NCBI GenBank assembly: GCA_937132085.1
Contig: CAKZNV010000203.1
Span: forward strand, 1 to 49,891
Length of the DNA stretch: 49,891 nt
Source of the DNA: an uncultured Rubritalea sp.
Lineage (GTDB): Bacteria > Verrucomicrobiota > Verrucomicrobiia > Verrucomicrobiales > Akkermansiaceae
Reading direction: 5' to 3'
The position numbers and the translations under genes were made by a program. The notes beneath the pieces were generated by a model that was not told the origin of the DNA, ran no database searches, and was given only the letters and a program-made list of their open reading frames with translations. Below, piece after piece: positions 1-49,891 of this stretch. Positions within the stretch are counted from its first letter, which is position 1; each line of letters begins with the position of its first letter.

Positions 1-1
1 T

Positions 2-49
2 GCTCTCCTCCAATCACATGGACACAACGTTTCAGTAGCAGTAGAATAA
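2..49 (+). CDS. 3' end of an upstream gene (partial)
   Basis: An open frame enters from the left edge and stops at TAA (47-49), giving the C-terminal residues [15 protein letters not shown]. The stop overlaps the next start as TAATG, so the two genes are probably translationally coupled. Too little remains to name it. A GDP-mannose 4,6-dehydratase would be a logical partner of the next gene, but nothing visible proves that. Confidence 0.5.
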
Positions 50-993
50 TGTCTAAGAAATTACTCATACTCGGTGGTAATGGCATGGTGGGTTCAGCTC
101 TCGTGAGAGCAGCGAAGGCTCGCGGTGTTACTGACATCTTGACTCCATCTAGCAGAGATCTAGATCTCTGTGATCAGCAAGCTACCGAGCAATACCTGGC
201 TGAGCAACAACCGGATGAAGTAATCGTAGCAGCTGCAAAAGTAGGAGGAATCCATGCGAATAGCACTTACCCTGCGGACTTCATTTATATTAACTTAATG
301 ATCGCAGCTAACGCGATTCACGGCTCCTATAAGGCAGGTGTGAAGAGGCTGCTTTTTCTGGGGAGTTCATGCATTTATCCGAAATTGGCTCCACAGCCGA
401 TGACGGAAGACTGCTTGCTCACTAGCGAGTTAGAGCCGACAAACGAGGCCTACGCTATCGCTAAAATTGCGGGGTTGAAACTTTGTGAATATTACAGAAA
501 GCAATACGGAGTGAACTATCACTCTGCAATGCCGACAAATCTTTACGGACCTGGTGATAACTACCACCCTGAGAACTCACACGTGATTCCAGCTATGTTG
601 AGACGCTTCCATGAGGCTAAGGTCAACGGATTGGACGAAGTTCAGATCTGGGGCACAGGCACACCTAAGAGAGAATTTCTCTATGTAGAAGATTTAGCTG
701 ATGCGTGCTTCCACCTCTTAGATTTAGAAAATCCTCCTAACCTTGTAAACATGGGATATGGAGATGATGTATCAATTCTAGAACTAGCGCAATCAGTGGC
801 AAAGACAGTAGGCTTCGAAGGTGAAATCACCACTGATCCTACAAAGCCAGATGGCACACCTAGAAAACTTATGGACAACTCCATCTTGAGGTCACTCGAC
901 TGGACTCCAAACGTCGACCTAGCAACAGGTCTCGCATCAGCATATAAATGCTTCCTCGAAGAAGAGTCTTCAGGGCAGCTCAGAGCTAAGTAA
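49..993 (+). CDS. fcl: GDP-L-fucose synthase (GDP-4-keto-6-deoxymannose epimerase/reductase)
   Basis: This enzyme converts GDP-4-keto-6-deoxy-D-mannose to GDP-L-fucose with NADPH, supplying fucose for surface polysaccharide. It is an extended SDR protein of 314 residues, the usual family length. A Rossmann glycine motif GGNGMVG lies at residues 9-15, the serine motif LGSSCIYPK near 104-112, and the catalytic YxxxK pair at Y135/K139. The VGGIHAN and [12 protein letters not shown] segments are typical of fucose synthases rather than general epimerases. The ATG overlaps the preceding stop by one base. It opens the visible part of the exopolysaccharide locus; the dehydratase that makes its substrate is not in the window. 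Confidence 0.93.
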
Positions 994-999
994 ATCATT

Positions 1000-1746
1000 T
1001 TGAAAACCATTGATGTCATAGGGCTACCCGTAGCGGTTACTACCTACGCTAAGGCGATAGAGTGGACATCAGAGCAAGCTAGAAAAGGCGATAGAGCGTA
1101 TGCAGTAGAAGCTGCGAACACTCACGTAGCTGCACTAGCTAAGCACGAGAAAGACTTTGGTGATGCGATGGCAAAATTCGATCTCATCTGCCCAGATGGG
1201 ATGCCACTAATATGGTCGATCAACCGCAAGCTAGATAAAGCGGATAAACTAACAGATCGGGTGTATGGACCGACTTTAATGCTCAAATGTATTGAGGCAT
1301 CTGCAGGGCAGAGCGACCTAAAGCACTTCTTTCTTGGCGGTTCTCAGTCCACTCTAGACAAACTCACAGATAAGTTTTCTAAAGAGAATCCAGACTCTAT
1401 CATCTCAGGTGTTTACTCACCTCCATTTGGTGAATGGCCAAAGGAAGAATTTGATAAGATCTGTGGATTAATCAGAGAGTCAGGAGCGAATCACATCTGG
1501 GTCGGCTTAGGATGCCCTAAGCAGGAACGATGGATCGCTAAGCATAAAGAAGATCTACCAGCTGGCTGCTACTTCGGTATCGGCGCCGCTTTTGCGTTTC
1601 ATGCAGGCGAGGTAAAACAAGCTCCAGCATGGATACAACGCTATGGCATTGAATGGCTCTACAGACTCTGTAAGGAACCGAGGAGACTTTATAAACGGTA
1701 TTTTGTGAACAATACTAGATTCATTTACTACTCAATTTTCAAATAA
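1000..1746 (+). CDS. WecG/TagA/CpsF family glycosyltransferase
   Basis: This is a 248-residue member of glycosyltransferase family 26, which transfers N-acetylmannosamine, its uronic acid or a similar sugar to a polyprenyl-diphosphate-linked acceptor on the cytoplasmic face of the membrane. Family marks are NTHVAAL near residue 40, [12 protein letters not shown] at 61-72 and the signature [10 protein letters not shown] near 169-178. The C-terminus is basic and aromatic, as expected for a membrane-associated enzyme. The start is TTG six bases after the preceding stop, with no ATG nearby. The acceptor and donor cannot be told from sequence, though the next four genes make a plausible 2,3-diamino-uronic acid donor. 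Confidence 0.88.
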
Positions 1747-1760
1747 AACTAAATAATATA

Positions 1761-3086
1761 ATGAGTAAAACACTCGAAAAGATAGCAGATAAATCAGCAG
1801 TCATTGGCATAGTGGGATTAGGTTATGTAGGCCTACCTCTTGCCCTAGCCTTCATTGAGAAAGGTTTTAAATGCATCGGATTTGATATTGATCAAACCAA
1901 AGTAGATGCAATTTCAGCTGGTGAAAGTTATATAGATCACATTCCATCTGAGCCACTTGCTCAAGGTGTGAAAGATAGCCTACTCGAAGCGACTACAGAT
2001 TTTTCTCGCATTCCAGAAGTAGAGGCAGTGATTATGGCTGTGCCTACTCCTCTGAATAAGCACTTTGAGCCGGATCTCAGTTACGTGACTATGACGATGG
2101 ATTCAGTAGCTCCATACCTAAGATCAGGGCAGATTGTATCTTTGGAGTCTACGACTTACCCAGGAACTTGTGATGAAGAACTTAAGCCTAGAATCGAGGC
2201 GCAAGGCCTAGAAGTAGGTAAAGACGTCTATCTCGTTTATTCTCCAGAACGTGAAGATCCTGGGAATGCCCATTTTTCTAGCAAAACGATACCTAAAGTA
2301 GTTGGTGGAGCAACACCAGCATGTGCTGAGCACGGAAAAGTTCTCTATGAATCAGCAATCTCATCAGTGATTCCAGTTTCTTCAACTCAAGTCGCTGAAT
2401 TCACGAAGCTACTAGAAAACATATACAGAGCGGTAAACATTGGCCTTGTAAATGAGCTGAAAATCGCTGCTGATGCAATGGGCATAGATATTTGGGAGGT
2501 GATAAATGCTGCTGCTACTAAGCCATTTGGTTTTAAGGCGTTCTACCCTGGACCAGGCCTTGGAGGTCATTGTATCCCAATTGATCCTTTCTATCTGACA
2601 TGGAAAGCAAGAGAGTTTGGCGTTCATACTCGATTTATCGAGCTTGCAGGAGAGATCAATCGTTCTATGCCCAAGTATGTTGTTCGAGGCACGATGGAGG
2701 CTCTAAATGAGCGAAAAAAAGCTCTCAACGGAAGTAAAATACTACTCATGGGGTTAGCTTATAAAGAAGATGTGGATGACATGCGCGAGTCACCAACTTT
2801 CGAGTTAATGGATCTCATCAAAGAACAAGGAGCAGATGTTCATTATTATGACCCCCACATCCCCGTGATCAGCCCTACTCGTGAGCACGCTAATTGGACT
2901 GGTATTAAATCCATAGAATGGAATGCAGAAAATATTGCGAGCTTCGATGCTGTGATCATCGCTACTCACCACAAGGCATTCAATTTGGAAGAGCTTGTAG
3001 CAAACGCGGATCTTATTGTTGATACAAGAAACGCTCTTTCTAAGAGTAGAATCGAAGGTAAACCAGGTCAGGTTAAGAAAGCTTAA
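1761..3086 (+). CDS. wbpA: UDP-N-acetylglucosamine 6-dehydrogenase, WbpA type
   Basis: This nucleotide-sugar dehydrogenase oxidises C6 of a UDP-hexosamine to the carboxylate using two NAD+. The 441-residue protein has the NAD-binding motif [10 protein letters not shown] at about 19-28, the Cys-containing motif [20 protein letters not shown] with catalytic C271, and a C-terminal substrate domain. The [11 protein letters not shown] wording is that of WbpA/WecC-like enzymes rather than UDP-glucose dehydrogenases. The following genes match WbpB, WbpD and WbpE, so UDP-GlcNAc is the likely substrate and UDP-GlcNAcA the product. Assignment to WbpA over WecC rests on this neighbourhood. Confidence 0.9.
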
Positions 3087-3108
3087 TTTAAATCAAATAT
3101 ACTAAACT

Positions 3109-4056
3109 ATGAAAATTGGAGTGATTGGAGCAGGAGCTTGGGGGAAAAACCTTGTTAAGAATTTTTCTGAAATGGGTGTGTTAGCTGGAGTAGCTGACGC
3201 AGTAGATTTAAATCGTGAAAATGCAAAAGCTATTCAAGCTGACGTTGCTCTATTCAACAGCCATACTGATCTTTTAGCCCAAGGCTACGATGCCGTGGCT
3301 ATTGCAACACCTGCGCACACACACTATGCCATTGCTAAAGATGCAATGGAATCAGGCTGTGATGTATTTATTGAAAAGCCGATGACACTAGATCCAGCCG
3401 AGTCTGAAGCATTGCTTAAACTGGGTCAAGAGAAGGGCAAGATCGTGATGGTGGGGCATTTGTTGCTCTATCAACCAGCGATAGCCTACATCAAAGAAGC
3501 TCTTGAGAGAAAAGATATTGGCAAAATTTACACGATGCATCAACGCCGTTCTAAACAGGGCAGAGCACGAGCAGTAGAGAATGTTCTTTGGAGCTTTGGT
3601 GTGCACGATGTCGCTGTTCTGCTTTACCTATCTGGAAAAGCTCCATCAGTGGTAGAAGCTGTTGGACACTGTGGGCTACAATCAAAAGTAGAGGATGACA
3701 CCTTCCTCCACCTTACTTTTCCTGATGGATCCAAAGCACATCTCCATAACTCATGGCTGTGGCCAATCGTAGAGAGAGGGCTCATTATTATCGGTGAAAA
3801 GGGAATGCTTGTTTATGATGAGATTGCTCAGAATGTGAAGCTTGTGAAGAAGACAATCGATACGAACCTGCAAAATGTAGATGATGGTGAAGAGACCGTA
3901 TTTGAAGGTAGTGGTCAGCCACTGAGGCTTGAACTAGATCATTTTGTTGACTGCTGTAGGACTAGAAATAGTCCAAAATCATGCGGTCAAAACGGCTTGG
4001 ATGTAGTCAGAGTCTTAGACCAAGCCGAGAAAATTCTAAAATCTGCTAGAGTTTAA
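3109..4056 (+). CDS. wbpB: Gfo/Idh/MocA oxidoreductase, WbpB-like
   Basis: This is a 315-residue NAD(P)-dependent oxidoreductase with an N-terminal Rossmann motif GVIGAGAWGKN at residues 4-14 and the family signature EKPMTLD starting at residue 89. In the Pseudomonas aeruginosa pathway WbpB oxidises the 3-hydroxyl of UDP-GlcNAcA to a ketone ahead of transamination by WbpE. The gene lies between a WbpA-like dehydrogenase and WbpD/WbpE-like genes, and its stop directly abuts the next start. Gfo/Idh proteins are functionally diverse, so the specific reaction is inferred from gene order. Confidence 0.85.
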   Translation: MKIGVIGAGAWGKNLVKNFSEMGVLAGVADAVDLNRENAKAIQADVALFNSHTDLLAQGYDAVAIATPAHTHYAIAKDAMESGCDVFIEKPMTLDPAESEALLKLGQEKGKIVMVGHLLLYQPAIAYIKEALERKDIGKIYTMHQRRSKQGRARAVENVLWSFGVHDVAVLLYLSGKAPSVVEAVGHCGLQSKVEDDTFLHLTFPDGSKAHLHNSWLWPIVERGLIIIGEKGMLVYDEIAQNVKLVKKTIDTNLQNVDDGEETVFEGSGQPLRLELDHFVDCCRTRNSPKSCGQNGLDVVRVLDQAEKILKSARV

Positions 4057-4707
4057 ATGATGAACTATTTGAAACATGAAACAGCAATTGTGGATGAAAA
4101 TGTTACGATTGGTGATAATACAAAAATTTGGCATTTTGCGCATGTATGCTCTGGAGCGGTGATTGGAGAATCATGCGTCTTTGGTCAGAATACTATGGTA
4201 GCTAATGATGTGAAAATTGGTTCGAATGTAAAAGTTCAGAATAATGTGGCGATCTATACAGGAACGACAATTGAAGATGATGTTTTTCTAGGACCATCAT
4301 GTGTGCTTACAAATGTGACAAATCCTCGTTCACAAGTGAAACGACAAAGCCTCTATGAAGAAACGCTGATTAGAAGAGGCTCCACAGTAGGTGCGAATGC
4401 TACGATAGTATGCGGCATTACTCTTGGTCGATACTCATTCATAGCAGCAGGTGCAGTAGTTGCTAAATCTGTCCCAGACTACGCCTTCATGATGGGAGTC
4501 CCAGCGAGACAGCATGGATGGATGAGCAGACACGGGCATATTCTAAAAGTAAAAGATGCTGAAGGTCTGTTAGTTTGTCCTGAGAGTGGTTTCAGATACA
4601 AAGAAAATAATGGTGAGTTGAATTGCGTCGAATTAGATGAAGAAGCTCCTTTACCAAAAAACTTAACAGAAGGTTTAAAAACCTACGACGAATTTAAAAT
4701 AAACTAA
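4057..4707 (+). CDS. wbpD: UDP-sugar 3-N-acetyltransferase, WbpD-like left-handed beta-helix protein
   Basis: This 216-residue protein consists of hexapeptide repeats (for example IGDNTKIW, IGESCVFG, IGSNVKVQ) that build a left-handed beta helix, followed by a C-terminal tail after about residue 160. WbpD acetylates the 3-amino group of UDP-GlcNAc3NA with acetyl-CoA. The ATG follows the previous TAA without a gap; a second ATG is the next codon. The tail segment with VCPESGFRY is common in this acyltransferase group. The role follows from its position between the dehydrogenase/oxidase pair and the aminotransferase. Confidence 0.87.
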   Translation: MMNYLKHETAIVDENVTIGDNTKIWHFAHVCSGAVIGESCVFGQNTMVANDVKIGSNVKVQNNVAIYTGTTIEDDVFLGPSCVLTNVTNPRSQVKRQSLYEETLIRRGSTVGANATIVCGITLGRYSFIAAGAVVAKSVPDYAFMMGVPARQHGWMSRHGHILKVKDAEGLLVCPESGFRYKENNGELNCVELDEEAPLPKNLTEGLKTYDEFKIN

Positions 4708-4716
4708 CTATATCAA

Positions 4717-5820
4717 ATGGATTTTATCGACCTCAAAAGCCAGCAAGCTCTCATCAGAGAGGAGCTTGACCAACGTATTTCAACTGTTCTAGATCATGGA
4801 CAGTATATCATGGGACCTGAAGTAAAGGAACTAGAAGCAGCTCTTGCTGAGTATGTAGGAGTGAAGCATTGCATTGGGGCTGCATCTGGAACAGATACGC
4901 TACTGATCGCTCTCATGGCTCTAGAGATAGGTCCTGGTGATGAAGTGATTACAGTTCCTTACACCTGGATTTCTACTGCGGAAATGATTGCCCTTACTGG
5001 CGCTACTCCAGTGTTTGTAGACATTGACGCTGATAGCTGGAACATGGATACTACTTTGCTAGAAGCTGCTATCACAGATAAAACTAAGGCGATCATGCCA
5101 GTAGGGATTTACGGTCAAACTGCGGACATGACAGCTGTGAATGAAATCGCAAATCGTCACAATCTCCCTGTGATCGAAGATGCAGCTCAATCATTTGGTT
5201 CTACTCATCATGGAGTTAAATCATGCGCTCTTTCCACTATTGGTAGCACTTCATTTTTCCCATCTAAGCCACTAGGTTGCTATGGTGACGGTGGGGCCTT
5301 ATTTACCAACGATGACGAACTTGCTGCAAAGATGAGACAAATTCGTGTGCATGGGCAAGAAAAGAAACATCACCATCCAGTGCTCGGAATTAATGGCCGA
5401 CTAGATACCATACAAGCTGCTGTAGTGCTTTGTAAACTCCCTCTGTTTGATAATGAAATTTCCAAACGTCAGCACGTTGCTGAGTCTTATGGTAAATCTA
5501 TTTCCAATAGCGCCGCTGTGGTCGATGGCCTGCAACTCCCTAGAGTTCCCGAAGGTAACACTTCCGTATGGGCTCAATACACAATGCTTTCCCCAGATAG
5601 AGATGCTCTCAAAGAGAAGCTCACAGCGGCTGGTATTCCAAGTGTGAGCTACTACGCAGTGCCGCTTCATCTACAACCTGTATTTGCTTATCTTGGTCAC
5701 CAAGTAGGAGATTTTCCTGTGACCGAGAGAGTATCAGCCCAAGGTCTCAGCTTACCGATGAACCCTTATCTGTCTGATGAGGAAATCGAACAAGTTTGTA
5801 GTGCTTTTGAAGGTGTTTAA
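4717..5820 (+). CDS. wbpE: PLP aminotransferase, WbpE-like (DegT/DnrJ/EryC1 family)
   Basis: This pyridoxal-phosphate aminotransferase of 367 residues probably installs the 3-amino group on the UDP-3-keto-GlcNAcA made by the WbpB-like enzyme. Visible landmarks are the GAASGTDTLLIAL cofactor loop near residues 54-66, D155 in IEDAAQSFG, and the Schiff-base lysine K184 in FPSKPLGCYGDGGA, which matches the WbpE/DegT pattern. Nine bases separate it from the acetyltransferase gene. It completes the four-gene set for UDP-2,3-diacetamido-2,3-dideoxy-glucuronate; a WbpI-like 2-epimerase is not present in the window. Confidence 0.9.
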   Translation: MDFIDLKSQQALIREELDQRISTVLDHGQYIMGPEVKELEAALAEYVGVKHCIGAASGTDTLLIALMALEIGPGDEVITVPYTWISTAEMIALTGATPVFVDIDADSWNMDTTLLEAAITDKTKAIMPVGIYGQTADMTAVNEIANRHNLPVIEDAAQSFGSTHHGVKSCALSTIGSTSFFPSKPLGCYGDGGALFTNDDELAAKMRQIRVHGQEKKHHHPVLGINGRLDTIQAAVVLCKLPLFDNEISKRQHVAESYGKSISNSAAVVDGLQLPRVPEGNTSVWAQYTMLSPDRDALKEKLTAAGIPSVSYYAVPLHLQPVFAYLGHQVGDFPVTERVSAQGLSLPMNPYLSDEEIEQVCSAFEGV

Positions 5821-5884
5821 TCTTCAGAAGTTAATGCTCATTGCTTCTGGTTATTTGGCGTAGCATAGGAATTTATAATCATTA

Positions 5885-7342
5885 ATGGCATCTAGAACAA
5901 TAAAAGCGGGAATTCTTGTTTTTGGACAAGGTATTGCAGCTCTGTCAGCTATAATAATTGGAGCTTACCTTTCGAGAGAACTTTCGAAGGCTGACTACGC
6001 CACATACCGGCAGACCTTGTTATCCTATCGTTTTGTAGCTCCAGTATTGATGTTGGGGCTTCCGCAAGCTCTGTTGTATTTTTTGCCACAGCACGAGGAA
6101 CAGAAAAGAAAAATTCTCGTTAAAATAATCACGGTGCTCTTCTCTGTAGGCGCACTGTTTTCACTCTTTCTTTTCTTTGGGGGGAACCACTTATTAGCAC
6201 AGAGGTTTAATAATCCACAGCTAGCTGGAGCATTAAAGGTGTTTGCTCCTTATGCTGCAATGATGCTACCTGTAAGTTTACTAACCAATTTTCTAGTTGC
6301 CTGTGGGAAAGTTAAAGTTGTAGCAATCTACAACATTATATCGTCAGTGGCGTTACTCATCATCCTATTTATCTGGATGACCTATAGCGCATCATACGAG
6401 GGGGCTATTCAGGCTAACATTCTCCATGCTCTGATCCTATTTATTCCTGCGATCCTGATCATGTGGACAATGGCTGGGAAATCTGTTCCAGGTGCAGACC
6501 CCGTGGATCTTAAGGATATTTTAAAGTATAGTTTGCCACTTGGCATTGGTCTGATGGTTGGTCAGTTTAATCTGAACCTCGATAAAGTTATTGTGGCGAC
6601 GATGACAACACCAGAAGATTTTGCAGTTTATGTCAACGGCGCTATCGAAGTCCCTTTGATAGGTATGATTACTGGTGCGGTCTCCGCTGTGATTTTGCCT
6701 GACATGGTGAAAGCTTGTAAGATGGGTGATAAAGCCGGCGCTTTGGAAATGTGGAAACGAGCTGGTGTGAAATCTGCTTTAATTATCTTTCCTGCAACAT
6801 GTTTTCTGATGCTAGTTGCCCCAGAGTTAATGACCTTTATTTATTCTGAGGAGTATGTAGAAAGCGCACTACCTTTTAGAGTTTATCTTTGTGTGTTACC
6901 ACTAAGGATCATCTTTTTTGGCTCCTTATTTCAAGCGGTTAATAAATCAGGATTAATTCTCAAACGGGCTTTGCTGAATGTTATCGCTAACGGCCTTTTG
7001 ACCATATTATTTGTGTGGCTATGGGGAGCATGGGGAGCTGCATTGGGAACAGTAACAGCCATAATTATATTCGCATATCCCTATTGCATTTGGTCATCAA
7101 AGAAACTATTCGACGTGAATGTGTGCGACTTGTTTAAATTACGAGAACTCCTATTAATATCGATAATATCGATCATTGCCGCCTTAGGAAGCTGGTTTGT
7201 TGTTCAGCAATTTCAATTCTTGCCTATTTGGCTCTTGATGGGGGGGGGCGGAATAGTTTATGGCTTCCTTTATCTTGGTGTAGGTAGGTGGTTTGGTGTT
7301 TTGAACTTGCGTGACATTTTAGCAATAATTAGAAAAAAGTAG
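5885..7342 (+). CDS. Polysaccharide flippase, Wzx/MATE-like oligosaccharide exporter
   Basis: This is a 485-residue integral membrane protein with many hydrophobic helices spread over its whole length (about 12-14 by eye) and the N-terminal layout of the MOP superfamily, including a conserved basic segment before the second helix. Such proteins flip undecaprenyl-diphosphate-linked repeat units across the inner membrane. It follows the sugar-nucleotide cassette after a 64-base gap. A run of nine G bases (7240-7248) lies inside the gene and encodes consecutive glycines near residue 453; slippage there would alter only the last 30 or so residues. Confidence 0.85.
   Translation: MASRTIKAGILVFGQGIAALSAIIIGAYLSRELSKADYATYRQTLLSYRFVAPVLMLGLPQALLYFLPQHEEQKRKILVKIITVLFSVGALFSLFLFFGGNHLLAQRFNNPQLAGALKVFAPYAAMMLPVSLLTNFLVACGKVKVVAIYNIISSVALLIILFIWMTYSASYEGAIQANILHALILFIPAILIMWTMAGKSVPGADPVDLKDILKYSLPLGIGLMVGQFNLNLDKVIVATMTTPEDFAVYVNGAIEVPLIGMITGAVSAVILPDMVKACKMGDKAGALEMWKRAGVKSALIIFPATCFLMLVAPELMTFIYSEEYVESALPFRVYLCVLPLRIIFFGSLFQAVNKSGLILKRALLNVIANGLLTILFVWLWGAWGAALGTVTAIIIFAYPYCIWSSKKLFDVNVCDLFKLRELLLISIISIIAALGSWFVVQQFQFLPIWLLMGGGGIVYGFLYLGVGRWFGVLNLRDILAIIRKK
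7240..7248 (+). repeat. Nine-base poly-G tract inside the flippase gene
   Basis: Nine consecutive G bases occur late in the flippase coding region. In frame they give glycine codons in a hydrophobic region. Long G runs are mutable by slipped-strand mispairing, and a one-base change would shift the frame for the final helix and tail. This may be a phase-variation site or simply a sequence-quality weak point. Confidence 0.6.
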
Positions 7343-7345
7343 CTA

Positions 7346-7897
7346 ATGATTAAAAAAATGAGAAAGTTGTTTATGAAGTTTTTCGTCAAACGGTGGGGAG
7401 GCGGTTTTACAGATGAGAAATTTAGCTTGAAACTACGCTTCTATTGTGGAGTGGTGCAGAAGTATCTAAAAATCAATAATAATGTGTCGTGGCCTGTTCA
7501 TTGGACTAGCACTATAAAAGCTCCTGAGAAAATTAAAAAAGGCTCCAGAATGCCCGGACTTGCCCTAGGATGCTATATTGATGGGCGTAATGGGATAAGT
7601 ATCGGAGAAAACACATGGATTGGACCAGGTGTGAAAATTGTAAGTATGAATCATTCTGTTTATAATTATGAGCAATATGAGGAGGCCGAACCTGTAACAA
7701 TTGGCCGTGATTGCTGGATTGCTAGCAATGCTGTAATCCTAGCTGGAGTCAAATTAGGTGACCACACAGTTGTGGCTGCTGGGGCAGTAGTTAATAAATC
7801 TTTTCCTGATAGTGACCAGTTGATAGGTGGTGTTCCAGCACGCAAAATAAAAAGCCTCGGCCGATACGGTCAAGAACCGAGTGAATCTGAGATGTAA
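7346..7897 (+). CDS. Acyltransferase of the hexapeptide-repeat (CatB/maltose O-acetyltransferase) family
   Basis: This 183-residue protein has a basic N-terminus and a left-handed beta-helix region with ISIGENTWIGPGVKI, VTIGRDCWIASNAVI and VKLGDHTVVAAGAVV repeats, ending in the usual GGVPARKI motif. The histidine of SMNHSVY is the likely catalytic residue by comparison with galactoside and serine acetyltransferases. It probably O-acetylates a sugar of the exported polysaccharide. It starts three bases after the flippase stop. The acceptor sugar is unknown. Confidence 0.85.
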   Translation: MIKKMRKLFMKFFVKRWGGGFTDEKFSLKLRFYCGVVQKYLKINNNVSWPVHWTSTIKAPEKIKKGSRMPGLALGCYIDGRNGISIGENTWIGPGVKIVSMNHSVYNYEQYEEAEPVTIGRDCWIASNAVILAGVKLGDHTVVAAGAVVNKSFPDSDQLIGGVPARKIKSLGRYGQEPSESEM

Positions 7898-7901
7898 TAG
7901 A

Positions 7902-8846
7902 ATGATTAAGAAATTTAAATCACACATTTGTCGGATATTACAATTACTCAAACTTTCGACAAACCGAGTTCTACACGTTATTGAAACGAGGGGGAAGAAT
8001 GAAGTGCCTTCGTTCGAATATCCTCCAATATTTATCATTGGGCCACCTCGCTCTGGGAGCACCCTGTTATTTCAGGTGATGGTCAATGCATTTAACGTGA
8101 ATTACACTACTAATGCAGATGCATCATGGTATGGAGGGATTTCATTCCGAAAACGATTTTTTCCTTTGTCTGATGCTGACAGGAAAACCGACTTCAATTC
8201 TACACATGGACAAACGAATGGTCGTAATTCTCCGCACGAATGTGGAGAATATTGGTATCAGTTCTTTAGACGGAGTCCACAGTATGTGCCCCTTGAGGAA
8301 GCAGATGAGAAAAAAATGAACCGATTGCGAAGATCGTTGCAGAGGATGACGACAGCTGGAAAAGCTCCGCTCTTATTTAAAAATATGAATTGCGCTCTAA
8401 GAATGGAGCCACTAGGTAAAACGTGTCCTGAAGCTCTCTATATTGTGACCCATCGTGATACGCTGTGGAATGCTCATTCTCTACTACAAGTAAGAAAAAA
8501 AGTGAATGGGGAATATGTAGAGTGGTGGTCGATGGAGCCTAAAGAGATAGAAGAACTTAAAATTTTGCGGCCAGAGGAGCAAGTTGTTGAACAGATCAAC
8601 ACAATTCATCGTGAGATCGATATCCAGAGAGAGCAGCTTGGAAAGGATCGTTTTTTTGATGTGAGCTACGAGGAGCTTTGTAATGACCCTCAAAAAGTGA
8701 TGAACTCAATGAACTCCTTCTTTGTAAGTCATGGTATAAATATAGCCGCCTCAGATATAGAGATTCCAAAAAACTTTCCACTAAGTGAACAATGCCGCAT
8801 TGATAAATCGATGCACGATCGATTAAGTAGTTATGTTAGGAAGTAA
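7902..8846 (+). CDS. Sulfotransferase family protein
   Basis: This protein of about 314 residues carries a PAPS-binding motif close to its N-terminus, PPIFIIGPPRSGSTLLFQ near residues 41-58, and a downstream YIVTHRDT segment resembling the 3'-phosphate-binding region (usually R...S). It would transfer sulfate from PAPS to a carbohydrate, or possibly a protein, hydroxyl. I chose ATG 7902, four bases after the preceding stop; an in-frame GTG at 7881 would add seven residues and overlap that gene. Sulfation of the polysaccharide would fit a marine organism, which is inference only. Confidence 0.8.
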   Translation: MIKKFKSHICRILQLLKLSTNRVLHVIETRGKNEVPSFEYPPIFIIGPPRSGSTLLFQVMVNAFNVNYTTNADASWYGGISFRKRFFPLSDADRKTDFNSTHGQTNGRNSPHECGEYWYQFFRRSPQYVPLEEADEKKMNRLRRSLQRMTTAGKAPLLFKNMNCALRMEPLGKTCPEALYIVTHRDTLWNAHSLLQVRKKVNGEYVEWWSMEPKEIEELKILRPEEQVVEQINTIHREIDIQREQLGKDRFFDVSYEELCNDPQKVMNSMNSFFVSHGINIAASDIEIPKNFPLSEQCRIDKSMHDRLSSYVRK

Positions 8847-10047
8847 ATTTGAGACAGTCTCGCAAGCTTGGCGTTTTACAGATCTGTTTTCGAGATCACA
8901 GAAAGCCAGCGGTGACACTATAAATACATTCCGTAACGGCTTAGCAGAACTTTTAGGTGGTGATTCAAAGCAAGCCATATTTTTTAAAAGCGCCAGATCT
9001 GCTCTATTGTCTATTTTAACCACTCTAGACGACGAAAATAAACGCGTTGTAATGTTGTGTGCATTGAATTGTTCAGTTGTGAGTGATGCCGTATTGGCAT
9101 GCGGATTAGAGCCTTTATATTATGATTTAGCTGACTCTACAGGGAGAATAGATTGTGAAGCTCTAGCTTTTAGTATACCAGATAATTGTTGCGCTGTTGT
9201 CATCCCTCATTTGTATGGTTTACCTGCAGCGAGTGGGCAAGATATTGATTTAATTAGAGCCAAGGGTGTCACTGTGGTTGAAGATTGTGCGCATACTTTA
9301 GGAGCTACAGTAGGTGGAAAAATTGTAGGAACCATGGGGGACTATTCTATTTTTTCCTTTAATCACGATAAACCAATTTCTCTAGGTGGAGGAGGGATGT
9401 TATGGGTTAACTCATCTGTGCCGAAAGGAGTCGTTGACCCCCAAAAAAATCAGATCTTTTTGTTATCTAGTGCTTCTGAGATATTAGAACTATTTTGGTT
9501 TAAAGTATTTTTGTTAGTTCGTAGAGTGGGTGGTGTTATGCCACCTCGAATTGGGAGTAAACTTTTGAGAGTTTTTAATGTGCTGTCTCGGATATTGCGC
9601 ATTAGTGATGGTGGTAGTGGTTTCCCTGTTTCAGGCATAGGTGCCATTCGTGCAAAACTTGGATGCATTCAACTTAAAAAATTGAATCACACGGTAAGTA
9701 AACGTAACGATAAGAGTTCTCATCTGATTAATAAGATTGGACTTCCTGTCTGGTCTGGAGTGAGCTCAAAGCATACAGCAACTTGGTTGAGGTTACGGTT
9801 AAGGCTGCCGAGCCAAGAGAAAGCAGATCGTTGTAGTAAGATATTCCGTAAACATGGTTTGCGAGTTGGTCGATTTAATTGGCCTGATTTACCAACTGAG
9901 TTGAATGAACGTGACTTTCCTCATGCGTTTCTCTGGGCTAAGTGTGGGGTGGATGTTCCTCTCCATGAGGTATTGTCAGCAACGGATTTGGATAGAATGA
10001 TAGTAGAATTTAATGCACTTGGAGAACTTAGTGAGTGTAATGTATAG
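8833..10047 (+). CDS. DegT/DnrJ/EryC1-like aminotransferase, divergent
   Basis: This 404-residue protein is recognisable as a DegT-family PLP enzyme by VVEDCAHTLGA around D151 and SIFSFNHDKPISLGGGGM, where K180 would be the cofactor-binding lysine. The N- and C-terminal parts differ considerably from the WbpE-like gene at 4717, so it is unlikely to be a duplicate. It overlaps the sulfotransferase gene by 14 bases, suggesting coupled translation. Substrate unknown; an amino-sugar biosynthetic role in the same polysaccharide is likely. Confidence 0.75.
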   Translation: MLGSKFETVSQAWRFTDLFSRSQKASGDTINTFRNGLAELLGGDSKQAIFFKSARSALLSILTTLDDENKRVVMLCALNCSVVSDAVLACGLEPLYYDLADSTGRIDCEALAFSIPDNCCAVVIPHLYGLPAASGQDIDLIRAKGVTVVEDCAHTLGATVGGKIVGTMGDYSIFSFNHDKPISLGGGGMLWVNSSVPKGVVDPQKNQIFLLSSASEILELFWFKVFLLVRRVGGVMPPRIGSKLLRVFNVLSRILRISDGGSGFPVSGIGAIRAKLGCIQLKKLNHTVSKRNDKSSHLINKIGLPVWSGVSSKHTATWLRLRLRLPSQEKADRCSKIFRKHGLRVGRFNWPDLPTELNERDFPHAFLWAKCGVDVPLHEVLSATDLDRMIVEFNALGELSECNV

Positions 10048-10058
10048 GCATAACTAGG

Positions 10059-11000
10059 ATGGACAAAATTGACAAAACTGATAATCAGGGAAGCATATTT
10101 TCCCAAGGATGGTGGCTAGACACTGTGGCACCTGGTGCTTGGGATTCGGTCGAGATTGAGCGTGATGGAGTGGTGATCGCTCGACTCCCCTATATCAGCA
10201 AGCAAGGTCGTCTTGGACTTCATATAGGCATGCCTCAGTTAACACAAACATTAGGTCCATGGCTTGCTCCTATGGAGGGGAAACTTTCCAAGAAATTTGG
10301 TAAAGAAAAAGACCTTATGGGCGAGCTAATTAGTAAACTTCCTGATTATGCCTATTTTATACAGAACTTTCATTATTCAATTACCAACTGGTTACCTTGG
10401 CATTGGAATGGCTTTGAGCAGACCACCCGCTATACCTATGTGTTAGAAGACTTAGGAGACACTGACGCTATTTTTAATGGGTTTGATACTAAAATCAGAG
10501 GAGATATACGTAAAGCCAGTAAACAAGTAGAGGTCACTACAGATGTCACATTCGATGATTTTTGGGAACTCAATAAAAAAGTGTTTGAGCGTCAAGGTAT
10601 GGCGATGCCTTATAAGGAAGAACTACTTAGACGAATTGATGATGCCTGTATAAAGAAGGGCTGCCGCAAGGTTTTTCTAGCAAGAGATAGAGAGGGGCGA
10701 GCGCACGCTGCAGCTTATATAATATGGGATGATAGATCTGCATACTATCTGCTTGGTGGTTCTGATCCAGATTTGAGAAACAGTGGTGCCACTAGTTTGG
10801 TTCTATGGGAAGCGATTCAATTTGCTTCAGAGGTGACTGTCAAATTTGATTTTGAAGGCTCTATGTTAGAATCTGTTGAGAGGTATGTTAGGGCATTTGG
10901 AGGAACTCCTAAGCCCTATTTCCAAATTTCACATCAAAAGAGTAAAAAATACCGCATCAAGAATTTGCTCAAACAGCTTTGGACAGCGATAAAATCATAA
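10059..11000 (+). CDS. FemAB-like GNAT acyltransferase
   Basis: This 313-residue protein resembles the FemAB/GNAT-like proteins found in exosortase-linked polysaccharide loci. The C-terminal half contains a GNAT-type core with VFLARDREGRAHAAAYI and the segment YYLLGGSDPDLRNSGATSLVLWEAI, typical of this family. Members transfer an aminoacyl or acyl group, but the substrate here is not predictable. It sits 11 bases after the DegT-like gene and before the deacetylase-like gene, an order often seen in PEP-CTERM/exosortase clusters. Confidence 0.7.
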   Translation: MDKIDKTDNQGSIFSQGWWLDTVAPGAWDSVEIERDGVVIARLPYISKQGRLGLHIGMPQLTQTLGPWLAPMEGKLSKKFGKEKDLMGELISKLPDYAYFIQNFHYSITNWLPWHWNGFEQTTRYTYVLEDLGDTDAIFNGFDTKIRGDIRKASKQVEVTTDVTFDDFWELNKKVFERQGMAMPYKEELLRRIDDACIKKGCRKVFLARDREGRAHAAAYIIWDDRSAYYLLGGSDPDLRNSGATSLVLWEAIQFASEVTVKFDFEGSMLESVERYVRAFGGTPKPYFQISHQKSKKYRIKNLLKQLWTAIKS

Positions 11001-11016
11001 TTAATGAAACCTAATT

Positions 11017-12438
11017 GTGAGAGTGAAAACGATAGAAAATAGCGAAGTGAAAGTAAGGGTATCTTCAGCTTGCTTAGCCGAGAAAAAATATGTTGTTCGT
11101 GTTTTGCTAGAAGAATTTTTAGGATTATGCGTCAGCTTTGAACATAAGCCAGATATAAAGGGGATAGAAATAACTTGTCCTAGTAAATTAGGAACTCTCA
11201 GAATAAAAGATGATTTTTTTGAGCTTGCATCAGATTACTGGTTGGAAGAAAAAAGTTTACCTAATGATGAGGTCTGGTGTCGAAATGATCGTTTTAGTAA
11301 ATTACTTGGTGAGGAGAACATCCCAGTAATCTATGGGGAAAAGAATGAAGATGGCACTTGGTGGCATGTGGAAAACGGGGTTGGAGAATTAGGTATTGAT
11401 ATATTTGGCTCTAGTTTTTTCTATCTATCACGCTATGAAGAAGCTGTAGCAAGCGAACGTGATGGCCATGACCGATTCCCTTCAGATGCTAGCGTCTCTA
11501 GTAAGTGGGGTATTTTACATCGTCCTGTGGTTAACGAGTATTTGGAGATACTGTGGGACTGCGCTAAAGAAATCTGGCCTCATTTGGAAAGAACGCCGAG
11601 AGATTTTAGGATCTTGCCGAGTCACGATATAGACTGGCCATACCTATTCATGGACGTTTCGATGCTGTCTGCCTTTAAGAACTTCTTGAGAGGAGTCAAA
11701 AGGACTAAGCTGAGTGATATGGTTACTTGGAGTTGGCGTTATGTCCTTTATAGATTGGGTAATTATGCCGCGGACCCTTATAATACGATCCAATGGATCA
11801 TCGATCAGTCTGACAAACGTGGGCTGAAAAGCGCATTCTACTACATACCACAGCAAACACACTCTGAACTCGATCCTCAAGACTATCTAGACAGGAAGGA
11901 TGTGATGAATCAATGGCAGAAAATTATTACACAAGGTCACGAAATAGGTGTGCATCCCGGATACGAGACATATCTATCTGAAAAGAAAATCAAAGTTGCT
12001 TCAGACCGGATTAGGCTCTCCCTAGAAAAGCTTGGGCACACAGAGCAGAAGCAGCTTGGCGGTAGACAGCATTTTCTCCGCTGGAAGACTCCAGACACAT
12101 CATTGCATTGGGAAAACGCAGGATTGAACTATGATTCAACTCTAGGCTATGCAGATAAGCCAGGCTTCCGTTGCGGAGTGTGTTATGAGTATCCTCTTTA
12201 CGATTTTGTTAATAGAAGGACTCTAAAATTACGTGAACGTCCGCTAATTGTAATGGACTGCTCTGTGATTGATCAGCAATATATGGGCTTAGGAACTGGT
12301 GAATCAGCGTTGGCTGTGATGTCTGACTTAAAGCAAACGTGTCGTAGTTATGATGGTGATTTTACCATTCTCTGGCACAATCAACGTTTTGAGGTTAAGG
12401 CTGAACGTGATCTTTACATAGAGCTTTTGGATAGCTGA
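11017..12438 (+). CDS. Polysaccharide deacetylase-like protein
   Basis: This 473-residue protein has a long N-terminal domain (about 1-190) followed by a carbohydrate-esterase-4-like domain. The metal-binding aspartate region appears as LPSHDIDWPY around residue 204 and the histidine motif as GHEIGVHPGYET near 308-319. The C-terminal segment ends with FTILWHNQRFE. Proteins with this architecture are common in exopolysaccharide loci and probably remove N- or O-acetyl groups. The start is GTG, since no ATG lies in frame before the conserved region. Exact chemistry is not shown by the sequence. Confidence 0.78.
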   Translation: MRVKTIENSEVKVRVSSACLAEKKYVVRVLLEEFLGLCVSFEHKPDIKGIEITCPSKLGTLRIKDDFFELASDYWLEEKSLPNDEVWCRNDRFSKLLGEENIPVIYGEKNEDGTWWHVENGVGELGIDIFGSSFFYLSRYEEAVASERDGHDRFPSDASVSSKWGILHRPVVNEYLEILWDCAKEIWPHLERTPRDFRILPSHDIDWPYLFMDVSMLSAFKNFLRGVKRTKLSDMVTWSWRYVLYRLGNYAADPYNTIQWIIDQSDKRGLKSAFYYIPQQTHSELDPQDYLDRKDVMNQWQKIITQGHEIGVHPGYETYLSEKKIKVASDRIRLSLEKLGHTEQKQLGGRQHFLRWKTPDTSLHWENAGLNYDSTLGYADKPGFRCGVCYEYPLYDFVNRRTLKLRERPLIVMDCSVIDQQYMGLGTGESALAVMSDLKQTCRSYDGDFTILWHNQRFEVKAERDLYIELLDS

Positions 12439-12513
12439 GTTTCAAAGCACTTGACGTGTTAGAACATTCTTGAGAAGAACACAGATGTGCTCGGAACAGT
12501 AAATTAATACAAC

Positions 12514-13638
12514 GTGAAACAAAAAAAAATTAAAGTTCTCTATGTTATGCGCATGCCCCTAGATCGTATGGATGGCATAGGACGTAAGGTAAGCGATCAA
12601 ATCCGTATGTGGGCGGCCTCAGGAGTCGATGCTCGAATACTGGTGTTTGTAGACGTTCCGGGGCAAGAAATGGATGCTATCAGGGGATGGAAACTTAATC
12701 TTGCATCAAATAGTTCACCTTTCTTAGTTCGTAAAGCTCAACGCGTGTTTCAGTTTCTTAAGGGTGCATTGATCACAGTTCTATGGCGTCCTGATGTAAT
12801 ATACACACGTGCAGGAGTTAGTTTTTGGGGTAGCTCTATGTGGAAGTGGTCAGGAGCAAAGAGAGTGATTGAGTTGAATACAACACTGGAGGGAGAACTC
12901 GTAAGTCTTCAGAAAACTGGTCATATTAACGAGCGCGAGCAAGATCTAAGACGTGAAGACTGGAATCAAACGATGCAAAAGGCGGATGCTTATGTTTCAG
13001 TAAGCGACGAGATTGATAGGCAGAATAAGCAATGGATGGCAGATAAGCCAGCCACGGTTGTTTGTAATAGTATAGATTTTTCAAAGCATTCTAAAGTAAT
13101 ACGCAAAAATCAGCAAAACAAATTACCCAAGTTGGTCTTTGTAGGAGCTGCGGAATATGATTGGAATGGGGTTGATAAATTGATGTATTTGGCAAGCAAG
13201 ACTGTGGGTATTTTGGAGTTTGTTTTGATCGGAGTAAAACCTGATAAGACTCACTCTGAAAATGTAACCATCTACCCTTTTCTTGAAAAAGAAAAGTTAC
13301 CAGAAATATTAGCGTCCTGTGACGTGGGAGTTGCTACATTAGCTCTACATCGAAAAGAACTGGAGGAGGCGTCTCCTCTTAAAGTAAGGGAATACGCAGC
13401 ATTGGGTTTACCAATGATAATTGCATATAACGAAACGGCCTTTAAAGGTGTGGACACACCTGAATGGGTTTTAAGAATCCCGAATAAGGAAAAATCTGTA
13501 GAGATTTTTCACAGCGATATTATAGCGTTTTCCAAAAAATGGAAGGGTCGCTGTATTGCACCTGTAGAGACTTCTCCCTTCTTTCATGCTGGCATCGTTG
13601 AACAAAAGAGAGTGCAGTTCTTTGATGAAATCTGCTAA
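12514..13638 (+). CDS. Glycosyltransferase, GT4-like
   Basis: This is a 374-residue GT-B-fold glycosyltransferase. The C-terminal half has LVFVGAAEYDWNGVDKL followed by the nucleotide-sugar-binding segment with ASPLKVREYAALGLPMIIAYN, where a lysine and glutamate follow the usual GT4 E-x7-E layout. The N-terminal acceptor domain begins with KVLYVMRMPLDRMDGIGRK. The start is GTG. It comes 75 bases after the deacetylase-like gene. Donor and acceptor are unknown. Confidence 0.8.
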   Translation: MKQKKIKVLYVMRMPLDRMDGIGRKVSDQIRMWAASGVDARILVFVDVPGQEMDAIRGWKLNLASNSSPFLVRKAQRVFQFLKGALITVLWRPDVIYTRAGVSFWGSSMWKWSGAKRVIELNTTLEGELVSLQKTGHINEREQDLRREDWNQTMQKADAYVSVSDEIDRQNKQWMADKPATVVCNSIDFSKHSKVIRKNQQNKLPKLVFVGAAEYDWNGVDKLMYLASKTVGILEFVLIGVKPDKTHSENVTIYPFLEKEKLPEILASCDVGVATLALHRKELEEASPLKVREYAALGLPMIIAYNETAFKGVDTPEWVLRIPNKEKSVEIFHSDIIAFSKKWKGRCIAPVETSPFFHAGIVEQKRVQFFDEIC

Positions 13639-13686
13639 TAAGACATTTTGATAAGATTAATAGACTGATTGTCAAAAACTAAATTT

Positions 13687-15216
13687 ATGAATAAGAATAT
13701 CTTAATATTAATTGGCACTATTATGGTGGTAATGTTTGGTTCACTTGTCTTAGGTCAATCTGTAGCGACCGAGGACTACGGTGTAGTAAGTGTGATAGTT
13801 GGAGGTGTGATACTTGTGGGGGTCATTATCACTCTAAAATATAATATTTGGATACTTCTCCCAATGTTATTTGCCTTCAATGGCCGAATCCTGCTTTTAC
13901 CCTTACCCTTTAGTGTGTCTAACCTTACGGTGATGTTTGTTTTCACAGTTGTGGTGAGCCAAGTAGCCCTAGGTTTTATTGATGCTCGGTTACGTGTTAC
14001 CAAAACAGACTTTCTAGGCTTTCTATGTCTGGGAGGGATTGGGTTAACATTTCTCTTAAATCCAGTAGGTATTGCTGCGATGGGATCTGATACAGTAGGA
14101 TCTCGGCCGTATTTTGAGATATTACTGAGTGTTCTAGCTTATCTTGTTTTAGCCGTGGTTACTCCAGATTTGGCAACATTAAGAAAACTACCGATTTACG
14201 TGATATCGCTTTCTTTTATAATGGCAATGGGGCAGGCTGTGGCTTACTTTTTTATTAGTGTTGGGATGAAGCTACAAATGGTCTATAGCGGGTTTGCTCC
14301 CCAGCTGGAGTATAGCGCCGACCCAAATGCGGTTCATGTATCGAGACTCAGATTTGTAGTAGGGCCCTTTAAACGCTGGATGCTATACGCAATGGCAAGA
14401 CCTAATGCTTGGCGAAACATGGGACTGGTGATCACGATCCTGATCATCATCGCCCACCTTGTAGGAGCCTTGATGACTGGACATCGGTTGGCGCTGATTA
14501 ACTGGGCAGCGCATATTGGACTATTTATCTTCATTACCCGCAAGTTCCAGATAGGTTTGATTTTAGGTGCTGCAGGATTATGCATGGTAGGGGGACTTTA
14601 TACCTATCACCATACTATCGGGCCCATTCCACTCTCTGCTCAACGGGTGTTGACTACGCTCCCTGGAGACTGGGATCATAATGTAGTTAAGGATACGAAT
14701 GATAGCACTGAATGGCGTATAGAAATGTGGGAGCAGGCTATATTTGACGAAGAGATGATCAGGAATAAGTTTCTTGGGGATGGTTTTGGCTATTCATCAC
14801 GCGAGCTTCTTCTCATTGGAGAGATGGCTACTGGTGAGGGAATGATGGGTGGCGTAAGACCTGAAGATCTAGCCCAGTATTACCTGTTAACAGGGGATTT
14901 GCATAGTGGGCCAGTCTCCACGATTAAACACGTAGGTTATCTGGGACTGTGCTGTGTGGTCCTATTCATCATTTCGATAGCAGTCGGCTATTATAAGCTG
15001 TGTCGTAGGAATCAGGGGAAACCTCTATGGATTGTGTTTATGTTCTTTGGTATCCCCGCGGTATGGAAGCCGATTAGCTTCGTTTTTCTCTATGGCGATT
15101 TTAAAACAGATTTCGGAGCGATACTTGTAACGGCTGGCTTGCTTAAGATTCTCCAGAAAGCGGAGATTCTCCAGAATAGGCAACTGTTAGAACAGCAAAA
15201 GGCTAGTTCAGCTTAA
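13687..15216 (+). CDS. O-antigen polymerase/ligase-like membrane protein
   Basis: This polytopic membrane protein of about 509 residues has roughly ten or more hydrophobic helices and a large extracytoplasmic loop around residues 320-420 with WRIEMWEQAIFDE and the following NKFLGDGFGYSSRELL, a pattern typical of Wzy/WaaL-like O-antigen ligase-domain proteins. It may polymerise repeat units or attach the polymer. I chose ATG 13687; an upstream in-frame TTG at 13669 would add six residues. A second, larger protein of this class lies at 30569, so the division of labour between them is unclear. Confidence 0.75.
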   Translation: MNKNILILIGTIMVVMFGSLVLGQSVATEDYGVVSVIVGGVILVGVIITLKYNIWILLPMLFAFNGRILLLPLPFSVSNLTVMFVFTVVVSQVALGFIDARLRVTKTDFLGFLCLGGIGLTFLLNPVGIAAMGSDTVGSRPYFEILLSVLAYLVLAVVTPDLATLRKLPIYVISLSFIMAMGQAVAYFFISVGMKLQMVYSGFAPQLEYSADPNAVHVSRLRFVVGPFKRWMLYAMARPNAWRNMGLVITILIIIAHLVGALMTGHRLALINWAAHIGLFIFITRKFQIGLILGAAGLCMVGGLYTYHHTIGPIPLSAQRVLTTLPGDWDHNVVKDTNDSTEWRIEMWEQAIFDEEMIRNKFLGDGFGYSSRELLLIGEMATGEGMMGGVRPEDLAQYYLLTGDLHSGPVSTIKHVGYLGLCCVVLFIISIAVGYYKLCRRNQGKPLWIVFMFFGIPAVWKPISFVFLYGDFKTDFGAILVTAGLLKILQKAEILQNRQLLEQQKASSA

Positions 15217-15250
15217 TGAGTTGCAAATAGTTATAGGAGTGATTTTTAAA

Positions 15251-16483
15251 ATGAAAGTTTTACATCTTAATTTTAGTGATAATGGAGGCGCAGCAATTGC
15301 TTGTAGGCGCACACATTTAGCTCTACTTGCGAGTGGAATGGAATCTAAAATGTTGGTCGCAAAGAAGTCACTTGATATTCCTGAAGTCTATGAGCTAAGT
15401 TTTCCTAGATTACGCAAGATCTGGCGAGTTTTGCAGCTTAAGTATGAATCATGGCAGAAGCGGTTGATTCCACAATCTGATAAATCACTTAGACATGGGA
15501 ATAGTTTGTCTGGATTTATTCTAAAAGAAATAAAGCGTTTTAATCCTGATATTGTTCATTTGCATTGGATTAACGCAGGAATGATGAGCTTAAAAGACAT
15601 ACAGAAGCTAGATGTGCCAACTGTGTGGACTGCTCATGATCTATGGCCCATTACGGGAAGCTGTCACTGTGCTGGCAGTCTGATGACAGAAAGTATGGCA
15701 GAGCAGTATCCTCAGACTTTTGAAAATGTAGATACATCTGGCTACAGTGCCCGATATGGGAAAGAATTTCGAAAACTCATGCTTAGACAACCTGAAGGAC
15801 TGATCACTTTATGTCGTCCTTTTGAGGCCCTAGCACGTAAAGCACAGTGGTGCTCAAATCGGATCATTACTCGTATTCCGAATTGTTTAGATTTATCACT
15901 ATTTTCTCCCGTAAATGATAAGGAAAGATTACGATCTAAGCTGGGTTTACCTGAAGATAAGATACTGTTGCTTTTTGTGGCAGCAAGTCTGAATGCCTAT
16001 CATAAAGGAATAGATTTATTGTTAGAGAGCTTGCAGCAAATGGACAAAGATATGAGAGACCGTTGTGAGCTAGTGATTGTAGGCGGGGCGGTCAACTTAG
16101 ACTCAACATTAGAGATGAATTGTCATGTAATGGGCTCTATTTCAAGTGAAGAGAAAATAGCGCGAATTTACCAGGCCTGTGATGTTTTTCTGTGCCCTTC
16201 TAGAGAAGACAATTTCCCCAATACTGTTGCTGAGTCATCTTCTTGTGGACTACCTGCTGTTGCTTATAGAACGGGAGGTCTGCCGGATATGATTGACCAC
16301 CTGGAAAACGGTTACCTAGCAATAGCATTTGATAGTGCAGATTTTGCGAATGGAATAAACTTGGCAGTTAATAGGCGTGTTCACTGGTCTCAAAATTCTA
16401 GAATTAAAGCGGAGAGTCTTTATTCATCGCAAGAGCATGTTAGTAAGATTATAGCATTTTATGCTAGCTTCTTGAGTCATTAA
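15251..16483 (+). CDS. Glycosyltransferase, GT4 family
   Basis: This 410-residue GT-B glycosyltransferase begins MKVLHLNFSDNGGAAIACRR, the usual acceptor-domain start with a glycine-rich loop. It includes VWTAHDLWPITGSCHC near residue 127, and the C-terminal donor domain has LLFVAASLNAYHKGIDLLLE and EDNFPNTVAESSSCGLPAVA, the E-x7-E motif of retaining family 4 enzymes. I start it at ATG 15251 rather than at upstream alternative codons because the conserved beta strand begins there. It is the last gene before a 200-base gap. Confidence 0.9.
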   Translation: MKVLHLNFSDNGGAAIACRRTHLALLASGMESKMLVAKKSLDIPEVYELSFPRLRKIWRVLQLKYESWQKRLIPQSDKSLRHGNSLSGFILKEIKRFNPDIVHLHWINAGMMSLKDIQKLDVPTVWTAHDLWPITGSCHCAGSLMTESMAEQYPQTFENVDTSGYSARYGKEFRKLMLRQPEGLITLCRPFEALARKAQWCSNRIITRIPNCLDLSLFSPVNDKERLRSKLGLPEDKILLLFVAASLNAYHKGIDLLLESLQQMDKDMRDRCELVIVGGAVNLDSTLEMNCHVMGSISSEEKIARIYQACDVFLCPSREDNFPNTVAESSSCGLPAVAYRTGGLPDMIDHLENGYLAIAFDSADFANGINLAVNRRVHWSQNSRIKAESLYSSQEHVSKIIAFYASFLSH

Positions 16484-16686
16484 CTGTTCAGTATGAGCAG
16501 TTCTTTTACGTTCTAATTAAAAGCGTAAAACAATTAAAATCCTCAATTGTGATTTGCCGCTGATTTGTATAATATGCTTATATTGATTAGAGAAAATACC
16601 TAACACAAACAGAAGCGCAGACACATGACCTGTGCGGCTCTTGCTGTTATTCTGGAATAGAGAGCTAAATACTTAAATACAAAAAT
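16484..16686. other. Intergenic gap with a possible promoter
   Basis: No gene is visible here. A TATAAT hexamer lies at 16568-16573 with TTGTGA 15 bases upstream (16547-16552), which is a short spacer. An inverted pair TTTTACG / CGTAAAA (about 16505-16530) lies just after the preceding stop and may be a weak hairpin. A promoter for the next gene is plausible but unproven. Confidence 0.35.
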
Positions 16687-18000
16687 ATGAAACAACATGC
16701 TCAATCATTTTTTTTGAAACGTTTCTTTAAACTCTTAGTTGAAAATAATGAAAAATATTGCGTTTTAAGAAATCATGAAGACTTACCCAATAGCCTCAGT
16801 GGCAGTGATTTAGATATTGCAGTCTTGCCTGGTAGAGGTGAAACAGTGATAAATTTAGCGACAAAAGCAGCTAAAGACTGTGGAGGATTTCCAATAATAA
16901 GTTATGTGGGTTCACTGCATATCGTGAGGTTTCTAGGTAAAAATACTGATTCTATCTGGGGCGTAGCTCTCGACGTCTTTGAAGATATCAGCTACAAGGG
17001 TATTAGTTATCTGAATGCTCAAAAACTGATTGAAAATCGTTTTGACTACAATGGAATTTGTGTTGCGAACTCTAACGATTCTTTGAGTCTAGCCCTTTTA
17101 AAAGAATTATTGTCTAATGGCAAAGATAGAAAAGGATATTTAGCGTCTGTAATCGAAAGAAAGAAAGAGGATGAGAAAATATTTGGGTTCTTAGATGAAC
17201 CAATTGCTGTGCTATTAAATGAACTTTGTTCTGAAGATAGAGCAACAAGTGAGATCCATGCCTGCTCGGTAAGCCTTAGGAAGGCTGTTTTACGCGGTAA
17301 TGGATTGAAAGGGATATCGAAAAGAGGGAAAAATTTATACTACCGACTTAAACGTGTTTTCAGACCAGCTGGTTTTAGTATAGGCTTTCTAGGAACTGAT
17401 GGATCTGGTAAAACGACCCTAATAAATGAATTGACTCCATTAATTGAAGAGGCTATTCATGGATCTGTGCACTATGAACATATGAGACCTAATTGGTTAT
17501 CCTCACTAGGTGCAACTGTTGCTAACAAAAAAGTTATTGAAAATAAAGTTAACGCTGATCCGCATGGAGCAAAAGAAAGTAACTTTGTTAGTTCAATCAT
17601 TAGATTGGCTTATTACAGCATAGATTACACCATTGGTTATTGGGTTAAAATATACCCTAAATTAGTAACCAAACCAGTAGTATTCATTTTCGACAGATAC
17701 TATTACGATTTTATATATGACCCCAAAAGAATGAAAATTTCATTACCAAAATGGATTTTGAAAGGTGCGTTTATAATGGCTCCTAAGCCAAATATAATTT
17801 TCTGCTTAACAGGTGACCCTCAGGTGATCTTTAATAGAAAGCCTGAAACGAATTTAGCAGTTGTTACTGCTCATGTTTCGTATCTGGATGAGCTTTCCAA
17901 AAAATCGAGTTTTAGTCGAATTGACACTTCGAAGTCGCTAGAAGATTCTATTGATTCAAGCTTGAAAGCCTTCGAGCAAATAATTTCTAATCGTAAATAA
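16687..18000 (+). CDS. Thymidylate-kinase-like P-loop protein with N-terminal nucleotidyltransferase-like domain
   Basis: This 437-residue two-domain protein carries YCVLRNHEDLPNSLSGSDLDI at its start, resembling a nucleotidyltransferase-like fold with the SDLD acidic pair at 40-43. The C-terminal half has a Walker A motif GTDGSGKTT at 236-244 and a DRYYYD segment near residue 337, as in thymidylate-kinase-like proteins. Such proteins are common in polysaccharide loci, where they may phosphorylate a sugar or lipid intermediate rather than dTMP. Its role here is not known. It precedes the genes broken by the IS element. Confidence 0.7.
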   Translation: MKQHAQSFFLKRFFKLLVENNEKYCVLRNHEDLPNSLSGSDLDIAVLPGRGETVINLATKAAKDCGGFPIISYVGSLHIVRFLGKNTDSIWGVALDVFEDISYKGISYLNAQKLIENRFDYNGICVANSNDSLSLALLKELLSNGKDRKGYLASVIERKKEDEKIFGFLDEPIAVLLNELCSEDRATSEIHACSVSLRKAVLRGNGLKGISKRGKNLYYRLKRVFRPAGFSIGFLGTDGSGKTTLINELTPLIEEAIHGSVHYEHMRPNWLSSLGATVANKKVIENKVNADPHGAKESNFVSSIIRLAYYSIDYTIGYWVKIYPKLVTKPVVFIFDRYYYDFIYDPKRMKISLPKWILKGAFIMAPKPNIIFCLTGDPQVIFNRKPETNLAVVTAHVSYLDELSKKSSFSRIDTSKSLEDSIDSSLKAFEQIISNRK

Positions 18001-18071
18001 TAATTAACTGGTTCAATAAGCGAGATGACTCAAACTAAGTGTTATTGTTAAAAAAAAAATTATATCTACGA

Positions 18072-18310
18072 TTGATAAAAATTTTAATATCAGCATATGC
18101 TTGTGAGCCTGATAAAGGTTCGGAACCCGAAATCGGCTGGCAATGGGTGAAGCATCTTTCTCAACTATGTGAGTTGACAGTTATCACCCGCGCCAACAAC
18201 CGTGATGCAATTGAAACAGATCTGGATGGAATATGCTGCCCAAATTTGAAGTTTGAATACATTGATCTTTCCTCCGCGTGTCGTAGCTTTAAAAAGCTAA
18301 TTAGGCTCTT
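18072..18310 (+). pseudogene. 5' fragment of a GT4-like glycosyltransferase, cut by the IS element
   Basis: The translation ILISAYACEPDKGSEPEIGW and onward is the N-terminal start of a glycosyltransferase closely related in pattern to the intact gene at 20787 (VCYACEPGGATEHGLGWQW). The similarity ends at about residue 80, where the left terminal inverted repeat of the IS30-family element begins; the remaining codons to 18362 come from the IS. The likely start is TTG 18072, since upstream codons are a poly-A stretch. The rest of this gene is absent from the other side of the IS, so it was lost in a deletion. Confidence 0.8.
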
Positions 18311-19394
18311 GGATTCAAACTGGAAGTGCACCGATTCTATTGAAAGACGACCCAGATGCTGATTAGATCAGCACAGGTATCAATCGATCAAAACAGAACC
18401 TGTGCATTATGACCTATAAACATCTGAGCCGCGAAGAGCGGTATAGCATATCTATCCTACGACGCAAGGGTGAGTCCTGCGCTTCTATCGCATCTACATT
18501 AGATAGAAGTGTCTCCACCATTAGGCGTGAACTTAAACGCAATTCTACAGACACAGGAGGCTACCGTTACGAGCATGCCCATAAGCTAGCAGCTACCAGA
18601 TCTTTAAAGGCTGGCTGCCGTTCATCTACCATCTGTGAACGCTCTTGGAACTTTGCTAAAAAACAGCTAATAGATGAACAGTGGAGTCCTGAACAGATTA
18701 CTGGAGAGCTTATAGAACGGGGAATGAAACCCATTAGCCATGAGACTATTTACAAGCGAATCTATAAAGATAAGAGCAATAAAGGAGAGCTTCATAAACA
18801 CCTTCGTCACAAAGTTGGATCTTATAAAAATAGAAGTCTCAAGAACGATAAAAGAGGCCAAATATCTAACCAGACATCTATAGAGCTAAGGCCTATCGAA
18901 GTGGATCAACGTCTAAGCATAGGTCATTGGGAAATAGATACAATCATTGGCAAGCCTTCAGGAAATGTCCTCGTCACAATGGTGGAGAGATACAGCAGAT
19001 ACACACTCATCGCTAGAGCTGATAATAAAACGGCTGATGCAGTTAGCTTTGGACTACTCAGACGTCTAGCTCCTATTCGTAGCAAAGTAGAAACCCTAAC
19101 ATACGATAATGGAAAAGAATTCGCCAAGCATCTCTTCATCGATGATATTTTAGAGTCACAAGGCTACTTCGCACATCCATACTCATCCTGGGAAAGAGGG
19201 CTCAATGAAAATACCAATGGTTTGATAAGACAATACTTTCCAAAACGGACTGACTTTGGCCAAATAACAGACGAAGAAATCGCTCAAGTAGAAGCAAAAC
19301 TAAACCGCAGGCTGAGAAAATGCCTCGACAGAAAAACTCCAAATTATATCTTCTTTAATAACTAACTAAAAAAGCGCACTTCCACATTGAAACC
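18311..19394 (+). mobile_element. IS30-family insertion sequence
   Basis: An element of about 1.08 kb encloses one transposase gene. The left end reads GGATTCAAACTGGAAGTGC (18311-18329), and the complement of the right end reads GGTTTCAATGTGGAAGTGC (19376-19394). They share GG, TTCAA and TGGAAGTGC, so they are imperfect terminal inverted repeats of roughly 20-26 bases. No clear target duplication is visible, which fits an associated deletion. A second exact copy of the right end follows directly. Boundaries are estimates within a few bases. Confidence 0.8.
18409..19365 (+). CDS. IS30-family transposase
   Basis: This 318-residue DDE transposase begins with the IS30 signature MTYKHLSREERYSISILRRK, a helix-turn-helix region for end binding. 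The catalytic triad can be placed at D177 in WEIDTIIG, D233 in TYDNGKEF and E267 in GLNENTNGLIRQYFP. Length and motif spacing are those of intact IS30-group enzymes, so the element may be active. It catalyses cut-out and insertion of the IS. It starts about 100 bases inside the left end. Confidence 0.93.
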   Translation: MTYKHLSREERYSISILRRKGESCASIASTLDRSVSTIRRELKRNSTDTGGYRYEHAHKLAATRSLKAGCRSSTICERSWNFAKKQLIDEQWSPEQITGELIERGMKPISHETIYKRIYKDKSNKGELHKHLRHKVGSYKNRSLKNDKRGQISNQTSIELRPIEVDQRLSIGHWEIDTIIGKPSGNVLVTMVERYSRYTLIARADNKTADAVSFGLLRRLAPIRSKVETLTYDNGKEFAKHLFIDDILESQGYFAHPYSSWERGLNENTNGLIRQYFPKRTDFGQITDEEIAQVEAKLNRRLRKCLDRKTPNYIFFNN

Positions 19395-19434
19395 GCCCTA
19401 ACTAAAAAAGCGCACTTCCACATTGAAACCGCCC
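19363..19434 (+). repeat. Perfect 36-bp tandem duplication of the IS right end
   Basis: The 36 bases at 19363-19398 are repeated exactly at 19399-19434, each beginning TAACTAAAAAAGCGCACTTC. Each unit contains the complete right inverted repeat. Two right ends in tandem suggest one IS copy inserted next to the end of another followed by loss of the remainder, consistent with the known preference of some IS30-group elements for sites near their own ends. Confidence 0.9.
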
Positions 19435-19435
19435 C

Positions 19436-19558
19436 TATATTTTAATACTAGTAGTGGCAACGCTAGTTTATGTTTATGTTGAAAAACCAATGATAAAAGT
19501 TGGGAAATCAATCTCAACTAATTTGCAAAAAAGTTCATCAAACAAAAAACACACTTAG
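19436..19558 (+). pseudogene. 3' remnant of an acyltransferase-3 (OafA-like) gene
   Basis: Directly after the duplicated IS end an open frame encodes a hydrophobic helix and then YVYVEKPMIKVGKSIS, stopping at TAG (19556-19558). The Y-x-x-V-E-K-P-x-x-x-x-G wording is the C-terminal signature of acyltransferase family 3 membrane proteins that O-acetylate surface polysaccharides. The rest of the gene is missing. With the truncated glycosyltransferase on the other side of the IS, this shows that the insertion is associated with a deletion spanning parts of two genes. Confidence 0.65.
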
Positions 19559-19637
19559 TTCTTAACTTATACATTTAAAATATACAAAGATTTGTTACGA
19601 AACAAATCCAAACGAAACACAAGTTAAAAATAAAATT

Positions 19638-20783
19638 ATGAAAAAAATATTAATAGTAGGTGCTGGATTTTCCGGTGCTGTATTGGCACGCGAACTAGCA
19701 GAAAGCGGTGGATATTCATGCACGGTGATAGATAGTAGAGATCATGTTGCGGGAAACTGTCACACTGAGAGGGACGTCAAGACAGGAGTAATGGAGCATA
19801 AATATGGACCACATATTTTCCACACTTCCAGAGAAGATGTTTGGGAATATATTCAGAAGTTTGGGAAATTTGAACCTTTTACTAACAGAGTGAAAGCATC
19901 TGTTAAACGTGGGGTGTTTTCGTTGCCAATCAATCTTCATACGATTAACCAATTCTTTGGTAAGAATATGTCTCCTAGTGAGGCAAAAGAATTCATGAAG
20001 ACAGTAGGTGACCCGTCTATTGAAGAGCCTCAAAACTTCGAGGAACAAGCTCTAAAAATGTTGGGAAAGGATCTCTATGAATCTTTCTTCAAAGGTTATA
20101 CAATTAAACAGTGGGGATGTGACCCTAAAGAATTACCTGCATCTATTCTTAAAAGGCTCCCTGTGCGGTTTGACTACAATGACAATTATTATAATAGCAA
20201 ATACCAAGGTATACCTAGGGATGGTTACACGTCGGCAGTGAGTAGTATGTTAGATCACGACAATATTTCGGTGAAAACTTCTACCAATTGGGAAGCTAGT
20301 ATGGCTAAAGACTTTGATCACGTTGTATACACTGGTCCATTGGATGAATTCTTTGATTGTAGTGAGGGTAAACTTGGTTACCGAACCGTATTTTGGTCTA
20401 AAGAATATCACACGGGTGACTTCCAAGGTAACGCGGTCATAAATTATCCTGAAGTAGACTGTAAACATACCAGAATTCACGAGCATAAACATTTTGCACC
20501 TTGGGAAGAACATGATGAGACTATTGTTTTCACAGAATATAGTAAAGAGACTGAATCTGGTGATATTCCATATTATCCCAAAAGATTAGAGGCTGATAAA
20601 AGCATTCTTGATGCGTATATGGCTAAGGCAAATGCTCTAGAGGGTGTGTCCTTCTTGGGGCGTTTAGCGACATACAGATACATGGATATGCATCAAATTA
20701 TTGGTGAAGCTTTAGATTATTCTAAACAGTTTATAGATTGCGAAAATAAAGGTTCGAAACCACCTGCATTTCCAACATTTTAA
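19638..20783 (+). CDS. glf: UDP-galactopyranose mutase
   Basis: This flavoenzyme interconverts UDP-galactopyranose and UDP-galactofuranose, supplying Galf for the polysaccharide. It has 381 residues, the normal bacterial length. The FAD-binding motif GAGFSGAVLARELAE is at 7-21, followed by the family marks DHVAGNCHTE, EHKYGPHIFHT and near the C-terminus FLGRLATYRYMDMHQIIGEAL. It follows the IS scar, with an AT-rich upstream stretch that may hold its own promoter. Confidence 0.95.
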   Translation: MKKILIVGAGFSGAVLARELAESGGYSCTVIDSRDHVAGNCHTERDVKTGVMEHKYGPHIFHTSREDVWEYIQKFGKFEPFTNRVKASVKRGVFSLPINLHTINQFFGKNMSPSEAKEFMKTVGDPSIEEPQNFEEQALKMLGKDLYESFFKGYTIKQWGCDPKELPASILKRLPVRFDYNDNYYNSKYQGIPRDGYTSAVSSMLDHDNISVKTSTNWEASMAKDFDHVVYTGPLDEFFDCSEGKLGYRTVFWSKEYHTGDFQGNAVINYPEVDCKHTRIHEHKHFAPWEEHDETIVFTEYSKETESGDIPYYPKRLEADKSILDAYMAKANALEGVSFLGRLATYRYMDMHQIIGEALDYSKQFIDCENKGSKPPAFPTF

Positions 20784-20786
20784 GTT

Positions 20787-21998
20787 ATGAAAGATAAAAT
20801 AATAATGGTTTGCTATGCTTGTGAACCTGGTGGGGCTACTGAGCATGGTCTCGGCTGGCAATGGGTGCTTCGCACTAGTCAATTCAAAGATGTTATTTTA
20901 ATTACAAGGCCTGGGAGAAAGGGCTTAGCTGAAGAATGCAATAAAAATGGAATAGAGCTAGTAGAAGTAGAAGTTCCTAGTATAAGAAGAAAACTTACGC
21001 AGCCATTTGGCGATGTAGGTATTTGGATTAGAATCTATTCGTGGGCAAGCAATGTAAACAAACACATTAAAAAAATTGTTGATAAAGAAACTATTGAATA
21101 CGTTCATTTAGTAACATTTCATAGTATATGGATGCCAAATATCTTTAAGGGAGTAGAGACTAAAAAAATATGGGGTCCAGTGTCTGGAGGTGAATATGTT
21201 CCTAGCGCATATATGGAATATGTGGGTCCAGAGAACAAAAAAGAGAAAATCCGTAATAGGATTAATCGCTGGATGACCAAGAGATTAGTTAATAAGGCTA
21301 AGTCCTGCGATCTAATGATCTGTGGGAACAGTCAGACTTTAGCTCTAGCTAATGATAGCGGATGCTCTAAGACTGCGTTAATATTACCAAATGCAGTGAG
21401 CAAAATTCCTAAACAGAAAGCCAGGAAATCTTACTCTGAAGGTGAATGTCTCAACTTTGCTTTTGTAGGTAGCTGTCAGGGGCGAAGGACATTAACACTT
21501 TTAATGTCTGCCTTAGCTAAAGCTAATGATATTAAATGGAAGCTTGATATCGCGGGAACAGGTCCCGCTCTAAGGTTTTGGAAGCAATATGCAAAAGATT
21601 TATTAATCTCAGACAATATCGAATTCCACGGTTGGGTAGGAAAGGACGTGGTTGATATGATTTATCAAAGGGCACACATTTTTGCATTCACTACCATTAG
21701 AGATGGTGGAGGTTCAGGGATGTTAGAAGCACTAGAGCGAGGTGTTCCAGTGTTAGCTCTAGACTGGGGCGGCCCAGCAGATGTAATAGCTGATACTGGT
21801 GCTGGTAAATTGATAACAGCAGATAGCCCTGAAACATCTATAGCCGAAATTAAATCTTGGGTTGTAGGACTAGCTGAAGGGAAAATTAACTATTCTGAAA
21901 TGGTAGAAAAGGCTGAAAACTTTAATTTCGAGGATTATTGGTGGGAAACTAAACTTCAAAAGTATCTTGATATAGCTAATGCTATAAAGAAGTCATAG
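20787..21998 (+). CDS. Glycosyltransferase, GT4 family
   Basis: This 403-residue GT-B protein starts MKDKIIMVCYACEPGGATEH, and its donor domain has LNFAFVGSCQGRRTLTLLM and the motif RDGGGSGMLEALERGVPVLA, with the E-x7-E arrangement less obvious than in other GT4 genes here. The CEPG-type N-terminus is shared with the truncated gene at 18072, so the two were related neighbours. It starts three bases after glf, so it may act on a galactofuranose-containing acceptor, which is inference. Confidence 0.85.
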   Translation: MKDKIIMVCYACEPGGATEHGLGWQWVLRTSQFKDVILITRPGRKGLAEECNKNGIELVEVEVPSIRRKLTQPFGDVGIWIRIYSWASNVNKHIKKIVDKETIEYVHLVTFHSIWMPNIFKGVETKKIWGPVSGGEYVPSAYMEYVGPENKKEKIRNRINRWMTKRLVNKAKSCDLMICGNSQTLALANDSGCSKTALILPNAVSKIPKQKARKSYSEGECLNFAFVGSCQGRRTLTLLMSALAKANDIKWKLDIAGTGPALRFWKQYAKDLLISDNIEFHGWVGKDVVDMIYQRAHIFAFTTIRDGGGSGMLEALERGVPVLALDWGGPADVIADTGAGKLITADSPETSIAEIKSWVVGLAEGKINYSEMVEKAENFNFEDYWWETKLQKYLDIANAIKKS

Positions 21999-22002
21999 AG
22001 AT

Positions 22003-22839
22003 ATGGAAGATAACGATATTAATATAACAATAGTCACAGCAAGCTATAATTACGTAGAATACGTCCGTGAGATGTTAGATAGTGTGGCTAGTCAAGAGGG
22101 GGTGAGCTTCGAACATCTCATCTTCGATGCAGGATCTACTGATGGAACATTAGATATTATTAAAGAATACAAACATGTTAAATTAGTGACTGAGCCTGAT
22201 AACGGGATGAGTGACGCTATTAATAAAGGATTTAGAGCTGCGAAAGGGGAGTGGGTCATGTGGCTCAATACTGATGATCGGCTAAAACCTGGGGCATTAT
22301 TAGCGGTAAAGAAATTCGCTGAAAAATCACCAAAGTCAGATATTATTTACGGTGCTTGGGATTTTGTAAATGGAGCAGGAAACTATCAGAGAACTGTAGG
22401 CATATTCCCGTTTAAAAAATTAATGATAGCCCATTTAGGCTGTTATATCGGATCTACATCTACATTCTTCAGAAAGGCAACAATTCTAGATGAGGGGCAT
22501 TTTTTAAATGAGCGGTTCAAATGCGTTATGGATGGCGAATACTACAATCGCTTAGCCTCAGTGGGCAAAAATTTCACCTATATACCACTGATTTTAGCTG
22601 ATTTTAGGATGCATGGTGAGAATATTAGTCAAAAGCATTTTAACAAAGATAGTATTGATGAGAAGTTGAGCCTGCAATTACACTTAGCAGAATCTAGAGC
22701 AATTCGCAGATTTTACGGATGGACTTTTTTCAAAAATGATCATTTAAATTGCGCTGTTGACTGTGTGCTATTTTACATATTCAGAGCTGTAAGAATTATA
22801 CTTAGGCTTTTTTACAAACCCAAAACTATTGTTAAATAG
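22003..22839 (+). CDS. Glycosyltransferase family 2 protein
   Basis: This 278-residue GT-A enzyme has the GT2 landmarks: ITIVTASYNYVEYVREMLDS at the N-terminus, HLIFDAGSTDGTLDII, and the metal-binding motif WLNTDDRLKPGAL near residue 90. A hydrophobic C-terminal stretch suggests membrane association. It starts four bases after the previous stop, and its own stop overlaps the GTG start of the next gene. Sugar specificity is unknown. Confidence 0.9.
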   Translation: MEDNDINITIVTASYNYVEYVREMLDSVASQEGVSFEHLIFDAGSTDGTLDIIKEYKHVKLVTEPDNGMSDAINKGFRAAKGEWVMWLNTDDRLKPGALLAVKKFAEKSPKSDIIYGAWDFVNGAGNYQRTVGIFPFKKLMIAHLGCYIGSTSTFFRKATILDEGHFLNERFKCVMDGEYYNRLASVGKNFTYIPLILADFRMHGENISQKHFNKDSIDEKLSLQLHLAESRAIRRFYGWTFFKNDHLNCAVDCVLFYIFRAVRIILRLFYKPKTIVK

Positions 22840-23930
22840 TGTATAGAGCAGATTCAGAAATACTTGCGGCTTTAGAAGGAAGCGGCGAAGTGGTAGCTAA
22901 GCTAAGCTTCTACTCGCTTCGAAGAAATGGCCATCTTCTTTTGGGAATTCCTAAAGATAGAATTATGGCTAAGTTGACACTCAATTTGTATCAGCCTCAG
23001 TCCAGTAAAGCTAAGTTTACCGTCAGATTAATTAAATTGATGGTTGGTTTTAGGATTCATTGGTTGTTACCGACTGTAGATCTTTGTATAAAGGATAGTA
23101 GTCCTATAGCGAAATTAAACGGAGATTCTAGAGAAATAGGTTTCTTGTTAGGTAATCCTGAAGCAGAGTCTAGACGAACCATTGTTTCTTACTATGCCGG
23201 TGATAATTTTGAAGTAGCAAAAATAGGTATTGGTTCTGCTGCAAAGATTTCTGTATTAAACGAAGCTAAGACAATAGAACTTATACCTTTATTTTATACT
23301 GGAGTAGTAAGATCTAGAAGATCTCTAAGTTTAAATAATTGGTTCTTTTATTCTACTGATTTCGTTAGAGGCATAGCCCCTAAAAAACAAGATGATAGTC
23401 TAGTCTTAGCTCTTTTAACTGACTGGATGAAACATTTTGAAAAGAAGAGAGTGTCTGAAATTAGTGTATGGAACGACCTCGTTGAGATGGTAAAGCATTC
23501 AGAGCTCAAATGCGCTGATAGCGTTCTTAAACAATTAAGTAATATGGAAATCATGGTAGGTCTTTATCATGGAGATTTTGCTCCATGGAATATAAAGATT
23601 TCTGATAATAAAAAACTGCATGTAATGGACTGGGAGAACGCCATACTAGACGGTTTGGCAGGATGGGACTGGATTCATTATTTAATTAGAAGATCGATCC
23701 TTGTAGATGGAGCGACTTTATTTCAGGCTTTAGAATCTTGTGTTATATGGGCTAAATCCGTAGAAGGTAGGATTTACCTAATAAAGTCAGGATGGGGGGA
23801 GAATATTGATTTATGGATGGGCTCTTATATAATCTACAATAGTATTTCTCACAATGATGCTGATTTGGAAAATAATTTGGATTGTCTCAATAATGTAATG
23901 ACTGATGATTGTCTAAAGATAATTAAATGA
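22839..23930 (+). CDS. Aminoglycoside-phosphotransferase-like kinase fold protein
   Basis: This 363-residue protein has an APH/choline-kinase-type C-terminal lobe: the catalytic loop LYHGDFAPWNIKI near residue 244 and the metal-binding DWENAILDGLAGWDW near residue 264. The N-terminal lobe is poorly conserved. The fold phosphorylates small hydroxylated substrates; within a polysaccharide locus a sugar or polyol is more likely than an antibiotic. Its GTG start overlaps the preceding TAG and its end overlaps the next ATG (ATGA), so translation is coupled on both sides. Confidence 0.7.
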   Translation: MYRADSEILAALEGSGEVVAKLSFYSLRRNGHLLLGIPKDRIMAKLTLNLYQPQSSKAKFTVRLIKLMVGFRIHWLLPTVDLCIKDSSPIAKLNGDSREIGFLLGNPEAESRRTIVSYYAGDNFEVAKIGIGSAAKISVLNEAKTIELIPLFYTGVVRSRRSLSLNNWFFYSTDFVRGIAPKKQDDSLVLALLTDWMKHFEKKRVSEISVWNDLVEMVKHSELKCADSVLKQLSNMEIMVGLYHGDFAPWNIKISDNKKLHVMDWENAILDGLAGWDWIHYLIRRSILVDGATLFQALESCVIWAKSVEGRIYLIKSGWGENIDLWMGSYIIYNSISHNDADLENNLDCLNNVMTDDCLKIIK

Positions 23931-25027
23931 GTAGATCAGACATATTGTTAGTGGGGCAAACTCCGCCACCTTATCATGGGCAGTCTGTGGTTACAGGGAT
24001 GCTGTTTGAAGATGAGTGGGCGGGTTTGAAGGTTGAGAGGCTGAGAATGGCTTATAGTGATACTATCGATGTGGTAGGTAAAGCGAGTTTTGGTAAGGTT
24101 CTACATTTGATATCTCTTATATTTCAGACTTGGAAAATAGCTTTCTTAAAGCGACCAAAAGTATTTTATTATTTACCTGCAAGTTCCAATAAGGCGGCTG
24201 TTATTAGAGATGTTATTTATCTCAGCGCAGTCAGGTGGTGTTTCAAGAAGACTGTGTTTCATTACCATGCTGGTGGTTTGCCTGAATATCTAGAAGGCGC
24301 TGGTTTGTTGGGCAAGTTAGGCCATTTTGTTTATAAAAATGCTGATATCAGCATAGAAATCAGTCAGACAGAATTCCCTCCTGCAAGAGCATTTGATGCT
24401 AAGTGTCAGGTATTCGTTCGTAATGGTTTGGATGTAGTAAAGATGCAGAGTCAAAGTAATGAAGGAGTATTCAACATATTATTTGTAGGCGCTCTCAATG
24501 AAGGCAAGGGGGTGATGGAGTCTTTAAAAGCAGTGAATACTGTGCAAGCGACTACAACTCAGAGCTTTAAGATTCAGCTGGCTGGGGCATGGGCTTCCGA
24601 TGATTTTAAGAAAGAATGTGAGGCTTATATCATAGAGAATAAACTTGATGGAGTGGTAGAGTTTTTAGGAATCATCAAGGGTGATGAGAAATGGCAAGCC
24701 TATGGTAATGCTGATGTATTTTTATTCCCGAGTCACTATCATGCTGAGAATTTCCCTCTGGTATTGATCGAGGCTATGGGCTGTGGATTACCAGTGATTA
24801 CGACTAACTGGAGAGGTATTCCACAGCTTACAGGAGGCAGTGAGGCTGCAATTCTCTGTGATGTAAATAATCAGTCGCAAATAGTAGCTGCTCTTGTTAA
24901 ATACATGAATGAACCAGATTTTCTGGCTCAAAGTAGCGCCAATGCTGAACTTCACTATCAAAAGAATTATACTCGGAAAAAGTTTGTTACAGCGATTAGA
25001 ACACAGTTTGAAAACTTATTAAAGTAA
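23927..25027 (+). CDS. Glycosyltransferase, GT4 family
   Basis: This 366-residue GT-B glycosyltransferase begins with ILLVGQTPPPYHGQSVVTGM, a typical acceptor-domain loop. The donor domain has NILFVGALNEGKGVMESL and FPLVLIEAMGCGLPVITTNW, the retaining family 4 E-x7-E signature. It overlaps its neighbours by four bases upstream and one base downstream, placing it in a tightly coupled run. Confidence 0.9.
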   Translation: MSRSDILLVGQTPPPYHGQSVVTGMLFEDEWAGLKVERLRMAYSDTIDVVGKASFGKVLHLISLIFQTWKIAFLKRPKVFYYLPASSNKAAVIRDVIYLSAVRWCFKKTVFHYHAGGLPEYLEGAGLLGKLGHFVYKNADISIEISQTEFPPARAFDAKCQVFVRNGLDVVKMQSQSNEGVFNILFVGALNEGKGVMESLKAVNTVQATTTQSFKIQLAGAWASDDFKKECEAYIIENKLDGVVEFLGIIKGDEKWQAYGNADVFLFPSHYHAENFPLVLIEAMGCGLPVITTNWRGIPQLTGGSEAAILCDVNNQSQIVAALVKYMNEPDFLAQSSANAELHYQKNYTRKKFVTAIRTQFENLLK

Positions 25028-25686
25028 TGGGACTAAATGCACATAAGCTCTACGCTAAAATTTCTCCGAAGTTTAGAGAAGAACGAATCAAAACTTTCCT
25101 TGAAAAGATGCAACCTGATAAGGGGACTCGCATTCTAGATATAGGGGGATACTCCAGTTATTGGAAAACTATGGGCATCGAATCTCATGTTACAATAGTG
25201 AATTTACATACTTTTGAGCAGGATAGTTTAGAAAGCAATGATCAGTTTACTTTTATAGAAGCAAATGGCTGTGATTTACCATTTGATGATAACTCCTTTG
25301 ATTTAGTGTATTCTAACAGTGTTATTGAGCATTTGTTTACTAGTGAGCATCAGCAGGAGTTTGCTTCTGAAGCAATACGAGTAGGTAAAGCTTATTGGAT
25401 TCAGACCCCAGCAAAGGAGTTTCCAGTGGAACCTCATTTACTGACACCTTTTATACACTGGTTGCCTAAGAAGCTTCAGTTGATGTTAGCTCGACACTTT
25501 ACAGTTCGTTCTTGGATGTTAGATCAGACCCGCCCTACAAGACAGTCTATCTATGATTTGGCTAACGAAGTTGTTTTATTAAGTAAAACAAAGATGATGC
25601 GATTATTTCCTAAAGGGACTATTATTGTAGAGAAGTTTCTAGGTTTTAGAAAAAGTTATGTTGTTTATAAAACGAATGAAAAGTAA
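25027..25686 (+). CDS. SAM-dependent methyltransferase (class I)
   Basis: This 219-residue protein has a Rossmann-like methyltransferase pattern: motif I as ILDIGGYSSYW near residue 36, an acidic ANGCDLPFDDNSFDLVYSNS segment covering motifs II to IV, and VIEHL after it. It could methylate a sugar hydroxyl or a polysaccharide chain end. Its start overlaps the preceding stop as TAATG. The substrate is not predictable. Confidence 0.83.
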   Translation: MGLNAHKLYAKISPKFREERIKTFLEKMQPDKGTRILDIGGYSSYWKTMGIESHVTIVNLHTFEQDSLESNDQFTFIEANGCDLPFDDNSFDLVYSNSVIEHLFTSEHQQEFASEAIRVGKAYWIQTPAKEFPVEPHLLTPFIHWLPKKLQLMLARHFTVRSWMLDQTRPTRQSIYDLANEVVLLSKTKMMRLFPKGTIIVEKFLGFRKSYVVYKTNEK

Positions 25687-25706
25687 GTTTTTTAGCTGCT
25701 AAATCT

Positions 25707-27272
25707 ATGTGTGGTATTTTAGTAAATAATGCTTCAAACGAGGGCTTCAGTGATGCACTGAATCTTCTGAAGCATCGTGGTCCAGATGCTAGCGGCATGA
25801 TTGAGCTGGCATCCCACTCAATAGGGCATCACAGACTGAGTATTCTAGATCTTGACAGTCAGAGTGATCAGCCATTTAGGTCGGATGATGGGAATCTAGC
25901 CATGTCTTACAATGGAGAGATTTATAATTTTAAAGAACTGGCGTCAAAGCATGGGCTAGTCTGCAGGACATCAAGCGATAGTGAAGTTCTACTAAGGCTC
26001 TACGAGAAGTTAGGCGCCAAATGTCTAGATGAGCTGAATGGGATGTTCGCTTTTGTCGTCATCCATCGAGGTAGTGGCAAAGTATTTGCAGCGAGAGATA
26101 GATTAGGAATCAAACCTCTCTATTTAGATAGACGTTCAAAGCAGGTGAGATTCTGCTCTGAGGTGGAGCCATTATTGAAGTTAGATCCAGATTTTAGCTG
26201 GGACTATGAGGGGCTGAGGCAGTATGTGAAATTACGCACCTGCTTCCATGGTAAGACAGTTTATAAGAATATTGAGATGCTTCCAGCTGGTCATTATTAC
26301 GATGACGGCAATGTGCGTTGCTATTGGAATTTACCAGAAGGTGAGCAACGAGCTCCTGAAGATGATGAGCTACGAGAGCTGTTAGAGGACGCGATCAAGA
26401 TTCGTAGATTATCTGATGTGCCAGTGGGGTCTTACCTAAGTGGAGGTCTAGACAGCACGATCGTCGCAGGAGTGGCCAAGGTGAATGATGTTTGGTCAGT
26501 TGGGTTTGAAGATCATAATGAATTTGAGTATGCAGACCTTGCAGCAAGTAAATTTGGCTTGAGCCATACAGCTTGTTTGATGAATGCAGAAGGGTTTCTG
26601 AGCACGGCTAAAGAAATGATAGTCAAACGCCGAGAGCCACTGAGTGTGCCAAATGAAGTTCTCATTTATGAGATGACTAAGCAGGTTAAGGCTAAGAATA
26701 CCGTTGTGCTAAGTGGTGAGGGTGCGGATGAGTTGTTTTTCGGTTATGATAGAGTATTTCGATGGGCTGAACAGCAGTCTAGTTTCCAATTAGGAGAATT
26801 TGATAAGCTCTACAGCTATGGCTCGCATAAAGATGATGAAATATTTGAGTCTGTGATGGAGCCATATCTTGGAGGCAGAACAGCGCTCGATAGTGTGGCG
26901 AGATTTTTCCAGTTAGATCATCTACAAGGGTTATTGCGTAGGCTAGATAATTCTACTATGCTCGCTTCTGTAGAAGCTCGTGTGCCGTTTGTTGATCATC
27001 GACTTGTCGAACGTATGGCAGGCGTATCGTTTGATTATAGAATGGAAGCTGGGGTGGTAAAGGCTCCTCTGAAGAGAGTCTTCAATGACTTAGTTCCACA
27101 GGAGATTATTCACCGTAAGAAGGTCGGATTTCCTGTCCCGCTAGCGCAGATTTTTGGAGATCGAGATTCGGATAAAAAAACTTTTATGGATAAATGGCTT
27201 CAGTTTAATGTGGAAACATTTTCTGGGGATAAGACTTTGTATGAAGAGATTATTAATAGTATAGATAACTGA
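25707..27272 (+). CDS. asnB: Asparagine synthase (glutamine-hydrolysing)-like amidotransferase
   Basis: The 521-residue protein has the class II glutaminase start MCGIL, with Cys2 as nucleophile after Met removal, the KHRGPDASG and YNGEIYNF motifs, and a C-terminal synthetase domain with the ATP-pyrophosphatase loop SYLSGGLDSTIVAG. It is slightly shorter than many AsnB proteins. Amidotransferases of this type occur in exosortase-linked polysaccharide loci, where they may amidate a uronic acid or another acceptor instead of making free asparagine. The diacetamido-uronic acid predicted upstream would be one possible target. Confidence 0.85.
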   Translation: MCGILVNNASNEGFSDALNLLKHRGPDASGMIELASHSIGHHRLSILDLDSQSDQPFRSDDGNLAMSYNGEIYNFKELASKHGLVCRTSSDSEVLLRLYEKLGAKCLDELNGMFAFVVIHRGSGKVFAARDRLGIKPLYLDRRSKQVRFCSEVEPLLKLDPDFSWDYEGLRQYVKLRTCFHGKTVYKNIEMLPAGHYYDDGNVRCYWNLPEGEQRAPEDDELRELLEDAIKIRRLSDVPVGSYLSGGLDSTIVAGVAKVNDVWSVGFEDHNEFEYADLAASKFGLSHTACLMNAEGFLSTAKEMIVKRREPLSVPNEVLIYEMTKQVKAKNTVVLSGEGADELFFGYDRVFRWAEQQSSFQLGEFDKLYSYGSHKDDEIFESVMEPYLGGRTALDSVARFFQLDHLQGLLRRLDNSTMLASVEARVPFVDHRLVERMAGVSFDYRMEAGVVKAPLKRVFNDLVPQEIIHRKKVGFPVPLAQIFGDRDSDKKTFMDKWLQFNVETFSGDKTLYEEIINSIDN

Positions 27273-27273
27273 A

Positions 27274-28026
27274 GTGAAAATAATAGTATTAGCAGCAGGT
27301 AAAGGAGAAAGATTGTGGCCTTTAACTAAAGACACCCCAAAGCCCTTGATAGAGGTGAAAAAAGGTGTGTCTTTGTTAGAAGAACAATTGAGACGAATTT
27401 CTCAGAGTGGGGCTATCAACAAAGCGCTGATCATTACGGGTTATCTAGGACACAAGGTCGATGAAATGGTAGGTCAGCTAGATGATAGCCATGTCGAAGT
27501 AGAGACGATTCATAATCCTTTTTATAAAGTGAGTAATAATCTTGCTAGCTTATGGTTAGCTAAGCATTTGATTGACGAAGACTGTATGGTGACCAATGGT
27601 GATAACCTTTTTAGTTCTGACGTCTTCAAAGATTTTAGTGATGGCTGCCAAGATGAAGGGATTTATTTATCACTCGGGAAGAAAGATATTTTTGATGACG
27701 ACGACATGAAGGTTACACTAAAAGGAAATAAGGTGATTCATGTTTCTAAAGATATTCCTATGCAAAATATCGATGCTGAATCCCCTGGTCTCTGCCTGAT
27801 CCGCGGAAAGACAGCTAGAGAAGAATTTATTAAATCATTAGACGAGTTGATGGCTAAAGAAAGTGAGATTAACTCATTTTGGCTCAAGGCGTTTACCCAT
27901 TTAGCTAACAATGATATTGATGTAAAGCCGTGGTATTTCGATACCGAGGCAAAGTGGAAGGAAGTAGATATTCACCCTGATGTTGATCAGATGCGTGAAT
28001 TCCTTTCTAAAATGGTAATGCAGTAA
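27274..28026 (+). CDS. Sugar-phosphate/alcohol-phosphate nucleotidyltransferase
   Basis: This 250-residue protein has the nucleotidyltransferase signature IIVLAAGKGERLWPLTKDTP at its N-terminus and PKPLIEV after it, plus MVTNGDNLF for the metal-binding aspartate. The size and the NPFYKVSNNLASLW segment resemble CTP:phosphocholine or inositol-phosphate cytidylyltransferases (LicC-like) more than hexose-1-phosphate enzymes. The next gene is a CDP-alcohol phosphotransferase, supporting a CDP-alcohol product. The start is GTG, two bases after the previous stop. Confidence 0.78.
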   Translation: MKIIVLAAGKGERLWPLTKDTPKPLIEVKKGVSLLEEQLRRISQSGAINKALIITGYLGHKVDEMVGQLDDSHVEVETIHNPFYKVSNNLASLWLAKHLIDEDCMVTNGDNLFSSDVFKDFSDGCQDEGIYLSLGKKDIFDDDDMKVTLKGNKVIHVSKDIPMQNIDAESPGLCLIRGKTAREEFIKSLDELMAKESEINSFWLKAFTHLANNDIDVKPWYFDTEAKWKEVDIHPDVDQMREFLSKMVMQ

Positions 28027-28067
28027 TTGATTAGTTAATATAGAAAATTTAGAGAACCTAAATCGGA

Positions 28068-28805
28068 ATGGAAGTAGATAAGATAAAGCCAACATGGAAT
28101 TCATTTAAAGATGCAGTGCATGCCGGAGGTGGGCAGTGGATGACTCAAGTTTACCACTATGCAGGAGCATTCTTTGCATTCTTAGCATCTAAGGTGGGGC
28201 TAACTCCAAATCACCTTACATTTCTAAGTGCAATCACGGTTGTCCTCTCAATGGGCGCAATGCTCTATGGTATGGGACGTGGTTTGGCTTGGGCTTTACT
28301 TGTCACATTGTTATCTATTATATCTTACGGACTTGATTGTGCGGATGGTCAACTGGCTAGAGCGACTAAGCAGTGCTCTAAATTTGGGGCGTGGTTAGAC
28401 CATGTGTTGGATGCAGGGAAAATATTTGTTGTGAATTTCAGTGTTGGATGGATGCTAATCAGTCACAGTGAAATTTTTCAAATGAGTTTTGAGTATGCGT
28501 TTCTGGCAATGGTTGTGAACATCACGGGTTCTGCTTTGTATTTCTTTGCGTGGAACTATAAAGTAATGATTGCTGGTGAAGGTCTGATCTCTAGGCTCAG
28601 TGATGAGACAACTTCTAATAGAGTCAGACTGATGAAGTTTTACCATCAGTTTACAGATTACGGTTGGTTTCCGCTAATATTTGTATTTTTAGCGTTTCCT
28701 TCAAAGTTCGCTCAACTCTATTTAGCCTATGGGTGTGGCACCTTTTTAGTATTTACTGGCTACCTTATCATTTCTGCTAGCTACATGAAAAAATTGAACC
28801 GTTAA
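28068..28805 (+). CDS. CDP-alcohol phosphatidyltransferase family membrane protein
   Basis: This 245-residue membrane protein carries the full family motif D-G-x2-A-R-x8-G-x3-D-x3-D as DCADGQLARATKQCSKFGAWLDHVLD (split over residues 84-109), with several hydrophobic helices around it. Such enzymes move a phospho-alcohol group from a CDP-alcohol to a hydroxyl acceptor. With the preceding nucleotidyltransferase it forms a two-step module that could add a phosphodiester-linked group to a lipid or glycan. The alcohol is unknown. Confidence 0.85.
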   Translation: MEVDKIKPTWNSFKDAVHAGGGQWMTQVYHYAGAFFAFLASKVGLTPNHLTFLSAITVVLSMGAMLYGMGRGLAWALLVTLLSIISYGLDCADGQLARATKQCSKFGAWLDHVLDAGKIFVVNFSVGWMLISHSEIFQMSFEYAFLAMVVNITGSALYFFAWNYKVMIAGEGLISRLSDETTSNRVRLMKFYHQFTDYGWFPLIFVFLAFPSKFAQLYLAYGCGTFLVFTGYLIISASYMKKLNR

Positions 28806-28807
28806 TT

Positions 28808-29710
28808 ATGATCGATTACATTAAAAAAAATAAAATAGTGATACCTCTTGCCCTGATGGGTATCACGCTTCTGTATTATTTATTTATCCATAGCACTTAC
28901 TCCGTTTTAAATAATAGAGAAAGCCAGCTATTTTGGTGGATGGAAGATTCCTGGAATGAGCGTAATAACCTTCAACATGCATACGGGGTGCCTCTTGCGT
29001 TTATCTTGTTTTGTGTTGCAGGAGCTAAGCAAGCTCGAAATGAACCTGTAACAAATGGAACGATAGGCTTGTTTGCATTGTTCTTCGGTGTGGCGATGTA
29101 TTTAATTTCAGCAAGAACGATCCAACCTAGAATAGCTCTAATAGGTTTACCATTCTTGATTTCAGGAGGGATTATTTATGTAATGGGATGGGCAAAAGGT
29201 AAGCATTTCTTGTTTGCCTCATTTTTCTGGTATTTTGCTCTGCCTGTTCCAGGTTTAAATCAAGTGACGAATGTGCTGCAGGTGGTGGTCACTAAATGGT
29301 GTTTCAGTGCAGGGACGTTCTTTGGTATGGATATTGTGAACTCAGGAAATACGATTCAATCGGCGACTGACGCCTGGGACTTTGATATTGCTGAAGGTTG
29401 TAGTGGCATCAAGTCACTGATGGCCTTAGTGATGATAGCTGCTATTTATGCGTATTACACGCAAGATAAGCTTTGGAAGAAAATGCTCCTATTTGCTACT
29501 GCTCTACCTTTGGCTATTATTGGAAACTTTTTTAGAATCTTCACTATCTTAGTGATAGCAGAGATGGGTTATGTTGACATAGCCAAAGGGACGTATCATG
29601 ACTGGTCAGGATTAGTTCTGTTTTTTCCAATCGCTTTATCTGGATTATTTTTAGTAGATAGGCTGTTAAATAAAAGAAAAACTAAAATTAGAAAGACGAT
29701 AAAATCATGA
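28808..29710 (+). CDS. xrt: Exosortase
   Basis: This is a 300-residue polytopic membrane cysteine protease/transpeptidase of the exosortase/archaeosortase family, which cleaves and anchors PEP-CTERM-type proteins at the cell surface. The catalytic residues are visible as C198 in AEGCSGIKSL, R243 in GNFFRIF and H264 in TYHDWSG, each in the family-typical context. It is followed by an EpsI-like partner overlapping by four bases and sits in an exopolysaccharide locus, the usual setting. No PEP-CTERM substrate gene was recognised in this window. Confidence 0.92.
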   Translation: MIDYIKKNKIVIPLALMGITLLYYLFIHSTYSVLNNRESQLFWWMEDSWNERNNLQHAYGVPLAFILFCVAGAKQARNEPVTNGTIGLFALFFGVAMYLISARTIQPRIALIGLPFLISGGIIYVMGWAKGKHFLFASFFWYFALPVPGLNQVTNVLQVVVTKWCFSAGTFFGMDIVNSGNTIQSATDAWDFDIAEGCSGIKSLMALVMIAAIYAYYTQDKLWKKMLLFATALPLAIIGNFFRIFTILVIAEMGYVDIAKGTYHDWSGLVLFFPIALSGLFLVDRLLNKRKTKIRKTIKS

Positions 29711-30468
29711 AAACTATGTATAAGAGATCTTGGGTGCTCACAATCGTGCTCGCCATTCTATTTTCGGCAATATGGCTTTTGCCTAAAGGTGGGGATTTTC
29801 AACCATCACTTCTGAAAACAGAGCTACCAGAAGTAGCCGTTGGTAGGCAAGGTTATGATTTAAAAATTTCTGATAAGGAATTAAAGCAACTAGCTCCAGA
29901 TACGTCATTTTTAAGAAAAAGATATATAGATGGCTCACTTGATGGGATGCCTCCTATCGACATATCTATAGTTTTTGCGGGTAAAGATGTAAACAATAGT
30001 ATTCATAGACCAGAAGTTTGTCTTGAAGCACAAGGTTGGAATTTTATTAGTCAAAGATATACGGTCTTAAAGAACTGCACTCCTAAAGGTGGCGATATAC
30101 CCGTTAAAGAAATCGTTTGTGAGAGAGCTAGAACAGCCAAAGATAAAGGAGTGGTAAAGTTTGAAACAGTCGACGGTAAGCCTATCTATGATCGCCGCAT
30201 TCAATATTATACCTTTATGGGCAAAGATGTAGTAGTGGCTGGGCACTACCAGAGAACTTGGGAAGACATCAAAACCAGGTTGACAGAAGGCAAAGATCAG
30301 CAATGGGCTTACGTTACCTTTAGTATGGATATTACAGAAGGTAAAGAACCCGAGATTGGCGAATATTGGTATCAACAGCTAAATGTGGAACAAACTAGAG
30401 CGTCTATTGCAGATTTTGTCTCTAAGAGTTTACCTAGTATGTTGCGGGCTGAACCTAAGAGGGATTAG
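29707..30468 (+). CDS. EpsI-like exosortase-associated protein
   Basis: This 253-residue protein has one N-terminal hydrophobic helix (about 9-25) and a periplasmic domain with the EpsI family hallmark IHRPEVCLEAQGW, H100 to C105, followed by a GHYQRTW segment. EpsI domains occur fused to or next to exosortases and are needed for polysaccharide export or processing in some species. It overlaps the exosortase gene at ATGA. The exact activity of the family is not established. Confidence 0.85.
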   Translation: MKTMYKRSWVLTIVLAILFSAIWLLPKGGDFQPSLLKTELPEVAVGRQGYDLKISDKELKQLAPDTSFLRKRYIDGSLDGMPPIDISIVFAGKDVNNSIHRPEVCLEAQGWNFISQRYTVLKNCTPKGGDIPVKEIVCERARTAKDKGVVKFETVDGKPIYDRRIQYYTFMGKDVVVAGHYQRTWEDIKTRLTEGKDQQWAYVTFSMDITEGKEPEIGEYWYQQLNVEQTRASIADFVSKSLPSMLRAEPKRD

Positions 30469-30568
30469 TTAAAAGTAGCTAACTGGGCGTGATTGTTTAG
30501 AGGGTGAAACCTCTTACTGAGAAGAACCCAATCATGAATCAAAGCGACATTGAATCAAAAATAATATC
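30469..30568 (+). promoter_or_regulatory. Leader with nested inverted repeats upstream of the large O-antigen-ligase-like gene
   Basis: The gap contains an outer pair CGTGATTG / CAATCATG (about 30489-30496 and 30530-30537) and an inner pair AGAGG / CCTCT (about 30500-30515), so the transcript could fold into a nested stem. I do not recognise a known riboswitch class. It may be a leader structure or chance. Confidence 0.3.
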
Positions 30569-32788
30569 ATGAAATCAATAGCATCCATTTTATTGGCACT
30601 TGCTGTAGTTATTGCTGGATTATTTGCAGTCACGCAGTCCACAATTCCTCAGGTTATACCGATGGGATTGATTTGTTTAGCCAGTATTATAGGTGTGCTA
30701 GATTTGAAGAAATGGACATATTCAGGTGGTGTTTTCGATTTGATTGTTACTATTGTAGCAGTTACCTATTTTATTATAAGAGCGATATTCTCACCAGTGT
30801 TCTCACTTGGATTAAAAGACCTGTTGTTAATAGTAGCGGTTTCTAACATCTATTTACTCTATAGGTGTTGGTTAAAAGAGCAGAAGTATAGGTGGCCCAT
30901 AATATGGGCTGTAATAGTTCTGATGTTAGTAAACTTTTTGATGTTAATCCCTTCTGCTAATGCATGGCGGGATAATCTGCTAGGCTATGCAAAAGGTTCT
31001 GTGTTTACAGGATTGTATAATCACCATAATTTTTTTGGTAATTTGATGATGATTAGTTCATTAATGTGCTTAACACTGCTTCTGTTTCACCATGTAAATA
31101 GGCTATACAAACTTAGTTACCTATTGTTATTTGCAGGAGGGATGACGAGTATAATACTAGCCGAATCGCGAGGTAGCTATGCAGGTTTTTTGCTAGGAGC
31201 TATAGCTCTTTTTGTTTCTTGGGTGATTATTAAGGGGGAGATGTTTTGGCATAAAAACAAACTGACTATTATTGGCGTGGCGGCAGTAGCTATTCTGGGA
31301 GGAGTGGTTGTATCTCTAGGCGGTGTTAGGGTATTAGAAAAGAGGCAGCTTGGAGCCTCAGCAGAAGCTGAGAGCAGTCTGGACGGCAATAATAGAAGTG
31401 CTTATTTTGCTATGGCTATAGATCAAATAGTCGATGCTCCAATTTTAGGCAGTGGAAGTAGGAGCCATGAATATAAGAGTTATCAATATTGGAGTAGTAG
31501 TCTCTATAAAAATGTATTAGACCATACTTTTGTGCATAATGAGTTTCTCCAAGCATTTACAGACTATGGATTAATAGGTATGATTTTGGTCATAATTTTT
31601 ATTTGTATTCGACTTAAACAGTCAGTCTACAGTCTAGTAAATAGCCGAATGATAAATTCCAATCGATTAACTTTAAGTTTAGCTGGACTAGCTATGCTAC
31701 TATCAATGGTTGTGCATATGTTTGTTTCTTTTCCTGCTCATTGCTTCCCGAACATAGTGATTTGTGCTGTTTTTTGTGCTTATGTAACCAATACTCTTTC
31801 GAAGAAAGACTCAAAAACTCTATCAGCATATCGTTACAGAGGTAAACTATCTGCAATCTTCGTTTTAGGAAGTTCTTTAGTCGGTTGTTGGCTTCTGAAG
31901 CTGGAAGTCCCCGCAGCCATAGCGTTTGCAAAACAGGGAATTTACGCCGACGATCAGAATTGGCACCCCGCAGCTGTAAATAGAGAGAGTTGGCAGGTTG
32001 CTCTAGAAGATGCGTCTGTGCACTCCCCGAGCTATGATCGGTTTAATAAACTAGGTAATCTCTACCTGATGAAGGCTGAGAAACTGAATGGCAGCGCACG
32101 CACACAATTACGAGCTAAAGCTCTAGAGTGTTTCTTGAAATCAAAGAAATTACATGCCGAAGAGCCAATTTCTAGATTAAATATAGCAAATATCTTATTT
32201 ACAAATAGACAGTTTAAGGCCGCTGAAAGGGAGTTCATAGAAGTAGAAAAGTATGCCAAAGACAGGGAGTATTGGTTTGGCTATTATAGAAAGAGAGCTG
32301 CATTCTATGGGATTTGGGCAAAGACGAAAGAGCGATCATTGTCGAATGATAAGATAATTGATTTGTATGAAAAAGCGATCGAAAGTAGTGACGCAAGCCT
32401 GAAGCACTCTCACTTTTCACGGCATATTGAATGGGTGAAGCCTAGAAGCCGTATTTTACTAAATTATTCGAAGTATTTAGAGTCGATCGGCGAAAAGCAA
32501 CGCTCAGAGGATATGTTCGATCAATATCTAGCCTTCGGGAGGGAGTATTTTAGTGGTAAAAAGTATGTGAATGAATTTAATGTGTATTCTGAAGAGCTTG
32601 TAAAGAGATGTTACTTAGCTGGTCAAGCTAGGGATATTAAGCGCCACATGTTTCTTCTCAGATTAGCTAGATTCATGATAGTTAAACAGCAGAAGGTAAA
32701 TACAGAAGCTCAAAATAAACACCTCCAGCAAATGTATAATTATGTTATCAATCGTTATAAAGACATGCAAAAAGCAGGCTTTAAATAA
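30569..32788 (+). CDS. O-antigen ligase/polymerase-like membrane protein with C-terminal TPR-like region
   Basis: This 739-residue protein has an N-terminal membrane half (about 12 hydrophobic helices, residues 1-440) with the O-antigen ligase-domain features NHHNFFGN near residue 152 and HNEFLQAFTDYGLIGMI near 323. The C-terminal 300 residues are soluble and helical with repeats resembling tetratricopeptides. Proteins of this architecture polymerise or ligate surface glycans. It lies between the exosortase pair and the initiating transferase, and is the second such protein in the locus. Confidence 0.8.
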   Translation: MKSIASILLALAVVIAGLFAVTQSTIPQVIPMGLICLASIIGVLDLKKWTYSGGVFDLIVTIVAVTYFIIRAIFSPVFSLGLKDLLLIVAVSNIYLLYRCWLKEQKYRWPIIWAVIVLMLVNFLMLIPSANAWRDNLLGYAKGSVFTGLYNHHNFFGNLMMISSLMCLTLLLFHHVNRLYKLSYLLLFAGGMTSIILAESRGSYAGFLLGAIALFVSWVIIKGEMFWHKNKLTIIGVAAVAILGGVVVSLGGVRVLEKRQLGASAEAESSLDGNNRSAYFAMAIDQIVDAPILGSGSRSHEYKSYQYWSSSLYKNVLDHTFVHNEFLQAFTDYGLIGMILVIIFICIRLKQSVYSLVNSRMINSNRLTLSLAGLAMLLSMVVHMFVSFPAHCFPNIVICAVFCAYVTNTLSKKDSKTLSAYRYRGKLSAIFVLGSSLVGCWLLKLEVPAAIAFAKQGIYADDQNWHPAAVNRESWQVALEDASVHSPSYDRFNKLGNLYLMKAEKLNGSARTQLRAKALECFLKSKKLHAEEPISRLNIANILFTNRQFKAAEREFIEVEKYAKDREYWFGYYRKRAAFYGIWAKTKERSLSNDKIIDLYEKAIESSDASLKHSHFSRHIEWVKPRSRILLNYSKYLESIGEKQRSEDMFDQYLAFGREYFSGKKYVNEFNVYSEELVKRCYLAGQARDIKRHMFLLRLARFMIVKQQKVNTEAQNKHLQQMYNYVINRYKDMQKAGFK

Positions 32789-32854
32789 GTATCAGCTTGG
32801 TTTATTGATCGAATTGATCAAGAGTAAGAAAATACCCCGCAACAGATAAATAAT

Positions 32855-34249
32855 ATGTTAGGTTCTAGTAAAAAAGAGCAGTTTTCACTGCAGGTTCTCC
32901 AGGTATTTGACGCGATGCTCATTTGGCTGGCGTTCTACGTGGCCTCGTTGTTCCGAAACTTTGTAAAAGATGTGGATGCGGACGACTATGGGATGGGAGC
33001 GGTAGTATGGTTGCTCTACATTTTGGTGCCATTTACTCCATTGGTTCTGGAGCTATTTGGTTTTTATCGAAATCCAATGCGTAAAACTGTCGCAAGGGCA
33101 TTAGCTCAGTTGCTTAAAAGTGTCGTTATTATGGGGTCAGTTGTTGGTGGTTGCATCATTCTGTTCAATTTACCTCCAGGTAGTAGACTTATCATCGTGA
33201 TAGGAATGGGGCTGGCTTCAGTCTGCTTATTCTTCAGATTTTGGTTCCTTCAGATCTATCTTCGTAAGCGAATTCGTGAAGGAGCTAATAAAGAAAGGGT
33301 TCTAATCGCTGGAACAAATGTAGATATTAAGAAGTTTTTAGGTGAAATGCCTCATAGTGTGACCGACTACTGGGAGGTAGTAGGTGAGCACGATCTAGCT
33401 AGCGGTGATATGGAAGGTCTAGAGAAAAAGCTCACGGATGAATCGATTCATCGTGTTCTCTTCGCTGCTCACAATGCGATCTTTAAGGAGATTTCAGAGG
33501 CTGTTGAGGTGTGTGAAGCACATGGTGTAGAAGTTTGGGTTTCGGCTAGCTTCATACGCACACAGATCTCTCGTCCTGCTTTTGATACCCTTGGTGGTAA
33601 TCCGATGTTGGTATTCAAGTCGACACCTGAACTCTCTTGGTCACTCCTTGCTAAAGCATTTATCGATAGGGTGGGAGCCTTGATCATTATTTTGATGACT
33701 CTTCCGTTCTGGATTTTTGCCTACATCGGAATCAAAGTAGCTAGCCCTGGACCCGCATTCTTTAAGCAAGATCGTGCTGGTAAATATGGAAAGTCATTTA
33801 AAATGTGGAAGTTTAGAACCATGATCATGGATGCGGAGGCTAAGCTCGCAGAAGTGAAAGCTCAGCAAGGCAATGAGATGGATGGACCAGTCTTTAAGCT
33901 AGAAGATGACCCTCGTGTTTTCAAATTTGCTAAACTTCTGCGTAAGCTTTCTATCGATGAATTACCACAGCTTATCAATGTGCTTTTAGGTGATATGAGC
34001 TTGGTGGGACCAAGACCGCTACCGGTTTATGAGGTGGTGGAATTCGAAAAGTCTACTTACCGTAGGCGTATGAGTGTAAAGCCTGGAATTACTTGCACGT
34101 GGCAAGCTGGTGGAAGAAATTCAATCACTAACTTTGATGACTGGATAGCTCTAGATCTGGAATACATTGATAATTGGTCGCTTTGGTATGATATAAAAAT
34201 CCTGCTCAAAACGGTTCCTGCAGTCTTGTTTGGTTCTGGAGCTAAATAG
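32855..34249 (+). CDS. Exopolysaccharide initiating glycosylphosphotransferase (WbaP/WcaJ-like)
   Basis: This 464-residue protein transfers a sugar-1-phosphate to undecaprenyl phosphate, the first step of repeat-unit assembly. It has N-terminal hydrophobic helices, a central nucleotide-binding-like domain, and a C-terminal bacterial sugar transferase domain with ASPGPAFFKQDRAGKYGKSF, MWKFRTM, LRKLSIDELPQLINVLLGDM and SLVGPRPLP, all typical of the family. It ends the exopolysaccharide locus and is followed by a terminator. Galactose, glucose or an amino sugar could be the substrate. Confidence 0.93.
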   Translation: MLGSSKKEQFSLQVLQVFDAMLIWLAFYVASLFRNFVKDVDADDYGMGAVVWLLYILVPFTPLVLELFGFYRNPMRKTVARALAQLLKSVVIMGSVVGGCIILFNLPPGSRLIIVIGMGLASVCLFFRFWFLQIYLRKRIREGANKERVLIAGTNVDIKKFLGEMPHSVTDYWEVVGEHDLASGDMEGLEKKLTDESIHRVLFAAHNAIFKEISEAVEVCEAHGVEVWVSASFIRTQISRPAFDTLGGNPMLVFKSTPELSWSLLAKAFIDRVGALIIILMTLPFWIFAYIGIKVASPGPAFFKQDRAGKYGKSFKMWKFRTMIMDAEAKLAEVKAQQGNEMDGPVFKLEDDPRVFKFAKLLRKLSIDELPQLINVLLGDMSLVGPRPLPVYEVVEFEKSTYRRRMSVKPGITCTWQAGGRNSITNFDDWIALDLEYIDNWSLWYDIKILLKTVPAVLFGSGAK

Positions 34250-34275
34250 TTTCTATCCTTAAAAATTAATTTTGA

Positions 34276-34308
34276 TAAAGCCACCTAAATTAGGGTGGCT
34301 TTATTGTT
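34276..34308 (+). terminator. Rho-independent terminator after the exopolysaccharide locus
   Basis: A nine-base stem AAAGCCACC / GGTGGCTTT (34277-34285 and 34294-34302) is followed by TATTGTTG. It lies 28 bases after the sugar transferase stop and ahead of prs, so it probably ends the long plus-strand transcript. Confidence 0.8.
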
Positions 34309-34360
34309 GTCAGTCGGGATTAAATAGGCACACTCACTGCAGGAACACACCTATCAATCT

Positions 34361-35290
34361 ATGAAAATTATTTCAGGCACAGCTCACCAAAAACTCGCTG
34401 AGGATATAGCGACTCATCTCGGCTCTAAAGTAGCAAACGTTACAGTAGATTGTTTCCCAGACGGTGAGACGTATTGCCAGATTCATGAGAACGTGAGAGG
34501 TGAAGACGTATTTATTGTCCAGCCTACTTGCCCAGCGACCAATCATAATATCATGGAGCTCTTGATCATGGTGGATGCTGCTAAGCGTGCTAGTGCAGGA
34601 CGTATCACAGCTGTGATGCCATTCTACGGCTATGCTCGTCAGGATAGAAAAGACAAGCCACGTGTTCCTATTACGGCAAAGCTGGTAGCGAACCTTATCA
34701 CAGCAGCTGGTGTGGATCGTGTGCTTACTATGGATCTCCATGCTGCGCAGATCCAAGGATTTTTTGATATTCCAGTAGATCATCTTTACGCTCGTCCAGT
34801 ATTCATTAAGCATCTCAGAGAGAACTGCGGCTTGGATGGTGATAATTTAGTAGTAGTTTCACCAGACGTAGGTGGTGTGAAAAACGCTAGAGCTTACTCT
34901 GATGCATTTGGTGCGGATCTAGCTATTGTGGCGAAACACCGTGTCAGCGCTACTAAGGTTGAAGCGATGAATGTGATTGGTGATGTAAAAGGCAAGGTTG
35001 CCTTCCTCATCGATGATATGACTGAGACAGGTGGCACTCTTTGTGCAGCGGCTAAGATCCTTAAGGAGAACGGTGCTAAGCGAATTTTCGCAGGTGTGTC
35101 TCATGCGGTGATTGAGGAGCACGCTCGTAAACGTATTTTGGATTCTGACATTGAAGAGTTGATCACTACAGACTCTGTGCCGATGGCATTTGGAGAGAAA
35201 ATTACTTCTCTGTCAGTGGCTCCACTCTTCGCTGATGCTATCAAGCGTATCTCTGATGGAGAAAGCGTTACTTCTCTGTTTGACGTATAA
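34361..35290 (+). CDS. prs: Ribose-phosphate pyrophosphokinase (PRPP synthetase)
   Basis: This enzyme makes PRPP from ribose 5-phosphate and ATP for nucleotide, histidine and tryptophan synthesis in the cytoplasm. The 309-residue length is normal for class I enzymes. Landmarks are YGYARQDRKDKPRVPITAK near residue 90, the DLHAAQIQGFFDIPVD loop, VVSPDVGGVKNARAYSD and the PRPP-binding loop IDDMTETGGTL. It has its own flanking terminators, so it is probably transcribed alone. Confidence 0.97.
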   Translation: MKIISGTAHQKLAEDIATHLGSKVANVTVDCFPDGETYCQIHENVRGEDVFIVQPTCPATNHNIMELLIMVDAAKRASAGRITAVMPFYGYARQDRKDKPRVPITAKLVANLITAAGVDRVLTMDLHAAQIQGFFDIPVDHLYARPVFIKHLRENCGLDGDNLVVVSPDVGGVKNARAYSDAFGADLAIVAKHRVSATKVEAMNVIGDVKGKVAFLIDDMTETGGTLCAAAKILKENGAKRIFAGVSHAVIEEHARKRILDSDIEELITTDSVPMAFGEKITSLSVAPLFADAIKRISDGESVTSLFDV

Positions 35291-35316
35291 GTAGTCTTTT
35301 CATAATTGAATTTTTC

Positions 35317-35354
35317 TGGGCTTAGGGGGTTTATCTCTCTAAGCCCATTTTATT
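35317..35354 (+). terminator. Terminator after prs
   Basis: A perfect nine-base stem TGGGCTTAG / CTAAGCCCA (35317-35325 and 35339-35347) is followed by a T-rich run TTTTATT. It lies 27 bases after the prs stop. Confidence 0.8.
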
Positions 35355-35576
35355 ACAGATGTCTTAGTTAATGCGCTGAGGCAGTAATATTCTCTGCTTC
35401 AGTCACTTCTTTTGTTTGACATCGGGGGGGGAAAGTTTTACGCAGTGGTTCTCGGCCTGCGGAAAGGCTATTCTCTCTACCACCAGCCATCTTTTCCGTA
35501 GAATACTCCGAGACTACTAGAAACGTCCGATAATGCAGCTTCAGGCGATGTCTAACCACAAAAGAAAAATATAAAA
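35355..35576 (+). other. Intergenic leader region upstream of rplY with poly-G tract
   Basis: No gene is visible. A TTGACA hexamer at 35416-35421 is followed two bases later by eight G residues (35424-35431), which would fall within the spacer of a promoter, but no good -10 hexamer stands 16-18 bases downstream (TACGCA at 35439 is poor). An inverted pair around 35373-35400 (TGAGGCAG / CTGCTTCA, one mispair) could be a second hairpin. The long distance to rplY leaves room for an untranslated leader. Confidence 0.35.
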
Positions 35577-36200
35577 ATGGCTACAACACTAGAAGCTACA
35601 CTACGTCAGCGCACAGGATCAGGCGCTATCAATGCAATGCGCCGTGAAGGATTCGTTCCTTCCGTTGTTTATGGAGCAACAGAAAACAAAAACGTGAAAG
35701 TCCACGCTAAGACTTTCAGAGACATGCTTAACGCAAAGCCTTCTTCACAGGTTCTTCTCGATCTTGAGATCGAAGGAGCAGGCGTTCAGAAGGTATTCAT
35801 TCAGGACATGCAGTTCGATGCGCTTACAGGAGAAATCCTTCACGCTGACTTCTTGGCAGTAACTGATAAGACAATTCTTACAGCTAAGCTTCCAGTTAAG
35901 CTTCTCGGTGAGCCTAAGGGTGTTAAGGCTGGTGGTCAGCTTGAGCAACTTGTTCACTCACTTAAGATCAAGTCTCTTCCTGCTAATCTTCCTCTCAGAA
36001 TCGAAGCAGACGTATCTGCTCTTGACGTAAGCGAGAACCTCACTATCGGTGACATCAAGTTCACTGAAGGTGTGACTCCAGTTCTTGACGGAAGAGTTCT
36101 CGTAGCTCTCGTAGCTAAGACTCGTCTTGCTAAGTCTGTAGGTGCAGAAGGTGATAACGCAGCTCCAGCAGCAGAAGCAGCAGCTCCAGCAGCTGAGTAA
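35577..36200 (+). CDS. rplY: 50S ribosomal protein L25 (Ctc form)
   Basis: This is a 207-residue long-form L25/Ctc protein that binds 5S rRNA. The N-terminal L25 domain starts ATTLEATLRQRTGSGAINAM, followed by the C-terminal TL5/Ctc beta domain with LHADFLAVT and the final alanine- and proline-rich tail from about residue 193. Gene order with pth, rpsF and ssb follows the common ctc-pth arrangement. The tail is low-complexity and expected to be disordered. Confidence 0.94.
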   Translation: MATTLEATLRQRTGSGAINAMRREGFVPSVVYGATENKNVKVHAKTFRDMLNAKPSSQVLLDLEIEGAGVQKVFIQDMQFDALTGEILHADFLAVTDKTILTAKLPVKLLGEPKGVKAGGQLEQLVHSLKIKSLPANLPLRIEADVSALDVSENLTIGDIKFTEGVTPVLDGRVLVALVAKTRLAKSVGAEGDNAAPAAEAAAPAAE

Positions 36201-36240
36201 TCAAATTTAATTGGGAAATGCTGAATCTTATAGATTTGGC

Positions 36241-36816
36241 ATGACTCACACGAACGTGGCAATCAAGCTGGTCATAGGTCTGGGGAATCCTGGACGTAAG
36301 TATGATCAAACCAGACATAATGTAGGGTTTGACGCACTAGACCGCATGGCTGCATCAGCCGGAGCAGAGTTTGCTAACCATTTAAAATGGAAAGCACACA
36401 TCGCTAAGCACCCGCTAGCACTACTAATGAAACCTCAGACATTTATGAATGAGAGTGGTAGAGCAGCAGGAGCCGCACTCCGGTTTTACAAATGGAAGCC
36501 AGAAGAAGTGCTCGTCATCTATGATGATGTCTCACTGCCTCTGGGCTCAATCCGCTTTAGGATGAAGGGCTCAGCAGGTGGACATAATGGGATGAAATCA
36601 TTGATTCAGCATTTTGGAAGCGACAATTTCCCACGATTAAAACTAGGCATCGGTGCTCCGAGATCTGGTGAGATGGTGGGGCATGTCCTAGGTAAGTTCG
36701 CAAAGGATGAACAATCTGATGTGGAAAACGCACTTGATAAGGCTGTGAAAGCAGTCCAATGTGCTCTTACTGAAGGAGTCGAGGCAGCCGCTAACGTTCA
36801 CAACATCAATAAATAA
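36241..36816 (+). CDS. pth: Peptidyl-tRNA hydrolase
   Basis: This enzyme releases peptides from peptidyl-tRNA dropped by ribosomes. The family motifs are VIGLGNPGRKYDQTRHNVGF with the catalytic histidine, MKPQTFMNESG, and VIYDDVSLPLGSIRFR followed by GGHNGMKS. I start it at ATG 36241, giving 191 residues, which fits the usual length; a TTG at 36211 would add ten residues before the conserved strand. It lies directly after rplY. Confidence 0.95.
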   Translation: MTHTNVAIKLVIGLGNPGRKYDQTRHNVGFDALDRMAASAGAEFANHLKWKAHIAKHPLALLMKPQTFMNESGRAAGAALRFYKWKPEEVLVIYDDVSLPLGSIRFRMKGSAGGHNGMKSLIQHFGSDNFPRLKLGIGAPRSGEMVGHVLGKFAKDEQSDVENALDKAVKAVQCALTEGVEAAANVHNINK

Positions 36817-36839
36817 TCAAAATTAACAAAATCAATATT

Positions 36840-37127
36840 ATGAGCAAAAAATACGAAGGTCTTGTAGTCCTAGACATCAAAGGCAGCGAAACACCAGTAG
36901 ATGAGCAAATCAGCCAAATCGGTCAACTCATCGAAGCTGAAGGCGCAACTTTAGACGAAGTTAAGAACCTCGGCTATAAGAAGTTTGCACACAACGCACG
37001 TCAAATCGAAGGTGGTCACTATGTGAGCTACATCTTCAATGCTGCACCAGAAGCTATCAAGAGCATCAAGACTAGTCTTGATCTCAACAGCGGCATCTAC
37101 ATGCACCAATACCGCACTCAAGGCTAA
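36840..37127 (+). CDS. rpsF: 30S ribosomal protein S6
   Basis: This 95-residue protein has the S6 fold, with YEGLVVLDIKG at the start, NLGYKKFAHNARQIEGGHYV in the middle and a final YRTQG. It binds 16S rRNA together with S18. It comes 24 bases after pth and before ssb, the common rpsF-ssb order. The gene for S18 is not adjacent. Confidence 0.93.
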   Translation: MSKKYEGLVVLDIKGSETPVDEQISQIGQLIEAEGATLDEVKNLGYKKFAHNARQIEGGHYVSYIFNAAPEAIKSIKTSLDLNSGIYMHQYRTQG

Positions 37128-37231
37128 TCAGCCGAGTGCCCAAATAGATTAAAATTAGGGTTTATAGGCCTAGTGTGATTCCATATTTTTGGCATTGCAC
37201 CAGCCTATAAACCCTTTATCATTTAAAAATC

Positions 37232-37810
37232 ATGGCAAGTTATAACAAAGTAATGCTCATGGGTAACATCACCCGTGATATCGAACTCAGATACACTCCT
37301 AAAGGCACTGCGGTGTCTGATATAAGCTTAGCGTGCAATCGTGTGCGCACTGGAGATGATGGTCAGAAAATCGAGGAAGTTACCTTCGTGGATGTCACTC
37401 TCTGGGGCAGACAGGCGGAGCTGGCCAATCAGTATTTAGGTAAAGGTAAGCCAGTATTTATCGAAGGTAGATTAAGCATGGATAGCTGGACTGATAAGGA
37501 GACCGGTAAGCAGCGCTCGAAGCTCAAAGTAGTGGGTGAAGTGATGCAGTTCCTCGGAGCTCCTGGTGGCAGCGGAAATAGCGGTGGCGGAGGTAATGCT
37601 CCTCAGCAGAATCAAAACCAGAACTATAACCAAAATCAAGGCCAAGCTCAAAATCAGAACCAAGGTCAGCAACAATCTCAAGGTTACAATGCTCCTCCAC
37701 AGCAGCAGCAACAACAAGCTCAGCAACCTAATCCAGGCCCACCACAAGGTGGATCACCAGCAACGAACATGCCTGACTTCGTAGAAGAAGATGATGACAT
37801 TCCGTTTTAA
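37232..37810 (+). CDS. ssb: Single-stranded DNA-binding protein
   Basis: The 192-residue protein has an N-terminal OB fold (about residues 1-110) with NKVMLMGNITRDIELRYTPK and FIEGRLSMDSWTDKETG, a central disordered linker very rich in asparagine and glutamine (about 128-175), and the conserved acidic C-terminal tip EEDDDIPF that recruits partner proteins. It protects single-stranded DNA in replication and repair. The linker is unusually repetitive, built of NQNQ-type units. Confidence 0.96.
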   Translation: MASYNKVMLMGNITRDIELRYTPKGTAVSDISLACNRVRTGDDGQKIEEVTFVDVTLWGRQAELANQYLGKGKPVFIEGRLSMDSWTDKETGKQRSKLKVVGEVMQFLGAPGGSGNSGGGGNAPQQNQNQNYNQNQGQAQNQNQGQQQSQGYNAPPQQQQQQAQQPNPGPPQGGSPATNMPDFVEEDDDIPF

Positions 37811-37837
37811 GATCTGATTTAGTTACTAAAATTTTAT

Positions 37838-37882
37838 CAATAAAAAAGCCATGTGGGAGAAATCCCACATGGCTTTTTTGTT
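37838..37882. terminator. Strong bidirectional terminator between ssb and leuS
   Basis: Two perfect 17-base arms (37842-37858 and 37863-37879) are closed by a GAAA loop on the plus strand. The arms end in six A and six T residues, so the transcript from either strand would have a GC-rich stem and a U run. It separates convergent genes. Confidence 0.92.
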
Positions 37883-37900
37883 AGATGTTATTTACTCAGT

Positions 37901-40465
37901 TTAGTTCGCTACGATGTTCACGAGCTTACCTGGTATGACGATGACTTTACGCACCGTGTTGCCGTCTGTGTAGGTCTTTACGTTCTCATCTGCTAGAGCG
38001 AGAGCTTCCATGTCTTCCTTGCTGATGTCTTTGTCGACAGTGAGCTTGGCTCTTAGTTTGCCATTCACCTGGATCACTACTTGGACCTCTGATTCGATGA
38101 GGAAGTCAGGGTTGAAGCTCGGCCAGCCACGATCACTTAGGATGCGACTAGTAGAGCACTTAGCAGAGGCGTGAGCTTCTCCTAGTTGCTGATGGATCTC
38201 CTCCGTGATGTGTGGTGCGAATGGGTTAAGGCACTTGAGGAAGTCACGAAGTAGAACAGCTGGGACCTTGTCTGCCTTAGTGAAAGCATTGGTGCAGATC
38301 ATCATTTGAGAAATGGCGGTGTTGAAGCTCATTTTCTCGATGTCTTCACTTACTTTCTTGATGGTTTCGTGAGTGACTTTGAGTAGTCCTTTGTCGGTAG
38401 GTGCATCGTTGGTGATCTTATCAGAAATGCTCCAGTTGCCTTCAGCGTCTTGCTGCATAGCGACTCTCCAGACTTTAGCGAGGAAGCGAGATACGCCTTC
38501 TACACCTTTCATCTGCCATGGTTTGACCTGAGTAAGAGGGCCCATGAACATTTCGTAGAGACGTAATGAGTCAGCACCGTATTGATCTACGACTACGTCA
38601 GGGTTGACGACATTGCCAAGAGACTTGGACATCTTCTGACCGTCTTCCCCGAGGATGAGACCTTGGTTGACGAGCTTCTTGAATGGTTCGTTAGTAGAAA
38701 GGTGTCCGAGGTCGAACATGACCTTGTGCCAGAATCTTGCGTAGAGGAGGTGAAGCACAGCATGCTCAGTTCCGCCCACGTAAAGGTCCACTGTTGCGCC
38801 ATCAGCACTCCAGTATTCTTCTGCTTCTTTTGAGATGAATCGTTCCGTGTTGTTAGGGTCGCAGTAGCGGAGGTAATACCAGCATGAGCCAGCCCACTGA
38901 GGCATGGTATTAGTTTCACGCTCGGCGTTGTCGCTGTATTTGATCCAGTCAGTCGCTTTCACGAGTGGGCCACGTGGGTCACCAGTTGGTTTGAAATCTT
39001 CCATGTCTGGCTGAAGCAATGGTAGCTCGCTTTCAGGGATCGCTGAGTGCTTGCCATCTTCCCAGATGATTGGGAATGGCTCACCCCAGTAGCGCTGACG
39101 AGAGAATAGCCAGTCACGAAGCTTGAAGTTCGTCTGAGCTTTGCCTTTCTTGTTATCGATTAGCCATGAAATCATTGCCCTCTTGGCGTCTTTAGTTTTC
39201 ATTCCATCGAGGAATCCAGAATTAAGTGCTGTGCCATTACCAGTGAATCCTTGCCACTTTTCTTCGCCTTTAGGTGCTACGACTTGGAGAATTGGGAGTT
39301 CAAATTTTTCTGCAAACTCGAAGTCTCTAACATCGTGTCCAGGGACAGCCATGATAGCGCCTGTTCCGTAGCCCATCATTACGTAGTCAGCGATCCATAC
39401 TGGGATCTGCTCACCGTTGACTGGGTTAGTAGCGTAAGCTCCTGTGAAGAGGCCTGTCTTGTCTTTGTTCATCTCACCACGATCCATGTCGGACTTAGAT
39501 GCGCAGGCTAGGATGTAGTCATCGACAGCTTGTTTCTGCTCAGGCGTAGTGATTTCTGAGACAAGTGAGTGCTCAGGAGCAAGCACCATGTAGGTAGCTC
39601 CGAAAAGTGTGTCAGGTCTCGTAGTGAAGACTACCACTTCGTGGATTTGAGATTGGAGATCTGAAATTTGAAATTGCACTTCAGCTCCGACTGATTTTCC
39701 GATCCAGTTAGTCTGGAGTAGCTTGATAGATTCTGGCCAGTCGAGTGGGCCGAGGTCATCGATAAGACGCTGAGAATACTTTGTGATGCGTAGCATCCAT
39801 TGCTTGAGTGGGCGGCGTTCTACAGTGTGGCCTTTGGCTTTCCATTCTTCTACTTCCTCATTCGCTAGGACAGTGCCTAGGTCTGGTGACCAGTTGACAG
39901 GTGCTTCTGAGATGAAGGCAAGACGCTCGTCATCGATCTCTTCACGGCTGTAGCCTTTGGCTTCTAGCTCGGAGATTGGTTTGGCTTTCTTTTCTTCTTC
40001 GCAGAAATATGAGTTGTAGAGCTGGATGAAAATCCACTGAGTCCACTTCATGTATTCTGGGTCGGTGGTGTTGATTTCACGGCTCCAGTCGTAGCCAAAT
40101 CCTAGTGACTTTAGCTGACGGCGGAAGTTGTCGAGATTTTGCTCTGTGGTGACTCTTGGGTGCTGATTCGTCTTGATGGCATATTGTTCAGCAGGAAGAC
40201 CGAATGCATCCCAGCCCATTGGGTGAAGGACGTTGTGGCCGTTCATTCTCTTGTATCTTCCGAGGATGTCAGTAGCGGTGTAGCCTTCTGGGTGGCCTAC
40301 GTGTAGACCTGAGCCTGATGGGTAAGGGAACATATCGAGCACAAAGTATTTAGGCTTTGTGGCATCGAAGTCTGGCTCGCCTGGGTTGGCTACTTTGAAT
40401 GTGTTATTTTCTTCCCAGTGGGCTTGCCACTTGGGTTCAAAGGTGTCGAATGGAAATGGTTTCAT
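37901..40465 (-). CDS. leuS: Leucyl-tRNA synthetase
   Basis: This 854-residue class I aminoacyl-tRNA synthetase charges tRNA-Leu. The HIGH-type motif is PYPSGSGLHVGHPEGYTATD near residues 47-66, the editing-domain motif TTRPDTLFGATY follows the first connective peptide, and GQKMSKSLGN near residue 613 is the KMSKS loop. The C-terminal anticodon-binding and VNGKLRAKL segments are complete. An unusual short stretch, FQISDLQSQI, lies just before the editing domain and corresponds to a repeat-like DNA insert (39643-39676). Confidence 0.97.
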   Translation of the reverse strand: MKPFPFDTFEPKWQAHWEENNTFKVANPGEPDFDATKPKYFVLDMFPYPSGSGLHVGHPEGYTATDILGRYKRMNGHNVLHPMGWDAFGLPAEQYAIKTNQHPRVTTEQNLDNFRRQLKSLGFGYDWSREINTTDPEYMKWTQWIFIQLYNSYFCEEEKKAKPISELEAKGYSREEIDDERLAFISEAPVNWSPDLGTVLANEEVEEWKAKGHTVERRPLKQWMLRITKYSQRLIDDLGPLDWPESIKLLQTNWIGKSVGAEVQFQISDLQSQIHEVVVFTTRPDTLFGATYMVLAPEHSLVSEITTPEQKQAVDDYILACASKSDMDRGEMNKDKTGLFTGAYATNPVNGEQIPVWIADYVMMGYGTGAIMAVPGHDVRDFEFAEKFELPILQVVAPKGEEKWQGFTGNGTALNSGFLDGMKTKDAKRAMISWLIDNKKGKAQTNFKLRDWLFSRQRYWGEPFPIIWEDGKHSAIPESELPLLQPDMEDFKPTGDPRGPLVKATDWIKYSDNAERETNTMPQWAGSCWYYLRYCDPNNTERFISKEAEEYWSADGATVDLYVGGTEHAVLHLLYARFWHKVMFDLGHLSTNEPFKKLVNQGLILGEDGQKMSKSLGNVVNPDVVVDQYGADSLRLYEMFMGPLTQVKPWQMKGVEGVSRFLAKVWRVAMQQDAEGNWSISDKITNDAPTDKGLLKVTHETIKKVSEDIEKMSFNTAISQMMICTNAFTKADKVPAVLLRDFLKCLNPFAPHITEEIHQQLGEAHASAKCSTSRILSDRGWPSFNPDFLIESEVQVVIQVNGKLRAKLTVDKDISKEDMEALALADENVKTYTDGNTVRKVIVIPGKLVNIVAN
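39643..39676 (-). repeat. Repeat-like AT-rich insert inside leuS
   Basis: On the minus strand these bases read as alternating units of the type CAAATTTCAGATCTCCAATC and encode FQISDLQSQI. This wording resembles a short dispersed intergenic repeat I know from several bacterial genomes. Typical LeuRS proteins have an unrelated loop here. The insert is in frame. No second copy is present in the window. Confidence 0.45.
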
Positions 40466-40534
40466 AATAAGGTGTTAGAGATGTTTGTTAGTCACAGAAA
40501 TTTTCGGGACTGTAGAGAATGATTTGGGAATGAA

Positions 40535-40576
40535 AAGAAAAACCCTTAACCTCTTTTTGTAAATGAGGCTAAGGGT
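40535..40576 (-). terminator. Terminator after the GYF-domain gene (minus strand)
   Basis: Arms at 40542-40553 and 40565-40576 (ACCCTTA-CCTC type, one mispair) are followed on the minus strand by a T run. It lies 37 bases after the end of the gene at 40613 and before leuS. Confidence 0.75.
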
Positions 40577-40612
40577 GAAATGATTAGAAATGTTAGTTTC
40601 GTATTCTGTTCC

Positions 40613-42007
40613 TTAACCTTCTTCAGTTGGTTGAGCTGCTACTGCTGTGTTGAGCCTGTTTGCAGGTTTGATTGCATCTGGGTTTGCCAGCAGTGGGTTA
40701 GTTTTCGTCGCTGCGTGCACTCCGAGGAGTGGATTTGGCTTCGGCTGCTGTGATGCTACGCCGAATGGGTTAGGCACTGCTGGTAAATTGAGCGCTGGAG
40801 AAGGAGTCTCATCCGCGATGTCTGCTGATGCCGGTCTGAGTGGGATCGGCTGAGTTTTAGGTCCAAGGTTCACTCCCATAGAGGCCATTGCGCTTGTAGG
40901 TGCAGGCTGAGGTGAATCATAACCGTTTGCTACTGGTTGAGCAGCAGGAGCTGGTTGAGCTACTGGAGCCGCTCCGCCTAAAGCACTGAATCCGCTTTGT
41001 GGTTGAGCTTGAGCTGCTTGCTGCTGGAATCCACCTTGCGCTGGAGTTGCGTTGTCTTGGCCTACTTTTGCCATGAAGTTAATCGCATTGATAAGCTGTT
41101 TATGCCAGAGGATCGCTCCAATTACTGGTAGAAGTAGTAAGCATACAAACATTCCCATCGTGATCTGAGGAGCGTGTCTGGTGTTGTCATATCTGCTAGT
41201 GATTGAGTTCCATTGCTTAGGTAGTCCACCGACAGCCAAAAAGAGCCAGACGATGTTAAAGAGTGGGATGAACATAAATCCGATTGCTTTACCTGGGCTA
41301 ATAGTAGCTCCACCTGGCTGAAGTGCTGCCCATGCTCTGTAAAGATAGATGTATGAAAGTATACCTGATGTTAAGAAAAGGCCACCAGCTATAAGCATTA
41401 GGAGAAGACCTCCACCGACTCCAGCTGCAGCTGCGTTAACAGCCGCTTCTTCGGAGCCACCAGCATGCATAACTTCAGCTCCAGCCATGCCTGCTTTAAA
41501 GGTAGATACTCCTGCAAATATGATAAGAACTGCTCCAATAATGAAAAGCATCATCCAGAGCATGAAACTGCCGCCCTTTTGGATAGTTTTTGGATATAAG
41601 TTTGATAGCCCCTGAGGATCAGCGCCCGGAGTGGCATACGGATCGTGACCTGCGATTGCTCCTGCTGCTGCCGGCACTACTGGTTGAGTAGTCGGAGTAG
41701 ATGGAATCATGGCAGATGTCGGAGCGAGTGTTGGCTGCGCAGGTTGAGCGTGGGCAACGGCAGTCGGTTGAGGAGCTCTGAGAGCTGGTGCTGCTGTAGC
41801 AACTGGTGCTGGTGCCACCTCGGCAGGAACCTCGAAAAGCCCTTCGACGTTGGACGCTGGGATCCACTGGTGTCCTAAAGCTTCTGTCCAAACAACAGTT
41901 TCGTGAGTCACGATTTCATTTGCTACAAGTTCTTGTAGTTCAGGAATAGTGATAGGTCCTATCTGTGCTTCATTGCCGTCGATGTAATACCAAAGTTGTT
42001 CGCTCAT
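40613..42007 (-). CDS. GYF_2 (DUF4339) domain membrane protein
   Basis: The 464-residue protein opens with a GYF_2 domain (about 1-60: LWYYIDGNEAQIGPITIPEL and HQWIPASNVEGLF), then a proline/alanine-rich linker (65-125), three or four hydrophobic helices (about 148-290) and a long low-complexity tail rich in alanine, proline and glutamine. GYF_2 domains are widespread in Verrucomicrobiota and Planctomycetota, often attached to membrane regions, and probably bind proline-rich peptides. Function unknown. It follows argH on the minus strand with a short gap. Confidence 0.8.
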   Translation of the reverse strand: MSEQLWYYIDGNEAQIGPITIPELQELVANEIVTHETVVWTEALGHQWIPASNVEGLFEVPAEVAPAPVATAAPALRAPQPTAVAHAQPAQPTLAPTSAMIPSTPTTQPVVPAAAGAIAGHDPYATPGADPQGLSNLYPKTIQKGGSFMLWMMLFIIGAVLIIFAGVSTFKAGMAGAEVMHAGGSEEAAVNAAAAGVGGGLLLMLIAGGLFLTSGILSYIYLYRAWAALQPGGATISPGKAIGFMFIPLFNIVWLFLAVGGLPKQWNSITSRYDNTRHAPQITMGMFVCLLLLPVIGAILWHKQLINAINFMAKVGQDNATPAQGGFQQQAAQAQPQSGFSALGGAAPVAQPAPAAQPVANGYDSPQPAPTSAMASMGVNLGPKTQPIPLRPASADIADETPSPALNLPAVPNPFGVASQQPKPNPLLGVHAATKTNPLLANPDAIKPANRLNTAVAAQPTEEG

Positions 42008-42061
42008 AATGTGTGGGTAAAATGTGTGTTATAAATTGTTGGGGTTTTTTATAGAGAATAG

Positions 42062-43411
42062 TTATGCATTACGCCAGCGAGAAATTTGAGCTTTAACATT
42101 TTCTATACTTGGGGCTCCTACATTAGTCCTAGCAGCTAAGGCAGTTTGGAGGTCAAAGACGAGCTTAGCGTCCGCACCATAATGCTCGGATATCTTTGTT
42201 AGGTCTAGCTTATCAAGTGGTGTTTTAGTCTCGACGCTTACTGCAACAGCCTTGCCTACGAGCTCGTGTGCTGAGCGGAAAGGGACTCCATTTTTCACTA
42301 AATAGTCAGCCAAATCGGTAGCGAGAAGCAATGGGTCACTAGCTGCGGCTTCACAAGTATCGACGTTTATTTTCATGTCCGCGATCATTTCAGTGTTCAC
42401 GCTAAGAGCCATGATTAGTGTGTCGATAGAGTCGAAGAGAGGCTCTTTGTCTTCTTGTAAATCTCTGTTGTAAGTCAGTGGCAGACCTTTGGCAGATGTG
42501 AGAAGTGAAACGAGGTTTCCGTAGAGGCGACCAGTCTTGCCACGAGTGATTTCGCAGACGTCTGGATTCTTCTTCTGTGGCATGAGTGATGAGCCAGTGG
42601 TGTGTGCATCGCTCAGAGTGGCGAAGCCAAACTCGCTAGAACACCAGAGGATCAGATCCTCAGATAGTCGAGATAGGTGAGTGCCTACTAGGGCGAAGTC
42701 AAAGAGCAACTCCATGATGTAATCTCTATCTGAAATGGCATCCATTGAGTTGGTGGTGATGCTATCGAAGCCTAGCTCGGCCGCGATTTGTTCACGGTCG
42801 AGATTGATGGTAGATCCAGCGAGAGCGCCAGAGCCGAGAGGTGATACGTTGACACGTTTTCTAGCATCAGAAAGTCTCTCGATATCACGAGAGATCATTT
42901 CGACATAGGCTAAAAGATGGTGGCCGACTGTGACTGGCTGGCCACGCTGAAGGTGGGTGTAGCCAGGGATCACAGCTGCTGCATATTCCTCAGCTTTATT
43001 GAGTAGCGCAGTCTGAAGCATACGGAGATGATCAGAAACAACAGTGATTTGTTCACGGCAATAAAGGCGAGTGTCAGTGGCGACTTGGTCATTACGTGAG
43101 CGTGCAGTGTGGAGCTTTCCACCAGCAGCGCCGATACGTTTAGTTAGCTCAGACTCGATATTCATATGGATATCTTCGAGCTCGATGGAGAAATCAAAGT
43201 TTCCCGCATCGATGTCTTTTTCTATCTCACGGAGACCAGTCTCTATCTGAGAGAATTCTGTATCATTGAGAAGCCCAGCCTTCACCTGCGCACGAGCGTG
43301 AGCGATGGAGCCTGCGATATCGTGTTTATAGAGTCTCCAATCATAAGAAATGGACTCTCCGTATTTCTGAACTAAGTCTGCTGTCGCTTGAGCGAATCTA
43401 CCTTTCCACAT
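42062..43411 (-). CDS. argH: Argininosuccinate lyase
   Basis: The enzyme splits argininosuccinate into arginine and fumarate, the last step of arginine synthesis. The 449-residue protein carries the fumarase/aspartase superfamily signature GSSLMPQKKNPDVCEITRGK around residue 270, TARSRNDQVATD near 104 and GYTHLQRGQPVTVGHHLLAY near 148. Length is normal. A candidate promoter lies just upstream. No other arginine gene is adjacent. Confidence 0.96.
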   Translation of the reverse strand: MWKGRFAQATADLVQKYGESISYDWRLYKHDIAGSIAHARAQVKAGLLNDTEFSQIETGLREIEKDIDAGNFDFSIELEDIHMNIESELTKRIGAAGGKLHTARSRNDQVATDTRLYCREQITVVSDHLRMLQTALLNKAEEYAAAVIPGYTHLQRGQPVTVGHHLLAYVEMISRDIERLSDARKRVNVSPLGSGALAGSTINLDREQIAAELGFDSITTNSMDAISDRDYIMELLFDFALVGTHLSRLSEDLILWCSSEFGFATLSDAHTTGSSLMPQKKNPDVCEITRGKTGRLYGNLVSLLTSAKGLPLTYNRDLQEDKEPLFDSIDTLIMALSVNTEMIADMKINVDTCEAAASDPLLLATDLADYLVKNGVPFRSAHELVGKAVAVSVETKTPLDKLDLTKISEHYGADAKLVFDLQTALAARTNVGAPSIENVKAQISRWRNA

Positions 43412-43437
43412 GGCTGGATATATAAAGAACTATAAGC

Positions 43438-43466
43438 AATATGCACGCTTATTTTTTTGCTGTCAG
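43438..43466 (-). promoter_or_regulatory. Candidate sigma-70 promoter for argH
   Basis: On the minus strand CTGACA (43461-43466) is followed after 17 bases by CATATT (43438-43443). This gives five and four matches to the consensus hexamers with ideal spacing, 27 bases ahead of the argH start. Confidence 0.45.
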
Positions 43467-43544
43467 ATGTTAAATAAGCGATTATTCAAAACAAGGTTGG
43501 GCTGTAATCGAAAAAAACGGGAGCAACTAATTGGTTAAGTCTTT

Positions 43545-43871
43545 TTATATAACGGATCGATAATAGAGAAGCACTGATAATATCCAGATTAGAACTCCTA
43601 GAATAATGATGAATTCAATGAGTGTGATAATACAGATTTTAGGATCATTAAACTGATTCCCGCATTCATTGCATTTACGGGGATATTTGTTCCTGAGGGT
43701 ATCAAAAAATTTCATGATGCTAAAGTGCTGGAGGAACGCAATGAGCTTATTTTTAAAGCCCATATTCTGAAGTGATTCAGTATTACATGATCCACATTTT
43801 GGGCAAACATCTGTTGATCTAGTGATCTCATGATTTGCTTCTGAGCGGGGTGGCTGATAAGGATTTTTCAT
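43545..43871 (-). CDS. Small zinc-ribbon membrane protein
   Basis: This 108-residue protein begins MKNPYQPPRSEA, a start common to small membrane proteins of Verrucomicrobiota and Planctomycetota. Two CxxC pairs, CPKCGSC near residue 23 and KCNECGN near 67, suggest a zinc ribbon, and the last 30 residues form a hydrophobic helix. Function unknown. It is the last chromosomal-looking gene before the tRNA fragment that marks the accessory element. Confidence 0.65.
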   Translation of the reverse strand: MKNPYQPPRSEANHEITRSTDVCPKCGSCNTESLQNMGFKNKLIAFLQHFSIMKFFDTLRNKYPRKCNECGNQFNDPKICIITLIEFIIILGVLIWILSVLLYYRSVI

Positions 43872-43880
43872 AAAGATAAA

Positions 43881-44102
43881 TTGGTCGGAACGACAGGATT
43901 CGAACCTGAAGGAGAAACCCAGTTAAATAACTCACTACTAGATAGTTACGTTTTAGAAAAGTGCCTATGGACACAAGGAGGGACACAAAGAATAGGCTCA
44001 GATTGTCCTAAATTGGCAGAGATTTCAGAGTCTTGGCATAGTCTTCCTGACAGCCTCAAAGAGGCTATTTTACTGATTTCTCGCTCAGCAACAGATAGAT
44101 AA
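43881..44102 (+). CDS. Short ORF crossing the att site; possible tail of a recombinase
   Basis: A 73-codon frame begins within the tRNA fragment (giving VGTTGFEP, the usual false translation of such tRNA ends) and continues as CPKLAEISESWHSLPDSLKE to a TAA. The second half resembles tails that follow tyrosine recombinase genes in Planctomycetota and Verrucomicrobiota, as far as I remember. No catalytic recombinase domain is in the window. The call is weak and the frame may not be translated from TTG 43881. Confidence 0.3.
   Translation: MVGTTGFEPEGETQLNNSLLDSYVLEKCLWTQGGTQRIGSDCPKLAEISESWHSLPDSLKEAILLISRSATDR
43882..43908 (-). other. tRNA 3'-end fragment, probable attachment site of an integrated element
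   Basis: Read on the minus strand, these 27 bases form the T arm and acceptor end of a tRNA: CAGG-TTCGAAT-CCTG, seven acceptor bases CGTTCCG, a discriminator A and CCA. The adjoining bases to the right do not continue into anticodon or D arms, so no complete tRNA is present. An acceptor start of CGGAACG would fit tRNA-Pro among others. This is the pattern left at the distal att site when an element integrates into a tRNA 3' end; the intact tRNA would lie to the right, outside the window. Confidence 0.7.
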
Positions 44103-44142
44103 TTAGTGCTATTGACCTCATCTGTCTCTACTTGTCTGGCGA

Positions 44143-44167
44143 AGTGATTTTACGCGTAAAATTCACT
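44143..44167. promoter_or_regulatory. Palindromic operator candidate upstream of the sigma factor
   Basis: A perfect 14-base palindrome TTTTACGCGTAAAA (44148-44161) is flanked by AGTGA and TTCACT, extending the symmetry with a one-base offset. It lies about 40 bases before the sigma-factor start, where a repressor or the sigma factor's regulator could bind. Confidence 0.45.
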
Positions 44168-44205
44168 CGTTCATTCCCCTTACCGACCCTATAGTTCGAG
44201 TAGAA

Positions 44206-44730
44206 ATGCAGTCCGACAATCCAGATTTCAACCGCAAGTATGAGGAGCTAAGTGCTCCTGTATTGCACTACGCCTACACACTATGCCGTGACTGGGCATG
44301 GGCGGAAGATGTCTCTCAGCAACTCTGGATTCGCATGTATCGCTACCACAAGAAGCACAGCTCTTTTCCTGAAATCGGAAACGTCTACAACATGACAAAG
44401 CAAGCGTTCATCGATGACTATAGAAAACATAAACGCCGTGACCATGTCTGCACGATGGAAGATCCTCCTGAAATTCCCATGATGCCAGTTCGACAAGATT
44501 CTCTCTTCTCAGAAGACGAAAGTGGTCTCTTCAGCCAATTCTGGGAGCAATTCACCCCTCTCGAATTACCACTCATCGACCGACAAGTCTTTTGGCTTCA
44601 TGAACGCTATGGCTACACAATGGTAGAAATCGCTGAAAAAACGCAGCTTGCGAAATCCACAGCTCACGATAAATTAAAGAAGGTGAAGGCTGCATGCCTC
44701 GACTTTCTTAACCTAGAGAAGTCACAATGA
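44206..44730 (+). CDS. ECF-type RNA polymerase sigma factor
   Basis: This 174-residue protein has a region 2-like segment with WAEDVSQQLWIRMYRY near residue 31-46 and a region 4 helix-turn-helix with QVFWLHERYGYTMVEIAEKT and AKSTAHDKLKK near 125-160. It probably directs transcription of a small gene set, possibly the element's own. Its TGA stop overlaps the next ATG, so TGA clearly acts as a stop here. No recognisable anti-sigma membrane protein follows. Confidence 0.8.
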   Translation: MQSDNPDFNRKYEELSAPVLHYAYTLCRDWAWAEDVSQQLWIRMYRYHKKHSSFPEIGNVYNMTKQAFIDDYRKHKRRDHVCTMEDPPEIPMMPVRQDSLFSEDESGLFSQFWEQFTPLELPLIDRQVFWLHERYGYTMVEIAEKTQLAKSTAHDKLKKVKAACLDFLNLEKSQ

Positions 44731-44945
44731 ACGAAGATAACGACAAGCCTAAGATTACGGAAAAAGATCTCACAAATCTAGTGAGAGGTTTTGGTATGCC
44801 TTCTGGTAAAGAACTTGAAAAGAAAGTTGAACAGTCCATTGAGAACGAAAAAGATCAGTCCCAAGAAATGGAGAATGATCCTACAGGATTAAAACAACTA
44901 TATAGAGAACAGGAACAAAATAGAAATCAGGACAGAAAGCGGTAA
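44727..44945 (+). CDS. Small charged protein coupled to the sigma factor
   Basis: The 72-residue protein is very rich in acidic, basic and polar residues, with no hydrophobic helix. It starts at ATG overlapping the sigma-factor stop (ATGA), so the two are coupled in translation. It could be a soluble regulator of the sigma factor, but I recognise no family. It ends in TAA. Confidence 0.55.
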   Translation: MNEDNDKPKITEKDLTNLVRGFGMPSGKELEKKVEQSIENEKDQSQEMENDPTGLKQLYREQEQNRNQDRKR

Positions 44946-45014
44946 GCTAGTCGATTAAATTTACCTTATTTCGCAAAGTTCGTAAAATATGGAAAATTAT
45001 TAAGCAATTATACA

Positions 45015-45281
45015 ATGACCTATTCGATAGCACAGCTTGGAAAGCTCTCTGAAGAAATCATCCTTGAAGCTCAAAAGAAGCCAGTTCGCATCGCCAAGAA
45101 CGGTAAAGATTGTGCAGCTATCATCTCTATTCCTGACCTTGATTTACTAGAGGAAACTAAGAAATCATACAAACTTCGATCTGCCGTGCAAGCTGGGTTT
45201 TCTCAGATTGCAGAAGGAAATTATAGCACTAAATCAATGGATGAAATTTTTGAGGAAGCAAAAAGAAAGATAAAAGAGTAG
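45015..45281 (+). CDS. Phd/YefM-like antitoxin
   Basis: This 88-residue protein has the Phd/YefM N-terminal pattern: MTYSIAQLGKLSEEIILEAQ followed by KPVRIAKNGKDCAAIISIPD, the DNA-binding part, and a flexible charged C-terminus that would wrap a toxin. No toxin gene follows; the next 400 bases hold iterons. It may help plasmid maintenance as an orphan or act with a distant toxin. The stop is TAG, compatible with either genetic code. Confidence 0.7.
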   Translation: MTYSIAQLGKLSEEIILEAQKKPVRIAKNGKDCAAIISIPDLDLLEETKKSYKLRSAVQAGFSQIAEGNYSTKSMDEIFEEAKRKIKE

Positions 45282-45664
45282 CTTTCCCTAAATACCTGAA
45301 CAGGCATGATTACCTTTGTGCCCCTCTCTTTCCCCCTTTCGACATCTATAAGAATAACTATAACCATTATAGCTTTCCAACTTCCGCAGCTACATGCTGA
45401 AATCTCACGCCTATGGTGACCTTTTACAGTAGCAAAAGTGACCTTCTACAGTTTCTATAAGTGACCCTTTACAGTAACTCCTACCTGAAAAGTGACCCTT
45501 TGCAGTATGAAACCCAACTTTCAATTTTCGAACCCCTGAGGCTGTTGCAATTCACCTATCGATTCTGAACTCCACCTTACTGTAAAAGGTCACCTTTAGC
45601 CCCACCTCCATAAGTGACAAGTGACCTCAACGAAATTTGACACCGTCACCGTTTTGCATACCAT
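45282..45664. other. Non-coding origin region of the replicon
   Basis: No open frame of useful length is present. The stretch holds the iteron array (45416-45507) and one inverted copy (45578-45593), and ends with the palindrome over the rep start. I see no perfect DnaA box. A TAACCATTAT motif at 45361 resembles a motif upstream of two later genes. Confidence 0.7.
45416..45593 (+). repeat. Iteron array of a Rep_3-type plasmid origin
   Basis: Four direct copies of GTGACCYTTTACAGTA occur at 45416-45431, 45438-45453 (GTGACCTTCTACAGTT), 45461-45476 and 45492-45507 (GTGACCCTTTGCAGTA). Start-to-start spacing is 22, 23 and 31 bases, about two, two and three helical turns. One inverted copy lies at 45578-45593, and a partial GTGAC pair at 45612-45625. 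This is the classic architecture of an initiator-bound origin just ahead of its rep gene. The inverted copy may serve in autoregulation. Confidence 0.9.
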
Positions 45665-45689
45665 GTTCCATATTCAAAGAATATGGAAC
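45665..45689. promoter_or_regulatory. Perfect inverted repeat spanning the rep start codon
   Basis: Two perfect 11-base arms, GTTCCATATTC (45665-45675) and GAATATGGAAC (45679-45689), flank AAA. The ATG of rep (45683-45685) is inside the right arm. It could be an operator for Rep autoregulation or a hairpin that hides the start codon. Confidence 0.7.
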
Positions 45690-46993
45690 TAACAAACACC
45701 ACATTACCCACTGACGAAAGGTTCCTCAAAAAGCATATTGAGGTCGTTCACACGCATTGAACTCTTTGACTTTTAGACAAAAGAATTTGGAATGAGTTAC
45801 TCCTTCATGCTTATCCCAGCCTTCTCACTCATTCTCGATTTGACATCAAATATTCCGTGCTTTTGGAACGTCTTCGCTACGACTCATGAGACAGGCAACT
45901 GATCAAAGACTCGCTAAAAAAACTCGCACGCACGCAAATTGAATTCATCGATAGTGACGCTGACGGGAAGGAGCTTTCTTGGCAAGTGATGAACCATATA
46001 TCTGCCCCTAAAATCCGCTGGGGTGCCGACTCCTTCTCATATGGCTATGACCACGGACTCCCAGAGTTACTCTACGACCCTAAGACCTATGCACTCATCA
46101 ACCAAGCTAGTGAAGAACGCTTCAATAGCAAATACACCCTAAACCTCTACGAAAACGCCGTGCGGTATAAGGCTCGCCCTGGTTATCCATGACTCACACC
46201 TCAGTGGTCTCTTGAAATATTTCATAAATTTATGGGAACGGAAAGTGTTGAACTGTATGAACGTTACGCCGAACTTAATCGTCGAGTCATTAAGCCGTCC
46301 GTTAAAGAAATCAATGATAAATCAGATATCCACCTTACTTTTCTCCCTATCAAAATGGGAAGAAAGATAGTCGGTGTGCAATTCAAAGTCGTAGAAAACC
46401 CCAAGAACGATCAACTCAAGATTCCTTGAACTGAGGAAAAGAAAACCACTGCTGAAATCCTCAAAAAATCCATCGTTCAAAAATGTATCAAGCTTGGTGC
46501 AGGTGAAGGACTGGCTTGCCTCTGGTATAAGCAATACGGAGAAGCCTACCTCACTGAAAAAATCATTTTCACAGAAAAAACAATCAAATCCTGATCTATT
46601 AAAAAGACTCCCTGAGCGTGTCTCACGTGGGCGGTGGAAAAAGACATCAAAGACAAAAACCCCGTCTTGGAAGCATGAAAAAAACGACGGGAAATTCAGG
46701 CCGAAAAACAGAAGGTCGAAAAGCTAGAGCACGAACAAAGCCGTCTAAAGTCGGAGAAGGATCGAAATGCTCGCCTCAAATCCAAGGAACTCGTGAATCA
46801 ATACCTTATTGAACGCACAGAAGCTAAACAGCAAGAGCTTCGAGCTGAATTTCAGGAACTCTACCAAGACTTCATTGAGCAATCCATTTTCAAACCAGAA
46901 GAAGTATTTCATTGCTGGGTTGCAGAGTCAGCACAACTTGGAAATCCCTATCCTATGATCAGAGGAGCCCGTATTAAGCATATAGCTGCGTAG
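45683..46993 (+). CDS. rep: Rep_3-family plasmid replication initiator, with eight in-frame TGA codons
   Basis: In one continuous frame of 437 codons from ATG to TAG there are eight TGA codons (residues 26, 29, 69, 170, 249, 304, 311, 332) and no TAA or TAG. The protein is otherwise a complete initiator: LLDKRIWNELLLHAYPSL near 30-47, ELLYDPKTYALINQ, SKYTLNLYENAVRY at 149-162, RVIKPSVKEINDKSDI, and a charged coiled-coil tail from about 335. Remembered Rep_3 proteins have glycine or small polar residues at several TGA positions (SG-T-x-S-LL at 26/29, the G before TP at 170, the G of P-G-A/Y-L at 311), favouring TGA as glycine. It follows an iteron array and should bind it. A standard-code host would read only 25 residues. 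Confidence 0.85.
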
Positions 46994-47048
46994 TTCAGAC
47001 GGAAAAGCCTCACTTCTCCAATGCTTTTTGATAGTCAAATGAGGACAC

Positions 47049-47123
47049 TTGATCAATAGAAAGTATTGCTATCGATCAAAAAACCATTAAATTGTGATCA
47101 ATAGAAATCACACCTATTGATCA
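47049..47123. promoter_or_regulatory. Two inverted-repeat pairs upstream of the Fic gene
   Basis: The motif TGATCAATAG occurs as two inverted pairs: TTGATCAATAG (47049-47059) with CTATCGATCAA (47069-47079), and TGATCAATAG (47095-47104) with CTATTGATCA (47114-47123). Centres are 45 bases apart. The last arm touches the ATG. The downstream Fic protein has a C-terminal winged-helix region, so autorepression through these sites is plausible. Confidence 0.75.
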
Positions 47124-48208
47124 TGATATGGAACTGGCAAAAATCTGACTGGAGAAAATTCTCCTATGAATCCTCGAAACTTCAACACTTTGAGGATGAT
47201 TTCCTTCGCTATTGCGGGGAGGTAGTCGGAGCACTCAAGCACCTCAATACCGATGAGAAAAACGAGCTACGTGTTACCTTGCTCAGGGACGAAGCCATAC
47301 AAACCTCCAAGATCGAAGGTGAATACCTCGATCGTGATAGCATCCAGTCGTCTATCCGACGTCATTTTGGACTTCAAGTAACCAATGAGAACAAAGCTCT
47401 CAAAGAACAAGGTATCAGTGATCTACTTGTCGATGTTTATCAGAATTTTGAAAAACCACTTTCACATGATCTTCTTCGCCAGTGGCAACGCAAACTCTTT
47501 AGCTCAGCACCTGGATCAGGGGAGTATCGCACGCACGAAGAGCCTATGCAGGTTGTTTCAGGTGCCATCTACGCCCCAACTGTTCACTTTGAGGCTCCAC
47601 CATCGGCTCAAGTTCACGACGAACTCGAAGCGTTCATCCTGTGGTATAACACCGCACATGAAGAAAAATCTATCAGCCCTCTTATTTTAGCTGGAATCTC
47701 TCATCTTTGGTTCGAGTGCATCCATCCTTTTGAGGACGGGAATGGACGTGTAGGCCGTGCTTTAGCTGAGAAGTCCCTCTCCCAATCTCTCGGTCAGCCA
47801 TCGCTTATTTCTCTTTCCTCCGTGATTGAGAAAAAGAAAAGTGCCTACTACGAAGCACTAGAGAAAGCCAACAAAGGCAATGAAATCACTAAATGGCTGG
47901 AGTATTTCCTCCCCACCATGATCGAAGCTCAACAATACAGCCTCAAGAAAATCGACTTCATTATCCAGAAAGGAAAACTTCTCAACCAGCATCAGAAGCA
48001 GCTCAACGAACGTCAGCTCAAAGTTGTGCTCCGTATGTTTAGGGAAGGCGTTGAAGGATTTAAAGGTGGACTCAGTGCAAAAAACTATATGAGTATTACC
48101 CAGATATCCCAGCCTACTGCTACCCGTGATCTTCGTGACCTTGTAGAAAAAGGCGTTTTCAAAAAGACGGGAGAACTCCGCCACACCCGATACTGGTTGA
48201 ATATCTGA
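47123..48208 (+). CDS. Fic family protein (AMPylase-type) with N-terminal DUF4172-like and C-terminal winged-helix regions
   Basis: The protein of about 361 residues starts MIWNWQKSDW, typical of the DUF4172-type N-terminus, and includes the regulatory TSKIEGEYLDRDSI segment with the (S/T)xxxE inhibitory glutamate, the catalytic HPFEDGNGRVGRAL loop (HxFx(D/E)GNGRxxR), and a C-terminal helix-turn-helix (ITQISQPTATRDLRDLVEKG). Fic proteins attach AMP to target hydroxyls. All of its about 20 glycines use GGN and none uses TGA. It ends at TGA 48206; if TGA were read as an amino acid it would end three codons later at TAG 48220. I start it at ATG 47123. Confidence 0.9.
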   Translation: MIWNWQKSDWRKFSYESSKLQHFEDDFLRYCGEVVGALKHLNTDEKNELRVTLLRDEAIQTSKIEGEYLDRDSIQSSIRRHFGLQVTNENKALKEQGISDLLVDVYQNFEKPLSHDLLRQWQRKLFSSAPGSGEYRTHEEPMQVVSGAIYAPTVHFEAPPSAQVHDELEAFILWYNTAHEEKSISPLILAGISHLWFECIHPFEDGNGRVGRALAEKSLSQSLGQPSLISLSSVIEKKKSAYYEALEKANKGNEITKWLEYFLPTMIEAQQYSLKKIDFIIQKGKLLNQHQKQLNERQLKVVLRMFREGVEGFKGGLSAKNYMSITQISQPTATRDLRDLVEKGVFKKTGELRHTRYWLNI

Positions 48209-48220
48209 TCTATCCTCTAG

Positions 48221-48394
48221 GAACCCTCTGTAATGACTGGACAAGGAGGGAGTGCATACTCATTCCACATTATACTGACTCCATCTCAGGGGCAGTTTTT
48301 TAATGCTGAATTTTAGCAACCTAGAACCTCCTTTCAGTCGGTCTCCAAGTTGCCCCTTCGCTTCTCGTCAGTCCATGCTTCATTGAGCATACGC
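48221..48394. other. Gap between Fic and the next small gene
   Basis: No supported gene or clear signal was found. Short frames exist but none has recognisable content. The end of the gap joins the conserved leader motif described separately. Confidence 0.5.
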
Positions 48395-48419
48395 TCTCTT
48401 ATATTCTAACCATTTCATT
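48395..48419 (+). promoter_or_regulatory. Shared leader motif, first copy
   Basis: CTTATATTCTAACCATT lies 6-8 bases ahead of the start at 48420. A near-identical motif, CTTATTCTAACCATT, lies at the same distance before the gene at 48849, and TAACCATTAT occurs at 45361 in the origin region. The function is unknown; a translation or transcription start signal special to this replicon is likely. Confidence 0.5.
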
Positions 48420-48779
48420 ATGGTAAAATCTGTGAGTCGACACCACCTCGACTATGTATCTCGGCACATCAACCAAACCCGACTGGTTTTGGAATGATTG
48501 CAAGTCAACCTCCTCAGCTACGATGATATCATCGGCTGGGATGAAGACACCGAAGTCTTTCAATGGCTCGCCTTCAATCACTTTTACGAGACTGATTATG
48601 AACGTCTCAAAAAAGCTGGAATCCCTTTCCTCGATAGCGAGTTTTGAACATGGGTTGGTATTACCAGCTACGGATCTCACTACGACCTCTACGTCTATCC
48701 TGAGTTGCTAAAAGCACTCTTCGATGTCGATTGTGATCATTACGATCTCGATTCTTTGCGACAAAAAACCTCCGCATAA
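48420..48779 (+). CDS. Small protein of unknown function with two in-frame TGA codons
   Basis: A 120-codon frame from ATG to TAA contains TGA at residues 26 and 76 and no other stop. The continuous protein has coherent segments on both sides: SYDDIIGWDEDTEVFQWLAF, YERLKKAGIPFLDSEF, then after the TGA TWVGITSYGSHYDLYVYPEL. The reading FLDSEF-Gly-TWVG looks natural to me, but I cannot name the family. Read in the standard code it is 25 residues. It shares the leader motif with the next gene and has a hairpin over its stop codon. Confidence 0.72.
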
Positions 48780-48800
48780 TGCAGAGGCTCTCTTATTTTC
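48766..48800 (+). terminator. Possible terminator at the end of the small recoded gene
   Basis: Arms CCTCCGCA and TGCAGAGG (48769-48776 and 48780-48787, one mispair) around TAA are followed by a pyrimidine-rich CTCTTATTTTC run. The stop codon lies in the loop. Confidence 0.45.
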
Positions 48801-48826
48801 AAGCGTCTGAATTCTCAGGTGCTCTT

Positions 48827-48848
48827 TTCTTATTCTAACCATTATTCT
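48827..48848 (+). promoter_or_regulatory. Shared leader motif, second copy
   Basis: TCTTATTCTAACCATT precedes the start at 48849 by about six bases, matching the copy before 48420. Both belong to genes with in-frame TGA codons. Confidence 0.5.
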
Positions 48849-49232
48849 ATGAAATCAACTATTCACACATCACCCGACGGAAACTTCCCTTACGGAGACC
48901 AATCTAACTACCGAAACTTCCTGCTCTGAGAAGAGGTTCTAAAGGGCTTCGCAGAACACGAGGAGGCGAACATGACAGCTTCAAACCCTATGGTGATTGC
49001 TCGCTACTTCCACCCATCCAGTTCTATGACCTGGTATGCAACTGAATACAACGTCGACGAAGAAGTCTTCTACGGCTACGTCACAGGCTTTCACTATCCA
49101 GAGTGGGGTTCATTCTCTCTACGAGAGTTCATTGAGCTTCAGCTCCCATACGGGCTCAAAATAGAGCGTGACCTATGGTTCATGCCTAAGCCGATCAAAC
49201 AGGCTCTCAAAGACGACGGTCAAGAGCTTTAA
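48849..49232 (+). CDS. DUF2958-like protein with one in-frame TGA codon
   Basis: A 128-codon frame from ATG to TAA has a single TGA at residue 27 (between NFLL and EEVLKGF). The C-terminal part matches the DUF2958 pattern found in plasmid and conjugative-element proteins: PMVIARYFHPSSSMTWYATE, VFYGYVTGFHYPEWGSFSL and IERDLWFMPKPI. An ATG at 48972 could give a shorter 86-residue protein without the TGA, but the N-terminal segment reads like genuine coding sequence and the leader motif sits before 48849. Function of the family is not established. Confidence 0.75.
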
Positions 49233-49353
49233 GGCCTACACTTTTGAAGGCATCGTCTCTGGTGCCTTCTCCTGAAGGCAATCTAAGTTTGATTTGATCA
49301 TTGATTCAAGTATCATGCACTCCAATCATAATGTATGATTGAAAAGTAATGGA
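49233..49353. other. Gap with a small hairpin
   Basis: A hairpin GAAGGCA / TGCCTTC (49246-49252 and 49263-49269) follows the DUF2958-like gene, with a third GAAGGCA at 49274. There is no T run, so it is not a standard terminator. No gene is seen. Confidence 0.4.
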
Positions 49354-49400
49354 AAAGAGGAGCTGTATACCTTTAGGCGAGGTTGCTCCTCTTTTTTTGA
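49354..49400. terminator. Terminator between the DUF2958-like gene and the minus-strand gene
   Basis: A perfect ten-base stem AAAGAGGAGC / GCTCCTCTTT (49354-49363 and 49385-49394) is followed on the plus strand by a T run, and on the minus strand by TTTTCC. It can serve both converging transcripts. Confidence 0.85.
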
Positions 49401-49405
49401 TCAAC

Positions 49406-49888
49406 TTACTTCTCAATCTCCGACACATCCCTCTGAATCGTCCTCAGCGACACCGATGGTATAGCCTCCGCTATTTCATGAGCATTCAACCCATTTCCTA
49501 ACATCTCAGAAACGAGCTTCACTCGCTGATCCTTCGATAGGGAAGTAGCGCTTCCTATCTCAGGATTCCAGCTTCGCTTCATCTCGTTTTTCACAGAGTG
49601 CATCAACGCCTCGAAGCTCAAGAAAAGTAAAACTGGTGGTGAGGCTGCTAGAAGCATCGCCAGCCACCTTCCTTCCACATGGCAGATATTGAATAACACG
49701 CTTCCACTAGAGACGAACACCACCAGACCTCGCAACCACAGTGTCGGCTCTTCTCGTAACGATGCTCGCAAGGCTGACATCGAGAACACCACGATCGCAC
49801 CGTCGATCACCAGAGGGAACACCCAGCTCAGTCCAGGTGTCACCACCGCTTGCTCGACGGCTAGCTGTCTCAACGCCTCGAAGGACAA
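49406..49888 (-). CDS. DUF2637-like membrane protein with C-terminal helix-turn-helix (partial)
   Basis: The visible 160 residues run off the right edge, so the true start is missing. Three or four hydrophobic helices include LSWVFPLVIDGAIVVFSMSA and FVSSGSVLFNICHVEG, resembling DUF2637 (SpdD/TraK-like plasmid-transfer membrane proteins of actinobacteria and others). The C-terminus has a helix-turn-helix, LNAHEIAEAIPSVSLRTIQRD. It ends in TAA and contains no in-frame TGA. It appears richer in G+C than the recoded genes beside it. Confidence 0.65.
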   Translation of the reverse strand: MSFEALRQLAVEQAVVTPGLSWVFPLVIDGAIVVFSMSALRASLREEPTLWLRGLVVFVSSGSVLFNICHVEGRWLAMLLAASPPVLLFLSFEALMHSVKNEMKRSWNPEIGSATSLSKDQRVKLVSEMLGNGLNAHEIAEAIPSVSLRTIQRDVSEIEK

Positions 49889-49891
49889 GCT

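Follow-up and report, generated by a model that had tools for sequence, protein, structure and literature searches.

An integrative plasmid at tRNA genes of marine Verrucomicrobia, with plasmid genes that need TGA read as glycine beside standard-code genes

The window analysed here, a whole stretch of 49,891 nucleotides from a Rubritalea contig, ends in an integrated element that begins at ~43.9 kb, at a tRNA-Pro(GGG) 3' fragment. At the left junction (43832..43908, minus strand), 77 bp are exactly common to the end of the host contig C27, and through this overlap the assembly contains both the occupied and the empty version of the site. The attachment fragment itself, the 3' end of tRNA-Pro(GGG), lies at 43882-43908 on the minus strand and is followed by a host gene on the same strand (43871-43545). 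The element reaches the contig end at 49891 and its right part is absent from the assembled contig, whose final 77 bp recur identically at the end of contig C246. The extent of 45683-49232 given in the preliminary description was therefore too short.

The plus strand of the element carries an ECF-type sigma factor gene (44206..44730, standard code, TGA stop) with orthologues in the related elements described below, a conserved small ORF of 72 aa (44727..44945, standard code), which follows the sigma gene in every element with this region assembled, and an accessory Phd/YefM-like antitoxin gene (45015..45281, standard code) that remained below the Pfam cut-off. Next come the iterons TGACCTTTTACAG of a putative origin (45417..45592), with four direct copies (45417, 45439, 45462 and 45493) and an inverted one at ~45580, and a sigma-70-like promoter match upstream of rep (TTGACA-16-TACCAT, 45637..45664), proposed from the consensus match only. 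The rep gene (45683..46993, plus strand) encodes a Rep_3 initiator of 436 aa if TGA is glycine, with in-frame TGA at 45758, 45767, 45887, 46190, 46427, 46592, 46613 and 46676. Further along the plus strand lie an accessory Fic/DUF4172 gene (47123..48208, standard code, no internal TGA, TGA stop), a structured noncoding element (48251..48423) upstream of the gene for an unknown 119-aa protein (48420..48779, TGA as glycine at 48495 and 48645), and a DUF2958 gene of 127 aa (48849..49232, TGA as glycine at 48927). A standard-code DUF2637 gene on the minus strand (49406..49891) is truncated by the contig end.

Translated with TGA as glycine, Rep matches two Pfam domains above cut-off, Rep3_N (E 9e-7) and Rep3_C (E 3e-18), and the best fold matches of its predicted structure, a model of moderate confidence, are RepE structures. 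Iterons TGACCTTTTACAG precede rep in five elements, mostly in ~22-bp steps, with arrays similar to that of the window in C246, G003, G011 and L035. On this sequence evidence Rep is a Rep_3 iteron plasmid initiator; autonomous replication is inferred only. The noncoding element shows covariation across five elements, and the model built on it found an independent sixth copy. We obtained no match for the unknown 119-aa protein in Pfam, NCBIfam, PHROGs or plasmids, and its predicted fold was too poor for use. Phage structural genes were absent among the element genes scanned, and the function-bearing PHROGs matches of the elements were restricted to replication, sigma and integrase.

We could confirm that rep, the 48420 gene and the DUF2958 gene are intact only when TGA is read through, as initially proposed: they contain 8, 2 and 1 in-frame TGA, respectively, no TAA or TAG, and no frameshift. 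Between 45600 and 49240 the coding density rises from 30% in code 11, due to Fic alone, to 94% in code 25; for the host part (1-43500) the corresponding values are 95% and 93%. From base composition, ~18 TAA/TAG would be expected in 437 random codons, and the probability of a frame without either is ~1e-8. Across nine elements, the 61 TGA sites of rep align with glycine (mean BLOSUM score +1.8). Tryptophan, the table 4 reading, scores -2.5 at these sites and was rejected. The two element copies in the window's genome have four TGA in common, and another eight interchange with GGN. Read through TGA, rep has dN/dS values of 0.11 and 0.14, indicating purifying selection, and DUF2958 values of 0.07-0.16; these values and the lack of TAA/TAG in nine copies led us to reject a pseudogene reading of rep. 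The recoded genes themselves stop at TAA or TAG. At the 64 CGA/CGG sites of rep, arginine scores +1.7 and tryptophan -2.6. The Absconditabacteria code, in which CGA/CGG is tryptophan, is thus not met, and the arginine reading fits Gracilibacteria instead (PMC8629427). Altogether, a standard-code chromosome is indeed joined to a Rep_3 plasmid-type replicon whose genes require an amino acid at TGA.

Besides the window's element, seven copies were identified in its own genome and in five related bins; an eighth lies on a contig that is probably mis-binned. The second copy in the window's genome carries 10 TGA. The homologues in the related bins and on the mis-binned contig all have in-frame TGA and none has TAA or TAG; the observation that would have refuted the recoding, homologues stopping at the first TGA, was thus not made. 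Gene order is equal in elements whose Reps are only ~41% identical, and the standard-code genes are orthologous among all elements. In independent bins the elements adjoin intact tRNA-Asn, -Lys, -Val and -Tyr genes on standard-code contigs of 72, 86, 17 and 63 kb. A tyrosine integrase is present in C246, G034, G269, G270 and L035; the window's copy, as far as it is visible, lacks one. In three elements a conserved stretch bearing a palindrome follows DUF2637, and we saw no relaxase or transfer genes. The elements form a family of integrative plasmids that target tRNA genes in marine Verrucomicrobia (Rubritalea and its relatives). They resemble integrative mobilizable elements and integrative plasmids at tRNA sites in their tyrosine integrase, tRNA 3' target and cargo, and differ from them in their mixed code, in the lack of visible transfer genes and, for the window's copy, in the absence of an integrase from what is visible of it. 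The closest Rep (~31% identity) and the closest ParA to that of the relative G011 (31-34%) are found together on the same Rhodobacteraceae Rep_3 plasmids with ParA nearby (Sulfitobacter S223, Rhodobacteraceae SC52, Octadecabacter pOA238_118), which use the standard code, whereas the window's replicon is recoded and tRNA-integrated. We did not find a description of such an element in a literature search.

Every carrier host is a metagenome bin and the element stands at a contig end; moreover, contamination by recoded contigs can imitate code changes in bins (PMC8629427). A Gracilibacterial plasmid contig might thus have been fused to a Verrucomicrobial one during assembly or binning. We regard such an artefact as scarcely credible, since the join coincides precisely with the 3' end of a tRNA and overlaps the empty site by 77 bp, independent bins hold the element beside four other intact tRNA genes in standard-code contigs, and its standard-code genes are orthologous across all copies. 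Of the two alternatives originally offered, a recoded element in a standard-code genome is therefore supported by the further copies at tRNA genes and by the empty site, and a chimera of two organisms is very unlikely.

The element is not recoded throughout. In the rep, DUF2958 and unknown genes, 77 of 293 glycine codons are TGA (216 GGN; parA excluded), whereas the integrase, sigma, small ORF, DUF2637 and Fic genes of the same elements have none among 246 (all GGN), a difference with p=2e-23. The genes read with UGA as glycine are the plasmid genes proper, namely rep, DUF2958 and the unknown gene with its structured leader, together with parA and its partner gene in one relative (G011). The standard-code genes comprise those of integration and regulation (tyrosine integrase, ECF sigma, small ORF, DUF2637) and cargo such as Fic. 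The view of a recoded replicon thus holds for rep, the 48420 gene and DUF2958, but not for the sigma, small ORF, Fic and DUF2637 genes on the same element; likewise, the sigma gene at 44206 is standard-code with a TGA stop, as described, but belongs to the element and not to the host flank.

This division bears on the idea that code-25 plasmids were captured by integration into Verrucomicrobia and are now inert. The rep, parA and DUF2958 genes do resemble ordinary code-25 plasmid genes and should be untranslated in the present host. However, in a purely code-25 plasmid TGA would also occur in the integrase, sigma and DUF2637 genes, which together with Fic and the small ORF have none. Moreover, the gene order recurs despite the divergence of the Reps, and Rep is conserved, with TAA/TAG in 0/9 copies. 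Recoded and standard parts have coexisted through deep divergence, and we consider such a dead end improbable.

Code-25 organisms possess tRNA-Gly(UCA) and lack RF2. RF2 is present in our host, and the UCA tRNA was not found among the inspected host tRNAs nor, by pattern, in eight genomes; this rules out code 25 for the resident host, and the replicon is expected to lie dormant in the Verrucomicrobium. Searches of element and host for a suppressor tRNA (ARAGORN, Rfam, a relaxed scan of our own and two genome patterns) returned chance matches only. No UCA suppressor tRNA was seen in the window, whose copy is incomplete on the right, or in what is visible of the other elements, and the anticodon is absent from the tRNA array of a tRNA-rich, prophage-like region on contig C36 of the same genome.

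These absences weigh against the main rival to a two-host reading, in which a phage, a conjugative element or an unrecognised tRNA would supply the UGA glycine suppressor within Verrucomicrobia, so that a single host would suffice. Recoding would then serve as a replication lock, such as has been proposed for the late genes of recoded phages. We also found no relatives in IMG/VR, scanned with Rep, sigma, DUF2958, ParA and the unknown protein. In favour of a helper, the contig does not include the right part of the element, and recoded and standard genes have similar GC3 and C3 composition, so that a second host leaves no trace there. The function-split mixed code, moreover, resembles that of recoded phages and prophages that bring suppressor tRNAs into standard-code hosts (crAss-like, Lak and others), discussed by Liu et al. 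2023 (PMC10746230). Like these, the element is mobile, resides in a standard-code host and has in-frame reassigned stops in some genes only, and its functional division suggests regulation or a second state of decoding. In contrast to them, it is not a phage, it reads UGA as glycine and not UGA as tryptophan or UAG as glutamine, its recoded genes are those of replication and partition, and no suppressor tRNA was found. We hold a helper to be possible, if on balance unlikely.

The reading we prefer, at a little below an even chance, is that of an integrative plasmid written in two codes, silent in Verrucomicrobia, replicating in a Gracilibacteria-type code-25 cell and selected in both. We propose more tentatively that the element alternates between the two cell types, with the difference in code acting by itself as the switch from integration to replication and back. 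Sitting at the 3' ends of various tRNA genes in standard-code chromosomes, where full-length Rep and ParA presumably cannot be made, the element would ride passively; by inference, its chromosomal iteron origin would thereby be kept quiet. Upon reaching a cytoplasm with tRNA-Gly(UCA), the DNA may give rise to full-length Rep and ParA. The likeliest working place of the replicon is a UGA-glycine cell of the Gracilibacteria type, most likely an epibiont or predator taking up DNA from Verrucomicrobia; this second cytoplasm is inferred, not seen. Epibionts with code 25 are equipped with ComEC and type IV pili, and they probably take in DNA of their hosts (PMC8080830; PMC11393006). There the element could replicate as a plasmid, its standard-code integrase would allow a return to Verrucomicrobia, and selection in both cytoplasms would maintain the two codes side by side. 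Similarly, some phages are proposed to have hosts among code-25 Gracilibacteria as well as among standard-code bacteria (PMC10746230). Like these phages, our case suggests that the two codes are encountered by a single element within one community. Most dual-code phages, however, shun in-frame TGA and are readable in both codes, whereas here TGA-rich genes readable only in code 25 stand beside TGA-free ones.

Several observations count against a shuttle between two cell types. No copy was seen in a Gracilibacterium: a GTDB contig scan gave matches only on Verrucomicrobial contigs and one odd bin, with Gracilibacteria genomes outside the direct search. The recoded genes do not differ in GC3/C3 from the standard ones, a route back to the Verrucomicrobium was not identified, and all hosts are metagenome bins. 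Furthermore, some standard-code genes (Fic, the window's sigma and DUF2637 in three elements) end in TGA, and their proteins would be extended if read in code 25.

Stop-codon reassignment is thought to isolate an organism from gene exchange with its neighbours. The recurrent element described here combines the two codes in a single molecule, keeps each of them under selection, and integrates into chromosomes that use the standard code. Since code-11 gene finders fragment such replicons, they have probably been overlooked. If a helper supplies the suppressor, the element would represent a stop-codon replication lock outside viruses. If the two-host reading is true, it would reveal that genes pass between Gracilibacteria-type cells and the organisms around them, and may provide a marker for finding the partners of such cells.

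The three genes that the preliminary description had read through TGA lie where it placed them, and none contains an in-frame TAA or TAG: rep (45683-46993; 436 residues, 8 in-frame TGA), an unknown gene (48420-48779; 119 residues, 2 in-frame TGA) and a third gene matching DUF2958 (48849-49232; 127 residues, 1 in-frame TGA). With TGA translated as Gly, Rep matched both Rep_3 initiator domains above the Pfam cut-offs; the similarity of its predicted model (mean pLDDT 66) to RepE supports only this domain assignment. Coding density at 45600-49240 is 94% with code 25 and 30% with code 11, and in the left 43.5 kb of the window 95% with code 11 and 93% with code 25. In that left part TGA does act as an ordinary stop, as had been claimed, with 5 of 40 genes ending so. 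We also observed a leader motif, TTCTAACCATT, at 48400-48420 and 48825-48848, a short distance 5' of the start codon (ATG) in the unknown gene and in the DUF2958 gene; it likewise occurs in the other elements, often preceded by a hairpin with a T-rich tail.

The window makes up the entire contig C203 of a 4.46-Mb bin, 98.7% complete, in which a further contig, C246, carries a second copy (69% identical, 10 TGA). Searching 260 genomes of the family, we found Rep in 6 genomes as 8 copies, containing 7, 9, 10, 8, 4, 7, 7 and 5 TGA and no other stops, while a phylum-wide draw of 388 genomes gave, outside the window's own genome, only remote Rep matches, all without stops. The named Rep records come from Rubritalea and Verrucomicrobiales bins, plus a single contig in an 'Alteromonadaceae' bin; the latter is probably mis-binned, since its tRNA-Pro fragment (L035 1-60) is 92% identical to tRNA-Pro(TGG) of the window's genome. 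Every host is a metagenome bin.

We scored 61 TGA sites in nine Reps against the corresponding residues in the other elements and in five plasmid Reps of standard code. The aligned residues are mostly Gly, with a mean BLOSUM of +1.83 for Gly and +0.20 for the runner-up; Trp, at -2.45, was rejected. Judged from these alignments, TGA is glycine in the recoded genes. Between the Reps of the window and C246, 4 TGA are in common, 8 are exchanged with GGN, and one each with Ser and with Ala. Since CGA and CGG align with Arg, the Absconditabacteria code, in which both are predicted to mean Trp (PMC8629427), is ruled out.

Nei-Gojobori estimates (own script), reading through TGA, gave a dN/dS for rep of 0.107 between the window and C246 and 0.142 between relatives G003 and G011, and for DUF2958 of 0.072 between the window and C246. 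The unknown gene gave 0.29 and 0.22, neither of them firm given its small number of changes, and a divergent, partial Rep pair in G269 gave 0.45 on an incomplete alignment. By this measure, the recoded genes are under selection when read through TGA.

Orthologous genes among the elements divide into two sets by TGA use, and the split is seen in every element. The first (rep, the unknown genes and DUF2958) contains 216 GGN and 77 TGA, the second (integrase, sigma factor, small ORF, DUF2637 and Fic) 246 GGN and 0 TGA (Fisher p = 2e-23, overstated because related elements do not supply independent codons). A ParA gene (2 TGA) and its ribbon-helix-helix-like partner (1 TGA) in G011, left out of this count, fall in the recoded set, and the plasmids with the nearest Reps also bear the closest plasmid relatives of this ParA. 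The recoded set is therefore the plasmid core, and the standard-code set comprises integration, regulation and cargo. Both sets have the same base composition and so have a single mutational history in common. That the element is a dead capture of a code-25 plasmid is disfavoured, as its integration genes lack TGA. Relatives of the sigma factor (L110 7400-8200; L111; L109) also have VirD4-like or ArdC-like genes nearby where no recoded rep is present, and in G267 one is accompanied by the small ORF; this pair seems to regulate other Verrucomicrobial mobile elements too.

The start of the element adjoins an intact tRNA gene in four relatives (Asn in G034, Lys in G269, Val in G270, Tyr in G011). 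C246 has a 3' fragment of tRNA-Tyr followed by the integrase, and the window a tRNA-Pro(GGG) fragment at 43882-43908. At the end of host contig C27 stand an intact tRNA-Pro(GGG) and, behind it, the beginning of the host gene that the window also has at this place; C27 and the window overlap by exactly 77 bp. An overlap of exactly 77 bp is also seen between the right ends of C246 and the window. Such a fixed length would, we infer, arise at a branch of a de Bruijn graph built with that word size. The overlap, with the tRNA intact in one contig and fragmentary in the other, indicates that the empty and the occupied site are both in the sample, and hence that the insertion is polymorphic there. 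This is expected from an integrating element and not from a chance chimera. Given this site and the further copies, an assembly chimera, the alternative first raised of a contig joining two organisms, is close to excluded; the other possibility raised, a recoded element inside a standard-code genome, is supported by recurring copies integrated at tRNA genes. In G011, contig C14 (26.3-58.8 kb; L020, L017, L021, L022) carries an element arm, groES/groEL and other host-like genes and, beyond these, a 57-bp tRNA-Tyr fragment with an integrase, a rearranged insertion whose arrangement is not resolved. A conserved palindrome-bearing stretch (GGGAAGGCTAGCCTTCCC and variants) follows DUF2637 (L035 10243-10312; L016 6566-6640; L017 13788-13858) and is a candidate transfer origin.

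Directly 5' of the unknown gene, the noncoding stretch 48251-48423 shows unusual conservation. In the structure predicted for it, 15 pairs have changed on both sides among five elements (shuffles 8.2, sd 1.7; slid controls 0-3). The five-element model retrieved a sixth copy, not in its training set, at the same position behind Fic in G269 (E about 1e-19), and the structure was kept on folding all six (window; L015 11482-11657; L016 2957-3131; L017 11252-11426; L035 7413-7588; L047 1-147, minus strand). Nothing in Rfam matched at this position, making it a candidate for a new RNA or for a single-stranded DNA promoter. Folded single-stranded DNA promoters are known from the leading regions of conjugative plasmids; by analogy, the stretch could act either as a promoter of this kind or as an RNA leader, and its position 5' of recoded genes would suit reading on arrival in a new cell.

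We did not find a decoder. The host genome encodes RF2, and among 52 tRNA matches in it no tRNA read by ARAGORN has a UCA anticodon (for a few fragments and degenerate copies the reading was done by eye). A search pattern for Gly-tRNA with UCA, its frame checked against the host's own Gly tRNAs, gave only chance matches in eight genomes, and the visible parts of the elements hold no tRNA besides the target genes. The absence of a decoder from host and elements is thus well supported for the assembled sequence, although the window's copy of the element is incomplete on its right side. In the window's genome, contig C36 carries a GOLLD RNA and closely packed tRNA genes (L085 8900-11770), probably a prophage.

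From our data it follows that rep, parA and DUF2958 must somewhere be translated with UGA as Gly, and the integrase, sigma factor and DUF2637 somewhere with UGA as stop, and that both decodings lasted long enough for the Reps to diverge to about 41% identity with the arrangement kept. Most simply, two cytoplasms would be involved, that of a standard-code Verrucomicrobium and that of a code-25 cell in which CGR means Arg (Gracilibacteria type), although a search for code-25 hosts that was limited in its reach did not show this second cell; the rival is a suppressor tRNA supplied by a helper. DNA uptake genes and a life on other bacteria are known from related code-25 bacteria (PMC8080830; PMC11393006), and phages linked to both Gracilibacteria-type and standard-code cells have been proposed (PMC10746230). 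Closest among known systems are the recoded phages and prophages of standard-code hosts; our element differs from them in that it is a plasmid, in what the codon means (UGA as Gly), in the genes recoded and in having no suppressor tRNA that we could find. If it were shown to be silent in a standard-code Verrucomicrobium and a working plasmid in a UGA-Gly cell, the element would be of a new kind.

Follow-up and report, generated by a model that had tools for sequence, protein, structure and literature searches.

How is UGA read in a plasmid gene that sits in a genome ending its own proteins at UGA? The question is raised by rep, the gene for a Rep_3-type replication initiator of 436 aa at positions 45683..46993 (+) of the window, by which we mean the whole stretch of 49,891 nt that was analysed. 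Translated with table 25, the frame runs from the ATG at 45683 to the TAG stop at 46993, with eight in-frame TGA and no TAA or TAG in 436 codons. The TGA codons are residues 26, 29, 69, 170, 249, 304, 311 and 332, including all five that an earlier note had named (26, 29, 69, 170 and 311). The protein matches Pfam Rep3_C (E 3e-18) and Rep3_N (E 9e-7), and the WH1 and WH2 domains of Rep_3 (PF01051/PF21205) score 66.2 and 29.8 bits against Pfam cut-offs of 21.1 and 22.4.

The host genome and its code

The window is the entire contig C203 of G000, a 4.46 Mb Verrucomicrobiales MAG of 254 contigs whose same-genus relatives are deposited as Verrucomicrobiales and Rubritalea; all hosts of the element described below are MAGs. 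In the chromosomal genes of the window (1-43.4 kb, among them those for leucyl-tRNA synthetase and argininosuccinate lyase) none of 11,945 codons is an internal TGA, so UGA as glycine does not extend genome-wide; several of these genes end in TGA, a rare stop in the G000 chromosome. Nor is release factor 2 absent, as it is under code 25: each of the five rep-bearing hosts examined has prfB, which scores above cut-off in G000, G011, G034 and G070 and is split across two contigs in G003. Because TGA serves the chromosome only as a stop and prfB is present, a code-25 genome is excluded; G000 is a standard-code genome with RF2. The note's pointer to Absconditabacteria/Gracilibacteria as the source of this DNA is accordingly rejected, given also the 4.46 Mb MAG, its Verrucomicrobiales and Rubritalea relatives, and a rep GC content that tracks Verrucomicrobiales hosts. 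A narrow two-motif peptide scan of 84,980 species found Verrucomicrobiales and one Alteromonadaceae-labelled MAG, and no Gracilibacteria relative.

Between the leucyl-tRNA synthetase and argininosuccinate lyase genes, the chromosomal part of the window also encodes a GYF-domain + DUF4328 protein (40613-42007, -).

UGA as glycine in rep

The earlier note had proposed glycine from the Rep_3 pattern. Column-by-column scoring of 24 TGA columns against 12 standard-code plasmid homologues of rep bears the proposal out, giving glycine +14.0 bits, serine -2.0 and tryptophan -54.7; in the controls GGN codons were called glycine with +16.0 bits and TGG codons tryptophan with +15.0 bits. Seven related rep genes, aligned, have 54 TGA and no TAA or TAG, and their TGA columns hold 49 glycines (GGN), no TGG or tryptophan and no cysteine. 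Where the window rep and a second copy in the same genome (contig C246; 70% identical, with its own TGA codons in the same frame) disagree, eight of ten discordant TGA columns face GGT, GGC, GGA or GGG; the other two face serine and alanine, and none faces TGG.

The five residues named in the note fared unevenly against the standard-code homologues. Residue 26 is mostly glycine, as proposed there, while 29 is Ser/Thr, 69 mostly Asn and 311 Ala/Val/Leu, and 170 falls within an insert. The glycine call thus comes from the whole TGA set and the recoded relatives more than from those five residues. The note's estimate that 11 of about 37 glycine codons in three genes are TGA proved exact (11/37): TGA and GGN number 8 and 14 in rep, 2 and 4 in 48420-48779, and 1 and 8 in 48849-49232.

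Other genes of the element behave alike, with UGA at conserved glycine columns, as under code 25, in xer, parA and DUF2958 as well as rep. Of three TGA columns in a Xer-type recombinase on contig C155, two (K[G]LRD and [G]I) are glycine in Pseudomonas plasmid homologues, the ParA site [G]L faces GGN in relatives, and the DUF2958 sites NPV[G]A and EW[G], in NPxG and EWG motifs, are GGN in other relatives.

Selenocysteine or tryptophan at UGA is the least probable reading we considered. A tRNA-Sec(UCA) is indeed encoded in G000, G003, G010, G011 and G034. SelB/SECIS-dependent insertion, however, does not suit many scattered UGA per gene, here 8-10, and the columns rule out both amino acids, selenocysteine by the lack of cysteine among the rep relatives and tryptophan by its -54.7 bits. 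Glycine in rep is settled as far as sequence can settle it.

The element, its copies and its integration sites

The segment that holds rep forms one end of an integrative Verrucomicrobiales plasmid. At the chromosome/element junction lies an attachment-site fragment (43882..43908, -), identical to the 3′ end of the tRNA-Pro(GGG) gene at contig C27. It is followed by a small sigma-70-like regulator (44206..44730, +; Pfam Sigma70_r2 1e-6, Sigma70_r4_2 2e-5), in standard code with no TGA in frame and a TGA stop, and by a small conserved standard-code ORF (44727..44945, +) that overlaps this stop (ATGA) and has 71% DNA identity to C246 27395-27619. A Phd/YefM-like antitoxin (45015..45281, +; PF02604 E 3e-5, below cut-off), also in standard code with no TGA, precedes the iteron array (45414..45599, +), in which four direct repeats (A)GTGACCYTTTACAGTA lie at 45414, 45436, 45459 and 45490 and one inverted copy occupies 45577-45599. 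Downstream of rep are a cargo gene for a Fic protein (DUF4172-Fic; 47123..48208, +; PF13776 2e-25, PF02661 2e-17), in standard code with 0 TGA against 21 GGN and a TGA stop; hypA (48420..48779, +; 119 aa, no Pfam match), with two UGA read as glycine, both at positions common to C246; a DUF2958 protein (48849..49232, +; 127 aa, PF11171 8e-14) with one; and a standard-code DUF2637 protein (49406..49891, -; PF10935 4e-16) cut by the contig end.

Contig C246 has the gene order tRNA-Tyr fragment, integrase, sigma, small ORF, iterons, rep, hypA, DUF2958, DUF2637. Compared with it, the window copy has no integrase between tRNA fragment and sigma, and has the antitoxin and Fic genes in addition. Window 45321-46960 (iterons and rep) is 74% identical to C246 and 48213-49891 (hypA-DUF2958-DUF2637) 91%, and C246 ends at the base homologous to the end of the window; from this split and the shared end point, the elements are probably mosaic, with an identical continuation collapsed in assembly.

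In all, the element comprises iterons, rep, ParA, Xer-type recombinase, integrase and tRNA attachment sites. It is found in five genomes, all from one family, and G000 has at least three copies. Four genomes of the same genus or family supply five further rep genes with TGA, 33-49% identical to that of the window; no others were found when 387 genomes from across the phylum were searched. The sigma gene is kept upstream of rep in G000b, G003, G011, G034, G070 and L076. The iteron array of the window recurs at C246, related TGACCNTTTACAGTA repeats lie upstream of rep in G011, G003 and L076, and iterons with this core precede rep in the copies read, so that the arrangement of a Rep_3 iteron plasmid, iterons beside rep with an inverted copy near its start, is conserved in the relatives.

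L076 (JALZUE010000140.1) is a contig of the Alteromonadaceae-labelled MAG. It has the same element module, with one TGA in rep and several in DUF2958-type genes, and is either a mis-binned contig or a sign of a wider host range.

Contig C27, with an intact tRNA-Pro(GGG), ends in exactly the 77 nt that it has in common with window 43832-43908, on the chromosomal side. Contigs C105 and C155 likewise have exactly 77 nt in common, beginning within tRNA-Pro(TGG), after which one continues into chromosome and the other into integrase. Such overlaps have the pattern of assembly branches and suggest that, in the population sampled, some tRNA-Pro sites are occupied and others empty. Integrase adjoins the tRNA in both C246 and C155, and C155 adds a second ParA type and the Xer-type recombinase, with three TGA each. 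In G011 the element is flanked on one side by an intact tRNA-Tyr and on the other, beside integrase, by an exact 57-nt repeat of the 3′ end of that gene, although the stretch between the repeats also has chromosomal-type genes such as groEL and the true extent of the element is uncertain. The pair that marks an integrative element at a tRNA gene, integrase plus a direct repeat of the tRNA 3′ end, is thus present in G011; the window copy has the tRNA fragment without integrase.

In G011 and G005 ParA has two TGA; in G003 it has one or more. The nearest relative that turned up, at 67% identity, is a standard-code gene from within the order; in PLSDB, the Rhodobacterales plasmids that hold the best named relatives of the recoded ParA also hold those of rep. 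The 67% relative (G118 C106:5031-5606; L162/L283) belongs to another family and lies beside apparent iteron-like repeats, and its locus is possibly a standard-code sister plasmid.

Two codes sorted by gene function

Across four elements, rep, parA, hypA and DUF2958 together have 47 TGA to 130 GGN, and all 13 TGA-bearing genes end in TAA or TAG. The integrase, sigma, small ORF, toxin-antitoxin, DUF2637, Fic and defence genes of the same elements have 0 TGA to 272 GGN, and 7 of 24 end in TGA. The split gives p about 1e-21 (6e-22 with the ParA and Xer of C155 added, when 15/15 TGA-bearing genes end in TAA or TAG), values that overstate the case because the genes were grouped after their TGA positions had been seen. 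More weight should go to the consistency of the split, each gene family keeping to its side in independent elements. For the sigma gene and small ORF alone, which adjoin rep in every copy, TGA is 0/28 (p 5e-4).

On this evidence UGA is glycine in the plasmid-phase genes (rep, ParA, Xer-type recombinase, DUF2958 and hypA), and the chromosome-phase and cargo genes (integrase, sigma, toxin-antitoxin, Fic, modification/defence) avoid sense UGA, some of them stopping at it.

Selection and apparent use within Verrucomicrobiales

Between the two G000 copies rep has dN/dS of about 0.10 (0.21/2.17), and between G003 and G011, two species, 0.14, at a dS of only 0.12. The GC content of rep follows that of the host flank (rep/flank 41.7/41.7, 42.3/42.8, 48.3/49.5 and about 50/54), and codon use of the TGA-bearing genes correlates with that of the other element genes at 0.85. 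Purifying selection and host-matched base composition therefore point to a rep that appears to have been translated within the Verrucomicrobiales lineage over a long time, rather than imported recently.

These values also bear on a reading of the elements as relics, in which the plasmid genes have decayed and TGA marks nonsense mutations. Integrated copies can decay, and the missing integrase of the window copy would suit such a relic. Decay would hardly have left 54 TGA but no TAA or TAG in seven rep genes, concentrated at glycine columns, in intact frames with dN/dS about 0.1, and TGA in the same gene families of every element; the missing TAA/TAG and the low dN/dS lead us to reject the pseudogene reading as very improbable.

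Search for a decoder of UGA

The earlier note had looked to a tRNA-Gly(UCA) elsewhere in the assembly. None is among the 52 tRNAs of G000, in which selC is the sole UCA tRNA, and the nearly complete tRNA censuses of G000 and G011 have no UCA tRNA besides selC, as is also the case among the tRNAs read in G034 and G070. Absence is less firm in G003, G034 and G070, where the individual reading covered part of the tRNAs. The elements themselves were searched with ARAGORN, Rfam at a permissive E-value and our own cloverleaf scanner with shuffled controls. No tRNA(UCA) was found inside the G011 element between the tRNA-Tyr repeats, and no suppressor tRNA turned up in that element, in L076, in C155 or in what is sequenced of the window copy, whose distal part is unassembled. 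Scans of viral contigs for rep, ParA, Xer and UCA tRNA patterns gave no match.

Pattern scans of 11 and 192 genomes for UCA tRNAs returned selC and one true new match, G003 C140:688-759 (56 bits), within a chromosomal tRNA array. Published criteria for glycine are a tRNA-Gly(UCA) with G1:C72, C2:G71, G3:C70 and U73 (Shulgina and Eddy, PMC8629427). The G003 tRNA has C2:G71 and U73 only, with A1:U72, A3:U70 and two U-U mismatches, and by these criteria would not be assigned to glycine. Its syntenic gene in G000 has the anticodon UCU, not UCA.

The array itself is a conserved chromosomal run of odd, fast-changing tRNAs, seen at G000 C36:38919-41693, G005 C98, G034 C74, G011 C15 (~53 kb) and G003 C89/C140, the terminal tRNA in G003 having UCA where G000 has UCU. 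In G000 and G005 it adjoins a conserved protein starting MKNVIHKNVVLVLNRNWQA, which we take to be HNH-like.

A proposed translational gate and its alternatives

Since the hosts, ordinary marine Verrucomicrobiales, end proteins at UGA, some decoder must switch the reading of UGA before the plasmid replicates. We favour, at a probability of about 0.5, an integrative plasmid in which UGA as glycine keeps the autonomous-phase genes locked until a suppressor supplied in trans opens them. The plasmid would integrate and be carried silently under the host's code, because rep is untranslatable beyond residue 25 under that code; replication, partition and dimer resolution would start only when a glycyl-tRNA(UCA) out-competes RF2. 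Such a tRNA might come from a helper element in trans, from the rapidly evolving host tRNA array or from the unassembled part of the element, and the UGA codon would then serve, at translation, as the gate that separates the integrated state from the autonomous one. The complete version, with integration and cargo genes in host code, replication, partition and resolution genes in UGA=Gly, and a glycyl suppressor tRNA in trans choosing between dormancy and autonomy, we would put a little under even odds.

The absence of a visible decoder in Verrucomicrobiales hosts is what one would also expect if the plasmid replicated in a partner of Absconditabacteria/Gracilibacteria type, whose code has UGA as glycine, and the Verrucomicrobiales copies were integrated and non-replicating, with the standard-code genes serving that phase. 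Phages shared by, or code-compatible with, code-25 and standard-code bacteria have been proposed (PMC10746230), and free plasmids are often missing from MAG bins. Against such a shuttle or recent donor, rep matches each host's flank in GC, the attachment repeat is identical to the host tRNA-Tyr over 57 nt, the closest ParA found is the standard-code gene of the same order, the PLSDB plasmids nearest in rep and parA are RepB-I plasmids of Rhodobacterales, and the motif scan gave no Gracilibacteria. We regard this origin as unlikely, and only marginally less so a constitutive dual decoding in which an atypical or missed glycyl-tRNA(UCA) leaves UGA always ambiguous in the hosts, with no switch. 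Constant ambiguity would account for selection on rep across the family; the G003 array does contain a UCA tRNA with U73, tRNA arrays are fragmented in MAGs, and UGA is a rare stop in the G000 chromosome. Yet chromosomal genes still end at TGA and have none internally, RF2 is present, the nearly complete censuses of G000 and G011 show no such tRNA, and the syntenic array tRNA of G000 reads UCU. The gated plasmid remains our preferred reading.

Relation to known systems

Code switching in standard-code hosts appears in the literature searched only as phage cases. In recoded phages of standard-code bacteria (UAG as glutamine in crAss-like phages; suppressor-tRNA code switching), as here, one functional gene class uses a stop codon as sense and the others are code-compatible; the present element differs in being a plasmid, in reassigning UGA to glycine rather than UAG to glutamine or UGA to tryptophan, in recoding replication and partition genes rather than late genes, and in having no suppressor tRNA found on it. 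Stop-codon suppression is thought to gate late genes in such phages, which are the nearest functional precedent for the proposed gating of a plasmid by UGA.

UGA as glycine in bacteria has been reported only for Absconditabacteria and Gracilibacteria (PMC8629427). NCBI code 25 (Absconditabacteria/SR1, Gracilibacteria BD1-5) resembles the present case in that UGA is glycine and TGA accounts for a sizeable fraction of the glycine codons in the genes concerned. In those lineages, however, the whole genome is recoded, tRNA-Gly(UCA) is present and RF2 absent (PMC8629427 and general knowledge), whereas here only a plasmid gene set is recoded, within standard-code Verrucomicrobiales that have RF2 and in which tRNA-Gly(UCA) was not detected. 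A phage-borne tRNA-Gly(UCA) does exist: the patescibacterial phage RSA-ATP1, like our element a mobile one associated with UGA as glycine, has a tRNA-Gly-sup(TCA), but the phage, which carries this tRNA itself, is associated with Absconditicoccaceae and its host uses code 25 (PMC13059738). Rep_3/RepB-I iteron plasmids of Rhodobacterales (Octadecabacter arcticus pOA238_118, Sulfitobacter sp. S223) share the rep family, at 31% identity, and likewise have a ParA-like gene (31-34%) close by, but are free replicons in standard code throughout.

If the reading holds, a UGA=Gly plasmid gene set that has diverged to 33-70% identity inside standard-code hosts means that a second code can persist beside the host's, sorted by gene function, and it becomes a testable question whether mobile elements can control replication by a code switch. 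Standard gene callers, moreover, miss rep, parA and xer when these are written with UGA as glycine, and the number of such plasmids is probably underestimated for that reason.

Cargo and a further element

The cargo of the G011 element includes a row of methyltransferase, PRTase-CE and ORC-CDC6-like genes (L071 4248-8443; G011 C14 32248-36446) that looks like a defence or conflict system. On G000 C157 (8820-17640; L080 3820-12640) an intact selC is accompanied by a second selC 3′ fragment 8.7 kb away, and the pair probably marks another element integrated in selC of G000.
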